38,314 bases of DNA from a virus: positions 1 through 38,314 of IMG/VR virus record IMGVR_UViG_3300031578_000152; one strand, 5' to 3'. A program made the position numbers and the translations under genes. Shown here one piece after another: positions 1-38,314 of this stretch; position 1 is the first letter of the stretch; the number at the start of each line of letters is the position of its first letter. Below the pieces are notes generated by a model. It was not told where the DNA came from. It saw only the letters and a program-made list of their open reading frames with translations, and ran no database searches.

Positions 1-102
1 TGTAAAATCTCTAAAAAAATGTTACCCGGATACCCGCCACCTATTCAATTGTGGTAATTTAAGGGCATTTGAGTATCATAACGCTTTTTCCCCTTTTTCA
101 TT
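1..102. repeat. Terminal direct repeat, copy 1 (circular overlap)
   Basis: Bases 1-102 are identical to 38213-38314. This is what a circular or circularly permuted genome looks like after assembly, and it leaves 38,212 unique bases. A genuine short terminal repeat, as in T7-like packaging, is the alternative. The repeat contains two adjacent ATACCCG-like heptamers near base 30 and the last few codons of the XRE gene. It holds no other gene. Confidence 0.95.
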
Positions 103-316
103 TTAATTTAGCTATTATATTATCTATGACTGCCTTGGTATTCTCACTTTGTGGGATAGTCCTGCCTTGCTGGTATCTATTATAAGTACCATAACTTACC
201 CCGATAAAATGAGCCATTGCAGTAGGACTTATATCATGCTTTTGAGCGAGATTAACCAGTTTTTTAATTCTGTTATCTTTTATTTTTGCGATATCTATTT
301 CTATTCTTTTACCCAT
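98..316 (-). CDS. Small XRE/Cro-like HTH regulator
   Basis: This 72-residue protein fills the size of a Cro-type repressor. A helix-turn-helix lies at about residues 29-52, with the second helix in ISPTAMAHFIGVS and the recognition helix near YGTYNRYQQGR. It probably binds operator DNA as a dimer. The gene has a strong promoter (337-366) that overlaps an inverted repeat, which suggests autoregulation. It is the last gene of the unidirectional map before the terminal repeat. No partner repressor or integrase is visible, so whether it controls lysogeny or only early transcription is inference. The family call is fairly firm; the role is not. Confidence 0.75.
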   Translation of the reverse strand: MGKRIEIDIAKIKDNRIKKLVNLAQKHDISPTAMAHFIGVSYGTYNRYQQGRTIPQSENTKAVIDNIIAKLK

Positions 317-336
317 ATTTTTATATCACCACAAAC

Positions 337-366
337 ATAATAACACATGGTATTATTATTTGTCAA
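337..366 (-). promoter_or_regulatory. Strong sigma70-type promoter of the XRE gene with operator-like dyad
   Basis: Read on the minus strand, a perfect TTGACA (361-366) is followed after 18 bases by TATTAT (337-342), one base off consensus. A dyad with 7-bp arms ATAATAA/TTATTAT and a 9-base centre spans 337-359. It covers the -10 box and spacer, where an autorepressor would bind. The start codon of the XRE gene lies about 20 bases downstream, behind a GGTGAT ribosome site. Confidence 0.75.
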
Positions 367-394
367 ATTTATTTCATATATTTTTTATTTTTTT

Positions 395-694
395 TTAACC
401 TGCTTCAAAATCCATTATTTTATTATCGTTTTGGATACCTTTTTTAATGATATCATTGTATATATCATTGATATAATTAATATTTTCATTAAGATAGTTC
501 AGAATATGATTATAACCCGGATTGCAAATAAAAGTTTTATTTTTTTCTATGATATATCCCTTGCCGCTAATAATTGTGATAGTCAGGTCTACAACATTAC
601 CAAATCTTTTTAAGGCAACATCACAATTTTTATAATTTAGTTTTATAGTACAGTTAAAGGAAATAATATCATCATTTCTTATTATTTGCCCCAC
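395..694 (-). CDS. Hypothetical protein, 99 aa
   Basis: I do not recognise this protein. It is Asn/Ile-rich with two halves: a beta-like N-terminal part and a helical C-terminal part (about residues 60-95) rich in N and I. The start is GTG, supported by an AAGGGGGT ribosome site 5-6 bases upstream. It lies between a 251-base intergenic region and the XRE promoter, so it probably ends a short early transcript. Base composition matches its neighbours. There is no signal peptide or clear motif. Confidence 0.55.
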   Translation of the reverse strand: MGQIIRNDDIISFNCTIKLNYKNCDVALKRFGNVVDLTITIISGKGYIIEKNKTFICNPGYNHILNYLNENINYINDIYNDIIKKGIQNDNKIMDFEAG

Positions 695-945
695 CCGACT
701 ACCCCCTTAAACACATATTTTTTTTATCTTCTATATATTACTACTACATTAAAATGAAAAATCCTTCTTTTTGGGGAAAATAATTTGAAATATTTAATAA
801 AAAAGACAATATACCCCTAAATCGCACCAGGATTAACGTAGCAGCAAATTGTGTCTTTCGTTTATGATTCCCTATGTAATAGGCAAGATTTGAACGTACA
901 ATAGCAGGAATAGGGATAAAAATACATATAAAAAAATAGTTGTAA
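695..945. other. Intergenic region, 251 bases, no gene seen
   Basis: No open frame with a ribosome site was found on either strand. The stretch is AT-rich with one more balanced block at about 820-905. No complete promoter of good match was seen. A short segment near 885 resembles a tRNA T-loop but cannot be folded into a tRNA. It could hold a regulatory or attachment sequence. Confidence 0.5.
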
Positions 946-1377
946 TCATTTTCTTAATTTTGCGTGTAATTCTCTATGACAATTAGAACAAAGTATTATG
1001 CACTTATCCATTTCTTCTTTAATTCTTTTATGACTAATATCATGCCCAATAGCCCCTGATATACAAAAATCCTTATCTCCATTATGATGAAATTCTAAAG
1101 CATCAACACATTTATTATAATTACAAATTGCACAACCCTTTAATAATTTGTAATTATTAATCCGTTCTTGTGATCTTTTCCAACGTAATTTATTTAATTC
1201 ATTTTTTCTTCCACTTTTACGATATCTTTTTCTCTGTTCCTTTACTTTTTCAGGATTGTTCTTTTTCCACTTTTTAACATATATTCTTACTTTTTCAGGA
1301 TTATCTTTTTGCCATTGACTACCATATTTTAATATCTTCTCTTTGTTCTCAATATAATATTTTTTTCTATTAGACAT
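946..1377 (-). CDS. Free-standing HNH homing-type endonuclease
   Basis: The 143-residue protein has a basic N-terminal half with repeated NPEKV-x-x-YxKKW-like units (about residues 25-58), of the kind that wrap DNA in homing nucleases. The C-terminal HNH domain has Cys82-x2-Cys85, His97-His98, and Cys130-x2-Cys133 followed by His134 and His138. It would nick or cut a specific DNA site to spread its own gene. It sits alone between a terminator and an intergenic region, with its own promoter-like sequence (1417-1445), as expected of a selfish insert. An HNH packaging cofactor is less likely because it is far from the terminase genes. Confidence 0.85.
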   Translation of the reverse strand: MSNRKKYYIENKEKILKYGSQWQKDNPEKVRIYVKKWKKNNPEKVKEQRKRYRKSGRKNELNKLRWKRSQERINNYKLLKGCAICNYNKCVDALEFHHNGDKDFCISGAIGHDISHKRIKEEMDKCIILCSNCHRELHAKLRK

Positions 1378-1416
1378 ATTAAGAGGTCTCCTAATTTTGC
1401 TTCTTTTTCTCTATAA

Positions 1417-1445
1417 ATTATAGCATATTTTTCATTATTAAGCAA
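1417..1445 (-). promoter_or_regulatory. Promoter-like sequence upstream of HNH gene
   Basis: A perfect TATAAT (1417-1422) lies 17 bases from a weak -35, TTGCTT (1440-1445). It begins exactly where the preceding terminator ends, so the HNH gene can be transcribed separately from the lysis genes. The -35 match is poor, hence moderate confidence. Confidence 0.5.
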
Positions 1446-1481
1446 AAAATAACCCCCCTAAACCCTTGTATTTTAGGGGGG
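1443..1481 (-). terminator. Intrinsic terminator after the lysis region
   Basis: Two perfect 10-base arms, CCCCCCTAAA (1453-1462) and TTTAGGGGGG (1472-1481), form a stem. On the minus strand it is followed by TTATTTTTT. It would end the late transcript after the lysis genes and before the HNH gene. Confidence 0.85.
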
Positions 1482-1486
1482 AATTT

Positions 1487-1541
1487 AGGAGGAATTTAAG
1501 TGAAGAAACGTGCGAGCAAATGGCAAGTAATATTTATTTAG
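1487..1541 (+). other. Plus-strand ribosome site and 13-codon open frame, possible integrase start relic
   Basis: A perfect AGGAGG (1487-1492) is followed after 7 bases by GTG, opening the frame MKKRASKWQVIFI before a stop at 1541. The peptide resembles the first residues of many phage tyrosine integrases (KKR...WQV). Nothing after it matches an integrase. It is the only plus-strand site in the window with a strong ribosome site and is either a remnant or chance. Confidence 0.25.
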
Positions 1542-1728
1542 GAAGATCCGGACATACAAACTTTTTCTCTCCAAATATTTCTTTAAGTAATTGATCAACT
1601 TTATCTTTGTTCGCTGATTCTATTTTCTCTCGTATATCACTTTCTACCAAATTAATATAAGTTAAATACCTTTCGCTGTGAAGGTACTCTCTGTATTTTT
1701 TGTGATAATCTTCATCATAAATACCCAA
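1534..1728 (-). CDS. Hypothetical charged protein; frame open upstream to about 1805
   Basis: From a TTG at 1728 the protein has 64 residues, is helical and charged, and ends FVCPDLPK. I do not recognise it. No ribosome site precedes that TTG. The same frame stays open and protein-like for about 25 more codons upstream (PYAQYLGDSWLEKR...), overlapping the end of the holin-like gene. An AGGAG lies about 15 codons upstream of the TTG but has no standard start codon behind it. Translation could come from a non-standard start or from -1 slippage at the A6 run at the end of the preceding gene. The stop is clear; the start is unresolved. Confidence 0.5.
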   Translation of the reverse strand: MGIYDEDYHKKYREYLHSERYLTYINLVESDIREKIESANKDKVDQLLKEIFGEKKFVCPDLPK

Positions 1729-1784
1729 ACTTTTAAATAGTTTAGTCCAGAGAGGAATAGTTCTCTTCTCTAACCAGCTATCTC

Positions 1785-2054
1785 CTAGGTACTGGGCGTA
1801 GGGTTTGATTTTTTAAACCAGCCCACCAAATTAAAGAAAGCTACCGCTATATCAATAAATGTACCTGCAATACCTAAAAGTTTATCTTTGGAGATAGCAG
1901 CAATATTAAGATTATCATAAAGTAAACTGATTGAATCTAATATTACTTTCTTTTTCTCGGCACCGAATCCAGGAGTTTCAAATTCTTTGATCAAGGTTAG
2001 TATTAAAGGAATTAGCCCCCCCAATACTCCAAGTAATTCTAATATTTTAGTCAT
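1785..2054 (-). CDS. Holin-like small membrane protein
   Basis: The 89-residue protein has two hydrophobic segments, at about residues 5-22 and 60-80. They are separated by a loop with PGFGAEKKKVILDSI, a pattern that recurs in small phage membrane proteins next to lysis enzymes. It probably forms lesions in the host membrane or regulates release. The start ATG has an AAAGGAGGTG site. It follows the thioredoxin and peptidase genes, which supports a lysis role. With the protein at 3066-3431 there would be two holin-like genes, perhaps holin and antiholin. The exact family is not certain. Confidence 0.6.
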   Translation of the reverse strand: MTKILELLGVLGGLIPLILTLIKEFETPGFGAEKKKVILDSISLLYDNLNIAAISKDKLLGIAGTFIDIAVAFFNLVGWFKKSNPTPST

Positions 2055-2106
2055 CTGTTTTCACCTCCTTTCGACAATAGTATAGTCATATTTATTTTTA
2101 GTGCAA

Positions 2107-2592
2107 CTATTCTTCCGGTGGATCACAAACCCCACCATTGCAATTATTTTTCTTATCTTTTTTCTCTTTCTTCTCTTCCTTTAGAAGTAAATTAATTTTA
2201 TCTTGTATTTTAAGAAATGGTTGAAATCCTATCATTCGGTCAATCTCTTTTCCGTTTCGATAAAATATTAAAACAGGCAATCCCCTTAGTGGTCTGAAAT
2301 TATTTAAAAACTTTCTGCTCTTATCTACATCTACCTTAAACCATTCAATTTTATCCTTATTGTATTGCTGATTGAATATAATTAATTTTTCAATAATCGG
2401 ATCTAACAGTTTACAATATTTACACCACTCAGCCCAAAAATCTATAATAATTAATTTGTCAGGTCCTAAGACTTTTTCTTGAAAATTATCAGCAGTTAAG
2501 TCTATTATTTCTATCTTTTCTTTTTCACATAAGCCAACTAAAGATAATAAAGTTATCAGAGAAAAGATCAAAATAAATATCCTAAATTTCAT
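2107..2592 (-). CDS. Secreted thioredoxin-like protein
   Basis: The 161-residue protein starts with a signal or anchor segment (residues 3-21, very hydrophobic). A thioredoxin fold follows, with the active site Trp56-Cys57-Lys-Tyr-Cys60 and the cis-proline Pro106 in RGLPVLIF. The C-terminus is a Lys/Glu-rich tail ending with a second Cys pair in NCNGGVCDP. The Cys near residue 22 is not in a good lipobox, so a membrane anchor or cleaved signal is more likely than a lipoprotein. It should reduce or exchange disulphides outside the cytoplasm. It sits between the M15 peptidase and a holin-like gene, so it may act on the lysis enzyme or on an envelope protein; that is inference. Confidence 0.85.
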   Translation of the reverse strand: MKFRIFILIFSLITLLSLVGLCEKEKIEIIDLTADNFQEKVLGPDKLIIIDFWAEWCKYCKLLDPIIEKLIIFNQQYNKDKIEWFKVDVDKSRKFLNNFRPLRGLPVLIFYRNGKEIDRMIGFQPFLKIQDKINLLLKEEKKEKKDKKNNCNGGVCDPPEE

Positions 2593-2596
2593 AATT

Positions 2597-3061
2597 TTAT
2601 CTTCCTTCTGTTAAGATCTGGTAAAACTTTAATAAATTCTTATTCTCTATATTTGCTGAATAGATAATTTTATTTCCTATATAAGCCCAATACTTGCTTG
2701 GCCTTGGTGATCTAATATCTAAATGACAATAAGTTTTTGCTATTCCTATTCTCATGCCGCCAATCTTTTCAGCAGCCAATCCGATATCAATAGGCTTTAC
2801 TCCCTTTATCTTTATATCGGCAGCTTCTCCATCCGGATCAGGGATATGTTCAGAGTCAGAAATGCCCCCTGCCCTTTTATTTTCTTCGGGGCAACGGTTC
2901 CCACTTAATATAATTACCGGTAAACTGCCAAAGGCCATCCTTACCATCTCTAATTTAAATAGAAATAGGCTGCTTACCCGGACCTTTATTCTTTTACATT
3001 TCGGACAGGGGCATCTAAATTCAGATGACCAGAAATTCGTTGATAAATCGCCTAATGTCAT
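2597..3061 (-). CDS. Peptidase M15 family endolysin
   Basis: The 154-residue protein matches the zinc D-Ala-D-Ala carboxypeptidase-like M15 (M15_3) family used by phages to cut peptidoglycan peptides. Likely zinc ligands are His72 (DSEH), Asp82 (GEAADIK) and His113 (CHLDI), with Asp115 close by. The N-terminal FWSSEFRCPCPKC and the SGNRCPEENKRAGG stretch are typical of the family. The length is normal for a single-domain enzyme, and no separate wall-binding domain or signal peptide is seen. It therefore needs a holin, consistent with the gene just upstream. The start ATG follows an AAAGGTGA site. It lies 5 bases from the thioredoxin gene. Confidence 0.88.
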   Translation of the reverse strand: MTLGDLSTNFWSSEFRCPCPKCKRIKVRVSSLFLFKLEMVRMAFGSLPVIILSGNRCPEENKRAGGISDSEHIPDPDGEAADIKIKGVKPIDIGLAAEKIGGMRIGIAKTYCHLDIRSPRPSKYWAYIGNKIIYSANIENKNLLKFYQILTEGR

Positions 3062-3065
3062 TATT

Positions 3066-3431
3066 TTATTTCACCTTTCCATTCAATTTATTACATATAG
3101 CGTCAAGCGATTCAATTACCTTTTCCGAGAACTTTTCCGCGTGGCCATTATGCTCTTTAAAACCATTCATCATTTCCTTCTGTAGGGTAATCCCCTGGAC
3201 ATTTAGATCAATATTTTTCCGTAGATCATCCTTAACTAAGCTTCTATAATAATCCCTTTCTTCTTTTTGGTCCGTGTCCCGCTTTTCTTCTCTTTTGACC
3301 CGCTCTTTATCTTGATCATCTTCCCTTTTAGCCTGCCGCTTCGTCTGATGCCATAAATACCAAGCCATCATTATTACAACTACCCCGGCAGCAGTTAATT
3401 CTTTATAATTTTCTATAAGTGCTTTGATCAT
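3066..3431 (-). CDS. BhlA-like holin candidate
   Basis: The 121-residue protein has one N-terminal membrane segment (about residues 12-28). A long, highly charged helix follows (residues 30-70, rich in KRE and D), then a second helical region. This layout matches phage holin-associated proteins of the BhlA/UviB and haemolysin XhlA type. It is placed directly before the endolysin gene, as is usual for a lysis cassette. The start ATG is preceded by AAGGAGATGATGCA, part of which is also the end of a 17-codon mini frame. The role is inferred from topology and position, not from a catalytic motif. Confidence 0.6.
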   Translation of the reverse strand: MIKALIENYKELTAAGVVVIMMAWYLWHQTKRQAKREDDQDKERVKREEKRDTDQKEERDYYRSLVKDDLRKNIDLNVQGITLQKEMMNGFKEHNGHAEKFSEKVIESLDAICNKLNGKVK

Positions 3432-3435
3432 TGCA

Positions 3436-3489
3436 TCATCTCCTTATTTCTATTATTGCCAATCTTTCTTTAGTGATTTTGTCGGTCAT
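3436..3489 (-). CDS. Possible 17-residue leader peptide
   Basis: A short frame encodes MTDKITKERLAIIEIRR. It has a good AAGGAGATGACGT site before its ATG, and its last codons contain the AAGGAGATGA that serves the holin-like gene. It may couple translation of the fibre and holin genes or may simply be a remnant. There is no other evidence that the peptide matters. Confidence 0.35.
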   Translation of the reverse strand: MTDKITKERLAIIEIRR

Positions 3490-3506
3490 TACGTCATCTC
3501 CTTAAT

Positions 3507-4106
3507 TTATATCGAATAGAACCCAGAACCAACCAAGAACTGACCATCACCAGCAAGGTCAGCTGCTACGAGTTGAGTTAATGTGTTCTGGCGACGTAGG
3601 TATATCACATTGTCTGTCACTATAGCACCCATCGGAATATACGCTATATTACTAACCGCAAAAGAGATACCCGTTTCATTTGCAGGAACAAACGGTAATC
3701 CTGTTATAGTTACAGCATTACTTGTCGTTCCACCAACTGCTGTAGTAGTAATAGTAAATGTAATAAAAACTATCTTTCCGATTTTGACGTATGTGCCATT
3801 CTGATTAGTGTAAGTAAATTCTGCGCCTGTAGATGTATAAGCAGGTGTCCACGTTTCTTCTTTATAATCATCTAATGTATTTGCATCAGCAGAGGGAACT
3901 TGAATAGCAGGAAAAGTAACTTTAGTAATTTTTCCTCCACTAGAGCCATCTTTGGGGTATAAATCATCTCTTTTGCTATGACCTAATAAATCACCCAGAT
4001 CATCAAGTATTTGCCGAACCTCATTGGTATCTTCCAGGGCATCGGATTTGTCAGGAGTAATAACTCTAAAACCTTCTCCCGATTCCTGGGTAAATTTATA
4101 TGGCAT
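3507..4106 (-). CDS. Tail fibre or tail tip protein
   Basis: The 199-residue protein has a short N-terminal region with a helical stretch (about residues 27-43). A beta-rich C-terminal domain begins at LDDYKEETWTPAY, followed by YTNQNGTYVKIGKIVFI. That DDY-x-EGTWTP plus Y-x-K-GK/V pattern is common at the receptor-binding end of phage tail fibres and tailspikes. It is likely exposed on the virion and contacts the host surface. The gene lies downstream of the tail genes and upstream of lysis, the normal place for a fibre. A terminator element and the lipoprotein gene separate it from the hub genes. The start ATG has an AGGTGATAATT site. Confidence 0.7.
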   Translation of the reverse strand: MPYKFTQESGEGFRVITPDKSDALEDTNEVRQILDDLGDLLGHSKRDDLYPKDGSSGGKITKVTFPAIQVPSADANTLDDYKEETWTPAYTSTGAEFTYTNQNGTYVKIGKIVFITFTITTTAVGGTTSNAVTITGLPFVPANETGISFAVSNIAYIPMGAIVTDNVIYLRRQNTLTQLVAADLAGDGQFLVGSGFYSI

Positions 4107-4133
4107 AAATTATCACCTCATTTCTTATTTAAT

Positions 4134-4201
4134 AAAAAAGCCAGACTTAAAAGGTCAAAAACCTTTTTAAAATCTGGCAATCTAGTTGCTCTCGGTTTAT
4201 T
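4134..4201 (-). terminator. Box-plus-terminator element, copy 1
   Basis: Minus strand: the box AATAAACCGAGAGC (4201 to 4188) is followed about 9 bases later by a hairpin with GCCAGA (4173-4178) and TCTGGC (4140-4145), a further A/T-rich inner stem, then UUUUUU. It sits 38 bases after the lipoprotein stop. The same box precedes terminators at 23048, 25290 and 27253. Confidence 0.8.
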
Positions 4202-4239
4202 TAATTTTAAATTTCTTTAATTATAAAAATTTCTGCAAT

Positions 4240-5172
4240 TTAAAGATCATAATTAGTTAGTTCCCAGTTTTTAATCTCAACAGATTCTGCTGTCTTTTCC
4301 CCGATATTAATTAGACCAATGGCATTTCGTTTATCTCCTACTTTGAGAGATGCTCCAACAGTATAATCAGTATATTCGCTATCATCGGTACATTTCACCG
4401 TAAACCATATTTGATAAAAGTCTATATCTACGTTACCGGTATTTTCAATTTCATAATAGACCCAAGCATAATTAGAAGGTTGTTCCAATTTGGTAAATGT
4501 AACTTTAGCCTGTAATATTTCATCAGGCTCGGGTTCAGGCTCAGGTTCAGGAGAAGGTGTTGGAAAAGTGCATATATATATATCTACAATATCGCTTTTC
4601 GTAAACTCCCTCTCGGTATAGGATACAGTAACTATGGTTTGACCTTTTGAAACACCGGTAAAAGTTTCATTTTCGCTATTAATAGTAGCATGACCATTAT
4701 CTTTAACATAACTGCAATCGCTTAATTTAATTTTTGTTGGCCAATGATCAACATCAAAATAATAAGCGGTAATTATAGAAAATTCTCTGATTTCTCCTAT
4801 CTTTGTATATAAAAAATCAGGATTAATAATAATCTTTTCAAGCCGGGGAAACAAATCTTTATATACAGAAGTAGGGCAACCGGAATAAACCATTACTGTT
4901 TTTGTATAACTTTTATCTTCATAAATTATCTTGATCTCATAAGATCCTTTTACAAGATTTGTTAAGGTGCAAGGGGTAACTTCTCCTGTATTATTACCGT
5001 TCAGAAATACTTTTGCACCAGAAGGATAAGTAGTCACACTAATAGAACCAGAAGGACCAAAAATCAAGTCTGAAGGTGAGCATCCAGAAATTAGTAAAGA
5101 ACTCAATATTAAGAAAGCTAACAAAAAAAAGGGCAATACTTTAAAAACTGAAAATATCACTTTTCTTTTCAT
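4240..5172 (-). CDS. PEGA-domain lipoprotein, probable moron
   Basis: This 310-residue protein has a long signal peptide with the lipobox LISGC (lipidated Cys31). Next come a PEGA domain (about residues 43-95, SVTTYPSGAKVFLNG), an Ig/BIG-like part (about 105-200), a Pro-Glu linker (PEPEPEPEPD, about 212-222), and a C-terminal beta domain with a VYYEIENTGN motif of FxLYD type. It should be anchored outside the host membrane, not in the virion. It interrupts the tail genes, has a near-consensus promoter just upstream and a terminator just downstream, and can therefore be expressed alone. Surface change or superinfection exclusion is a reasonable guess, not shown. Confidence 0.82.
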   Translation of the reverse strand: MKRKVIFSVFKVLPFFLLAFLILSSLLISGCSPSDLIFGPSGSISVTTYPSGAKVFLNGNNTGEVTPCTLTNLVKGSYEIKIIYEDKSYTKTVMVYSGCPTSVYKDLFPRLEKIIINPDFLYTKIGEIREFSIITAYYFDVDHWPTKIKLSDCSYVKDNGHATINSENETFTGVSKGQTIVTVSYTEREFTKSDIVDIYICTFPTPSPEPEPEPEPDEILQAKVTFTKLEQPSNYAWVYYEIENTGNVDIDFYQIWFTVKCTDDSEYTDYTVGASLKVGDKRNAIGLINIGEKTAESVEIKNWELTNYDL

Positions 5173-5208
5173 TTTAAAACTCCTTAATTATTTTTAAATT
5201 TCTTCCCC

Positions 5209-5237
5209 ATTATAACTCTTTTTTTTATATTTTTCAA
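5209..5237 (-). promoter_or_regulatory. Near-consensus promoter of the lipoprotein gene
   Basis: TTGAAA (5232-5237) and a perfect TATAAT (5209-5214) are separated by 17 bases that include an A8 run. The -35 box touches the stop of the preceding gene. An AAGGAG site leads into the lipoprotein ATG about 35 bases downstream. Confidence 0.82.
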
Positions 5238-5238
5238 A

Positions 5239-6396
5239 TTATCTTTCCAATTCTAATGTGCTGATATAATTACCGGCACTAAATCTCAAATTGATTTTTC
5301 TTATCATTGAATACCTGCCAAGACTCTTGTAATAATGCTCTGCCTCTGTGGCAAGTTTATACTCTATCTCTGCAACGGCAGCAAGTCTATAAGGTAATAT
5401 TGCCTCACTTGGCCAGGTACAGATAGTATCGCTTATTTCATAAGGCAAGGGAATGGGTCTATCAAACACCATTATTATTTTTTGGTCTTTATATTCAGCC
5501 AAATATGTATTGGCTATATTCTGTGCAATACTCATATTTTGTATAAGATGATTATTGATAGTCAGTGTCTTTTTGCCCCCCACTTTGGCAATATCTGCAT
5601 CCGAAGCAGTTGCCTCTGCTTTTATCTCAATTTTATTTGCCCAGTAAGGGGCTGCTGTTTTGAATTGGACATAAGAACCAAAAGCCCTTCCCTTGATATT
5701 ATCTGCATAGGCTCTAACGTAATAAATAGTATCAGAGTCTAATCCAGTTATTTCTAATAAAAATGTTCCTTCATTCCATGCTCCATCTTCATGAATATCC
5801 CAAGTATCTGCTTGTGTCAGTCCATATTTAAACCCTCTTGTAGTTACTTTTTCAGCACCTTCACTACCATCATTAGTTATGTTTCCATTTGCGTTCACTT
5901 TGGAAGGATCAACCCTTCTTATCCCGGTTACTTCGTTTGTAACTACAGAAGGAGTAATAAGAATATAGCCTGTTCCGTAAAGACTCAATGAGAGAGTAGT
6001 GGTAGTAGAGAAAACGAATGTTGTATTTGTGCAAGGAATACAATCTTCACCTATTAATAACCAATTTCCATCGTGAGGGTGGTCGAGCCTTATAGTTCCA
6101 GTTACAAAATATATTCCTATATAGTCTCCCGCTTGAACATCAAGATTTACCGCATGCTGGGAGTAACCTGCCCCTATATTTCCTATTGCAACATTACCAC
6201 GAGTGGAGAATACGTTAGTACTTACTTGATAGAAAGTTGCAACTTCAACACCAGTCATTGCTGAATTAGCATAAATTGCTACTAAAGTTATTTTACCACT
6301 GGCATTAGCAGGATTAGTTTTGTTGATAAATGTCGTATTAGTATGTGTATAATAAGCTTGTCCATAAACTGCAGGATTACCTATATCTATTGACAT
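5239..6396 (-). CDS. Chimeric tail hub C-terminal half with receptor-type domains
   Basis: The 385-residue protein has three parts. Residues 3-146 form a beta-sandwich closely similar to residues 70-213 of the 690-residue fibre protein (shared FSTR, GDYIGIY, IPCTN, LYGTG). Residues about 150-250 look like a fibronectin type III domain (GFKYGLT, GLDSDTIYYVRAYA). Residues about 255-385 match the C-terminal part of siphovirus hub proteins (GGKKTLTINNHLIQ, AQNIANTYLAEYKD). That last part normally continues the protein encoded just upstream. So the hub seems to be split into two genes with adhesive domains placed at the break. The start ATG has a TAGGAGAT site. It acts at the tail tip. Confidence 0.75.
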   Translation of the reverse strand: MSIDIGNPAVYGQAYYTHTNTTFINKTNPANASGKITLVAIYANSAMTGVEVATFYQVSTNVFSTRGNVAIGNIGAGYSQHAVNLDVQAGDYIGIYFVTGTIRLDHPHDGNWLLIGEDCIPCTNTTFVFSTTTTLSLSLYGTGYILITPSVVTNEVTGIRRVDPSKVNANGNITNDGSEGAEKVTTRGFKYGLTQADTWDIHEDGAWNEGTFLLEITGLDSDTIYYVRAYADNIKGRAFGSYVQFKTAAPYWANKIEIKAEATASDADIAKVGGKKTLTINNHLIQNMSIAQNIANTYLAEYKDQKIIMVFDRPIPLPYEISDTICTWPSEAILPYRLAAVAEIEYKLATEAEHYYKSLGRYSMIRKINLRFSAGNYISTLELER

Positions 6397-6421
6397 AAAT
6401 TATCTCCTATCTTTTTTCTTT

Positions 6422-7474
6422 CTAACCCAAAGTTTCTTTTATCTCTCCCAAAACAATAATATTGTTATAAATTTCATCAATATTTTCTTCAATTGACTCT
6501 ACTTCTATATCGCTATTCTCAAAAGTATCTACTCCTTCTCCCAAAGAGGCTTTTGGTTTAAAAATAGGATTGCCCGAATAGTCAAAATAAAATCTGTATC
6601 GCACTACCTCAGCCAACAACCTTATGGCCTCAAAAGCACTCGTTCCCGCATTAAACCATACTCTATCAATCGAATATCCGGTGGCCTTTACATAATCACC
6701 TGCGAGCCAAGCGTCTCTCTCTGTTTCATTGGCAAATATACCCGCATTTAATAATATATCTGCAACCACATTTTCAACTACCTGGGACTTGAAATAATAT
6801 ACTTTCAGATTATTCGTGCCATTAAAAGTAGGAATACTATTAGCCAGGAAGAAAAATTTATTGGTGGATTCCAGATATCCCCATTCCGAACCACTATAAA
6901 TCTCACTTAAATGACTTCCGTCATAGGGGCTAATACTGTCAAGATAAGCAATATATATACCTTGACAAGTACCATCCATAGAATATTCTGCTTGGTTTGC
7001 AACGGTATCAAAGGTTTGGCTCGCTCCCCAGTAGGTATTAGGAGAACATAACTTATAATCTAAAAGGGTTCGCATTGAATCCCGACCAGTAATAGTACAG
7101 ATATTCTCTCCTGATCGCTTCCCTAATCCGTACCGGTCAATCCTGCCTAAAATGCTTTGGTAATAATAATCAGATCCATTTACCTTTATCCCGATATATA
7201 ACTTTATCCTTCTTCCCTGTTTTACCCAGTTATAATAAGTCGAACCTACTCTGAAAGGTGAATACCGGTCATCAGTATTAAGACAGGTTATTGAGAAGGA
7301 ATAAGAACAGAATCGTGAAACTTCATTTTCAATATTGGTACTAATAGAAAAATCTTTCACGTCAGGTAATTGCTGGAAATTCCCCGCGCCATTGGAATCG
7401 ATTTCTACCTTTGCCAATACCACAATCAAACTTTTCTTAAAATCACTTATAGCAAGTCCGAGCAAATCTTGCAT
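6422..7474 (-). CDS. Tail hub/baseplate protein, N-terminal half
   Basis: The 350-residue protein resembles the N-terminal part of siphovirus tail-associated hub proteins. It has beta-rich early domains (VSRFCSYSFSITCLNTDDRYSPF, GRIDRYG, ICTITGRDSM). A later helical-beta domain (AFEAIRLLAEVVRYRFYFDYSGNPIFKP) ends at EIYNNIIVLGEI. In relatives the chain goes on past that point into the KTLTI...LIQ region; here it stops at TLG and that region is found in the next gene. It assembles at the tail tip below the tape measure. The gene follows the 107-residue tail protein by 1 base, and the start has GGAGGTCTAAT. Confidence 0.7.
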   Translation of the reverse strand: MQDLLGLAISDFKKSLIVVLAKVEIDSNGAGNFQQLPDVKDFSISTNIENEVSRFCSYSFSITCLNTDDRYSPFRVGSTYYNWVKQGRRIKLYIGIKVNGSDYYYQSILGRIDRYGLGKRSGENICTITGRDSMRTLLDYKLCSPNTYWGASQTFDTVANQAEYSMDGTCQGIYIAYLDSISPYDGSHLSEIYSGSEWGYLESTNKFFFLANSIPTFNGTNNLKVYYFKSQVVENVVADILLNAGIFANETERDAWLAGDYVKATGYSIDRVWFNAGTSAFEAIRLLAEVVRYRFYFDYSGNPIFKPKASLGEGVDTFENSDIEVESIEENIDEIYNNIIVLGEIKETLG

Positions 7475-7475
7475 A

Positions 7476-7799
7476 TTAGACCTCCTGCAATGTAAATGAT
7501 ATGCTGTATTCGCCGGTCGATTTGTTTAGCGGCCCGTTAAACATAACAGTATAAGTTACAGATTTATGAATAAAATTTAAAGTTATATTCTTGTCATGTT
7601 CGGTCTCGATATTAGTGACTTCCGTTGGAGTTGGCTTGATTAACGTAACAGTAAATATTCTTTTCATAATCGGTGCTTTCTGTATCTTAACTGAACCATC
7701 AAGATTTATATGTGATGATATAACGGGTTGCCGAGATATTTCAACTACGGTATTGGTAAATGTTGATTCGGTTGTCGCCGTACCTATTTTTATATCCAT
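7476..7799 (-). CDS. Small tail protein after the tape measure
   Basis: The 107-residue protein is mostly predicted beta strand (IFTVTLIKPTPTEV, YTVMFNGPLN, YSISFTLQEV). Its start codon overlaps the tape-measure stop (TAATG). A small beta protein between tape measure and hub is usual in siphoviruses and is often a distal-tail or tip component. I cannot assign a specific family. The DNA composition matches its neighbours. Confidence 0.6.
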   Translation of the reverse strand: MDIKIGTATTESTFTNTVVEISRQPVISSHINLDGSVKIQKAPIMKRIFTVTLIKPTPTEVTNIETEHDKNITLNFIHKSVTYTVMFNGPLNKSTGEYSISFTLQEV

Positions 7800-10186
7800 T
7801 ATGTCCTCACCAACCCTAAACCCCTCATCTTTGCCTGCCTCTCTATAATCCTGAACATATCCTGACCATCGGCTTCTGAGAATTTCGGAGTAATAATATT
7901 AATGGCCCCGGGCATTATATTTATACTTGACGTAGACGAATAAGATTTTCTTTGATCATAACTCCTTTGTCCCGGGGGATTAATCTCTTCCCCTTTATGC
8001 ACCACAGCTAAACTTGTTTTTGGAACGTATGGTGTGCCTACTGCATAAGAAGGCACATTAGAGCTACCGCCACTACTACCCCCATCCAAACTGGCTAATA
8101 TTTCCTGATATTCTTTAAATCCATACTTAATTGCCGCAATCTGTTTATTGAGCATTTTTAAGGCTAATTCATACGGCCCTGTAACTAATGAAGCATAAAT
8201 ACCAGCTTCTTGTATCCATTTTTGAATATCTCCCCACTTCAGTTGAAATTTTATTTTAAGTTGTGCTATAGCTGCAGCTACTGATTCTTTACTAAAATTT
8301 GATAAAGCTACCGTTGCACTTCTAATTACAACAGTCATTCCTTCCCATGATTCCATACCTATTCTACCTGCTTCTTTTGCGGTAGTTCCTGCTTCTACTG
8401 TTGCCTCTCTTACTTCATCAGAAGATGTTGCTACTTCTTTATTAGCCTCAACTAATTCTTTATTTTTATCTATCACTCCACCAATATTATCAATCTCTTT
8501 TTGTCGTTCTCCATTAATTATTTTTATTGCTTCTATTAATTCTTTCTTGCTGGTAAATACTTCTTTGGCGTTCTCTATTAATAAATCATATTCCCTATTA
8601 ATATCCCTCAATTTTACTTCTTCTTCTGTATGAGTAAATTCATATATCTTATCAGTCAGGCTTTTTGTTAAATCAACGAGTTTTTGTTTCGCTTCGGCTA
8701 CTTTTTCAAGTGCTGTTTTTTCCCTATCAAGTAAGGTTATTTCTGCTTTTCTTCCTTCATTAAGTTTGTCTATTGCAGCTTTTAATTCTTCTTCTTCCGT
8801 TATATAGGTTTTTATCTTCTCAATCGCTTCATCATATCTTTTATTAACAGCCTGTAACTGTTTTTCGTAAGGGGTCATTGAATCAATTATCTTTTTAATA
8901 GCTTCTTCTGCGGGTCTAAAAATTACTTCCAAATCAGCCATTTTTTTAAGTTCTTCAATCGTTCCGCCAAGTTTTTCTTTAATTTGGTCAGCAACGCTAC
9001 CGATTTCTTCCATAGAATCAGCGAAAGCTCCTGCTGCTCCTCCACCACCAGCTAAATCCTCTGTTATAATTCCTAACTGCATTCCAAGCAGTTTTAAACT
9101 GTCTTTAATCCAATCTATCAATTTTGCTAACCGCTCCAAACCTGGCTGCATTTTTTCTATTACTTTATCAGTAAAATCTCGAATACCACCGAAGTTAGTA
9201 GTCCAGGCTAAAGCCAAAGCTGCTACTGCTGCTATGATTATACCAATAGGACTACTTATGGCCGCTATGACAATACCCAATCCCGAAAAAGCTGTAACCA
9301 ATGCTGGCAACATCATTAAAATGGGACCAAGAACAACCATTATTCCGCCTGCTACTGCTACGAATTTTACTATGGTTTGTACCAGCGGTTTATTTTCTTC
9401 TGCCCAGGCTTTAATTTTTCCTACTATTTCGACAACTTTTTCAATTAATGGAGTAAGGGCAGGAATTAAAGTATCTCCAATCATCCTTCCTGCGCCAGCC
9501 AAACTACCTTTTAAATCGGTCAATCTATCTTTAAATTCTGCTGCAGCACTTGCTGCTTCGGTAGACATAGTTATTCCCAATTTTTTGGCTTTATTCATTA
9601 ATTCTTCAATGCCTGCTCCGCCTTCTTTAAGTAATGGGATTAGTTGAGTTCCGGACCTTGCCCCGAATAATTCCATAGCAAGGGCAGCCTGTTTTGTGGG
9701 ATTCTCTATAGCAGCTATTTTGGTAGCGGCCTCTTTCATAACATCAATAGTAGGCCTTAGATTACCCTCCGTATCTGTAATAGATATTCCTAATTCCTCA
9801 AAGGCATCTTTGGCTTCACCGGTTCCCTTTGAAGCATCATCCATACCTTTAGTCAGAAATTTTAATCCTATTTCCATGCCTTCAATACTCGTTCCAGTTA
9901 TATCGGCAGCGTAGGCAAGAGATGATAAGGTTTCAACTGAAATGCCTGTCCGCAGGCTCATCTTATCGAATTGATCGCCAGCATCCATAGTTTTCTTTAT
10001 TATCACTCCAAAGGCAGCGGTAATCGCCGCACCGGCAATAGCCATTCCTTTGCCGATACCAGCCAATTTTTGAGCCATAGCATCCGCAGACTTGCTGACT
10101 TTGCTCTGTGCATTGCCCAAATCTTGAACTAATTGACTATCTCTTGCTGACATTTCCACATAGGCATCACCTAATTTTGTCGCCAT
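7799..10186 (-). CDS. Tail tape measure protein
   Basis: The 795-residue protein shows the usual tape-measure pattern. It has an N-terminal Ala/Ser-rich helical region, a PhageMin_Tail-type core (about residues 65-230, MSLRTGISVETLSSLAYAA), a cluster of hydrophobic stretches at about residues 270-330, and long coiled coils (about 430-600). A Gly/Ser-rich stretch near residue 705 precedes a short C-terminal domain. It sets tail length and may help DNA pass the membrane. By the rule of about 1.5 angstrom per residue, the tail would be near 120 nm. It follows the frameshifted chaperone pair, the canonical order. Confidence 0.92.
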   Translation of the reverse strand: MATKLGDAYVEMSARDSQLVQDLGNAQSKVSKSADAMAQKLAGIGKGMAIAGAAITAAFGVIIKKTMDAGDQFDKMSLRTGISVETLSSLAYAADITGTSIEGMEIGLKFLTKGMDDASKGTGEAKDAFEELGISITDTEGNLRPTIDVMKEAATKIAAIENPTKQAALAMELFGARSGTQLIPLLKEGGAGIEELMNKAKKLGITMSTEAASAAAEFKDRLTDLKGSLAGAGRMIGDTLIPALTPLIEKVVEIVGKIKAWAEENKPLVQTIVKFVAVAGGIMVVLGPILMMLPALVTAFSGLGIVIAAISSPIGIIIAAVAALALAWTTNFGGIRDFTDKVIEKMQPGLERLAKLIDWIKDSLKLLGMQLGIITEDLAGGGGAAGAFADSMEEIGSVADQIKEKLGGTIEELKKMADLEVIFRPAEEAIKKIIDSMTPYEKQLQAVNKRYDEAIEKIKTYITEEEELKAAIDKLNEGRKAEITLLDREKTALEKVAEAKQKLVDLTKSLTDKIYEFTHTEEEVKLRDINREYDLLIENAKEVFTSKKELIEAIKIINGERQKEIDNIGGVIDKNKELVEANKEVATSSDEVREATVEAGTTAKEAGRIGMESWEGMTVVIRSATVALSNFSKESVAAAIAQLKIKFQLKWGDIQKWIQEAGIYASLVTGPYELALKMLNKQIAAIKYGFKEYQEILASLDGGSSGGSSNVPSYAVGTPYVPKTSLAVVHKGEEINPPGQRSYDQRKSYSSTSSINIMPGAINIITPKFSEADGQDMFRIIERQAKMRGLGLVRT

Positions 10187-10199
10187 TTATCCACCTTCT

Positions 10200-10825
10200 T
10201 TAATATTTCTTGGGGGTTTTTATTCCTTTCTTTCTTGCCATATTGATTAAATCTTCTGTATTTATGGATTTTCCCTGTGTTGATTCGCCCCCTGAAAACA
10301 TTTTCTCAAGTTCTGATATATCACTTAAATATGAATTGAATTGATATATAGACATATCCCCTATTTCGGTAATTGTAAAGCCATAATATCTTGACAGGAG
10401 AGCAAAGGCTTTATGCCAGCTTATTTCTTCTTTGCTCTCACTGGAGGGTTTTTTACCTGCCCCCCTATCTTCATTATGACATTAGATATTTCGGCAATAT
10501 TATCTAAATCTATCAATTCGTCTGCATCTTTTAAAGTTATTTCTGGCTGGTATTTCTGCAGGCTTTTCCATAGCATAAAACAGATTCCGTCCATAGTGGT
10601 TAATTCTTTTGTTTCATTTACATTGCTTTCCAGAATACTATTTACTAATTCAATCCTTTCAGCATTATCAATTATAGCATCCTGAATTATCTTGATCCGC
10701 TGTCCTTTTATATACTGCCGAAAATCAGCTAAGTCCCGCATACCAAATATACCAAGTTTATACTCTTTGCCCTTTATGGTAATGGGAATACCGCTGCCAG
10801 TAATATTCTCTAATTTATCGCTCAT
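10200..10825 (-). CDS. Tail assembly chaperone, frameshifted long form (gpG-T type)
   Basis: This is the -1 frameshift product, complement(join(10448..10825,10200..10448)). The ribosome reads 126 codons, slips back on A AAA AAC (10454 to 10448), and continues for 82 codons (PSSESKEEISWHKAFALL... to ...GIKTPKKY), giving 208 residues. The extra domain has the WHKAFALLSRYYG pattern typical of the T part of lambda-like gpG-T chaperones. It has no ribosome site of its own. The long form binds the tape measure and recruits tail tube subunits; it is not in the mature virion. The stop lies 14 bases before the tape-measure start. Confidence 0.85.
10398..10454 (-). promoter_or_regulatory. -1 programmed ribosomal frameshift signal
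   Basis: Minus strand: a perfect slippery heptamer A AAA AAC (10454-10448) in the zero frame, an 8-base spacer, then a 10-base perfect stem, GAGAGCAAAG (10439-10430) with CTTTGCTCTC (10407-10398). The zero-frame stop TAA is in the 22-base loop. The -1 frame stays open to a stop at 10200-10202. All parts of a classic signal are present. Confidence 0.9.
10421..10825 (-). CDS. Tail assembly chaperone, short form (gpG type)
   Basis: Normal decoding gives 134 residues ending VRAKKK. The protein has an N-terminal beta strand pair (IPITIKGKEYKLGIFGMRDL) followed by helices. It corresponds to the gpG part that coats the tape measure. Most ribosomes should make this form, with a minority making the longer frameshifted protein. 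It lies between the tail tube genes and the tape measure, as expected. The stop codon lies inside the loop of the frameshift hairpin. Confidence 0.85.
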   Translation of the reverse strand: MSDKLENITGSGIPITIKGKEYKLGIFGMRDLADFRQYIKGQRIKIIQDAIIDNAERIELVNSILESNVNETKELTTMDGICFMLWKSLQKYQPEITLKDADELIDLDNIAEISNVIMKIGGQVKNPPVRAKKK

Positions 10826-10847
10826 AATATTACTCCTTATTTATTTT

Positions 10848-11663
10848 TTAAGTGCTTTCGTAAGTTAATACGCTGTCGCCTTGAAAACTTAAACTTTCAT
10901 TAACTAAAGTATCTACTGCTGAAGTTACACCATGCCCAACAATCACGCCCCAACCTTCATACCGTAATGTAGGAGAGGTAACATTATCAACATATAATTT
11001 AATAATCAACAATGTGCCTATCCAATCCAATGGTACTTCGGTTATCCAGTGCTTTTCTGCACTCCCAGTCCAGCCTTTCAGTCCTGCTATATAGGTTCTG
11101 ACTCCTGCATCGCTATAGTCGGTAGTTTCAAGTGCATCGCCTACTTTATTAAAGCTCCAGTTAAAGAATCCAGCAACCTGACCAACTTCTGAATACGAGT
11201 GGCAAGTCCAAGTAACTGTATTATCTACAGTTTCTCCACCAACAACAGTTCCCCATTCAGCTGGTTCGGTTTCACCTGTCGTACCTGCTCCACCCTCTGC
11301 AACCTCATAGTAATAATCATTCGGAGTGGTTGGTAATATCCTATCACCTACATTTTTTTCCGTACTAAGTGTCCAGGTTATAGCATCTTTGTGGGCATAC
11401 ACTCCAACATTCCAATATTTATAGGTTACATATACGGTATCATCTTCGCCACCAGTTACATGTAATTCACCTTGAACCGTGCAATACCAAGACTTTGTTA
11501 TTGGAATAGCCCCTGCGCCATCAGAAGTTACTTTACTAACTAATACATTTGTCTTGGTTAATGATATTACACCACCACTTAAAGTTCTACTTTCATTAGC
11601 AATATCTATACCGTCACCATAAGCAGCATAAATTGCACCTACTTTTCCAGCTTTTTCAGCCAT
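10848..11663 (-). CDS. Tail tube protein paralogue with inserted beta domain
   Basis: The 271-residue protein has a C-terminal region (about residues 165-271) that closely repeats the 124-residue tail tube protein encoded just upstream: VGDALETTDY-D-AGVRTYIAGLKGWTG is shared, as is the ...SFQG ending. Ahead of this is an extra domain of about 150 residues. It includes the motif TGETEPAEWGTVVGGETVDNTVTW, split here as TGETEPAEWG and VDNTVTW, which is widespread in exposed phage beta domains. It could be a minor tube subunit displaying a domain along the tail. A 47-base DNA block is identical to the neighbour gene, so the copies are recent or still exchanging sequence. Confidence 0.72.
   Translation of the reverse strand: MAEKAGKVGAIYAAYGDGIDIANESRTLSGGVISLTKTNVLVSKVTSDGAGAIPITKSWYCTVQGELHVTGGEDDTVYVTYKYWNVGVYAHKDAITWTLSTEKNVGDRILPTTPNDYYYEVAEGGAGTTGETEPAEWGTVVGGETVDNTVTWTCHSYSEVGQVAGFFNWSFNKVGDALETTDYSDAGVRTYIAGLKGWTGSAEKHWITEVPLDWIGTLLIIKLYVDNVTSPTLRYEGWGVIVGHGVTSAVDTLVNESLSFQGDSVLTYEST
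11065..11111. repeat. 47-bp exact repeat shared by the two tail tube genes (copy 1)
   Basis: Bases 11065-11111 are identical to 11912-11958. Both encode the AGVRTYIAGLKGWTG segment. Neighbouring codons differ, so the block stands out as a recent duplication trace or gene conversion tract. Confidence 0.85.
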
Positions 11664-11697
11664 TTATCTCACCTTCTTTCATTCTCTTAATTTATTT

Positions 11698-12072
11698 TTA
11701 TGGATGAGTCAAGATACAAGTACCACTTCCTTGAAAACTAACTGACATTGTTACTAAACCTTCAACTGGAGAAGCTACACTAATTCCAGTAACTATTGCG
11801 AATGCTCCAGTATATTTGGTTGTAGTTGCTACAATAGTAAATACTAAGTTTGTAATCAAAGCTCCAACATCTAAAGCATGGTTGTCCACATCCCAGTTTA
11901 CTTCACAACTACCAGTCCAGCCTTTCAGTCCTGCTATATAGGTTCTGACTCCTGCATCCTCATAATCAGTTGTCTCTAAAGCATCACCCACTAAGTTTAA
12001 ATTCCAAGATTTAACGCCTGCAACTAAATCATCGCAAGTTATACTTCCGCCATATCCCGCTACTTCTGCCAT
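11698..12072 (-). CDS. Major tail tube protein
   Basis: The 124-residue protein has a compact beta-rich pattern. It starts GYGGSITCDDLVAGVKSW, has DALETTDYEDAGVRTYIAGL in the middle and ends VSFQGSGTC. This is typical of a family of siphovirus tail tube proteins, which stack as hexamer rings around the tape measure. It lies before the chaperone genes and after the tail terminator gene, the standard position. It is the simpler of the two paralogues, so it is the likelier main tube subunit. Copy number in virions cannot be read from sequence. Confidence 0.75.
   Translation of the reverse strand: MAEVAGYGGSITCDDLVAGVKSWNLNLVGDALETTDYEDAGVRTYIAGLKGWTGSCEVNWDVDNHALDVGALITNLVFTIVATTTKYTGAFAIVTGISVASPVEGLVTMSVSFQGSGTCILTHP
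11912..11958. repeat. 47-bp exact repeat shared by the two tail tube genes (copy 2)
   Basis: Second copy of the block at 11065-11111, in the 124-residue tail tube gene. The two copies are direct repeats 847 bases apart; recombination between them would fuse the two genes. Confidence 0.85.
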
Positions 12073-12102
12073 TATTAATCACCCCTTTCTTATTTATTTT
12101 TA

Positions 12103-12492
12103 CTATTTCTGAATCTCAAGCCTAAATTGTAAAAAATAATTCCAGATATCATTATCCCTTGTCAAATTATCTAATTCCCTTTTCATATATATCGAGTTCC
12201 AACCATCTACATTTAAATTGCACCAATCATATAGCGCCGTCAGTTTAGCGTATATATCGTTAATCTTAGTCGAACTACTGCTATTATCATAAATATTGAA
12301 TTGTATTAGCACATTTTCCATATCCTCACTAAAAGTATAACCAGGCACGCCACTAATTTTGTGATAAACGATATATGGGTATGCTGTCCCCTGAGGAGCC
12401 TCGCTAAAATACATTCCAGTTACTGCACCTTTTAGGGCTGTGCCATTAGCGATATTAAATTTATCCCAGATACCTTCAAATAATACTTGCAT
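12103..12492 (-). CDS. Tail terminator/completion protein, DUF3168-like
   Basis: The 129-residue protein begins with a short helical region. Then come YPYIVYHKISG, the beta stretch VLIQFNIYDNSSSSTKINDIYAKLTALYD, and a final beta strand. This layout (Y-P-Y-I plus an F-x-I-Y-D-x-S strand followed by a helix) fits the gp17/DUF3168 tail terminator group that caps the tail tube at the head side. The position between the HK97 gp10-like gene and the tube gene agrees. The call rests on pattern and order. Confidence 0.65.
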   Translation of the reverse strand: MQVLFEGIWDKFNIANGTALKGAVTGMYFSEAPQGTAYPYIVYHKISGVPGYTFSEDMENVLIQFNIYDNSSSSTKINDIYAKLTALYDWCNLNVDGWNSIYMKRELDNLTRDNDIWNYFLQFRLEIQK

Positions 12493-12500
12493 AAATACCT

Positions 12501-12920
12501 CTAAATAATTTTCTTAAATAATTCTAATATTTTCTTTTCATTCTTGTGAAGTGCAGGTCGCAAATAGGGATAAGGTTTTTGGTTATATTTCCTACCAAGC
12601 GAATCAACATCTACAAATCCTAATTCGATTCTGCGTGCATATTCCACATTGCTTCCTATCCTACCAGTTAATTTTTCTGTAGGTTGACTTACTCCATCTT
12701 CAGATTTTGCAGGAGGTTCTACTTTACCTCTTGACATCCCGCTACCAGTCCAATTACTTGATATAGATGATCTTAAACGTCCAGTATCTACGTGGGGAGT
12801 CTGTAATATTTTTGCATCACGTTCTATCATAAAACAACCTTTTTTAATTGCATCTATTGCCCCTTTTTCTACTGCGTCAATTACTTTTTTATCATACCAT
12901 TTAAGATTAATAACCATCAT
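12501..12920 (-). CDS. HK97 gp10-like neck protein
   Basis: The 139-residue protein contains the HK97 gp10/neck signature: an early helix, HVDTGRLRSSIS, then VEYARRIELGF, and finally KPYPYLRPALHKNEKKIL. These proteins join the tail terminator to the head-tail connector. The gene overlaps the upstream head-closure gene by 4 bases and lies 8 bases before the tail terminator gene. The length is normal. The start may be the first or the second Met. Confidence 0.85.
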   Translation of the reverse strand: MMVINLKWYDKKVIDAVEKGAIDAIKKGCFMIERDAKILQTPHVDTGRLRSSISSNWTGSGMSRGKVEPPAKSEDGVSQPTEKLTGRIGSNVEYARRIELGFVDVDSLGRKYNQKPYPYLRPALHKNEKKILELFKKII

Positions 12921-13237
12921 ATTTCCTCTTTCAAAGTTATTCGTAATCTCTGCTTTTGGTTCGCTCCCATATCATTAATATATATAATCTTATATCCTGT
13001 CATGCCTTTGACAAAGATATCTTTTTCAGTGATTGTTTCCCCGATAGGATAATCTATGTAAAAATGGAAATCCGCAATCACTGTAAGTTTGTCTGCACTC
13101 AACCGCTCATCCCCTTTGATAGTAGAGAGGACGCCTGTGATCTTGCGCAAGCCAGCCCAAGCTTCAGTATATCCACCAAGCCCATCACTAACTGAAGTTT
13201 TCCTTCGTAATTCCATAATCACTTTTTTGCCGATCAT
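12917..13237 (-). CDS. Head closure protein (SPP1 gp16-like)
   Basis: The 106-residue protein has the pattern of small head-closure proteins: an early R-R-K-T..DGLGGYTEAW, a beta strand with DFHFYIDYP, and an end with GYKIIYINDMGANQKQRLRITL. They seal the connector after packaging. It overlaps both neighbours by 4 bases (ATGA), so translation is probably coupled. The order connector, closure protein, gp10-like, tail terminator is the standard one. Confidence 0.75.
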   Translation of the reverse strand: MIGKKVIMELRRKTSVSDGLGGYTEAWAGLRKITGVLSTIKGDERLSADKLTVIADFHFYIDYPIGETITEKDIFVKGMTGYKIIYINDMGANQKQRLRITLKEEI

Positions 13238-14001
13238 ACAATGAATACCTTCCTATATTTTTCTAATATCGCCTTTGCCTCTTTCGGAATATCTCCATCT
13301 TCACAAGTTACATTTACATCTCCTACGCTATATTGTCTAACTCCGAAAATTTCTTCTTGCCGTTTCTGATACATATATTTAACTATAATCTTTATTGCCA
13401 TCTGTAAATCTTTAGGCATATTACTTGCACTATACCCTGCATAATATGTAAATCTTACATTGCCATAACCACAACGAAAGCCTGAAGGATAACCTATATT
13501 GTCATTGAAAATTATATAATTATCACCATCAATTTTACTTTCACCAACCCAAAGTTCCCGGAAGTGTGATAATGTTACATCGTCATCATCTGTATCAGAT
13601 GTGATACTATCATCGAAAGTTAAAGCCAGAGCAGCCACCCCGCCTGTCGCTATAGTAAGTAAGCCGCTATTACTGTCGCTGTATTGCACTAACACCTTAT
13701 CAGCCGCTACAAAGCCATCAGTTACAAAGCTACCACCGTCAGCCCTTGTTACTGTTTTAGCTGTGCTATCCCATACAAGGTCGTCAAGATTAACCGCTAA
13801 TACAGGGTATTGATTAAAATAGATTATCTGCTCGCCAATGCCATCGTGCCTTTCCTTCACATAGAGAGCCGCCTCAAATTTTCTATTGCAATGATTCTCC
13901 ACCCAGTCCTCAACTCCATTATGGATTGTGGTAATTATGGCTGATTCCTCATCGGTATTTGCATTACAAAAACCTAATACATTTTCAATATCTACTATCA
14001 T
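13234..14001 (-). CDS. Head-tail connector (gp6/gp15-like) with a beta insert
   Basis: The 255-residue protein starts with the helical part of gp6-like adaptors (ESAIITTIHNGVEDWVENHCNR). It ends with DLQMAIKIIVKYMYQKRQEEIFG and a C-terminal helix. Typical family members are 100-200 residues; here a beta-rich segment (about residues 60-155, with an acidic SDTDDDDV) lies between the helices. The protein forms a ring on the portal. The insert may add a surface domain at the neck. The stop overlaps the next gene by 4 bases. Confidence 0.75.
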   Translation of the reverse strand: MIVDIENVLGFCNANTDEESAIITTIHNGVEDWVENHCNRKFEAALYVKERHDGIGEQIIYFNQYPVLAVNLDDLVWDSTAKTVTRADGGSFVTDGFVAADKVLVQYSDSNSGLLTIATGGVAALALTFDDSITSDTDDDDVTLSHFRELWVGESKIDGDNYIIFNDNIGYPSGFRCGYGNVRFTYYAGYSASNMPKDLQMAIKIIVKYMYQKRQEEIFGVRQYSVGDVNVTCEDGDIPKEAKAILEKYRKVFIV

Positions 14002-14013
14002 ATAATCACCCCC

Positions 14014-14295
14014 TTAATACGTTGGTATTACATCAAAAGTCATTTTCTTTTTATGCCCAGTCCATTCCCATAAAGCTATTAATTTAGTTGTTTCATTAAC
14101 TGTATCGACTAACCAATCAAAATAATATTGAGCAGTAGTACCGGCTGTTAATGAAGGCACGGTTGCTGCTAATACTACAGTCCCATCTAACTGAAGAACT
14201 GATACTTTTATACTTACAGGGGCTTCTTCTACACCTGCTAAATTTTTAATCGTTGCTTTTAAACGAATTGTATCGCCAATTATATAATTACTCAT
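14014..14295 (-). CDS. Small beta-sandwich structural protein
   Basis: I do not recognise the family. The 93-residue chain looks like one Ig-like domain: alternating strands with IKLxVxQLDGTVV-type and LIALWEWTGHKKKMTF stretches. The ATG at 14295 is chosen because GGGGTGAT lies 5 bases ahead; an upstream GTG would leave no spacing. It lies between the long repeat fibre and the connector, so it is likely a virion accessory protein, perhaps an assembly partner of the fibre. Confidence 0.55.
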   Translation of the reverse strand: MSNYIIGDTIRLKATIKNLAGVEEAPVSIKVSVLQLDGTVVLAATVPSLTAGTTAQYYFDWLVDTVNETTKLIALWEWTGHKKKMTFDVIPTY

Positions 14296-14300
14296 TAGTA

Positions 14301-16373
14301 TCACCCCTCTATTGTCAAGATAGATTCATTTTTATATATTGATAAAGTCGATTCATTCTCAACTATTAATAAAACGCTTTCATTACAAGATATTGATAGA
14401 ACTGAACCGTTTGCACTTATCGATAAGACAGAATTATTTGCAGTTATTGACAAAAAGCCCTGTAAAAACTCTACGAGTAAAGTGAATAAACCAGTTAAAG
14501 AACCAGTAAAACTTAATACGCCATGTAGTGCTATCTTTATTTTTCTTCCTACGTTCCCTGAAAAAGTGAGCGACCCCGATAATATCTTTTTAGTTAGTTT
14601 GTTAACATTACCAGTAAAGCCAAATGAGCCAGTCAATGAAATAAATTGTGTAAAGATATTTACTAAAGTTCCCGTTGCAGAAAATACGCCAGATAACATC
14701 TTCTTAGTTAATTTATTAATATTTCCACTAAATCCAAAGACACCTGCTAAAGATATCTTAATTGTTTTGAATAAACTTCCGTTTGAAACCAAAACACCGG
14801 TTAATATTTTTTTAGTTAATATACCTATACTTCCGGTAAACCCAAACGACCCTGTTATCACCTTAAACATTTTCTTAACCGTGCTAATTCCACCGGTAAA
14901 ACTAAATGAGCCTGCTAAAAATATTTTAGATAATCTATTCAGATTGCCTGAAAAGTTAAATACACCAGATACGGTTTTCTTGATTAGTATGCCAATACTG
15001 CCCGAAAATCCGAAAGCACCAGCCAAGCTCTTAAACTGCTTTATAACAACAGACCCTACAAAATCAAAACTGCCCGATAATACTTTCTTTGTTATTCTAT
15101 TCAGACTACCACTAAAATCAATTGACCCTGCAAGTGCTTTAAACTTCGTTAATATAGTAGATACGCCACCAGTAAAGCCAAACCCACCTGACAAAGATTT
15201 GTAGAATATTCCACCTAAAAGTTGTGAAGCTAAATCACCTACAAAACCAAAAGCTCCTGACAAACCTTTTTTGATTAATTTATTAACTGTCCCTGTAAAC
15301 CCGAATACTCCTGATAATGACTTAAATATTTTTAATATACCAGACACGTCACCAGTAAAGCCGAAAATGCCTGACAAAGATATTAGTGTCTTTTTTAATA
15401 ATTCTCCTGTAAAACTAAAAGCCCCCGATAGTGATTTCTTTATTGCCTTACCGACTGCACCAGTAAAATCAAAAGCACCTGAAAGAGATATTGATATCTT
15501 TTTAAGCACTCCACCCGTAAAGTCAAAAGTACCACTTACCGCTTTTTTTGTTAACCTGCCCAGACTGCCAGTAAAGTTAAACGAACCTGTTAAAGACTTA
15601 AACGCTTTCCAGACAGATGAAACCCCACCAGTTGCTCCGAATACACCTGATAAAATTATCTTTGGCAATTTTACGACTGAACCCGTTGCAGAAAATTCAC
15701 CTGCTAAAGATTTATAAAAGATTGAGGCTGCTGTTTCCCCTGTGCCATAAATAGATATTTCAGCGTTATTGTTTACTGTAAATACTTGGTTTGTGCAAGG
15801 GATACGATCAGTATTTATGGCTAACCATACTCCAGTTCCTCCACTTCCGTCCGTTTCTATGCTTCCTTTACCGCCAGTCCAATATATTCCAAGGTAATCC
15901 CCTACTTCTACGTCAAGGTCAACGGTAAAAGTTCGTTTAGCCCCTGCAGTTATAGTTCCAGGAATAGCTTCCCAATCTCGTGTACTAAAATTAGTACCAC
16001 TTACATTAAAAAAAGTAGCAACTTTAACAGTGGACATGTCTGTATAAGCCCAGATTTCAAAAGAAGTTATTTTTCCAGTTTCATTAGCAGGGTTTTCTAT
16101 AGCTATAATTGTATGGTCGCCACCTTGTGAAGTACCTCTGTCTATGGCTCCACTTCCTATATCAATGACAGTTAAATTTAATCTATCTATTCTTTTTAAA
16201 TTCTCTATTTTTTTATCAAGGAGCTTAAAATCAATCTTATGTTTCAATCCACAATGGGGACAAACCAATATATTGTTTTCATAGATATTGCCTTTAATTT
16301 CATATCCCTTATGACAACGACAACATCTTATTAAAGATGTGTCTATTGATGTTCCTATACTAATTTGACCCAT
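14301..16373 (-). CDS. Long repeat fibre protein with zinc ribbon head
   Basis: The 690-residue protein has four parts. Residues 15-45 form a zinc ribbon (CCRC ... CPHC). Residues 50-66 are a short helix. Residues 70-213 are a beta-sandwich shared with the tail protein at 5239-6396. Residues 221-631 hold 22 tandem units of 18-23 residues with consensus K-x-L-S-G-x-F-x-F-T-G-x-V-x-K-L-x-K, and the last 50 residues hold 9-residue units (SVLSI-x-NE). The repeats should form a long beta fibre. The position among head genes, not tail genes, suggests a head or neck fibre. It may bind host surface, sediment matter or sugars; the target is unknown. Confidence 0.7.
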   Translation of the reverse strand: MGQISIGTSIDTSLIRCCRCHKGYEIKGNIYENNILVCPHCGLKHKIDFKLLDKKIENLKRIDRLNLTVIDIGSGAIDRGTSQGGDHTIIAIENPANETGKITSFEIWAYTDMSTVKVATFFNVSGTNFSTRDWEAIPGTITAGAKRTFTVDLDVEVGDYLGIYWTGGKGSIETDGSGGTGVWLAINTDRIPCTNQVFTVNNNAEISIYGTGETAASIFYKSLAGEFSATGSVVKLPKIILSGVFGATGGVSSVWKAFKSLTGSFNFTGSLGRLTKKAVSGTFDFTGGVLKKISISLSGAFDFTGAVGKAIKKSLSGAFSFTGELLKKTLISLSGIFGFTGDVSGILKIFKSLSGVFGFTGTVNKLIKKGLSGAFGFVGDLASQLLGGIFYKSLSGGFGFTGGVSTILTKFKALAGSIDFSGSLNRITKKVLSGSFDFVGSVVIKQFKSLAGAFGFSGSIGILIKKTVSGVFNFSGNLNRLSKIFLAGSFSFTGGISTVKKMFKVITGSFGFTGSIGILTKKILTGVLVSNGSLFKTIKISLAGVFGFSGNINKLTKKMLSGVFSATGTLVNIFTQFISLTGSFGFTGNVNKLTKKILSGSLTFSGNVGRKIKIALHGVLSFTGSLTGLFTLLVEFLQGFLSITANNSVLSISANGSVLSISCNESVLLIVENESTLSIYKNESILTIEG
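14304..14450 (-). repeat. Five 9-residue repeats at the fibre C-terminus
   Basis: After the long array come units of the form S-V-L-S-I-x-x-N-E/G: SVLSISANG, SVLSISCNE, SVLLIVENE, STLSIYKNE and SILTIEG. The shorter period suggests a different, thinner beta tip. The array ends 3 bases from the stop. Confidence 0.75.
14481..15713 (-). repeat. 22 tandem LSGxFxFTG repeats
   Basis: Protein-level repeats, with units of about 54-69 bases. The codons differ freely between units, so the DNA is not a simple satellite and the array is old or under selection to avoid recombination. Every unit keeps the SG/AG/TG and F(T/S)G pairs. Insertions of 2-5 residues appear about every fourth unit. Confidence 0.85.
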
Positions 16374-16385
16374 TATTTACCTCAA

Positions 16386-16410
16386 GGGGCTATTCAATAA
16401 AAATAGCCCC
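16386..16410. other. Hairpin before the fibre gene
   Basis: Nine-base perfect arms, GGGGCTATT (16386-16394) and AATAGCCCC (16402-16410), with a 7-base loop. The T-run lies on the plus-strand side only, so on the coding strand it is a hairpin just before the fibre ribosome site rather than a good terminator. It may protect mRNA ends or block antisense transcripts. Confidence 0.6.
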
Positions 16411-16420
16411 TGTTATTTTT

Positions 16421-16939
16421 TTACGTTTCAGCATTGCAAGTTAATTGATATGTCCATTCAATCTGATTAGTGTCTACTACGTTAATGGCAGCAAATACAC
16501 TTCTATCCATTAATATCCCATCAGCATCGATATTAAATACTCCGTGTTCTGTAATAGCTTTGGTTAAGTTATAAGTTGTAGTTGCGACAGACTTATAGAT
16601 TTCGCCAGTTGCACCTTCAACTTGTGTACCTGTCGTTCTTGCACCACCCCAAGCGGTTTCCATTGCAGTATCAGTTTTGTTTTCTGCTGTAGTACCAATT
16701 CCGCTATCGTGAAATTTAAAGTCACCAAAAGCTGATACTTCTGCAACCAAGTTATCTACAAGATACTCAACAAAGGCTGTAGTTACTTTTTTACGGCAGA
16801 TAACACCGAGATTTTCTCTTACGCCATTTCTGATTACTACGGCTGATAACTGGGATTCCATTTCTACAACCCCGATATCTTGTAACTCATACATCTTATG
16901 CCTTATCCACCTGCATACTTTTGAAAATAATTTATACAT
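16421..16939 (-). CDS. Virion structural protein (jelly-roll-like)
   Basis: The 172-residue protein has an N-terminal amphipathic part, then a domain with FKFHDSGIGTTAENKTDTAMETAWG, RTTGTQVEG, YNLTKAITEHGVFN and LMDRSVFAAINV. This run of motifs occurs in phage structural proteins found near capsid or decoration genes. Such proteins are likely exposed on the virion, but a defined function is not known to me. The gene lies between a LamG-like protein and the repeat fibre, within the head-accessory group. The start ATG has a GAGGTGATAAT site. Confidence 0.6.
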   Translation of the reverse strand: MYKLFSKVCRWIRHKMYELQDIGVVEMESQLSAVVIRNGVRENLGVICRKKVTTAFVEYLVDNLVAEVSAFGDFKFHDSGIGTTAENKTDTAMETAWGGARTTGTQVEGATGEIYKSVATTTYNLTKAITEHGVFNIDADGILMDRSVFAAINVVDTNQIEWTYQLTCNAET

Positions 16940-17005
16940 ATTATCACCTCATTCTATTTATATTTTTTAGGGGAGCAGGTCGCCCCGCCCCCTATCGTTT
17001 AATTT

Positions 17006-17776
17006 TTAACTTCTATCCTGGAATACACGCACATAATCAACAAGCATAGTTCCTACTCCAGTATTATTAGCATCAGTTTTTGATACGTTGAAATAAGGTT
17101 GGACATCACCAACTGTCGCAAGTATTCCAAACATATTACCAGTTCCAACTAATACACCATCAACATAGAATTTAACTGCGGCTATATTGGTTGCATCAAT
17201 TCTATAAATATGATAATCACCAGTCGCTATAACAATACCTGTATCATTCACATCATCATCGCCGCCAGCAACATCATTGTCAGTTTCCCATACCAAAATA
17301 GTATTCGCATCATGCTGAAGCCTGAACCAAGCATTACAATCGATATTATCAAGAACAGCATTATGTGTCCCTGCAAGTCCCCATACCATTTCCGTTGTAC
17401 CCGCTACTCCCATAGTCGGTAATATAGAGATTCGCACTCTTGCCTCGAAAATAAGTCCTTGTTCCAGACTTAATGATTCCTGGTTATTCCAATCTAAAGC
17501 TGCAATCGAGGCTGCAGCAGCAGTAACTACAGATAATGAAGCAATCCCATTTATTCCGTCTGCTACCTTCGCTACTACACCATTTCCTAAAATCAATGTA
17601 GACCAGGGACTTCCAGCTTCTACTGTTCCTGTTGCAGGGAAGAGTACATCGCCCCCTAAAAAGTCATCATAAAAAACTACCGGAAACATCGGTACTAAAG
17701 ACTCAGTTGTCGCCTTATCATAAACTACCGGGAATCCTGTACTAAACCAATTATATTTACCATAAGTCTTACTCAT
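17006..17776 (-). CDS. Concanavalin/LamG-like virion protein
   Basis: The 256-residue protein looks like one large jelly-roll domain of the LamG/concanavalin A-like type: YDDFLGGD near the start, GLIFEARVRI, DYHIYRIDATNIAAVKFYVDG, and MLVDYVRVFQ at the end. These folds usually bind sugars and are common as capsid-surface decorations. The start at 17776 is chosen because GGAGATGA precedes it. A terminator lies just upstream of the gene, so its transcript may depend on read-through. No enzyme active site is seen. Confidence 0.65.
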   Translation of the reverse strand: MSKTYGKYNWFSTGFPVVYDKATTESLVPMFPVVFYDDFLGGDVLFPATGTVEAGSPWSTLILGNGVVAKVADGINGIASLSVVTAAAASIAALDWNNQESLSLEQGLIFEARVRISILPTMGVAGTTEMVWGLAGTHNAVLDNIDCNAWFRLQHDANTILVWETDNDVAGGDDDVNDTGIVIATGDYHIYRIDATNIAAVKFYVDGVLVGTGNMFGILATVGDVQPYFNVSKTDANNTGVGTMLVDYVRVFQDRS

Positions 17777-17803
17777 AATAATCATCTCCTTTCGCTTTTA
17801 TTT

Positions 17804-17834
17804 AAAAAAGCAACCCTTTTAAGGTCAAAAGGTT
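17804..17834 (-). terminator. Intrinsic terminator
   Basis: Minus strand: AACCTTTT pairs with AAAAGGGTT around a short loop, followed by GCTTTTTT. It lies 15 bases after the 67-residue gene and before the LamG-like gene. The GAGAGC box seen at other terminators is absent. It may lower expression of the fibre genes relative to the capsid genes. Confidence 0.82.
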
Positions 17835-17848
17835 ATTTTTTTAACATT

Positions 17849-18052
17849 TTATTTATTGACTGCACCCCGCAGCATTTTGTCACGGGGTGCTTTGTCAATT
17901 TGCTTTACGTTTACTTTCTTTATCTTTGGCTTTATGTAGACCTCGCCAATATTCTGATTTATTAACGACATTCCTACAGCGTCGTTAACCTCGATAACCT
18001 CGTTTCGGTTATATTCTCGCCAGTCTACATATAGCCGTACTTGTAAAGACAT
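17849..18052 (-). CDS. Small basic protein, 67 aa
   Basis: I do not recognise it. It has a beta-like first half (SLQVRLYVDWREYNRNEVIEV) and a basic Lys-rich second half. It lies directly after the 169-residue capsid-accessory gene and before a terminator, so it is the last gene of the capsid transcript. It may be a minor head protein. The start ATG has an AGAAGGAG site. Confidence 0.55.
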   Translation of the reverse strand: MSLQVRLYVDWREYNRNEVIEVNDAVGMSLINQNIGEVYIKPKIKKVNVKQIDKAPRDKMLRGAVNK

Positions 18053-18070
18053 AATAAACTCCTTCTAATT

Positions 18071-18580
18071 TTAGTCTATTGCGGTTGCTAAAATATCTTG
18101 CGGATATCTTGGCTCGCTTAGGATTGCAATAACACAACCTAATTGTGCAAGTGGAAGAGTTGTATCTACTAAAGTTAAAGCACAATGGTCAGCCCCTGCC
18201 AAAGCAGCAGCCACAACAGCAGCATCTACCTCGATTATAGCCATTCCACCTGCTATAGTGGAAATCATCGGAAATCCTAAAATACCTGCATCGGTTAAAG
18301 TAGTCGGCACATCTGAGCCTATCCCAGGAACTCCAGCAGCTGCTTGAGTTCTATATTTGAAAGTTATCGGGGTTGCACAAACTACATTATCAACTCCAGC
18401 AAATACCCTTACTGTTTGAATAGCAGCAGCAGCAGCTCCTGTTGCAACTATAAAGGTGCATTTCCTGTAATTCTCCATATTCACTATGTCAGAAACTATT
18501 CCAGCACCTGTAGTAAAAGTATCGGCTGCTGTCGGTATTATTGCATTAACTATTTTGTGTGTTTCACTAAATACGTTCAT
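18071..18580 (-). CDS. Probable capsid decoration protein
   Basis: The 169-residue protein is rich in Ala, Thr and Ile with a predicted beta-sandwich pattern (CTFIVATGAAAAAIQTVRVFAG, APITFKY-like strands, GMAIIEVDA). It directly follows the major capsid gene with a GAAAGGAAGTGA ribosome site. Proteins of this composition and place are often head decoration or stabilising proteins. There is no specific motif, so the role is inferred from position. Confidence 0.55.
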   Translation of the reverse strand: MNVFSETHKIVNAIIPTAADTFTTGAGIVSDIVNMENYRKCTFIVATGAAAAAIQTVRVFAGVDNVVCATPITFKYRTQAAAGVPGIGSDVPTTLTDAGILGFPMISTIAGGMAIIEVDAAVVAAALAGADHCALTLVDTTLPLAQLGCVIAILSEPRYPQDILATAID

Positions 18581-18610
18581 TATTAATCACTTCCTTTCGA
18601 TAATATTTTT

Positions 18611-20715
18611 TTATCTTGCTGCCAAAGCAACATAGGGGCTTCTGGTAGTAACAGAATCTGCAGCTAATACTCCACTATTCCACAATGGCTGTCCGTCTAT
18701 ACGAAGTACAAATCTGAAAACCTGTTGGTCAGTCATAAAGGCTACATGGATAGAGCTTGCGGCTTGTATCCCGCCACTCTTTTCACCGAGAACATATTGA
18801 CTCATATCAGCAAATACTATATCTCCGACATTACCGAGTGCAGCACATTGCTCAATAGGTTGAATCGGTCTGCCTAATAAAACTCCGTTAGGTGCTGAAA
18901 CAAAGCCGCCAGAAGGTAAATATACTGGTAATCCACCCAATCCTGCAGGAATGTACATCTGCATTAATTGAGGTTCTACATCTTGGTTAATATACCATTT
19001 AGCTTTGTTTCTATTTGCAGCAGGCATTAAATTCCACATACCCAATATGTTTTCAGCCACTACTGTATCAGCAGGTTGTAAGGCTTCTGCAGCTCGGGTA
19101 ACTAATCCGGGGCCATTTAAAATACCTAACGGCATTCCGGCACCAGTTCCATTTAATATAGAATCATCGATTCTCCATCCAAATTCTTGTGCAAATAATT
19201 TAGATACAACAGCTTCTAAAGCAGAAGTATCTTCAAGTAATTCATCTGTTGCATAATATGCACCGATATGCTTATTGAGTCCTAATATTATTTGTCTAAG
19301 TTTTGGATGAGTTGCTAATTTAGTTCCAGCTTCACATAACCAGTAAGTTAATAATCCGCCGCCTCTTGAACCGGTAACTCTTGAAGTTTCATCGACAGCA
19401 TTCATTACTAACCTATTACTGGCCATAGGAATTTTCCAACAATCTTTAGTTAAAATACCAGTCTCATAAGTCTGCATTAATAATTGTTTTGAAAATTCTG
19501 GTACAACAAGAACACTTTTGTTACTCCTGATTTTATTCAGGGGATAGGATATTTCTACCTATCTCTCATACTCTCATATGAGGTCGGACTATATCTTTAC
19601 AACTTGTATCTTCGGATATTGATATATTTTTTGATATTTACCTTGAAATGCTATACAACAAATTTTAGAACAAAAATGATGTATAGAATGTTTGAAAGAA
19701 GAAGGAGAAAGATAATATTTCTTTCCACAATTATCACAGTAAGTCAAAATTTGATGATTCATAGCTTCTCCTTTCTCTCTCTTCCTTTGCATTTCATAAA
19801 TTTTACTTCTTTCAAGTTGTATCTTGCGTATAGTCTCTGAGGCGCCCCTTCGTTGGAGTGGTAAGCATTCTTCTATAATCTCCAATTCTCTATCTGTAAA
19901 CGGATGATTACGTTTGCCTGGTATATAAGAGGCATTTCTGGATTTGCAATATTCTAAAATCAATTTACCTCTTTTTTTCTTATTCCCTGTTAATTGATTA
20001 CCTATGGATTCTAAAAGTTTTATCATATTTATATATCTATGCACTTGAATAGTAAAAATTATCTTATCATATTTTCTAACTTTACCATCTTTATTATATT
20101 TACTATGGTCACTTGCTCTTACATAGGTAACAATTCCTAATTTTCTCATAATTATTTGTGTTTTTAAAATAATCTGTTCATCCGTATTACAAATATGCAT
20201 CGCAGGTGTAACACTATTACTTGGGGTTTTAGTTCTCAATTCTTTACTAATAGAAAGTCCCAAGTAACCTTCACCATCAATGATACCTGCTAACCATCCT
20301 AATTCAATTTGGGTTGCCTGCTGATTGCCCATTGTTACATTCTTCATATTGTCACTCCCATAGGAGTAATGAAGATTTTAGGGGTTTCCAGCATATAGCA
20401 AGATTTAATGTGAGCATCTTTGTTGTACCCACCATCAGCACCAACACCCTCGTTCATTCCAAGTTGTTTTTCATAAACTAATCTTGGATCTAATTCATGT
20501 TTGGTTTCTGCTTTTGCCACAGCCTGTAATAATTCACCGAAAGATTTCCATTTCGGTTCTGGATTATTTTTATCCCCATCATCACCAGAGGGTCTCTTAC
20601 TTGGATCAATTTTTGTTAATGCTTTTAATTTCTCATCTATTTCTGCCATAAGTTGTATATTATTTTCTTTTTGCGCTTCTTTAAATTTTTCCATTAGTTC
20701 TTTAATTGTTAACAT
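18611..20715 (-). CDS. Major capsid protein, HK97 fold, split by a group I intron
   Basis: The gene is complement(join(18611..19512,20427..20715)): exon 1 is 289 bases, exon 2 is 902, together 1191 bases or 396 residues. Residues 1-50 or so form a helical, charged delta/scaffold domain. Joining GADGG to FLVVPEFSKQLL restores the conserved HK97 capsid start GADGGFLVPxEFS exactly. After it come ETSRVTGSRGGGL, HIGAYYATDELLEDTSALE and GVLLGRPI, typical of the family. The protease encoded upstream should remove the delta domain. Exon 1 reads on in frame for 27 codons into the intron if it is not spliced. A different splice point would break the conserved motif. Confidence 0.93.
19513..20426 (-). 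ncRNA. Group I intron in the major capsid gene
   Basis: The intron is 914 bases. Exon 1 ends with U and the intron ends with G, as group I introns require. P1 is visible: GUGGGU at the exon end pairs with GCUCAC (20415-20410), with a U-G wobble at the splice site. Core pieces are also present: AUAUGCUGGAAAC near 20395, and AAGAUAUAGUCC (19597-19586), the conserved P7/S strand. The homing endonuclease gene fills most of the interior, and its stop codon falls inside the core. The intron should self-splice from late mRNA and restore the capsid frame. Confidence 0.92.
19589..20347 (-). CDS. Intron-encoded LAGLIDADG homing endonuclease
   Basis: The 252-residue protein has the motif LAGIIDGEG at residues 19-27, with the second metal-binding Glu/Asp typical of the family. 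The central part is basic. A C-terminal zinc finger (about residues 207-232, CDNCGKKY ... CSKICC) resembles the fingers in the nuclease insert of the protease gene nearby. It would cut intronless capsid genes and spread the intron. The start follows GGAGTGACAAT and overlaps the exon 1 read-through stop. The stop codon lies in the intron core. Only one clear LAGLIDADG motif is seen, so it may act as a dimer. Confidence 0.9.
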   Translation of the reverse strand: MKNVTMGNQQATQIELGWLAGIIDGEGYLGLSISKELRTKTPSNSVTPAMHICNTDEQIILKTQIIMRKLGIVTYVRASDHSKYNKDGKVRKYDKIIFTIQVHRYINMIKLLESIGNQLTGNKKKRGKLILEYCKSRNASYIPGKRNHPFTDRELEIIEECLPLQRRGASETIRKIQLERSKIYEMQRKREKGEAMNHQILTYCDNCGKKYYLSPSSFKHSIHHFCSKICCIAFQGKYQKIYQYPKIQVVKI

Positions 20716-20739
20716 TTTAAATCACTTCCTTTCTTTTTT

Positions 20740-22764
20740 TTATTTGACTCTGCCCGTAATATAACCTAATTTTTTATTAAGATGTTCCTTTATGCTTTTA
20801 TTACTTTCTTCAAATGTTTTTTCAATAATTTCTTTTAATTTTGTTTCATCTATTCCTTTATCTACCATTACATCATCTATATCACTGACTTCTATATCGA
20901 TTCCTGTATCGTCATCTTTAATATCTTTTGTATCCTCAATCTCCAAACTATCTTCTTCAATAGGTTCAGCAGAATCCAGTACATTTTGAATCTTAGCTTG
21001 AGCATCTTTTAAGTCTTGCTTATTCCTTTTGTTCAAGACTGCTCCAGCCTTCAATTCGAGTTCTTTGTTTTCGTTTTCTAATTTATCGACCTTTTCTTTT
21101 AATTCTTTATTTTCCTTAACAATCTCATATATCTCATTAGGATTAAAACTCTTATTTTGTTCTTCTTGTTCCTCTGATTTGGGAAATATCTTTTTTAATT
21201 CATTTTTACTTTCTTCGATATTGTCTTTATCTATAATCATAAATCTATAATCATTTTCATTATAATAATCTATCTTTTCTTCCCAAGTTTCTTTATGACC
21301 ATATTCTTTCCTTAATTCTCCCATCCCATCAATTTCTACCCATAAACTATTACCATCACTATTAATTAAAACAAAATCACAAGTCCAATATCGTTCTTTA
21401 CAAACTCTTACCTGAATATTATGCTTTATTCCTTCCTTATATAACCAATCATCGAATATTCCTTCAAATTTACTCTGAACGATATGCCCATCATTACATT
21501 CTGTCTGATATCCACCAAATCTATTTAATCTACCATTTTCAAGAGCTTCTAATTGAGCTTCACTCAATTGATTATCTTTATTAAGATTTTTTATAAATTC
21601 CCTATTTCCTTTATAAAAACATTCTCTTGAACAATATATCCGTGGACGATTGGGATTATAATTAAATTCCTTATTACATATAAGGCAAATTCCTATTTCT
21701 TTTTCAATTTCCATAGATTCATTGTGGCATTTTTTAGAACAATACTTTTGATTATTCCCCTTTCTATAAACTTCAAAAATTTCTCCGCATTGTTCGCAAA
21801 TTCTTTTTTCTTTTCCACCTTTATATTGAGGATGATTCTCACCGCTATTTAATTGAGATAAATATTTATATCCACATTTAGTTGAACAAGTTTTCCTATT
21901 AGCGCTTGGAGAATCCATAAAATATTTACCACAAATAACACATTGATAGATTATACTTTTACCATGTTTTCGCACCCATTCTTGTGCAGAAGATAGAGTC
22001 CATCCTTTACCTTTATCAAAAATATATTTCTGCACATGGGTTGAGCCTTGTGGATCTGATTTGAGTTTTCCAATTACTGCCTTAATTCCTTTCTTGGCAT
22101 CTATGTCAATCGTTCTAAATGAATCTTTTACGAAATCTGCTGCTGACCTTACCGGGATATGGATAAACTCGTCAGTTTCTTCGGGCTTTAGAATTATTTC
22201 TTTTTCATCTTCTTCAATCTCGATAAACCCGGCTTCTTTTAATGTATCAATATTGATACCCTTTGCTACCATATTGGTTAAGGCTTCAGGATTTGAAGGC
22301 ACTGCACAAGCCGAAAATTCTAATAGTTCCCATGATTTAATTCTCCTACCTCCTCGTCTTATGCTATCTTCTCCACCTTTGCCCCCATTATCCTCATCAA
22401 CAATATCCTCAGTCTTAATAGGTATAAATCCGATACTCCAGGCTCGCATAAATTTACCTTTATATAATCTATGAACTATATCAGCTAAAGGATAATCGCC
22501 TTCTGGTGGAAATATTACCTTTGCTTTAATATCATCATCAGTCTTGACTAAATTTTCAGCTTTACCAATAGGCAATCCTCTATAATCATGAGCCATAAGC
22601 ACGACAGGATTTTTGCGATAATTAGTCAGCTTTGCTCCTTTGGCTTCTACAATATCGCCATCCCTGTCTACTGCAGTCGTAGTAATAGTTACCTCAAAGG
22701 CTCTTTCGCCTTCAACTTCTTTTGTTTCTGCATCATAAGTCTTTATCATTATTTCTTCTGGCAT
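20740..22764 (-). CDS. Prohead protease with XkdF-like domain, inserted nuclease and scaffold tail
   Basis: The 674-residue protein is far longer than the usual 200-400. Residues 1-170 are HK97 prohead protease, with the likely His in LMAHDYRG and Ser in LEFSACAVPSNPEAL. Residues about 200-272 match the XkdF-like region (HIPVRSAADFV, KGWTLSSAQEWVRKHGKS). Residues 275-530 are foreign: three zinc fingers of the CxxC...CxxxC type, then a PD-(D/E)XK nuclease (QSKFEGIFDDWLY, RYWTCDFVLI, WVEIDGMG). The rest is an acidic coiled coil that probably serves as scaffold. No intein splice residues are seen. The start is set by GAGGTGATAAAT. The protein should still mature the head. Confidence 0.88.
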   Translation of the reverse strand: MPEEIMIKTYDAETKEVEGERAFEVTITTTAVDRDGDIVEAKGAKLTNYRKNPVVLMAHDYRGLPIGKAENLVKTDDDIKAKVIFPPEGDYPLADIVHRLYKGKFMRAWSIGFIPIKTEDIVDEDNGGKGGEDSIRRGGRRIKSWELLEFSACAVPSNPEALTNMVAKGINIDTLKEAGFIEIEEDEKEIILKPEETDEFIHIPVRSAADFVKDSFRTIDIDAKKGIKAVIGKLKSDPQGSTHVQKYIFDKGKGWTLSSAQEWVRKHGKSIIYQCVICGKYFMDSPSANRKTCSTKCGYKYLSQLNSGENHPQYKGGKEKRICEQCGEIFEVYRKGNNQKYCSKKCHNESMEIEKEIGICLICNKEFNYNPNRPRIYCSRECFYKGNREFIKNLNKDNQLSEAQLEALENGRLNRFGGYQTECNDGHIVQSKFEGIFDDWLYKEGIKHNIQVRVCKERYWTCDFVLINSDGNSLWVEIDGMGELRKEYGHKETWEEKIDYYNENDYRFMIIDKDNIEESKNELKKIFPKSEEQEEQNKSFNPNEIYEIVKENKELKEKVDKLENENKELELKAGAVLNKRNKQDLKDAQAKIQNVLDSAEPIEEDSLEIEDTKDIKDDDTGIDIEVSDIDDVMVDKGIDETKLKEIIEKTFEESNKSIKEHLNKKLGYITGRVK

Positions 22765-22769
22765 ATTTA

Positions 22770-23030
22770 TCACCTCACTTTCAAAAATATTTGTTTATTT
22801 GGAACTCCACTTCCACCTTGAGGTGGATTATTATTATCTAACAATGTAACATCCCATTTTATTCCTGTGCAATAACCTCCACACCCAAAACGACCTTCTG
22901 CAATATAATATTGATCTCCGAAATCACATTTATCAGACAATTTACAATGATTCCTATCCCAAAACATTGGTTTGAAATCTTTGCAATCTATCCCCGGTTT
23001 AGGTTTTTTCCCTTTATTTTTAAAAGCCAT
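22770..23030 (-). CDS. Small Cys-rich head-region protein
   Basis: The 86-residue protein has a basic start (KNKGKKPKPG) and six Cys residues in IDCKDF, HCKLSDKCDFG, GRFGCGGYCTG. It probably binds zinc or iron, or is disulphide-linked. Similar short Cys-rich proteins sit near portal genes in other phages, but I cannot name a family. It lies just before the protease gene and after a terminator element, so it opens a transcript of head genes. Confidence 0.6.
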   Translation of the reverse strand: MAFKNKGKKPKPGIDCKDFKPMFWDRNHCKLSDKCDFGDQYYIAEGRFGCGGYCTGIKWDVTLLDNNNPPQGGSGVPNKQIFLKVR

Positions 23031-23047
23031 TTCATTTCTCCTTTCAT

Positions 23048-23117
23048 AAAAAAAAGAGCCATCAAAGAAGTCTATTACAACTTCTTAAAATGGCTCTCAA
23101 GGGGCTCTCGGATTATT
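23048..23117 (-). terminator. Box-plus-terminator element, copy 2
   Basis: Minus strand: the box AATAATCCGAGAGC (23117 to 23104), then a hairpin with GAGCCAT (arm 23090-23096) and ATGGCTC (arm 23056-23062) plus an inner GAAG/CTTC stem, then U8. It lies between the small membrane protein gene and the Cys-rich gene. Confidence 0.85.
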
Positions 23118-23135
23118 TAATTTTAATTAATTAAT

Positions 23136-23270
23136 TTATTTTGGCATTGGTCTTGGTCTTACTTTTGGTCTTGATGTCATTGGTTTATTTCTTTTATATA
23201 TATAATTATTATTTGGGAAAGTTATACCGACAAATATTATTATAAAAAGATATAATATTAATAAAAACAT
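23136..23270 (-). CDS. Small membrane protein, 44 aa
   Basis: The peptide starts MFLLILYLFIIIFVG, one strong membrane helix. A basic Pro-rich tail follows (RPKVRPRPMPK). The ATG at 23270 lies 8 bases after AAGGAG; a closer ATG in another frame gives only 22 codons and poor spacing. It is placed 13 bases after the portal gene. The function is unknown. Small tailed membrane peptides like this occur as phage toxins, inhibitors or lysis helpers. Confidence 0.6.
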   Translation of the reverse strand: MFLLILYLFIIIFVGITFPNNNYIYKRNKPMTSRPKVRPRPMPK

Positions 23271-23283
23271 TATTCATTTCTCC

Positions 23284-25260
23284 TTATTCTAAATATGGCA
23301 ATATTACACATCTGCAATTACAATGGAGGGGCGGCGAATCTACCCCACCACTAAAACTATCATGTAGTTTAACTACTTCTTTATGCATTGCCGAACATTC
23401 ATCACAAGTCCGTTCATCAGCAGCACAATACCATTCCTTTTTCTCTATTACTCCCGACTGGTCATAAGCCTGTAATGCTCCCTGATTACTGGCTGCAATA
23501 GTCTCAGTTCTGGCTATTTTAATAGCTCTTGAACCTTTTGCCTCATCATAAACAGCACTTACCCTGCTGGCAAGTTTAGGAATGCTTTCCCCTGCTTCAA
23601 TCCCTTCAGCTAAAGTCTTTCTCAACTTATCTTTTGTGGTATCTAATATATCTTTAATTAAATTCCCGCATCTCTTTTTAATCCATTTTACCACATTGGG
23701 ATTAGTAACGTCAAAACTTATCTCTACGCCCAATTCAGCCATAGCGGCAGTTCCATTTATCTCAACAGTTTCGGTTATTCTCGGTAAGGTAAATTCGGTA
23801 AATTTCATTATCTCTCGCTCATCATGGGTAATCCTTAATACGTCATCAATATCTTTTGTGATTGCTTTACCTTTCCGTAAAGCTCGCAATGCTCTTAATT
23901 CCTGTTCTTGAAATAGTTTAATTATTCCTCTCTTAAAATTATTTTCAAGTGGGGTAACTCGCTTAATAAAAACTTCCCAGTATTTGTCTTTATACTCCTG
24001 AGGTAGTTCTTTCTTAATAATAGCTTTTGCTGATTCTTCTTCTCCATTGCCACCATTACCAGATAACGGCATAATATTAAATGGCACGAGTGGGACTGTA
24101 CCCCAGGGGACCTCATCACGCCCATCTTCTACCCTTGCCTCATTAGGAGTAATTACAAAAGTCTTTAAATCAATTTCTCTTTTCTTTAATAAAAATGCCT
24201 CATCAACCGGAACAGGATTATCAAACTCACAATGCAGGCCATCCTCTTTATAAAGCGGTATTAAAAAAGTATTGAATATTTCGGCAATCCTGATAAGTCT
24301 TGGTAGAATACATTCCCTATTCCATGCTGTATCTAAGGCCTGCATATTAGCTAAATTAGTCTGCTCCGGATGGGACAGCTTCTGCGGTGGGGTATGATAA
24401 GCACTTGCTAACTGTCTCATAGTCCATTCGGCTAATAACATAAATTCCATATCCTTGTTAGACATACCAATAGTTTTAAGTTTCAAACCACCCACTAAAA
24501 CCCCCGTTTTATTTACATTTTCTATCCCACCATAAGTCTGCTCAAATAAGGTCAAAATCTTTTTGGCTTGTTCGGGTTCTAAGTTCGCATCTGTTTCCAA
24601 AATTTGTTTTAGGTGGGCTCCATTTTTAAATACATTTAGCTGATAAATCATATTATATTTATCGGTATCGTAAGCATAGGCCTTCCTCTGGACTGGAGAA
24701 GCCCCTCTATATGGGTCAGTAGGACTGGGATATCTGAAATATAAAATATCTTCTCTGGGATAAGTAATTTCTCTCGTCCCTTCTAAGTATTTATAATTTT
24801 CAATAATTCCTTTATTTACTTTCGGAGTCATCTTTTCGGGACTCCTAAAAAATAATTCTCTCGGTATGCCTAACCTGTCTTTAAGCATTAATATGTAACA
24901 TTCGCCGGTTAGATCTTGATAAATAGAAATAAATTCCTTGCCCATAAACTTAGTAGTATCGGGATTAAAATGATTTAAGAGGTCATAGAAGGGATGTTCG
25001 TCAATCAACTCATCATCCTTGTTATATAATTTTAAGGGAATTGAGGCTATTCTTTCGGCAATTAAGGATACACAATCACCCACCCAACCCTGATAAGCCT
25101 TAATCTGCTCCGATGTATTCCTGAAAGTATTTTCAGAATATAAAGAAGTAGACTCATTAGGCCAGTATCGGGAATCATTAATTCTTGAAATCTCGCTTGA
25201 TTTAGTTAAATTTACATCAAAATTTAATCTTCGTTTAGCAAATTGAATATCTACTTTTAT
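23284..25260 (-). CDS. Portal protein fused to a MuF domain; probable ATA start
   Basis: The 658-residue protein joins two usually separate proteins. Residues 1-430 match the HK97-type portal (YQGWVGDCVSLIAERIA, EHPFYDLL, YFRYPSPTDPYRGASP, TNLANMQALDTAW). Residues about 510-658 match the Mu gpF/SPP1 gp7 domain (IARTETIAASNQGAL, CAADERTCDECSAMH, PPLHCNCRC). It forms the 12-mer DNA channel, and MuF probably rides with it. The frame has no ATG, GTG or TTG after AAAGGGGGTGGTG (about 25264-25276). ATA at 25260 fits the spacing, and the only upstream choice is a TTG inside the terminator hairpin. A strong promoter and terminator element precede it. Confidence 0.88.
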   Translation of the reverse strand: MKVDIQFAKRRLNFDVNLTKSSEISRINDSRYWPNESTSLYSENTFRNTSEQIKAYQGWVGDCVSLIAERIASIPLKLYNKDDELIDEHPFYDLLNHFNPDTTKFMGKEFISIYQDLTGECYILMLKDRLGIPRELFFRSPEKMTPKVNKGIIENYKYLEGTREITYPREDILYFRYPSPTDPYRGASPVQRKAYAYDTDKYNMIYQLNVFKNGAHLKQILETDANLEPEQAKKILTLFEQTYGGIENVNKTGVLVGGLKLKTIGMSNKDMEFMLLAEWTMRQLASAYHTPPQKLSHPEQTNLANMQALDTAWNRECILPRLIRIAEIFNTFLIPLYKEDGLHCEFDNPVPVDEAFLLKKREIDLKTFVITPNEARVEDGRDEVPWGTVPLVPFNIMPLSGNGGNGEEESAKAIIKKELPQEYKDKYWEVFIKRVTPLENNFKRGIIKLFQEQELRALRALRKGKAITKDIDDVLRITHDEREIMKFTEFTLPRITETVEINGTAAMAELGVEISFDVTNPNVVKWIKKRCGNLIKDILDTTKDKLRKTLAEGIEAGESIPKLASRVSAVYDEAKGSRAIKIARTETIAASNQGALQAYDQSGVIEKKEWYCAADERTCDECSAMHKEVVKLHDSFSGGVDSPPLHCNCRCVILPYLE

Positions 25261-25289
25261 GGTATCACCACCCCCTTTGTATATATAAC

Positions 25290-25356
25290 AAAAAAAAGCC
25301 AAAAACAAAATCGGTTAAGATTTCACTTTTGGCTTTCTGGAAGCTCTCAGATTATT
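25290..25356 (-). terminator. Box-plus-terminator element, copy 3, directly behind a promoter
   Basis: Minus strand: the box AATAATCTGAGAGC (25356 to 25343), then the stem AGCCAAAA (25334-25327) with TTTTGGCT (25304-25297), then U7. A promoter lies only about 10 bases before the box, so the RNA would start with the box and end about 65-70 bases later unless the polymerase reads through into the portal gene. Confidence 0.85.
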
Positions 25357-25366
25357 CTTTTTAAAT

Positions 25367-25395
25367 ATTTTAACAAACTAATTTGTTTTTGTCAA
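25367..25395 (-). promoter_or_regulatory. Strong promoter upstream of the portal gene
   Basis: A perfect TTGACA (25390-25395), a 17-base spacer and TAAAAT (25367-25372, one base off). It lies just upstream of the TerL stop. The predicted start near 25360 places the GAGAGC box at the 5' end of the transcript. Confidence 0.8.
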
Positions 25396-25398
25396 ATA

Positions 25399-26697
25399 TC
25401 ATTTTGAGACATAAAAATTAGGTTCTTGTACTTCTTCTAACATCAATTCAGTTATCAGCCAAACTAAAGCGTCAAGCCTATCTGGTGATTTATCCCCTGG
25501 CACCCACTCGCAAAGCTGATCTTCTAAGTCTGGAAAGTTTCCCACATGATGGATTTTCCCTTGTTCATATAGGGCACTTACTGGCTCAGCTCTTATATAT
25601 TTTCCCCTACTGGCCCGGACTGCCTTAAATGATACATTTTTGTCTATGGTATGAATTACATATTCCACCATATCGCCACCATTATTGACTTCTCCTATTA
25701 TCCGGTCAGCATTAAATTTATGATATTCGCTTATTGCAGCATTGCCCCATTTATCTGGACTCCCTTTGATCGTGCCATCGCTTAATATCCAACCATGATT
25801 ATCTTTGCATATACCACCAACTACTATCCCAGTTTCAGAAGACATTTCATTGTCAGTAGCTTCTGGATCAACTGCTACAACTATCCTGACTAAATCAGGA
25901 TGTTTGTTTCTCCTGTTATCTTCAATAATCTTCCTGGTCCACAAGGCATCGGGATTATCCTCTAAGAACTGGCCATGAATCTCCTGCCTTCCCAGTCTTG
26001 TACCTTCATATTTTTTAATGATATAATCAAAATATCTCTGGGGCAAATTGTCTTTATTTTCGTAAGTGCTGCCGGGGACATCTACGGTATCAGGATCATC
26101 TTTTAATTCTTTGAGAATGGGGATAGGCCGGGGGGTAGTGGTAATCAAAATTCTTATATCCTCTCTATTCCTTAAACCAAATTGAAGGTTATCCCATACC
26201 GCCTGGGGGTATTTGAATTTAGCCAACTCATCAATCCAGGCAATATCATGAGAAGGACCTCTCACTTGATCCGGTTCATCTCCTGAATAGATAGTTCCCA
26301 CGCAACCATTGGGCCAAACTACTCTTCTTTTTGAAGGTTCATATTTAGGCATAAAACCAGGTCTTGAGATTTTTAATATAGAAGCAGGGCCTAACTCTAC
26401 CATCGTATCTCTGGCATCTGCTTTGGTCTCGGCAATTAATGCTATATGTTCAGCCCCCTTCCTGGCCTGATCTATAACATATTCCGAACCTGTCCGGGTC
26501 TTTCCCCAGCCCCTCCCGGTCCTGATCAGCCAGGTCAGCCAATTTCCGGGTGGTGGTAATTGTTTCGGCCTGGCCCATACTTCCCAGTCATATAAAATAT
26601 CTTCGGCTTCTTCTTCAGTCAGGCTGTTTAGTAGTTTGTCCCTTTCCTCTTTTGGCAATGAGGCTATCGAATCTTTCAACGAGTTTCTTTTTGGCAT
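25399..26697 (-). CDS. terL: Terminase large subunit
   Basis: The 432-residue protein has an ATPase with Walker A RTGRGWGKT (about residues 59-67), Walker B IAWIDE (Asp156-Glu157) and the coupling motif LITTTPRP (about 184-191). The C-terminal RNase H-like nuclease has acidic residues Asp277 (VAVDPEA), Glu336 region (IIGEVNNGG), and Asp406/Asp409 (SPDRLDALVW). It pumps DNA into the prohead through the portal and cuts concatemers. The start overlaps the TerS gene by 83 bases. Whether packaging is headful or site-specific cannot be decided from the sequence. Confidence 0.96.
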   Translation of the reverse strand: MPKRNSLKDSIASLPKEERDKLLNSLTEEEAEDILYDWEVWARPKQLPPPGNWLTWLIRTGRGWGKTRTGSEYVIDQARKGAEHIALIAETKADARDTMVELGPASILKISRPGFMPKYEPSKRRVVWPNGCVGTIYSGDEPDQVRGPSHDIAWIDELAKFKYPQAVWDNLQFGLRNREDIRILITTTPRPIPILKELKDDPDTVDVPGSTYENKDNLPQRYFDYIIKKYEGTRLGRQEIHGQFLEDNPDALWTRKIIEDNRRNKHPDLVRIVVAVDPEATDNEMSSETGIVVGGICKDNHGWILSDGTIKGSPDKWGNAAISEYHKFNADRIIGEVNNGGDMVEYVIHTIDKNVSFKAVRASRGKYIRAEPVSALYEQGKIHHVGNFPDLEDQLCEWVPGDKSPDRLDALVWLITELMLEEVQEPNFYVSK

Positions 26698-27052
26698 TGA
26701 TAATTTTTAATTCTCCTTCAACTTTTATATCATGTTTTTCAGAGGGATATATCCCCATTAGTTTGGCTTCATCCTTAATAATCTCTAAACAAATATTCCA
26801 TTGTTTCTTATTATATGCTTGTTTATATATGTCTGCTCTCTTAGCTAAATGATAATCTAAATTCCTTTTTCTTTTTTTCTCAAAATCTTTATGCCATAAA
26901 TCATAACAACGCCTTATATAAGTTCTTGTTTGTCTATCTGATATACCCCACTTTTCGGAAGCTTTTTGAAGAATTTCTGGAGTAGTTAATTCATTCATTA
27001 ACATTTTTGATATCTCTAATATTCGCTCATTAATTTCTTTCTTACTTGACAT
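26615..27052 (-). CDS. terS: Terminase small subunit
   Basis: The 145-residue protein has an N-terminal DNA-binding helix-turn-helix (about residues 24-48, ILQKASEKWGISDRQTRTYIRR). A helical middle part follows (DLWHKDFEKKRKRNLDYHLAKR), and the C-terminus is basic. Position just before TerL with a long overlap, the length and the HTH pattern all fit. It should recognise the packaging site and stimulate the TerL ATPase. The site itself was not identified. Confidence 0.85.
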   Translation of the reverse strand: MSSKKEINERILEISKMLMNELTTPEILQKASEKWGISDRQTRTYIRRCYDLWHKDFEKKRKRNLDYHLAKRADIYKQAYNKKQWNICLEIIKDEAKLMGIYPSEKHDIKVEGELKIINAKKKLVERFDSLIAKRGKGQTTKQPD

Positions 27053-27055
27053 AAA

Positions 27056-27235
27056 TCATCCCTCAATTTTATTTATTGTTATATTTACCAATTCATCTGG
27101 TTTATGTAATCTATTTATTTTATCAATAATATCATCATCAGCTTGAAACTGTAGAGTTAATCTACATTCTTTATCAAGCGAAACTAAAGACTTTTGTTCC
27201 ATCTTTTTAATTAATGCTAAAAAAGATATTTTCAT
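27056..27235 (-). CDS. Small hypothetical protein, 59 aa
   Basis: The start at 27235 is chosen because AGGAAGGTG lies just ahead; a longer frame would begin inside the terminator hairpin. The protein starts MKISFLALIKKMEQ and ends with a charged region (ADDDIIDKINRLHKPDELVNI). I see no family signature. It is the first gene of the packaging block, 4 bases before TerS, so it may be a packaging accessory or early regulator. Confidence 0.55.
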   Translation of the reverse strand: MKISFLALIKKMEQKSLVSLDKECRLTLQFQADDDIIDKINRLHKPDELVNITINKIEG

Positions 27236-27252
27236 ACAGCACCTTCCTAAAC

Positions 27253-27318
27253 AAAATAGCCAGACTAAAAAGCAATTTCTGCTTTCAAGACTGGCTATCA
27301 AGTAGCTCTCGGATTATT
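27253..27318 (-). terminator. Box-plus-hairpin element, copy 4, overlapping a gene end
   Basis: Minus strand: the box AATAATCCGAGAGC (27318 to 27305) forms the last sense codons (NNPRA) of the Com-like gene. The hairpin ATAGCCAG (27298-27291) with CTGGCTAT (27263-27256) follows its stop and contains an inner AAAGCA/TGCTTT stem. The U-run is weak (UUUUGUUU), so termination may be partial. Confidence 0.75.
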
Positions 27319-27555
27319 TAATTCTTCAATCCTTTCTTTCTTTACTCTATTCCATTCCCCAGGGGTCCCTACAAAAATAAATTCAAGACTTTCCTCCACT
27401 TTCATTTTGCAGGTAACTACATTCATGGTCCTACAGTCAGACCGGGGACAGATTATCTCTAATATCTTCGGCTTGCCGGTAGCAATGTCCATCCCCGGCA
27501 ATCCATCAAAAAGCCTTTTACCACATTTCTTGCACCGTATCCTTATTCCTTTCAT
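27298..27555 (-). CDS. Com-like zinc ribbon protein
   Basis: The 85-residue protein has a zinc ribbon of the Mu Com type: CKKCGKRLFDG near residues 8-18 and CPRSDCRTMNVV near residues 36-47. Com binds mRNA in phage Mu to open the mom start site. Here no mom-like DNA modification gene is adjacent, so a similar RNA-binding role is only a suggestion. Its last codons coincide with the conserved GAGAGC box, which is odd and hints that the RNA element is older than the gene end. It lies just before the packaging genes. Confidence 0.7.
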   Translation of the reverse strand: MKGIRIRCKKCGKRLFDGLPGMDIATGKPKILEIICPRSDCRTMNVVTCKMKVEESLEFIFVGTPGEWNRVKKERIEELNNPRAT

Positions 27556-27588
27556 TTTATATCAACCGCCTTAATTAGTCAAAGAATT

Positions 27589-27825
27589 TTATTTCTTCTC
27601 TAACTTCTCTACTCTCTTTTGAAGCTCTCTCATTTCATTCCAGACATTAGTTTCAAATTCACCAAGATTATCGCTCAATAAATCTACCTTCGGTCTTGGA
27701 TAATTGTGAAAATCATTTTTATATAAATTATTTACTTTCTCTCTATTGTTATTTATTTGTCTCCACATAATTTCATTATCCCTACGAACCAAATCTATTA
27801 ATTCTAATCTTAATTTTTTAAACAT
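27589..27825 (-). CDS. Hypothetical helical protein, 78 aa
   Basis: A charged protein with two helices (residues 1-35 and 50-78). The second ends RELQKRVEKLEKK, a likely coiled coil. The start ATG at 27825 follows AAAGGGGGTGA with good spacing. No family was recognised. It lies between the nuclease and Com-like genes in a co-directional block. Confidence 0.55.
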   Translation of the reverse strand: MFKKLRLELIDLVRRDNEIMWRQINNNREKVNNLYKNDFHNYPRPKVDLLSDNLGEFETNVWNEMRELQKRVEKLEKK

Positions 27826-27840
27826 ATTATTCACCCCCTT

Positions 27841-28140
27841 TCATAATATTATTTTTATCAAGTCTTCCAAACAATCTATTAGATAATATTCCCCTTTTTG
27901 ATATGTAATATTCCGTTCAAAATCTATCTGGTCAGGAGATTGTGTCCCGCCTGGTTTCTTTGCCTCAAGATATATAGTGCGCCCGTTTTTTATAGCTATA
28001 AAATCAGGTATGCCATCATAAGAACCGATACTCTGTAAATTATAAAACCAAAACCAACCTTTAATAGTCAGATAGTCCTTTATCTGTGCTTTAATATCAT
28101 TTTCGCTTATCTTGAATTTAAATCTGAGTTTTCTTTTCAT
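27841..28140 (-). CDS. VRR-NUC nuclease
   Basis: The 99-residue protein matches stand-alone phage VRR-NUC domains of the PD-(D/E)XK group. It has Asp46 in YDGIPDFIAI, Glu59-x-Lys61 in TIYLEAKKPGG, then SPDQIDFERNI and the closing strand YYLIDCLEDL. These enzymes cut DNA structures such as junctions or flaps, and may resolve replicated DNA before packaging. The start at 28140 overlaps the previous stop (ATGA) and has GAGGCGGCG ahead. The length is right for the family. Confidence 0.88.
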   Translation of the reverse strand: MKRKLRFKFKISENDIKAQIKDYLTIKGWFWFYNLQSIGSYDGIPDFIAIKNGRTIYLEAKKPGGTQSPDQIDFERNITYQKGEYYLIDCLEDLIKIIL

Positions 28141-28286
28141 TTCGCCGCCTCGAATATCAAATATATAATCCCACTCAAACTTATAATTGCCAAGATAGCC
28201 CAGGTAATCCAATCATTATTTCGCCCTGCTCTCTTAACCGGATCGCTAAATCCTTTAATCTTTTCATAACCCACTTTTAATTTCAT
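28137..28286 (-). CDS. Small C-tail membrane protein, 49 aa
   Basis: The protein has a basic N-terminal half (MKLKVGYEKIKGFSDPVKRA) and a membrane helix at about residues 28-46 (WAILAIISLSGIIYLIF). The ATG at 28286 overlaps the upstream stop by ATGA and follows GAAGGAGGCG. A longer frame beginning at 28343 has no ribosome site. The function is unknown; it would sit in the host membrane during infection. Confidence 0.6.
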   Translation of the reverse strand: MKLKVGYEKIKGFSDPVKRAGRNNDWITWAILAIISLSGIIYLIFEAAK

Positions 28287-28603
28287 TCCTTCGCCTCCTT
28301 CAATGGTATTTTCTTCAAATGATATATCTCTTCTGATGTGCATTCATAAAAATATGAACCACGCTTCGCCTCCTTCGGGAAGTATTTTTGCTGTAAATCT
28401 TCCATTAAATATATTTGGTTAATAGCATTATAACCTCTTGCCTTTCCTTTAAATTCCTCCCACATCTGCCGATACTTCTCGCCTTGCTGGAGTAAGGTAA
28501 TAACTTCTCTCGTACATTTTTGAGTTCTATCATTGTAAGACATTTGTTTCTCTACTTCCAACCATTCTATTGCTTCTTGTGTATTCATCTTCTTAACTTC
28601 CAT
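28283..28603 (-). CDS. Small phage protein of the EAIEWL...GEKY family
   Basis: The 106-residue helical protein contains QEAIEWLEVEK, REVITLLQQGEKYRQMWEEFKGK and LQQKYFPKEA. The same skeleton (EAI..., I-LL-GEKY, L-Q-K-FFPKEAK) occurs in the gene at 28725-29021, and the start resembles the gene at 29297-29470. So these are local paralogues of a family common in phage early regions. The function is unknown. Its C-terminal codons carry the ribosome site of the next gene. Confidence 0.6.
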   Translation of the reverse strand: MEVKKMNTQEAIEWLEVEKQMSYNDRTQKCTREVITLLQQGEKYRQMWEEFKGKARGYNAINQIYLMEDLQQKYFPKEAKRGSYFYECTSEEIYHLKKIPLKEAKE

Positions 28604-28609
28604 CGCTTT

Positions 28610-28738
28610 TCACCTCCTTATATATTCATCAACCTTATCTAAAATCATATAAGCTATCTCGGAATTAGTGCCATCCGCCCATTCTTCATTTAAAATCTGT
28701 AATATATCTCGCCGTAAATCATCTCTACTTATAGTCAT
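28610..28738 (-). CDS. Small acidic protein, 42 aa
   Basis: The peptide MTISRDDLRRDILQILNEEW continues with ADGTNSEIAYMILDKV and ends with DEYIRR. It has GGAGGCG before its ATG. Its last codons contain AGGAGGTGA, which serves the next gene. It overlaps the upstream gene by 14 bases. It looks like one or two helices. No function is recognised. Confidence 0.55.
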   Translation of the reverse strand: MTISRDDLRRDILQILNEEWADGTNSEIAYMILDKVDEYIRR

Positions 28739-29021
28739 TTTTCGCCTCCTTCGGGAAGAATTTTTGCTCTAATTCTCTTATCTCTTCTCTTAATGTTTTA
28801 CAATTACCTGTCCAACGTACAATTGTGTGACCATATTTACCCTTTACCTTCTTCACAATCGCCTCATACTTCTCGCCACGCTTGAGTAGGGCAATGATTT
28901 CGTCAATTCTTTTATTTACATCTCTTATACCTGGTGGGTTATAAAATTCTCTAGTGATAAGTTCTTTAAAAGATTTTAAGAAATTTATATAGTCAAACTT
29001 TATCGCTTCCTTAATTCCCAT
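28725..29021 (-). CDS. Paralogous small phage protein, 98 aa
   Basis: The start at 29021 (MGIKEAIKF) is chosen for its AAGGAGGC site. The protein has IDEIIALLKRGEKYEAIVKKVKGKYG and LREEIRELEQKFFPKEAK. It is a paralogue of 28283-28603, and the DNA of the shared FPKEA end is also nearly the same. It overlaps the upstream gene by 11 bases. The function is unknown. The repeat of gene ends that include the next ribosome site suggests duplication of whole modules. Confidence 0.6.
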   Translation of the reverse strand: MGIKEAIKFDYINFLKSFKELITREFYNPPGIRDVNKRIDEIIALLKRGEKYEAIVKKVKGKYGHTIVRWTGNCKTLREEIRELEQKFFPKEAKNDYK

Positions 29022-29307
29022 CGCTTTTTGCCTCCTTCTCATCTCTTTTTCTACCTTCTTCCATTTCTTTTAAAATCACTTTATATTCCTTTAGAATCTT
29101 TTTTACTTGTATGATTCGGTCTTTATATTCTGGTGCATACTCAGAAGTTAAACTTAGTTCAGGTCTATACATTTCAATACGACCACAAGCTCCTAAATCA
29201 AATTCTAAATGGCTAAGATATTTTTTCATTTCTCTAAGATGTTTTGTTACCATTAGTCTATTTCTTGTTGCTGTATCTATGTATTTTGAAATATCTTTAA
29301 CTTCCAT
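29011..29307 (-). CDS. Hypothetical helical protein, 98 aa
   Basis: The protein has a first part DISKYIDTATRNRLMVTKHL, a middle with LGACGRIEMYRPE, and a coiled-coil end IIQVKKILKEYKVILKEMEEG. No family was recognised. The start codon context (AAGGAGG, AAAAGCGATGGAAG) is almost identical to those of the genes at 29021 and 28603. It overlaps both neighbours by 11 bases and belongs to the duplicated ladder of early genes. Confidence 0.55.
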   Translation of the reverse strand: MEVKDISKYIDTATRNRLMVTKHLREMKKYLSHLEFDLGACGRIEMYRPELSLTSEYAPEYKDRIIQVKKILKEYKVILKEMEEGRKRDEKEAKSDGN

Positions 29308-29470
29308 CGCTTTTAACCTCCTTCTCTTTTAAAAGCCAAATAACTTGGTTAAGACCATTAACGTTCCTATTCCATGATTTTCTTGACGATATATCATCCA
29401 TCATTTTTTCAATATTGATAAAAGAATTCCTTAACTCTTCTAAAAACTCTATTGCTTCTTGCTTGTTCAT
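29297..29470 (-). CDS. Small phage protein, 57 aa
   Basis: The protein begins MNKQEAIEFLEELRNSF, close to the MNTQEAIEWL start of the gene at 28283-28603. It ends LNQVIWLLKEKEVKSDGS. It looks like a short member of the same family, lacking the GEKY half. The ATG at 29470 has only a weak site (GGAAAGTGA). The last 11 bases overlap the next gene. The function is unknown. Confidence 0.55.
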   Translation of the reverse strand: MNKQEAIEFLEELRNSFINIEKMMDDISSRKSWNRNVNGLNQVIWLLKEKEVKSDGS

Positions 29471-29514
29471 TTAATCACTTTCCAATGCTATTAATTTTTA
29501 ATCAGTTTTTTCGT

Positions 29515-30153
29515 TTAATCACTCTCTTCAAATATGGTAAAACAACCCTTTTTCATTTCATAACATTCCTTACAATCATTTTTATATACAATTTCAACAA
29601 GTTTAGTATTATAACCCCCACAACTTCCTCGAAAGATATTATTCATATAAAGGTTAATTTTCCCTGTTTTATAATCAGGAATAGAAATTAATCCCGACGT
29701 AAATCCAGTCTTGGAGACATCTTCAAGCTTTTCTATTGTCAGTGCTATATTGACATTTTGTATCTTCTGTGTTCTCTTCCAAAGTTTTTTATTTCTTGTA
29801 AATCCACACTGGATTACTCCTTCTAATGATAAATGTTCCATTATTGCAGAAATATTTTTAACGTGCTTCCCCATACAATCACCAGAAGCAAACCAGTATA
29901 AAAGTTTAGAACTAATTTGACTCAAATCTTCTATAATCTGATTGCAAATTAAAAATAGGGGCATTTTAGTTATAAATTCAAATACCTTTAATTTAGTTTC
30001 ATAACCAACTATATTCTCATCTGTGGCATTCTTGAGAGCCACACACATTTTCAAACACTTCTTCGTAGCAAATTCACAAGTTCCACCTTTATCAATTTCC
30101 CCAACAGGGAAGAAAATTGCCGCAACTCCATACAACGGAACTAATATTTTCAT
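29515..30153 (-). CDS. Gp88-like Cys-containing phage protein
   Basis: The 212-residue protein has GGTCEFATKKCLKMCVALK near the start. Later come LLYWFASGDC, VIQCGFTRNKKLWKR, and a C-terminal Cys group (CKECYEMKKGC). The order of a Cys-x-x-x-Cys-x-x-x-Cys helix, an F-x-x-SGDC stretch and a later G-F-T-R/K stretch resembles the Gp88 family of phage proteins, whose function is not established. It probably binds a metal. The start at 30153 is set by GGAGGTGATGAAT. It follows the HTH gene by 12 bases. Confidence 0.5.
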   Translation of the reverse strand: MKILVPLYGVAAIFFPVGEIDKGGTCEFATKKCLKMCVALKNATDENIVGYETKLKVFEFITKMPLFLICNQIIEDLSQISSKLLYWFASGDCMGKHVKNISAIMEHLSLEGVIQCGFTRNKKLWKRTQKIQNVNIALTIEKLEDVSKTGFTSGLISIPDYKTGKINLYMNNIFRGSCGGYNTKLVEIVYKNDCKECYEMKKGCFTIFEESD

Positions 30154-30165
30154 ATTCATCACCTC

Positions 30166-30534
30166 CTATCTTTTTAATACCTCCTGGACCAAATAATTAT
30201 CGTGTACAGTCTCAACCACTTTGTAATATTTTATATATTTTTTATTTATCCTGGTATTCTCTTTTCTTTTGGCCAGTAATTCCGGACTTAATGTTTTCTC
30301 AAAGGCGATAAGTTTTTCTTCCTTCTCTGTTTTTTGATCCTTCGGAAGTTTAAAATATTTCCTTTTAACTTTTCTCTTTTCGCTCCACTTTCTTAATAAA
30401 CTATATATGGTAGTAAAAGATACCCCATATTCCCGGGCAATCTTTGTTATCGGTATTTCTTGTTTGTCTTTCTGGATTATTGCCTCCCGGTTATCCATTA
30501 ACATTTTGTGTAATTCATTTTTATTCATTTTCAT
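30166..30534 (-). CDS. HTH DNA-binding protein
   Basis: The 122-residue protein has a resolvase/transposase-like helix-turn-helix at about residues 28-50 (ITKIAREYGVSFTTIYSLL). A very basic linker follows (KRKVKRKYFKLPKDQK), and the C-terminus is helical. It probably binds DNA as a regulator or as a helper of replication. It lies directly after the initiator gene, where many phages have a second replication or regulatory protein. No catalytic domain was seen, so it is not a full recombinase. Confidence 0.65.
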   Translation of the reverse strand: MKMNKNELHKMLMDNREAIIQKDKQEIPITKIAREYGVSFTTIYSLLRKWSEKRKVKRKYFKLPKDQKTEKEEKLIAFEKTLSPELLAKRKENTRINKKYIKYYKVVETVHDNYLVQEVLKR

Positions 30535-30564
30535 ACCTCCCTATTATATTTTTATAAAGGCCTT

Positions 30565-31572
30565 TTAACCTTCCTTTTTTAGGTTATATACTAACCATCC
30601 AGATGGATTATTAATGTTCTCCTTATATTTTAAATCCTCATAATATTTTTCTATTTTACTTGCTGGATATTTTTTAAATATTTCCTCTATAAAACTACCT
30701 TCAAAACAACCTGCCTCCAACATTTCTTTTTTTAATTTCTCTTTTTCTTCTAATGACTTATCCACAATTTCCACAATTTTAGATTCACACAACACATCTC
30801 CTTTTGTATTTGTGTTAGTATTAAGATTAGGATTAGGATTAGGATTAGGATGCGATAGACTACCCATAGCCGACCCATCTTTAGAAGTGTTATTATTATT
30901 AGGTTTTAAGATTAATGGGGTACCCATTTTTTCGGATGGGGTACCCATATTTTCGGATGGGGTACCCATATCCCATCCATTTTTTTCTTTATTCCATCTT
31001 AATCCCGCATTCCGCTTTCCATTACAAGATTGGCATAAAACCCTTAAATTATCTTCATCATTAGTTCCACCCTGAAAAACAGGAATAATATGATCTATTT
31101 CTAAATTATCTTTTGAACCACAAAAACAGCATTTATCATCATACTTCTTTAGTATTTTTTCTCTCAAATTTTTATGTACCTTCTTCCCTTTAAATTCTTT
31201 TTCGGTTGGTTCATAATCTAAAATATCTATGAAATCTATTAATGATTGTGGTACTTTTTTTAGTTCATAAGAAATACCAGCCCTTATTTTTGGATTATCC
31301 TGTTGATAACTTATAAATTTCTTTATAGCTATCCATCCATTTTCATATTTAATTTTATCGTCAGCTTCAAATCTTTCTAATATTTTTATTACCATATCTT
31401 TATCTATACCCGTATCAAAAGCAATTCTATTAATAGATATCTCGTAAATACCTATAATGTTTGTAAGCGTATTGGTTAATAGATACAGGAATAATAGTTT
31501 CTCAACTGGGTCTTTTTCGATTATATAGTTATCATCCCAAAACTTTGTATCTACATAACGCTTTTTGCTCAT
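30565..31572 (-). CDS. Replisome organiser with internal HNH domain
   Basis: The 335-residue protein starts with the winged-helix domain of phage replisome organisers (residues 1-115, KFWDDNYI, PVEKLLFLYLLTN, GIDKDMVIKILERFE). An HNH domain follows at residues 134-187: Cys148-x2-Cys151, LEIDHIIP (Asp160-His161), NLRVLC and Cys180-x2-Cys183. A linker with MGTPSE and NPNP/NTNT repeats leads to a C-terminal helical part ending NPSGWLVYNLKK. It should bind the origin and load host helicase. The HNH may nick DNA or be a captured homing domain. The linker DNA has phased repeats that could be the origin itself. Confidence 0.85.
   Translation of the reverse strand: MSKKRYVDTKFWDDNYIIEKDPVEKLLFLYLLTNTLTNIIGIYEISINRIAFDTGIDKDMVIKILERFEADDKIKYENGWIAIKKFISYQQDNPKIRAGISYELKKVPQSLIDFIDILDYEPTEKEFKGKKVHKNLREKILKKYDDKCCFCGSKDNLEIDHIIPVFQGGTNDEDNLRVLCQSCNGKRNAGLRWNKEKNGWDMGTPSENMGTPSEKMGTPLILKPNNNNTSKDGSAMGSLSHPNPNPNPNLNTNTNTKGDVLCESKIVEIVDKSLEEKEKLKKEMLEAGCFEGSFIEEIFKKYPASKIEKYYEDLKYKENINNPSGWLVYNLKKEG
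30825..30967. repeat. Iteron-like repeats inside the initiator gene, candidate origin
   Basis: GGGTACCC palindromes occur at 30918, 30939 and 30960, exactly 21 bases apart, each within a 21-base unit rich in ATTTTTCGGAT-like sequence. Nearby, GATTAG is repeated four times in tandem (30825-30848). Lambda-like phages place origin iterons in the initiator gene, so this is a candidate origin. The 21-base period also equals 7 codons (MGTPSEN), so protein-level repetition is an alternative cause. Confidence 0.55.
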
Positions 31573-31603
31573 TTAAATTCCTCCATTTTATTATCCTACC
31601 TTT

Positions 31604-31741
31604 TCATTTTTTATCTCTGTTATAATAGGCCCAGTTGCAACCTTTCACAAATCCATTATCGCTTCCTACGATATATCCGAAAGTCATTCCTATTACAAAG
31701 CCCGCTCCAGCTCCCGCTATTAATCTTAATAATTCCCACAT
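31604..31741 (-). CDS. Small glycine-zipper membrane protein, 45 aa
   Basis: The protein MWELLRLIAGAGAGFVIGMT continues FGYIVGS and ends KGCNWAYYNRDKK. One membrane helix with GxGxG packing is likely. The ATG at 31741 lies about 9 bases after GGGGGG; a closer ATG at 31750 touches the ribosome site and is less likely. It is placed between an unknown gene and the initiator gene. Holin-like or membrane-anchoring roles are possible. Confidence 0.6.
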   Translation of the reverse strand: MWELLRLIAGAGAGFVIGMTFGYIVGSDNGFVKGCNWAYYNRDKK

Positions 31742-31758
31742 CTTAATCATCCCCCCTT

Positions 31759-31965
31759 TCATTTGTTTACCTCGATGGCCAATTTATAATACATAACCTT
31801 TTCATCACTTTTCTTTTTTTGTTTGTCGATATCAGAAATTATGTTTTTGAAATGGTTCTCTGCCGCCGCTAAATCTATTTTGGTTTCAGGGTGAATTTTG
31901 ATTTCCCGGCCTTCCCTGATATCGTTTAATAAATCTGCCACTGCAAATAACTCTCTATAGGTCAT
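31759..31965 (-). CDS. Hypothetical protein, 68 aa
   Basis: A helical, charged protein: YRELFAVADLLNDIREGREIK, then KIDLAAAENHFKNIISDIDK, then a short ending. No family was recognised. The start is near GAGGTGAGAAT. It is part of the chain of small early genes between the DNA-binding protein and the initiator. Confidence 0.55.
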   Translation of the reverse strand: MTYRELFAVADLLNDIREGREIKIHPETKIDLAAAENHFKNIISDIDKQKKKSDEKVMYYKLAIEVNK

Positions 31966-31987
31966 ATTCTCACCTCGTTTTCTTTGA

Positions 31988-32140
31988 TCATTTATTTAAT
32001 TTTCTCCATTGTCTTAATTGCTTCTGTTTTGCTCTTTTAAGTTCATATCTTTCAACTTTATCAATTTCATCTTTAATTTTTTCAAGTGGTACAAGATTTT
32101 TCATTTCACCATTAATATAATTTCTAATCGCTTCTTGCAT
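31988..32140 (-). CDS. Small basic protein, 50 aa, paralogue of 32430-32642
   Basis: The protein MQEAIRNYINGEMKNLVPLE continues KIKDEIDKVERYELKRAKQK and ends LRQWRKLNK. It follows GAAAGGAG with good spacing. The pattern MQ-AI--YI ... DEI--V-R-E-K-A--K-LR-WR is shared with the 70-residue gene at 32430-32642, so the two are duplicates. A basic helical protein of this sort could bind nucleic acid. The function is unknown. Confidence 0.6.
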   Translation of the reverse strand: MQEAIRNYINGEMKNLVPLEKIKDEIDKVERYELKRAKQKQLRQWRKLNK

Positions 32141-32167
32141 TAGGCTTTTCTCCTTTCTTATATTTTT

Positions 32168-32371
32168 TTATTTTCGATTAAGGATAGTTTCAATATTCTC
32201 TAAAGTAGTTACTGTACTCCTTAAAGTGCTATTTAAATTTATTATTTCTTCTGCAATAATTTCGAGTGCCTTCGTTTTGCGGTATTCAATTTCATGCTCA
32301 CTTATTTCTTTATATGTTTTATAGTCAATATTCTCATTTTTGATCTTCTCCAAATATTCTAAATTAGTCAT
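32168..32371 (-). CDS. Hypothetical helical protein, 67 aa
   Basis: It starts MTNLEYLEKIKNENIDYKTY and has a long C-terminal helix with LNSTLRSTVTTLENIETILN, likely a coiled coil. An AAAAAGGGGGGTGAATG site precedes the start. It lies between the two paralogous basic genes, so it may be a unit of the same duplication. No family was recognised. Confidence 0.55.
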   Translation of the reverse strand: MTNLEYLEKIKNENIDYKTYKEISEHEIEYRKTKALEIIAEEIINLNSTLRSTVTTLENIETILNRK

Positions 32372-32429
32372 CTTACATTCACCCCCCTTTTTATAGAAAT
32401 ACGTTAAATATTTATAGTATTTCCATAGT

Positions 32430-32642
32430 TTATTTATAGTTTATTTTATGCCTACAATTTAACTTCTCTTTTCTTCTCCACTCTCTTAATTTCTTTTCCC
32501 GGGCCTTTTTAATCTCTATCCTTCTGACCTGGTTAATCTCATCATCAATTAGATCAAAGGTCTGATTGATATGATCTTCACCTAATTCACCGTTAATATT
32601 TACAGACCTTTTTTTAATATAATGATTGATCGCCCTTTGCAT
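32430..32642 (-). CDS. Small basic protein, 70 aa
   Basis: The protein begins MQRAINHYIKKRSVNING, has IDDEINQVRRIEIKKAREKK and ends RRKEKLNCRHKINYK. It is the longer copy of the 50-residue protein at 31988-32140. It is strongly basic toward the end and helical. AAAGGAGGTAAAAAT precedes the ATG. It may bind DNA or RNA. No known family is apparent. Confidence 0.6.
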   Translation of the reverse strand: MQRAINHYIKKRSVNINGELGEDHINQTFDLIDDEINQVRRIEIKKAREKKLREWRRKEKLNCRHKINYK

Positions 32643-32655
32643 ATTTTTACCTCCT

Positions 32656-33243
32656 TTAAAATAATGTTTTTGATTGACATCTCAATCTATTAAATTTATG
32701 GTCTATCGAACTATATGACCTGTCCATCAGCCAAGCAATTTTTTGATAGTTCATATTTTTATAATTAATAATGATCCTTTGTACATCAAGATTAGTCCAT
32801 TTCTTAAATCTGTTTTTTGGAAGTTCTTTATCCCTAATTCTTTTCGCTGATAGCCATTGAGGTTCATAGCCAAGTCCATATAATCCAATTTTTCTACTGT
32901 CGAACCTATTTTGATTATTTTTTAACCACTTACATAAATCATAATGTTTTATTAGCCAGAATCGTTTTTTAAAAAGCAATACTTTATTTTCCGCTTTTAA
33001 ATTATGTTTTTTAATCCATCTTAAAACTGCATGTCTATCAACATTTAATAAAACAGCTACTTGATTTGCGGTCATATATTCATCTGCTCTTGTGATTGCT
33101 CCAAATTTCATTCTTTTTGCCTTTATATGAATCGCTATTTTAGTTCTCTTTAATTGAATAGAAAGATTGGTTAATGTACTTCTACCCCAATTTTCATTCA
33201 AATAATTTATCTCCGATTCAGACCATTTTTTACCTTGTCCCAT
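32656..33243 (-). CDS. Three-domain DNA-binding protein: Myb-like, HTH, Myb-like
   Basis: The 195-residue protein has an N-terminal SANT/Myb-like domain (residues 5-50, KWSESEINYLNENWGRSTLT). A central excisionase-type HTH follows (about residues 56-90, MTANQVAVLLNVDRHAVLRWI), then a C-terminal Myb-like domain (about residues 147-190, KWTNLDVQRIIINYKNMNYQ). Two similar DNA readers around a third suggest binding of a long or split site, as in a regulator of early or late genes. No enzymatic residues were seen. It is the largest likely regulator in the window. Confidence 0.72.
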   Translation of the reverse strand: MGQGKKWSESEINYLNENWGRSTLTNLSIQLKRTKIAIHIKAKRMKFGAITRADEYMTANQVAVLLNVDRHAVLRWIKKHNLKAENKVLLFKKRFWLIKHYDLCKWLKNNQNRFDSRKIGLYGLGYEPQWLSAKRIRDKELPKNRFKKWTNLDVQRIIINYKNMNYQKIAWLMDRSYSSIDHKFNRLRCQSKTLF

Positions 33244-33290
33244 GTTTTCTCCTCATCTATTAAAAAATTTCTTGCTGGACGTTAACTGTT

Positions 33291-33479
33291 TCATTCGTTG
33301 GGTCCTAAATTCCCCGGGAATGTGCATTCATATATTATATTTGATAATTTAATGTATAGTTTACCAGTATCAATTTTATCTAATATTATTTTCTGATGGC
33401 GGTTTACTTTCTCAACGTCTATAATAGATAAGCAAGTCATTAAAGCCCTTATCTCTTTTTTATATAAATCAATTTTCAT
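33291..33479 (-). CDS. Hypothetical protein, 62 aa
   Basis: The start at 33479 (MKIDLYKKEIR) is chosen because GGAAGG lies 5 bases ahead; the TTG four codons upstream overlaps AAGGAGG with no spacing. The protein has a helix and then strands (KLYIKLSNIIYECTF). No family was recognised. It overlaps the upstream gene by 11 bases. Confidence 0.5.
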   Translation of the reverse strand: MKIDLYKKEIRALMTCLSIIDVEKVNRHQKIILDKIDTGKLYIKLSNIIYECTFPGNLGPNE

Positions 33480-33738
33480 CTTTCCTTCCAACCTCCTTAT
33501 TATTTCTTCTTCTCATATATTCCAACAACTCCAAAAGTTTAATATCATTCTCTTTGGTAAATTTTCTTGACTCTTCTGCAGTTCTATGAAACATATTAGA
33601 TCTTGGACACAAATTAGGAATAGAATCTATATCAAGTATTTTTCTTATCCCCCAACCAAGCCTAAACATCTCATAACAATAGGGGTAATCATCTCTACCA
33701 ATAAATTCTAAATATTGGCATTCTCTACATTTTTTCAT
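33469..33738 (-). CDS. Small Cys-rich protein, CxxC...IPxxCP family, 89 aa
   Basis: The protein starts MKKCRECQYLEF and has DDYPYCYEMFRLG and IDSIPNLCPRSNMF. The layout C-x2-C, later C, then I-P-x-(L/W)-C-P recurs in the gene at 34025-34216 and marks a family of likely zinc- or iron-binding phage proteins. A helical, charged tail follows. Its start overlaps the previous stop by ATGA, so the genes are coupled. The function is unknown. Confidence 0.65.
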   Translation of the reverse strand: MKKCRECQYLEFIGRDDYPYCYEMFRLGWGIRKILDIDSIPNLCPRSNMFHRTAEESRKFTKENDIKLLELLEYMRRRNNKEVGRKDEN

Positions 33739-33905
33739 TTCTTATCCCCAAACAATTTTCTCTTAAGTTTTTCCAATAAAGTTAAAGCGCATTTTTGGTG
33801 ATAAATCCTTCTTTCATACCAGACTATATCTTCTGTACTAAGGATCTTCTTCTTGCACCTGAAACACATCCAAGCGACCCCTTCTTGCAGTCTGTATTTT
33901 TTCAT
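33735..33905 (-). CDS. Small zinc-finger protein, 56 aa
   Basis: The peptide has a single finger-like set, CFRCKKKI then YERRIYHQKC, that is Cys14-x2-Cys17 and His-x2-Cys, similar to half of a LIM finger. A basic tail follows (LLEKLKRKLFGDKK). The ATG follows GGGGAGATAAA, and the stop overlaps the next gene by 4 bases. It may bind a protein or DNA target. It belongs to the cluster of Cys-rich small genes here. Confidence 0.65.
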   Translation of the reverse strand: MKKYRLQEGVAWMCFRCKKKILSTEDIVWYERRIYHQKCALTLLEKLKRKLFGDKK

Positions 33906-33963
33906 TTTATCTCCCCTTTAAAATTTACTTAAAACCGAATAGGCTATAATTAATATCAAAATA

Positions 33964-34041
33964 TCAATCATAACCAAACCATAGCGAAAAGCTGTCAAAG
34001 CCTTTAATTATTAACTCGGCAAGGTTAAGTAGGTTTTTCAT
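33964..34041 (-). CDS. Possible 25-residue peptide
   Basis: A short frame MKNLLNLAELIIKGFDSFSL, ending WFGYD, has a strong AAGGAGG with 7-base spacing, better than many long genes here. It overlaps the upstream Cys-rich gene by 17 bases. An even shorter hydrophobic frame of 17 codons overlaps its end but has no ribosome site. The peptide may be real; no function is known. Confidence 0.4.
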   Translation of the reverse strand: MKNLLNLAELIIKGFDSFSLWFGYD

Positions 34042-34216
34042 GGTCGGCCTCCTTGTAATCTTCAAGTGGACACCACTTAGGGATAGTAGAAACATCTTTA
34101 ATATTCCTTAAATTCTTTTTATAACAGCAATAACATTTTTCAGATATAACCCATGCTTTGTCATTACACTGTAAACAACTTTCGATAATTGTTTTTTTTA
34201 CTAACCACTTCTTCAT
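34025..34216 (-). CDS. Small Cys-rich protein, 63 aa
   Basis: The protein has SCLQCNDKAWV, CYCCYKKNLR and VSTIPKWCPLEDYKE. The spacing C-x2-C, C-x-C-C and IPKWCPL matches the family at 33469-33738. The final WCPLEDY is common in phage early proteins thought to bind zinc. Its start overlaps the previous gene by 4 bases. The function is unknown. Confidence 0.65.
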   Translation of the reverse strand: MKKWLVKKTIIESCLQCNDKAWVISEKCYCCYKKNLRNIKDVSTIPKWCPLEDYKEADHEKPT

Positions 34217-34452
34217 TCCACATACCCCTCCGTTTCCATAATCTCATGTGCTTTCCTATCGCCGATAATCTCCCTTTTCTCATCATCGCTTAACTCGTCT
34301 TTGTCCTCTTCCCACCCGTCGCAGGTATGCCGCTTAGATACAGGTTGTCCAATGATACCGCAACAATATCTTTTAACATCAAAGAAACTATACAATACAT
34401 AGTACTTACACGTTCCGCAGGTGTAGTCGTTCTCTTTGACTTCGATTGTCAT
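34213..34452 (-). CDS. Small Cys-rich protein, 79 aa
   Basis: The protein has TCGTCKYYVLYS, YCCGIIG and RHTCDGWEEDKDEL, a zinc ribbon-like layout C-x2-C ... C-C ... C. The acidic helical tail (SDDEKREIIGDRKAHEIMET) suggests a protein partner. It is the first of four Cys-rich small genes in a row, right after the PAPS-reductase-like gene. No defined function. Confidence 0.65.
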   Translation of the reverse strand: MTIEVKENDYTCGTCKYYVLYSFFDVKRYCCGIIGQPVSKRHTCDGWEEDKDELSDDEKREIIGDRKAHEIMETEGYVE

Positions 34453-34474
34453 TTCCTTTACCCCCTTAATTTAT

Positions 34475-35131
34475 TTATAATTCCAGTTGATAATAACTTT
34501 CTTCTTTCCTAAATCTCTCATCTAATTTTTCTAATGTATAATCCATCCTAAATTGCCATTTACTTTGTTCTTGCATTTCAAGTAACTTTTTCCAATAATC
34601 TGGAAAATATAACCATAATGCTTTTAAATCTTTTAACGACTGCAATGGACAATTCCAGCAACTAACCCTATTGTACTTTTCGTATAATCCACCCCAGTCA
34701 AAACCTTTTTCTAAACAATATCTTAGAGCATCATCTTCAGTTACTTTCCAGTCTACCAGTGGGTAACAATAGCCGATTGTCTTTTTGATACGTTTGGCTT
34801 CATCATAACTAAAACCTATCCATTGCGTAAAAGGTTTATGTTGATTACAAAATTTATTTACCGCAGTTCTTTTTTCAGCAGTACACCACCTATTTCTAAA
34901 AGAAGAAAATCCCCACTTACCAAATAATTCTTCAAAACTTCTTTTAGGTTTTAATCTTATAATTTCCCTATCTATATATTTTTCCAATTTATCAATATGC
35001 TCAATCATCTCTGGAAAATCCCAACCTGTATCAAAAAATACAATATGGTCAACCTTGATTTTTTTCTCTATCATCATCAGCAACATTGCTGTGCTATCTT
35101 TACCACCTGAAAGGCTTATTATGTTATTCAT
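34475..35131 (-). CDS. PAPS-reductase/ATP-pyrophosphatase-family enzyme
   Basis: The 218-residue protein has the PP-loop SGGKDST (residues 8-14) that binds ATP-type substrates, then FFDTGWDFPEM. It also has Cys83 in RWCTAEKR, Cys158-x2-Cys161 in SCWNCPLQ and a helical end. Family members reduce PAPS, or activate a carbonyl or sulphur in nucleotide or DNA modification such as phosphorothioation. A CysH role is doubtful because the usual C-terminal ECGLH is absent. The Cys set could hold an iron-sulphur cluster. It lies in the early region with no dnd partner genes, so the substrate is unknown. Confidence 0.8.
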   Translation of the reverse strand: MNNIISLSGGKDSTAMLLMMIEKKIKVDHIVFFDTGWDFPEMIEHIDKLEKYIDREIIRLKPKRSFEELFGKWGFSSFRNRWCTAEKRTAVNKFCNQHKPFTQWIGFSYDEAKRIKKTIGYCYPLVDWKVTEDDALRYCLEKGFDWGGLYEKYNRVSCWNCPLQSLKDLKALWLYFPDYWKKLLEMQEQSKWQFRMDYTLEKLDERFRKEESYYQLEL

Positions 35132-35171
35132 AATCTCACTCCATATAAAATATAAAATATAATTGCATAAA

Positions 35172-35209
35172 GGGGAGTAGCCTTGATAGCACGCCCATTC
35201 CTACTCCCC
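35172..35209 (-). other. Intergenic hairpin
   Basis: Nine-base perfect arms GGGGAGTAG (35172-35180) and CTACTCCCC (35201-35209) enclose a 20-base loop. The U-run after it on the minus strand is short (UUUAUG), so it is a weak terminator or an mRNA processing or stability element before the PAPS-reductase-like gene. Confidence 0.6.
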
Positions 35210-35266
35210 CAGGCCTAAGAAGATAAAACATGGTCATCTTCCATTCTGCGGCCGTTTCTTGTTCAC

Positions 35267-36757
35267 TTATTCATCCGGGTATGGCGCATCTTCATTCTTT
35301 ACTTCTAATTTGCCAATCCTATCAGGTATATCCTCGTCAGCTATTTCCTGACCTTCTTCAATTTCCCGCTCTTCTTCAATCTTTGCCACATTTATTATTT
35401 TTTCTACTGCTTCCGGATCTTCTGTTAATAGTTTTTGTACATCTTCTATCGCGGTCCCCGGCTCAATTAGGTCACCCATACAGGCAAAACCCGCTATTTC
35501 TCTCCAGGTAGTGATTCCCGCTTCTTTTAAAGTTTCAAATATCTTATCTAATTTTTCTTTGTCTCCTTCGGTGGGTTGCTCCAGGGCTTTCATAAGCCGG
35601 GCATATACCTCTTTGTTGGTAGTCAATACCTTTTTGGCTATATGCTCGGTAAGGTGAGTTTTTATTATCCCCCGCTCTAAGGCAAAATTAACCAGTTTTT
35701 CAAAGGAATCGATCCCAACCTTTTGGGCTTTTTCTGATATGGCCAGTAAGATCTTATCTTCTTCTTCAACCTTTTTCTTATATATGGATTTGCTTTCCTG
35801 GTAAGATTTAAGTTTGCTCTTTCCTTCTTCTTGATCCTTTTTTAGCTGGGTTTCCCGAGCCCTTGATTCCTCAATCTCTTTTTTTAGATCCTGCTCTTTT
35901 GATTTTTCTTTTATTGGTTCTTTTGTTTCTTTTTGCTTTTCCTGATCCTTGGCCTCTTTCTCTTTCTCTTTTTTAACCTCTCCTTCAGTTTCAGGTTCAA
36001 TAACTGCTCCTTTTGCTTTGCTGTCAAAGGCAGGGTTAATATCGTCCTCTGGTTTAGGTGATTCAATCTCGTATTGTCTGTTCTGTCCCCAAAATAATCT
36101 TTTGCCTTCCTGCAATTTAGCAAGATCATCTTCTGTAATATCCAGTTCTAATTGCAGGGTATAATGTATCTGTTTTTTCCCCTCGGCATGAGTTTCTTTT
36201 GGCACTCTCTTTAATTTAAAAGGCACAAAAGCTATATTGTCACCTAATAAGGCTCTGGCATAGTCAATCCCGCTATTAATATCAACAATGGAATGGTAGC
36301 TTGATAGGTCAATCTGATATACCCCACCAATCTTAATTCCCGGCATCATAAAAACTAAACTTGCCCTTTGTTTACATTTTCCTTCTTCGAGAAGTTCACA
36401 AGGGCATTCTCTCTCTTCCATTTCTTTTGTTTCTTCATTAAGTCTTAAGGCGGTTTCACCATCCCCTCGGCACTTCAAACCCATACTGCTTCCATACCAT
36501 TTATAGCATTGCGGGAAGATTACTTCAGGGTCATTCATCGGGAATGATATATTCAGTTCTTTCGGTTCGTCTCCGTAAAACTTTTTTATCTCTGCCGGGC
36601 AAACAAAGTAATCGGTTTCTGAAGGATATTCCTTTCCGGTCTTTTGTGATACTTTCTTAATCCCTAACCTAATCTTACCTAATCTAGGTAATCTTCTAAT
36701 TGCAGACAATCCACTGATTCTTGTAAATCTTTGTCTGAAAATGTTCTCGCCATTCAT
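35267..36757 (-). CDS. Recombination-directionality-factor-like protein with coiled coil
   Basis: The 496-residue protein has an N-terminal region with KIRLGIKKVSQKTGKEYPSE, YGDEPKELNISFPMND, YKWYGSSMGLKCRGDGETA and YHSIVDINSGIDYARALLG. These match a phage protein group related to the gp3 recombination directionality factors of serine integrases. A Lys/Glu coiled coil (about residues 250-350) and helical domains follow. In phages without a serine integrase, as here, the family probably has a general DNA role, perhaps in replication or recombination. The Cys residues in CPCELLEEGKC suggest a metal site. The protein is longer than most relatives. Confidence 0.65.
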   Translation of the reverse strand: MNGENIFRQRFTRISGLSAIRRLPRLGKIRLGIKKVSQKTGKEYPSETDYFVCPAEIKKFYGDEPKELNISFPMNDPEVIFPQCYKWYGSSMGLKCRGDGETALRLNEETKEMEERECPCELLEEGKCKQRASLVFMMPGIKIGGVYQIDLSSYHSIVDINSGIDYARALLGDNIAFVPFKLKRVPKETHAEGKKQIHYTLQLELDITEDDLAKLQEGKRLFWGQNRQYEIESPKPEDDINPAFDSKAKGAVIEPETEGEVKKEKEKEAKDQEKQKETKEPIKEKSKEQDLKKEIEESRARETQLKKDQEEGKSKLKSYQESKSIYKKKVEEEDKILLAISEKAQKVGIDSFEKLVNFALERGIIKTHLTEHIAKKVLTTNKEVYARLMKALEQPTEGDKEKLDKIFETLKEAGITTWREIAGFACMGDLIEPGTAIEDVQKLLTEDPEAVEKIINVAKIEEEREIEEGQEIADEDIPDRIGKLEVKNEDAPYPDE

Positions 36758-36793
36758 TTACTTTTACCTCCTTAATTAATTTTACTTTTTACC

Positions 36794-36943
36794 TTATTTA
36801 TTGATATGTCTTTTTAATTCTTTGTCATCAAGACTGTAAAGTTTCACCATAAAATCTAATCTTTTATCCTCCTCTAATCCATTCACCCGACCCTCTAATT
36901 TCCTAATTCTGTTCTTTAGCTTTTTTGCTGTAATTGTCTTCAT
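36794..36943 (-). CDS. Small coiled-coil protein, 49 aa
   Basis: The protein MKTITAKKLKNRIRKLEGRV is basic, continuing with a coiled-coil helix (NGLEEDKRLDFMVKLYSLDD) and a basic end (KELKRHINK). The ATG follows GGGGGTAATTTAGAC. It lies between the Gam-like and RDF-like genes and could be a small partner of either. No family was recognised. Confidence 0.6.
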   Translation of the reverse strand: MKTITAKKLKNRIRKLEGRVNGLEEDKRLDFMVKLYSLDDKELKRHINK

Positions 36944-36967
36944 GTCTAAATTACCCCCTAATTTATT

Positions 36968-37405
36968 TTAACCTGTGAATTTATACTCGAATTTCTTTTC
37001 CTGTGGCACCCTGCTCATTTCAGTCAATACAATATTCCCAGCTTCAATATCTTTTTTGAGCGGGTCAAGTTTTAGGCTCTTTGATATTTTGATATAATCA
37101 TCTGCTTCTGCGGGATATTTTGTTTCAATTTCCTCTATTGTCTTGTCGGTATAGACAATCTTATCCTTCATGGCCTTAAAATGCGCCCAGCCACACTTAA
37201 CCTTTATTGCTTCTTCTTCAGATTTAGTTAATGCGTCTTTAATTTGAAATTCTACTTTGGTTAAATTTTCTTGAAATTCAGTAATCTTTTTGTCATTCTC
37301 TACGGTTAATTTTTTGTTATCATCCCTTAAACGCCTAATCTGAAAATCGATATCATCTGTTTGCTTTAGTAAAGTTTCAATATCTTTTTTATATTCATTA
37401 ACCAC
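36968..37405 (-). CDS. Gam/Gp157-like protein
   Basis: The 145-residue protein has a long coiled coil (residues 5-60). A short beta domain follows: EEAIKVKCGWAHFKAMKDKI, then SLKLDPLKKDIEAGNIVL and a last strand. This two-part layout matches phage Gam (protects DNA ends) and Gp157 proteins, which share the G-x-x-x-x-K and A-G-x-I pattern. It would protect linear phage DNA from host exonuclease or assist recombination. The GTG start follows GGGGG. The neighbouring RDF-like gene fits a DNA-metabolism block. The exact subfamily is uncertain. Confidence 0.6.
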   Translation of the reverse strand: MVNEYKKDIETLLKQTDDIDFQIRRLRDDNKKLTVENDKKITEFQENLTKVEFQIKDALTKSEEEAIKVKCGWAHFKAMKDKIVYTDKTIEEIETKYPAEADDYIKISKSLKLDPLKKDIEAGNIVLTEMSRVPQEKKFEYKFTG

Positions 37406-37406
37406 T

Positions 37407-37685
37407 TTAAATTTTCCCCCTTATTTTTTTTATTAATTCCTGTATCTCCATAACCCATAAATCTATCTGGTCTAAATTCTTCTGTTGTTCCTCGACCTCA
37501 CTTGAAAAGTTAGTAGCTAATTCTTGTTTGGTTTTGAGTAGGCCAATAATTTTATTTACTTTTCCTAAATCTATGGCAGTCCTATAATGTTCCCATTGGT
37601 TGTTATTTATACAATCCTTCTGCTCACCTTCCCATTCTATATTTTTTCTAATCCAAGATATTGCTTCCACTTCTTTAGTCTTCAT
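37407..37685 (-). CDS. Hypothetical helical protein, 92 aa
   Basis: The protein starts MKTKEVEAISWIRKNIEWEG, has WEHYRTAIDLGKVNKIIGLL and ends with a coiled coil. No family was recognised. The ATG follows GGGAGGAAAATGA. It overlaps nothing, lying 1 base before the Gam-like gene, so it is likely cotranscribed and may act with it. Confidence 0.55.
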   Translation of the reverse strand: MKTKEVEAISWIRKNIEWEGEQKDCINNNQWEHYRTAIDLGKVNKIIGLLKTKQELATNFSSEVEEQQKNLDQIDLWVMEIQELIKKIRGKI

Positions 37686-37759
37686 TTCATTTTCCTCCCT
37701 TAATTAATATTTTCCCTTACCATTTATATCTCCCATTGAAATATTTGGACATCCCCCCT

Positions 37760-37858
37760 TTACTGATAGTCATTTGCTTTTTTTTCTTTCTTGCCTTTAT
37801 AGATATTCCAAGCAATCATTAGGATTAACCATACAAAAACAATGTAAACAAAAACCAT
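37760..37858 (-). CDS. Small membrane protein, 32 aa
   Basis: The frame MVFVYIVFVWLILMIAWNIY continues KGKKEKKANDYQ. It is a single membrane helix followed by a basic tail, with a GGGGTGATTCT site before the ATG. It is placed 12 bases after the previous gene. Short phage membrane peptides often tune host membrane or holin activity; the role here is unknown. Confidence 0.6.
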   Translation of the reverse strand: MVFVYIVFVWLILMIAWNIYKGKKEKKANDYQ

Positions 37859-37870
37859 AGAATCACCCCT

Positions 37871-38041
37871 TTATTTGCTATTTATGCGGATCTTAACTTC
37901 GTAAGCTAATTGATCAGCCACTATACTAAAATATTCATCTGTTTCTTTCAGCCTTATCGTGTTGTCATATCCATCATCAAACACTTTTTTAGCAGTAGAT
38001 TTGAATATCGTTTTTAACTGCTCTAACTTTTCTTCTTTCAA
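37871..38041 (-). CDS. First early gene, 56 aa, TTG start
   Basis: The start TTG at 38041 (MKEEKLEQLKTIFK) lies 6 bases after AGGGGGTG. The only longer frame would begin inside the hairpin and is less likely. The protein is short and helical (KKVFDDGYDNTIRLKETDEY). It is the first gene behind the promoter and hairpin at 38068-38170, so it may be an immediate early product. No family was recognised. Confidence 0.6.
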   Translation of the reverse strand: MKEEKLEQLKTIFKSTAKKVFDDGYDNTIRLKETDEYFSIVADQLAYEVKIRINSK

Positions 38042-38067
38042 TTTCTCACCCCCTTTTAAATAAAAAC

Positions 38068-38138
38068 GACCAAATAAAAAGCCCGGAAAAATACAGGCAA
38101 GCGTCAAACCTGCTTATATCCGAGCTGATTATTTGGTC
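38068..38138 (-). terminator. Diverged box-plus-hairpin element, copy 5, before the early genes
   Basis: Minus strand: AATAATCAGCTCGG starts the element. A 10-base outer stem, GACCAAATAA (38138-38129 arm) with TTATTTGGTC (38077-38068 arm), surrounds a 7-base stem AGCTCGG/CCGGGCT and an inner CAGG/CCTG. UUUUUA follows the middle stem, so it can act as a terminator. The outer stem would compete with it, as in an attenuator. Confidence 0.7.
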
Positions 38139-38140
38139 AT

Positions 38141-38170
38141 ATTAAATTTTAAATTATTAAACTTTTTCAA
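38141..38170 (-). promoter_or_regulatory. Candidate early promoter
   Basis: TTGAAA (38165-38170), an 18-base spacer and TTTAAT (38141-38146). It lies just before the hairpin element and the first small early genes. Both boxes are one mismatch from consensus, and the spacer is one base long. A second, weaker match lies upstream. Confidence 0.5.
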
Positions 38171-38212
38171 AGATACTTACATTTGATTTACATACGATAT
38201 ATTATGGGACAT

Positions 38213-38314
38213 TGTAAAATCTCTAAAAAAATGTTACCCGGATACCCGCCACCTATTCAATTGTGGTAATTTAAGGGCATTTGAGTATCATAACGCTTTT
38301 TCCCCTTTTTCATT
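38213..38314. repeat. Terminal direct repeat, copy 2
   Basis: The exact second copy of bases 1-102. In the circular map the XRE gene end is therefore followed by about 160 bases before the first early gene. Confidence 0.95.

Follow-up and report, generated by a model that had tools for sequence, protein, structure and literature searches.

The DNA analysed here (the window, 38,314 nucleotides of viral sequence) has a 102-bp direct terminal repeat at positions 1-102 and 38213-38314, and from this repeat it is probably a complete phage genome, circularly permuted or circular. Its terminase, portal, capsid, tape measure and endolysin genes all run in one direction, and minus is the coding strand of the phage. 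Four short units, elements 1 to 4, lie among these genes, and the features around them are as follows.

27298..27555, minus strand: Com-like zinc-ribbon gene, 85 aa (phrog_6417, "translational regulator", E 1.9e-5; hhalign match to Mu Com)
25399..26697, minus strand: terminase large subunit (phrog_979, E 1e-38), 3′ of element 4
25367..25395, minus strand: sigma-70-like promoter TTGACA-17-TAAAAT, 11/12 consensus matches, TG before the -10
23284..25308, minus strand: portal/minor head fusion (phrog_2662, E 7e-99), 3′ of element 3; these are ORF bounds, with the start codon within
20740..22773, minus strand: capsid/prohead protease gene with an HNH part (phrog_80, phrog_617, phrog_1271), 3′ of element 2
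3507..4106, minus strand: tail-fibre-like gene (phrog_28473, E 2e-5), directly 3′ of element 1

Each element contains an exact copy of a box, AATAAWCYGAGAGC. The four copies are all on the minus strand, with starts at 4201, 23117, 25356 and 27318; allowing up to two mismatches gives 5 matches in total in the window, against 1.37 expected and a maximum of 4 in 100 shuffles. Much as originally noted for these intergenic sites, every exact copy is followed by a GC-based hairpin and then a U-run, which by sequence is an intrinsic terminator; no exact copy in the window lacks the hairpin. The conserved unit extends past the box as NNC-N2/3-GA-NN-GCC. Since the terminator hairpin (P2) starts at the GA beyond the box, the box belongs, as one of the two strands, to another hairpin, P1. 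The P1 stem is formed by GAGAGC-NN-C-NN-GA-NN-GC, so that the box pairs with the 5′ arm of P2. The elements and their hairpins, with scores of the covariance model R1 described below, are:

27251..27325, minus strand: element 4 (AT-rich leader, box, P1, terminator), exact box, 79.9 bits, before the terminase genes
27293..27308, minus strand: P1 of element 4, GA-GCTA-C-TT-GA-TAGC-C, perfect Com motif
27255..27299, minus strand: P2 terminator of element 4, -22.5 kcal/mol, before the terminase genes
25290..25363, minus strand: element 3 (terminase-portal junction), exact box, 74.4 bits
25331..25346, minus strand: P1 of element 3, GA-GCTT-C-CA-GA-AAGC-C, perfect Com motif
25294..25337, minus strand: P2 terminator of element 3, before the portal gene
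23050..23124, minus strand: element 2 (portal-capsid junction), exact box, 91.7 bits
23092..23107, minus strand: P1 of element 2, GA-GCCC-C-TT-GA-GAGC-C, one C.A mismatch
23054..23098, minus strand: P2 terminator of element 2, -23.0 kcal/mol
4132..4208, minus strand: element 1 (before the tail-fibre and lysis genes), exact box, 70.3 bits
4176..4191, minus strand: P1 of element 1, GA-GCAA-C-TA-GA-TTGC-C, perfect Com motif
4140..4178, minus strand: P2 terminator of element 1, -18.1 kcal/mol

We gathered related loci from viral contigs by the box pattern and by the portal or terminase protein and obtained more than 100, of which roughly half are close. In many of these relatives the element is found by a covariance model built on the terminator stem and the box, mostly at 40-90 bits, and a tight element pattern scanned over viral contigs without protein information gave 65 stretches. 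Pattern matches in cellular genomes (20 cases) were rejected as chance-like sequence with weak covariance model scores, and so no host was found. Rfam families, including the skipping-rope motif that the original prediction had named as an example to search, gave 0 matches at the gathering score in the window and 15 relatives. An AT-rich stretch, AAAATTAAATAA, is conserved within about 15 nt 5′ of each P1 in the window and the relatives; it is dispensable for P1 and P2. We also considered the box as a late-promoter element and set this aside, as the distance from box to -10 differs between relatives.

P1 is a 4-bp hairpin of the form GA-[4 nt]-C-N2/3-GA-[4 nt]-C, with a loop of 5-6 nt that is longer in some relatives. 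Its pairing is well kept: 94% of cells are paired, with 13 two-sided changes against 3.9 in shuffles (a count reached by 0 of 500), and sliding the alignment lowers pairing far at every slide. Among 13 distinct P1 stems, 9 are fully paired where permutation expects 3.0 (p about 5e-5); these covariation counts treat related sequences as independent, so their significance is overstated. A compensatory swap is seen directly, with GCGT/ACGC in one group of relatives and ACGC/GCGT in another, and the constant bases GA, C, GA and C are kept in 29 of 29 distinct sites. One P1 mismatch is present in element 2 and in several relatives. The box had first been described as constant beside a variable hairpin, but this does not hold: in relatives the box varies, its last bases changing jointly with the hairpin arm as the two strands of a second stem.

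The P2 stem pairs covary as well, and the four P2 hairpins are four of the five strongest predicted terminators on the transcribed strand of the window. One strand serves both hairpins, as 3′ strand in P1 and as 5′ arm in P2, so the two are mutually exclusive. When P1 is forced in folding, the base of P2 is lost, and in element 3 the residual stem still ends near the U-run. We scanned for elements with a pattern that left the box base, the arm base and the terminator 3′-arm base free to mismatch, and the 53 distinct elements recovered read either C-G-C (40) or A-T-A (13) at these positions, with no disagreement. Pairing of the box with the terminator 3′ arm was tried and rejected: 90% of cells pair, with covariation not above shuffles. 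P1 by itself is weak, at about -2 to -4 kcal/mol, whereas the unconstrained fold of the element has -19 to -25, so that any control through P1 would need tight, fast protein binding. Another strong terminator of the window, CCCCCCTAAAATACAAGGGTTTAGGGGGG at 1453-1481 (minus strand), has no Com site.

A candidate for such a protein is encoded upstream of all four sites. The 85-aa product is a small C4 zinc ribbon, CxxC...C(P)xC, with the cysteines kept in all relatives except one ORF cut by a contig end, and its structure model is a small beta ribbon with a mean pLDDT of 79. In hhalign, it matches Mu Com with a probability of 95.9%, an E-value of 6e-9 and 52% identity over 29 columns. The best match for all six homologs is phrog_6417, and a profile of the homologs built without Mu Com finds Mu Com back weakly (E 0.012). 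In Pfam PF10122, five homologs score 11.0-18.1 bits, below the gathering score of 22.9, and the window protein has no match; that score is a curated cut-off rather than a biological feature, and other profiles match. Among annotated phages, tblastn with the window Com gave no match, and the element region has no DNA relatives. In three loci, L045, L227 and L241, the Com variant is longer and has extra residues inserted between the first cysteines. CxxC ORFs located after the portal gene in L024 and L035, and in L022, proved not to be Com. A cultured Bacillota phage, Anaerostipes phage AC844P2, has an unannotated Com-like ORF (L277:3001-3150) and no perfect Com hairpin 3′ of it.

To our knowledge, Com is known only from one gene pair, com-mom, as a translational activator. 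The RNA motif selected in vitro by the Com zinc finger is GAGNNCC-N2/3-GAGNNCC, reported as NGAGNNCC(N)2-3GAGNNCCNN (PMC6483171). The constant bases of P1 (GA 5′ of the stem, C and GA in the loop, C on the 3′ side) are those of this SELEX motif and of the Com target in mom RNA, and the site in the Mu com-mom overlap reads GA-ATGC-C-TGC-GA-GCAT-C. This literature-derived motif has 3 perfect matches in the window, all of them in elements, against 0.2 in shuffles; element 2 differs by one mismatch. The com stop codon falls in the P1 loop of element 4, and in L092, L208 and L188 an element likewise lies directly 3′ of com. The same placement is seen in Proteobacteria phages and plasmids with an annotated or clear Com, where the site stands at the com 3′ end, mostly beside DNA-modification genes (Mu, B3, JD024, Mcat3, Mana, TJ1, Phipami28 and a Pantoea plasmid; background, 6 in 422 kb). 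The genes after the four elements of the window are not mom; they are terminase-region, portal, capsid and tail-fibre genes.

These observations point to an RNA switch as the probable role of the box element, one by which the virion genes come on late in infection, and we think it likely that each element is a Com-controlled antiterminator/terminator switch. We infer the following sequence of events from the DNA. The nascent RNA can fold P1, a hairpin of the kind that zinc-ribbon proteins of the Com family bind. With no protein present, P2 would win and transcription would stop before the next gene block. The Com homolog would bind and hold P1, the lower part of P2 could then not form, and RNA polymerase would read on. 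One site would gate the terminase, one, with its own promoter, the portal, one the capsid, and one the tail-fibre and lysis genes. With com placed first and a site before each of these blocks, the layout suggests a Com that is produced early, or constitutively, and gives access to the virion genes by antitermination. The low stability of P1 is in keeping with transcription that stops unless the protein is there to allow read-through. A further level of control could come from ribosomes that translate com through the P1 loop of element 4. An attenuator or antitermination site for the portal and head genes, as originally proposed, is supported, and the protein that was imagined to bind there and act on termination now has a candidate in the phage itself, the Com homolog.

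Several points count against the switch: the low stability of P1, its single mismatch in element 2 and several relatives, the residual stem near the U-run in element 3, and the Pfam scores below the cut-off. In addition, known Com regulates translation, not termination. Our literature search, with coverage short of most subscription journals, found no paper linking Com to termination. Com might bind P1 as it does in Mu and control translation or mRNA stability of the next gene, the terminators being ordinary. In its known role Com activates mom translation (PMC6483171), its site overlaps the start of the next gene in Proteobacteria phages, and a ribosome-binding site lies within a few tens of bases 3′ of every element. 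However, this ribosome-binding site is 3′ of the U-run and unpaired in P2, the arm taken by P1 belongs to the terminator, and every element has a U-run. We regard control at translation or stability as unlikely.

A host factor such as NusA or NusG could bind the element, or a lambda-type nut site could load a processive antiterminator, Com being incidental; the box does lie just 5′ of terminators, where such factors could contact the RNA. But the presence of Com tracks the element. Among contigs of at least 30 kb, taken from the tight-pattern scan and from the loci gathered before it, a Com homolog is present in 12 of 12 that bear the element and in 0 of 14 controls. The Fisher p for this co-occurrence, computed with 13 controls, is about 2e-7, and the association is weaker than this value says, since 5 of the 12 element-bearing contigs contributed rows to the search profile and 2 are Moraxella prophages (L249, L257) whose pattern match is doubtful and may be chance. 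Terminators without the box in relatives, which the original prediction took as evidence against itself, did not overturn it: in contigs with enough coverage, relatives have the element and com together or neither. Against the switch, three short contigs (L196, L197, L200) have com and no element. In its favour, besides the co-occurrence, is the gene order: at 28 com-bearing loci, every element found is downstream of com on the same strand and none is upstream; the scan was crude and missed some known elements, which are also downstream. As for the host factor, the bases that never vary coincide with the Com motif, and each terminator has a site of its own, which a processive system would not need. 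Given these points and the tracking of the element by Com, a host factor or a nut-type system is quite improbable.

We give even less credit to the box being a double-stranded DNA operator, similar to a stoperator, for a phage repressor beside terminators. The sites are asymmetric, in a single orientation and in short intergenic gaps, and one of them overlaps the start site predicted for a promoter; against this, box and hairpin arm change in a compensatory way, as RNA pairing would predict and a DNA site would not, and the hairpin accompanies every exact copy in the window.

The promoter in question, 25395-25367, was predicted as near-perfect and about 10 bases before the box of element 3, and this is accurate: it has 11/12 matches, sits 10 nt 5′ of the box, with its predicted start site overlapped by this copy, and is kept at the terminase-portal junction of most relatives. 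Some of these junctions have an element between the promoter and the ribosome-binding site; others have the promoter alone. A short RNA product, also foreseen originally, is possible for this copy and not for the others, as elements 1, 2 and 4 have no such promoter directly 5′. We consider it very improbable that this promoter, strong and conserved, and the terminator some 70 nt further along together yield a short stable RNA acting in trans, given those three elements and the many relatives that keep the promoter without the element.

The Com-controlled switch has relatives among known systems. With Mu com-mom it shares a zinc-ribbon Com, an RNA site GA-[4 bp]-C-N2/3-GA-[4 bp]-C at or near the com end, and overlap of the site with an inhibitory hairpin. 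In Mu, however, this hairpin is a translation-inhibition stem-loop at the start codon, whereas in the present phage it is an intrinsic terminator, with several sites per genome and virion genes, not mom, as targets. As in the BglG/SacY/LicT RAT systems, the 5′ arm of the terminator lies in a hairpin that excludes the terminator, and stabilization by a protein is proposed here too. The RNA-binding domain there is of the BglG type, unlike the Com zinc ribbon, 4-bp stem and 5-6-nt loop found here, and our scan of window proteins, which was not dedicated to it, showed no BglG-type (CAT) RNA-binding protein. As in lambda N-nut and Q late-gene antitermination, a phage protein is proposed to let transcription into late genes, but with a local site at every terminator in place of one loading site.

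Com-controlled antitermination of virion genes would be new, joining a known protein-RNA pair to a known switch logic. The site grammar is found again, along with a Com homolog, in dozens of viral contigs; there it is joined to terminators and, in the cases examined, stands before virion genes rather than mom. There is perhaps an even chance that a large group of uncultured phages uses Com zinc ribbons as master antiterminators for the virion genes, with several P1-terminator switches per genome downstream of com, and that the Mu mom switch is a single application of a wider Com-hairpin control. If the switch reading is right, an otherwise obscure protein family would gain a function, RNA-switch antitermination would gain a new protein class in a compact single-protein switch, and regulons of unknown phages could be predicted from sequence.

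Several other features drew our attention. L035, L033 and L034 carry an insert of a few hundred nt 5′ of the portal gene, GGTCTCGTGG...CGAGACC, with complementary ends, the start of which is also seen in L022; it had no Rfam match in L035 or L022. In the window, an HNH endonuclease part is found both in the capsid/protease ORF (20740-22773, minus strand) and in a DnaD-like ORF (30565-31572, minus strand), and these are possibly inteins or in-frame homing insertions. The early region contains a phosphoadenosine phosphosulfate reductase-like gene at 34475-35131 (minus strand).
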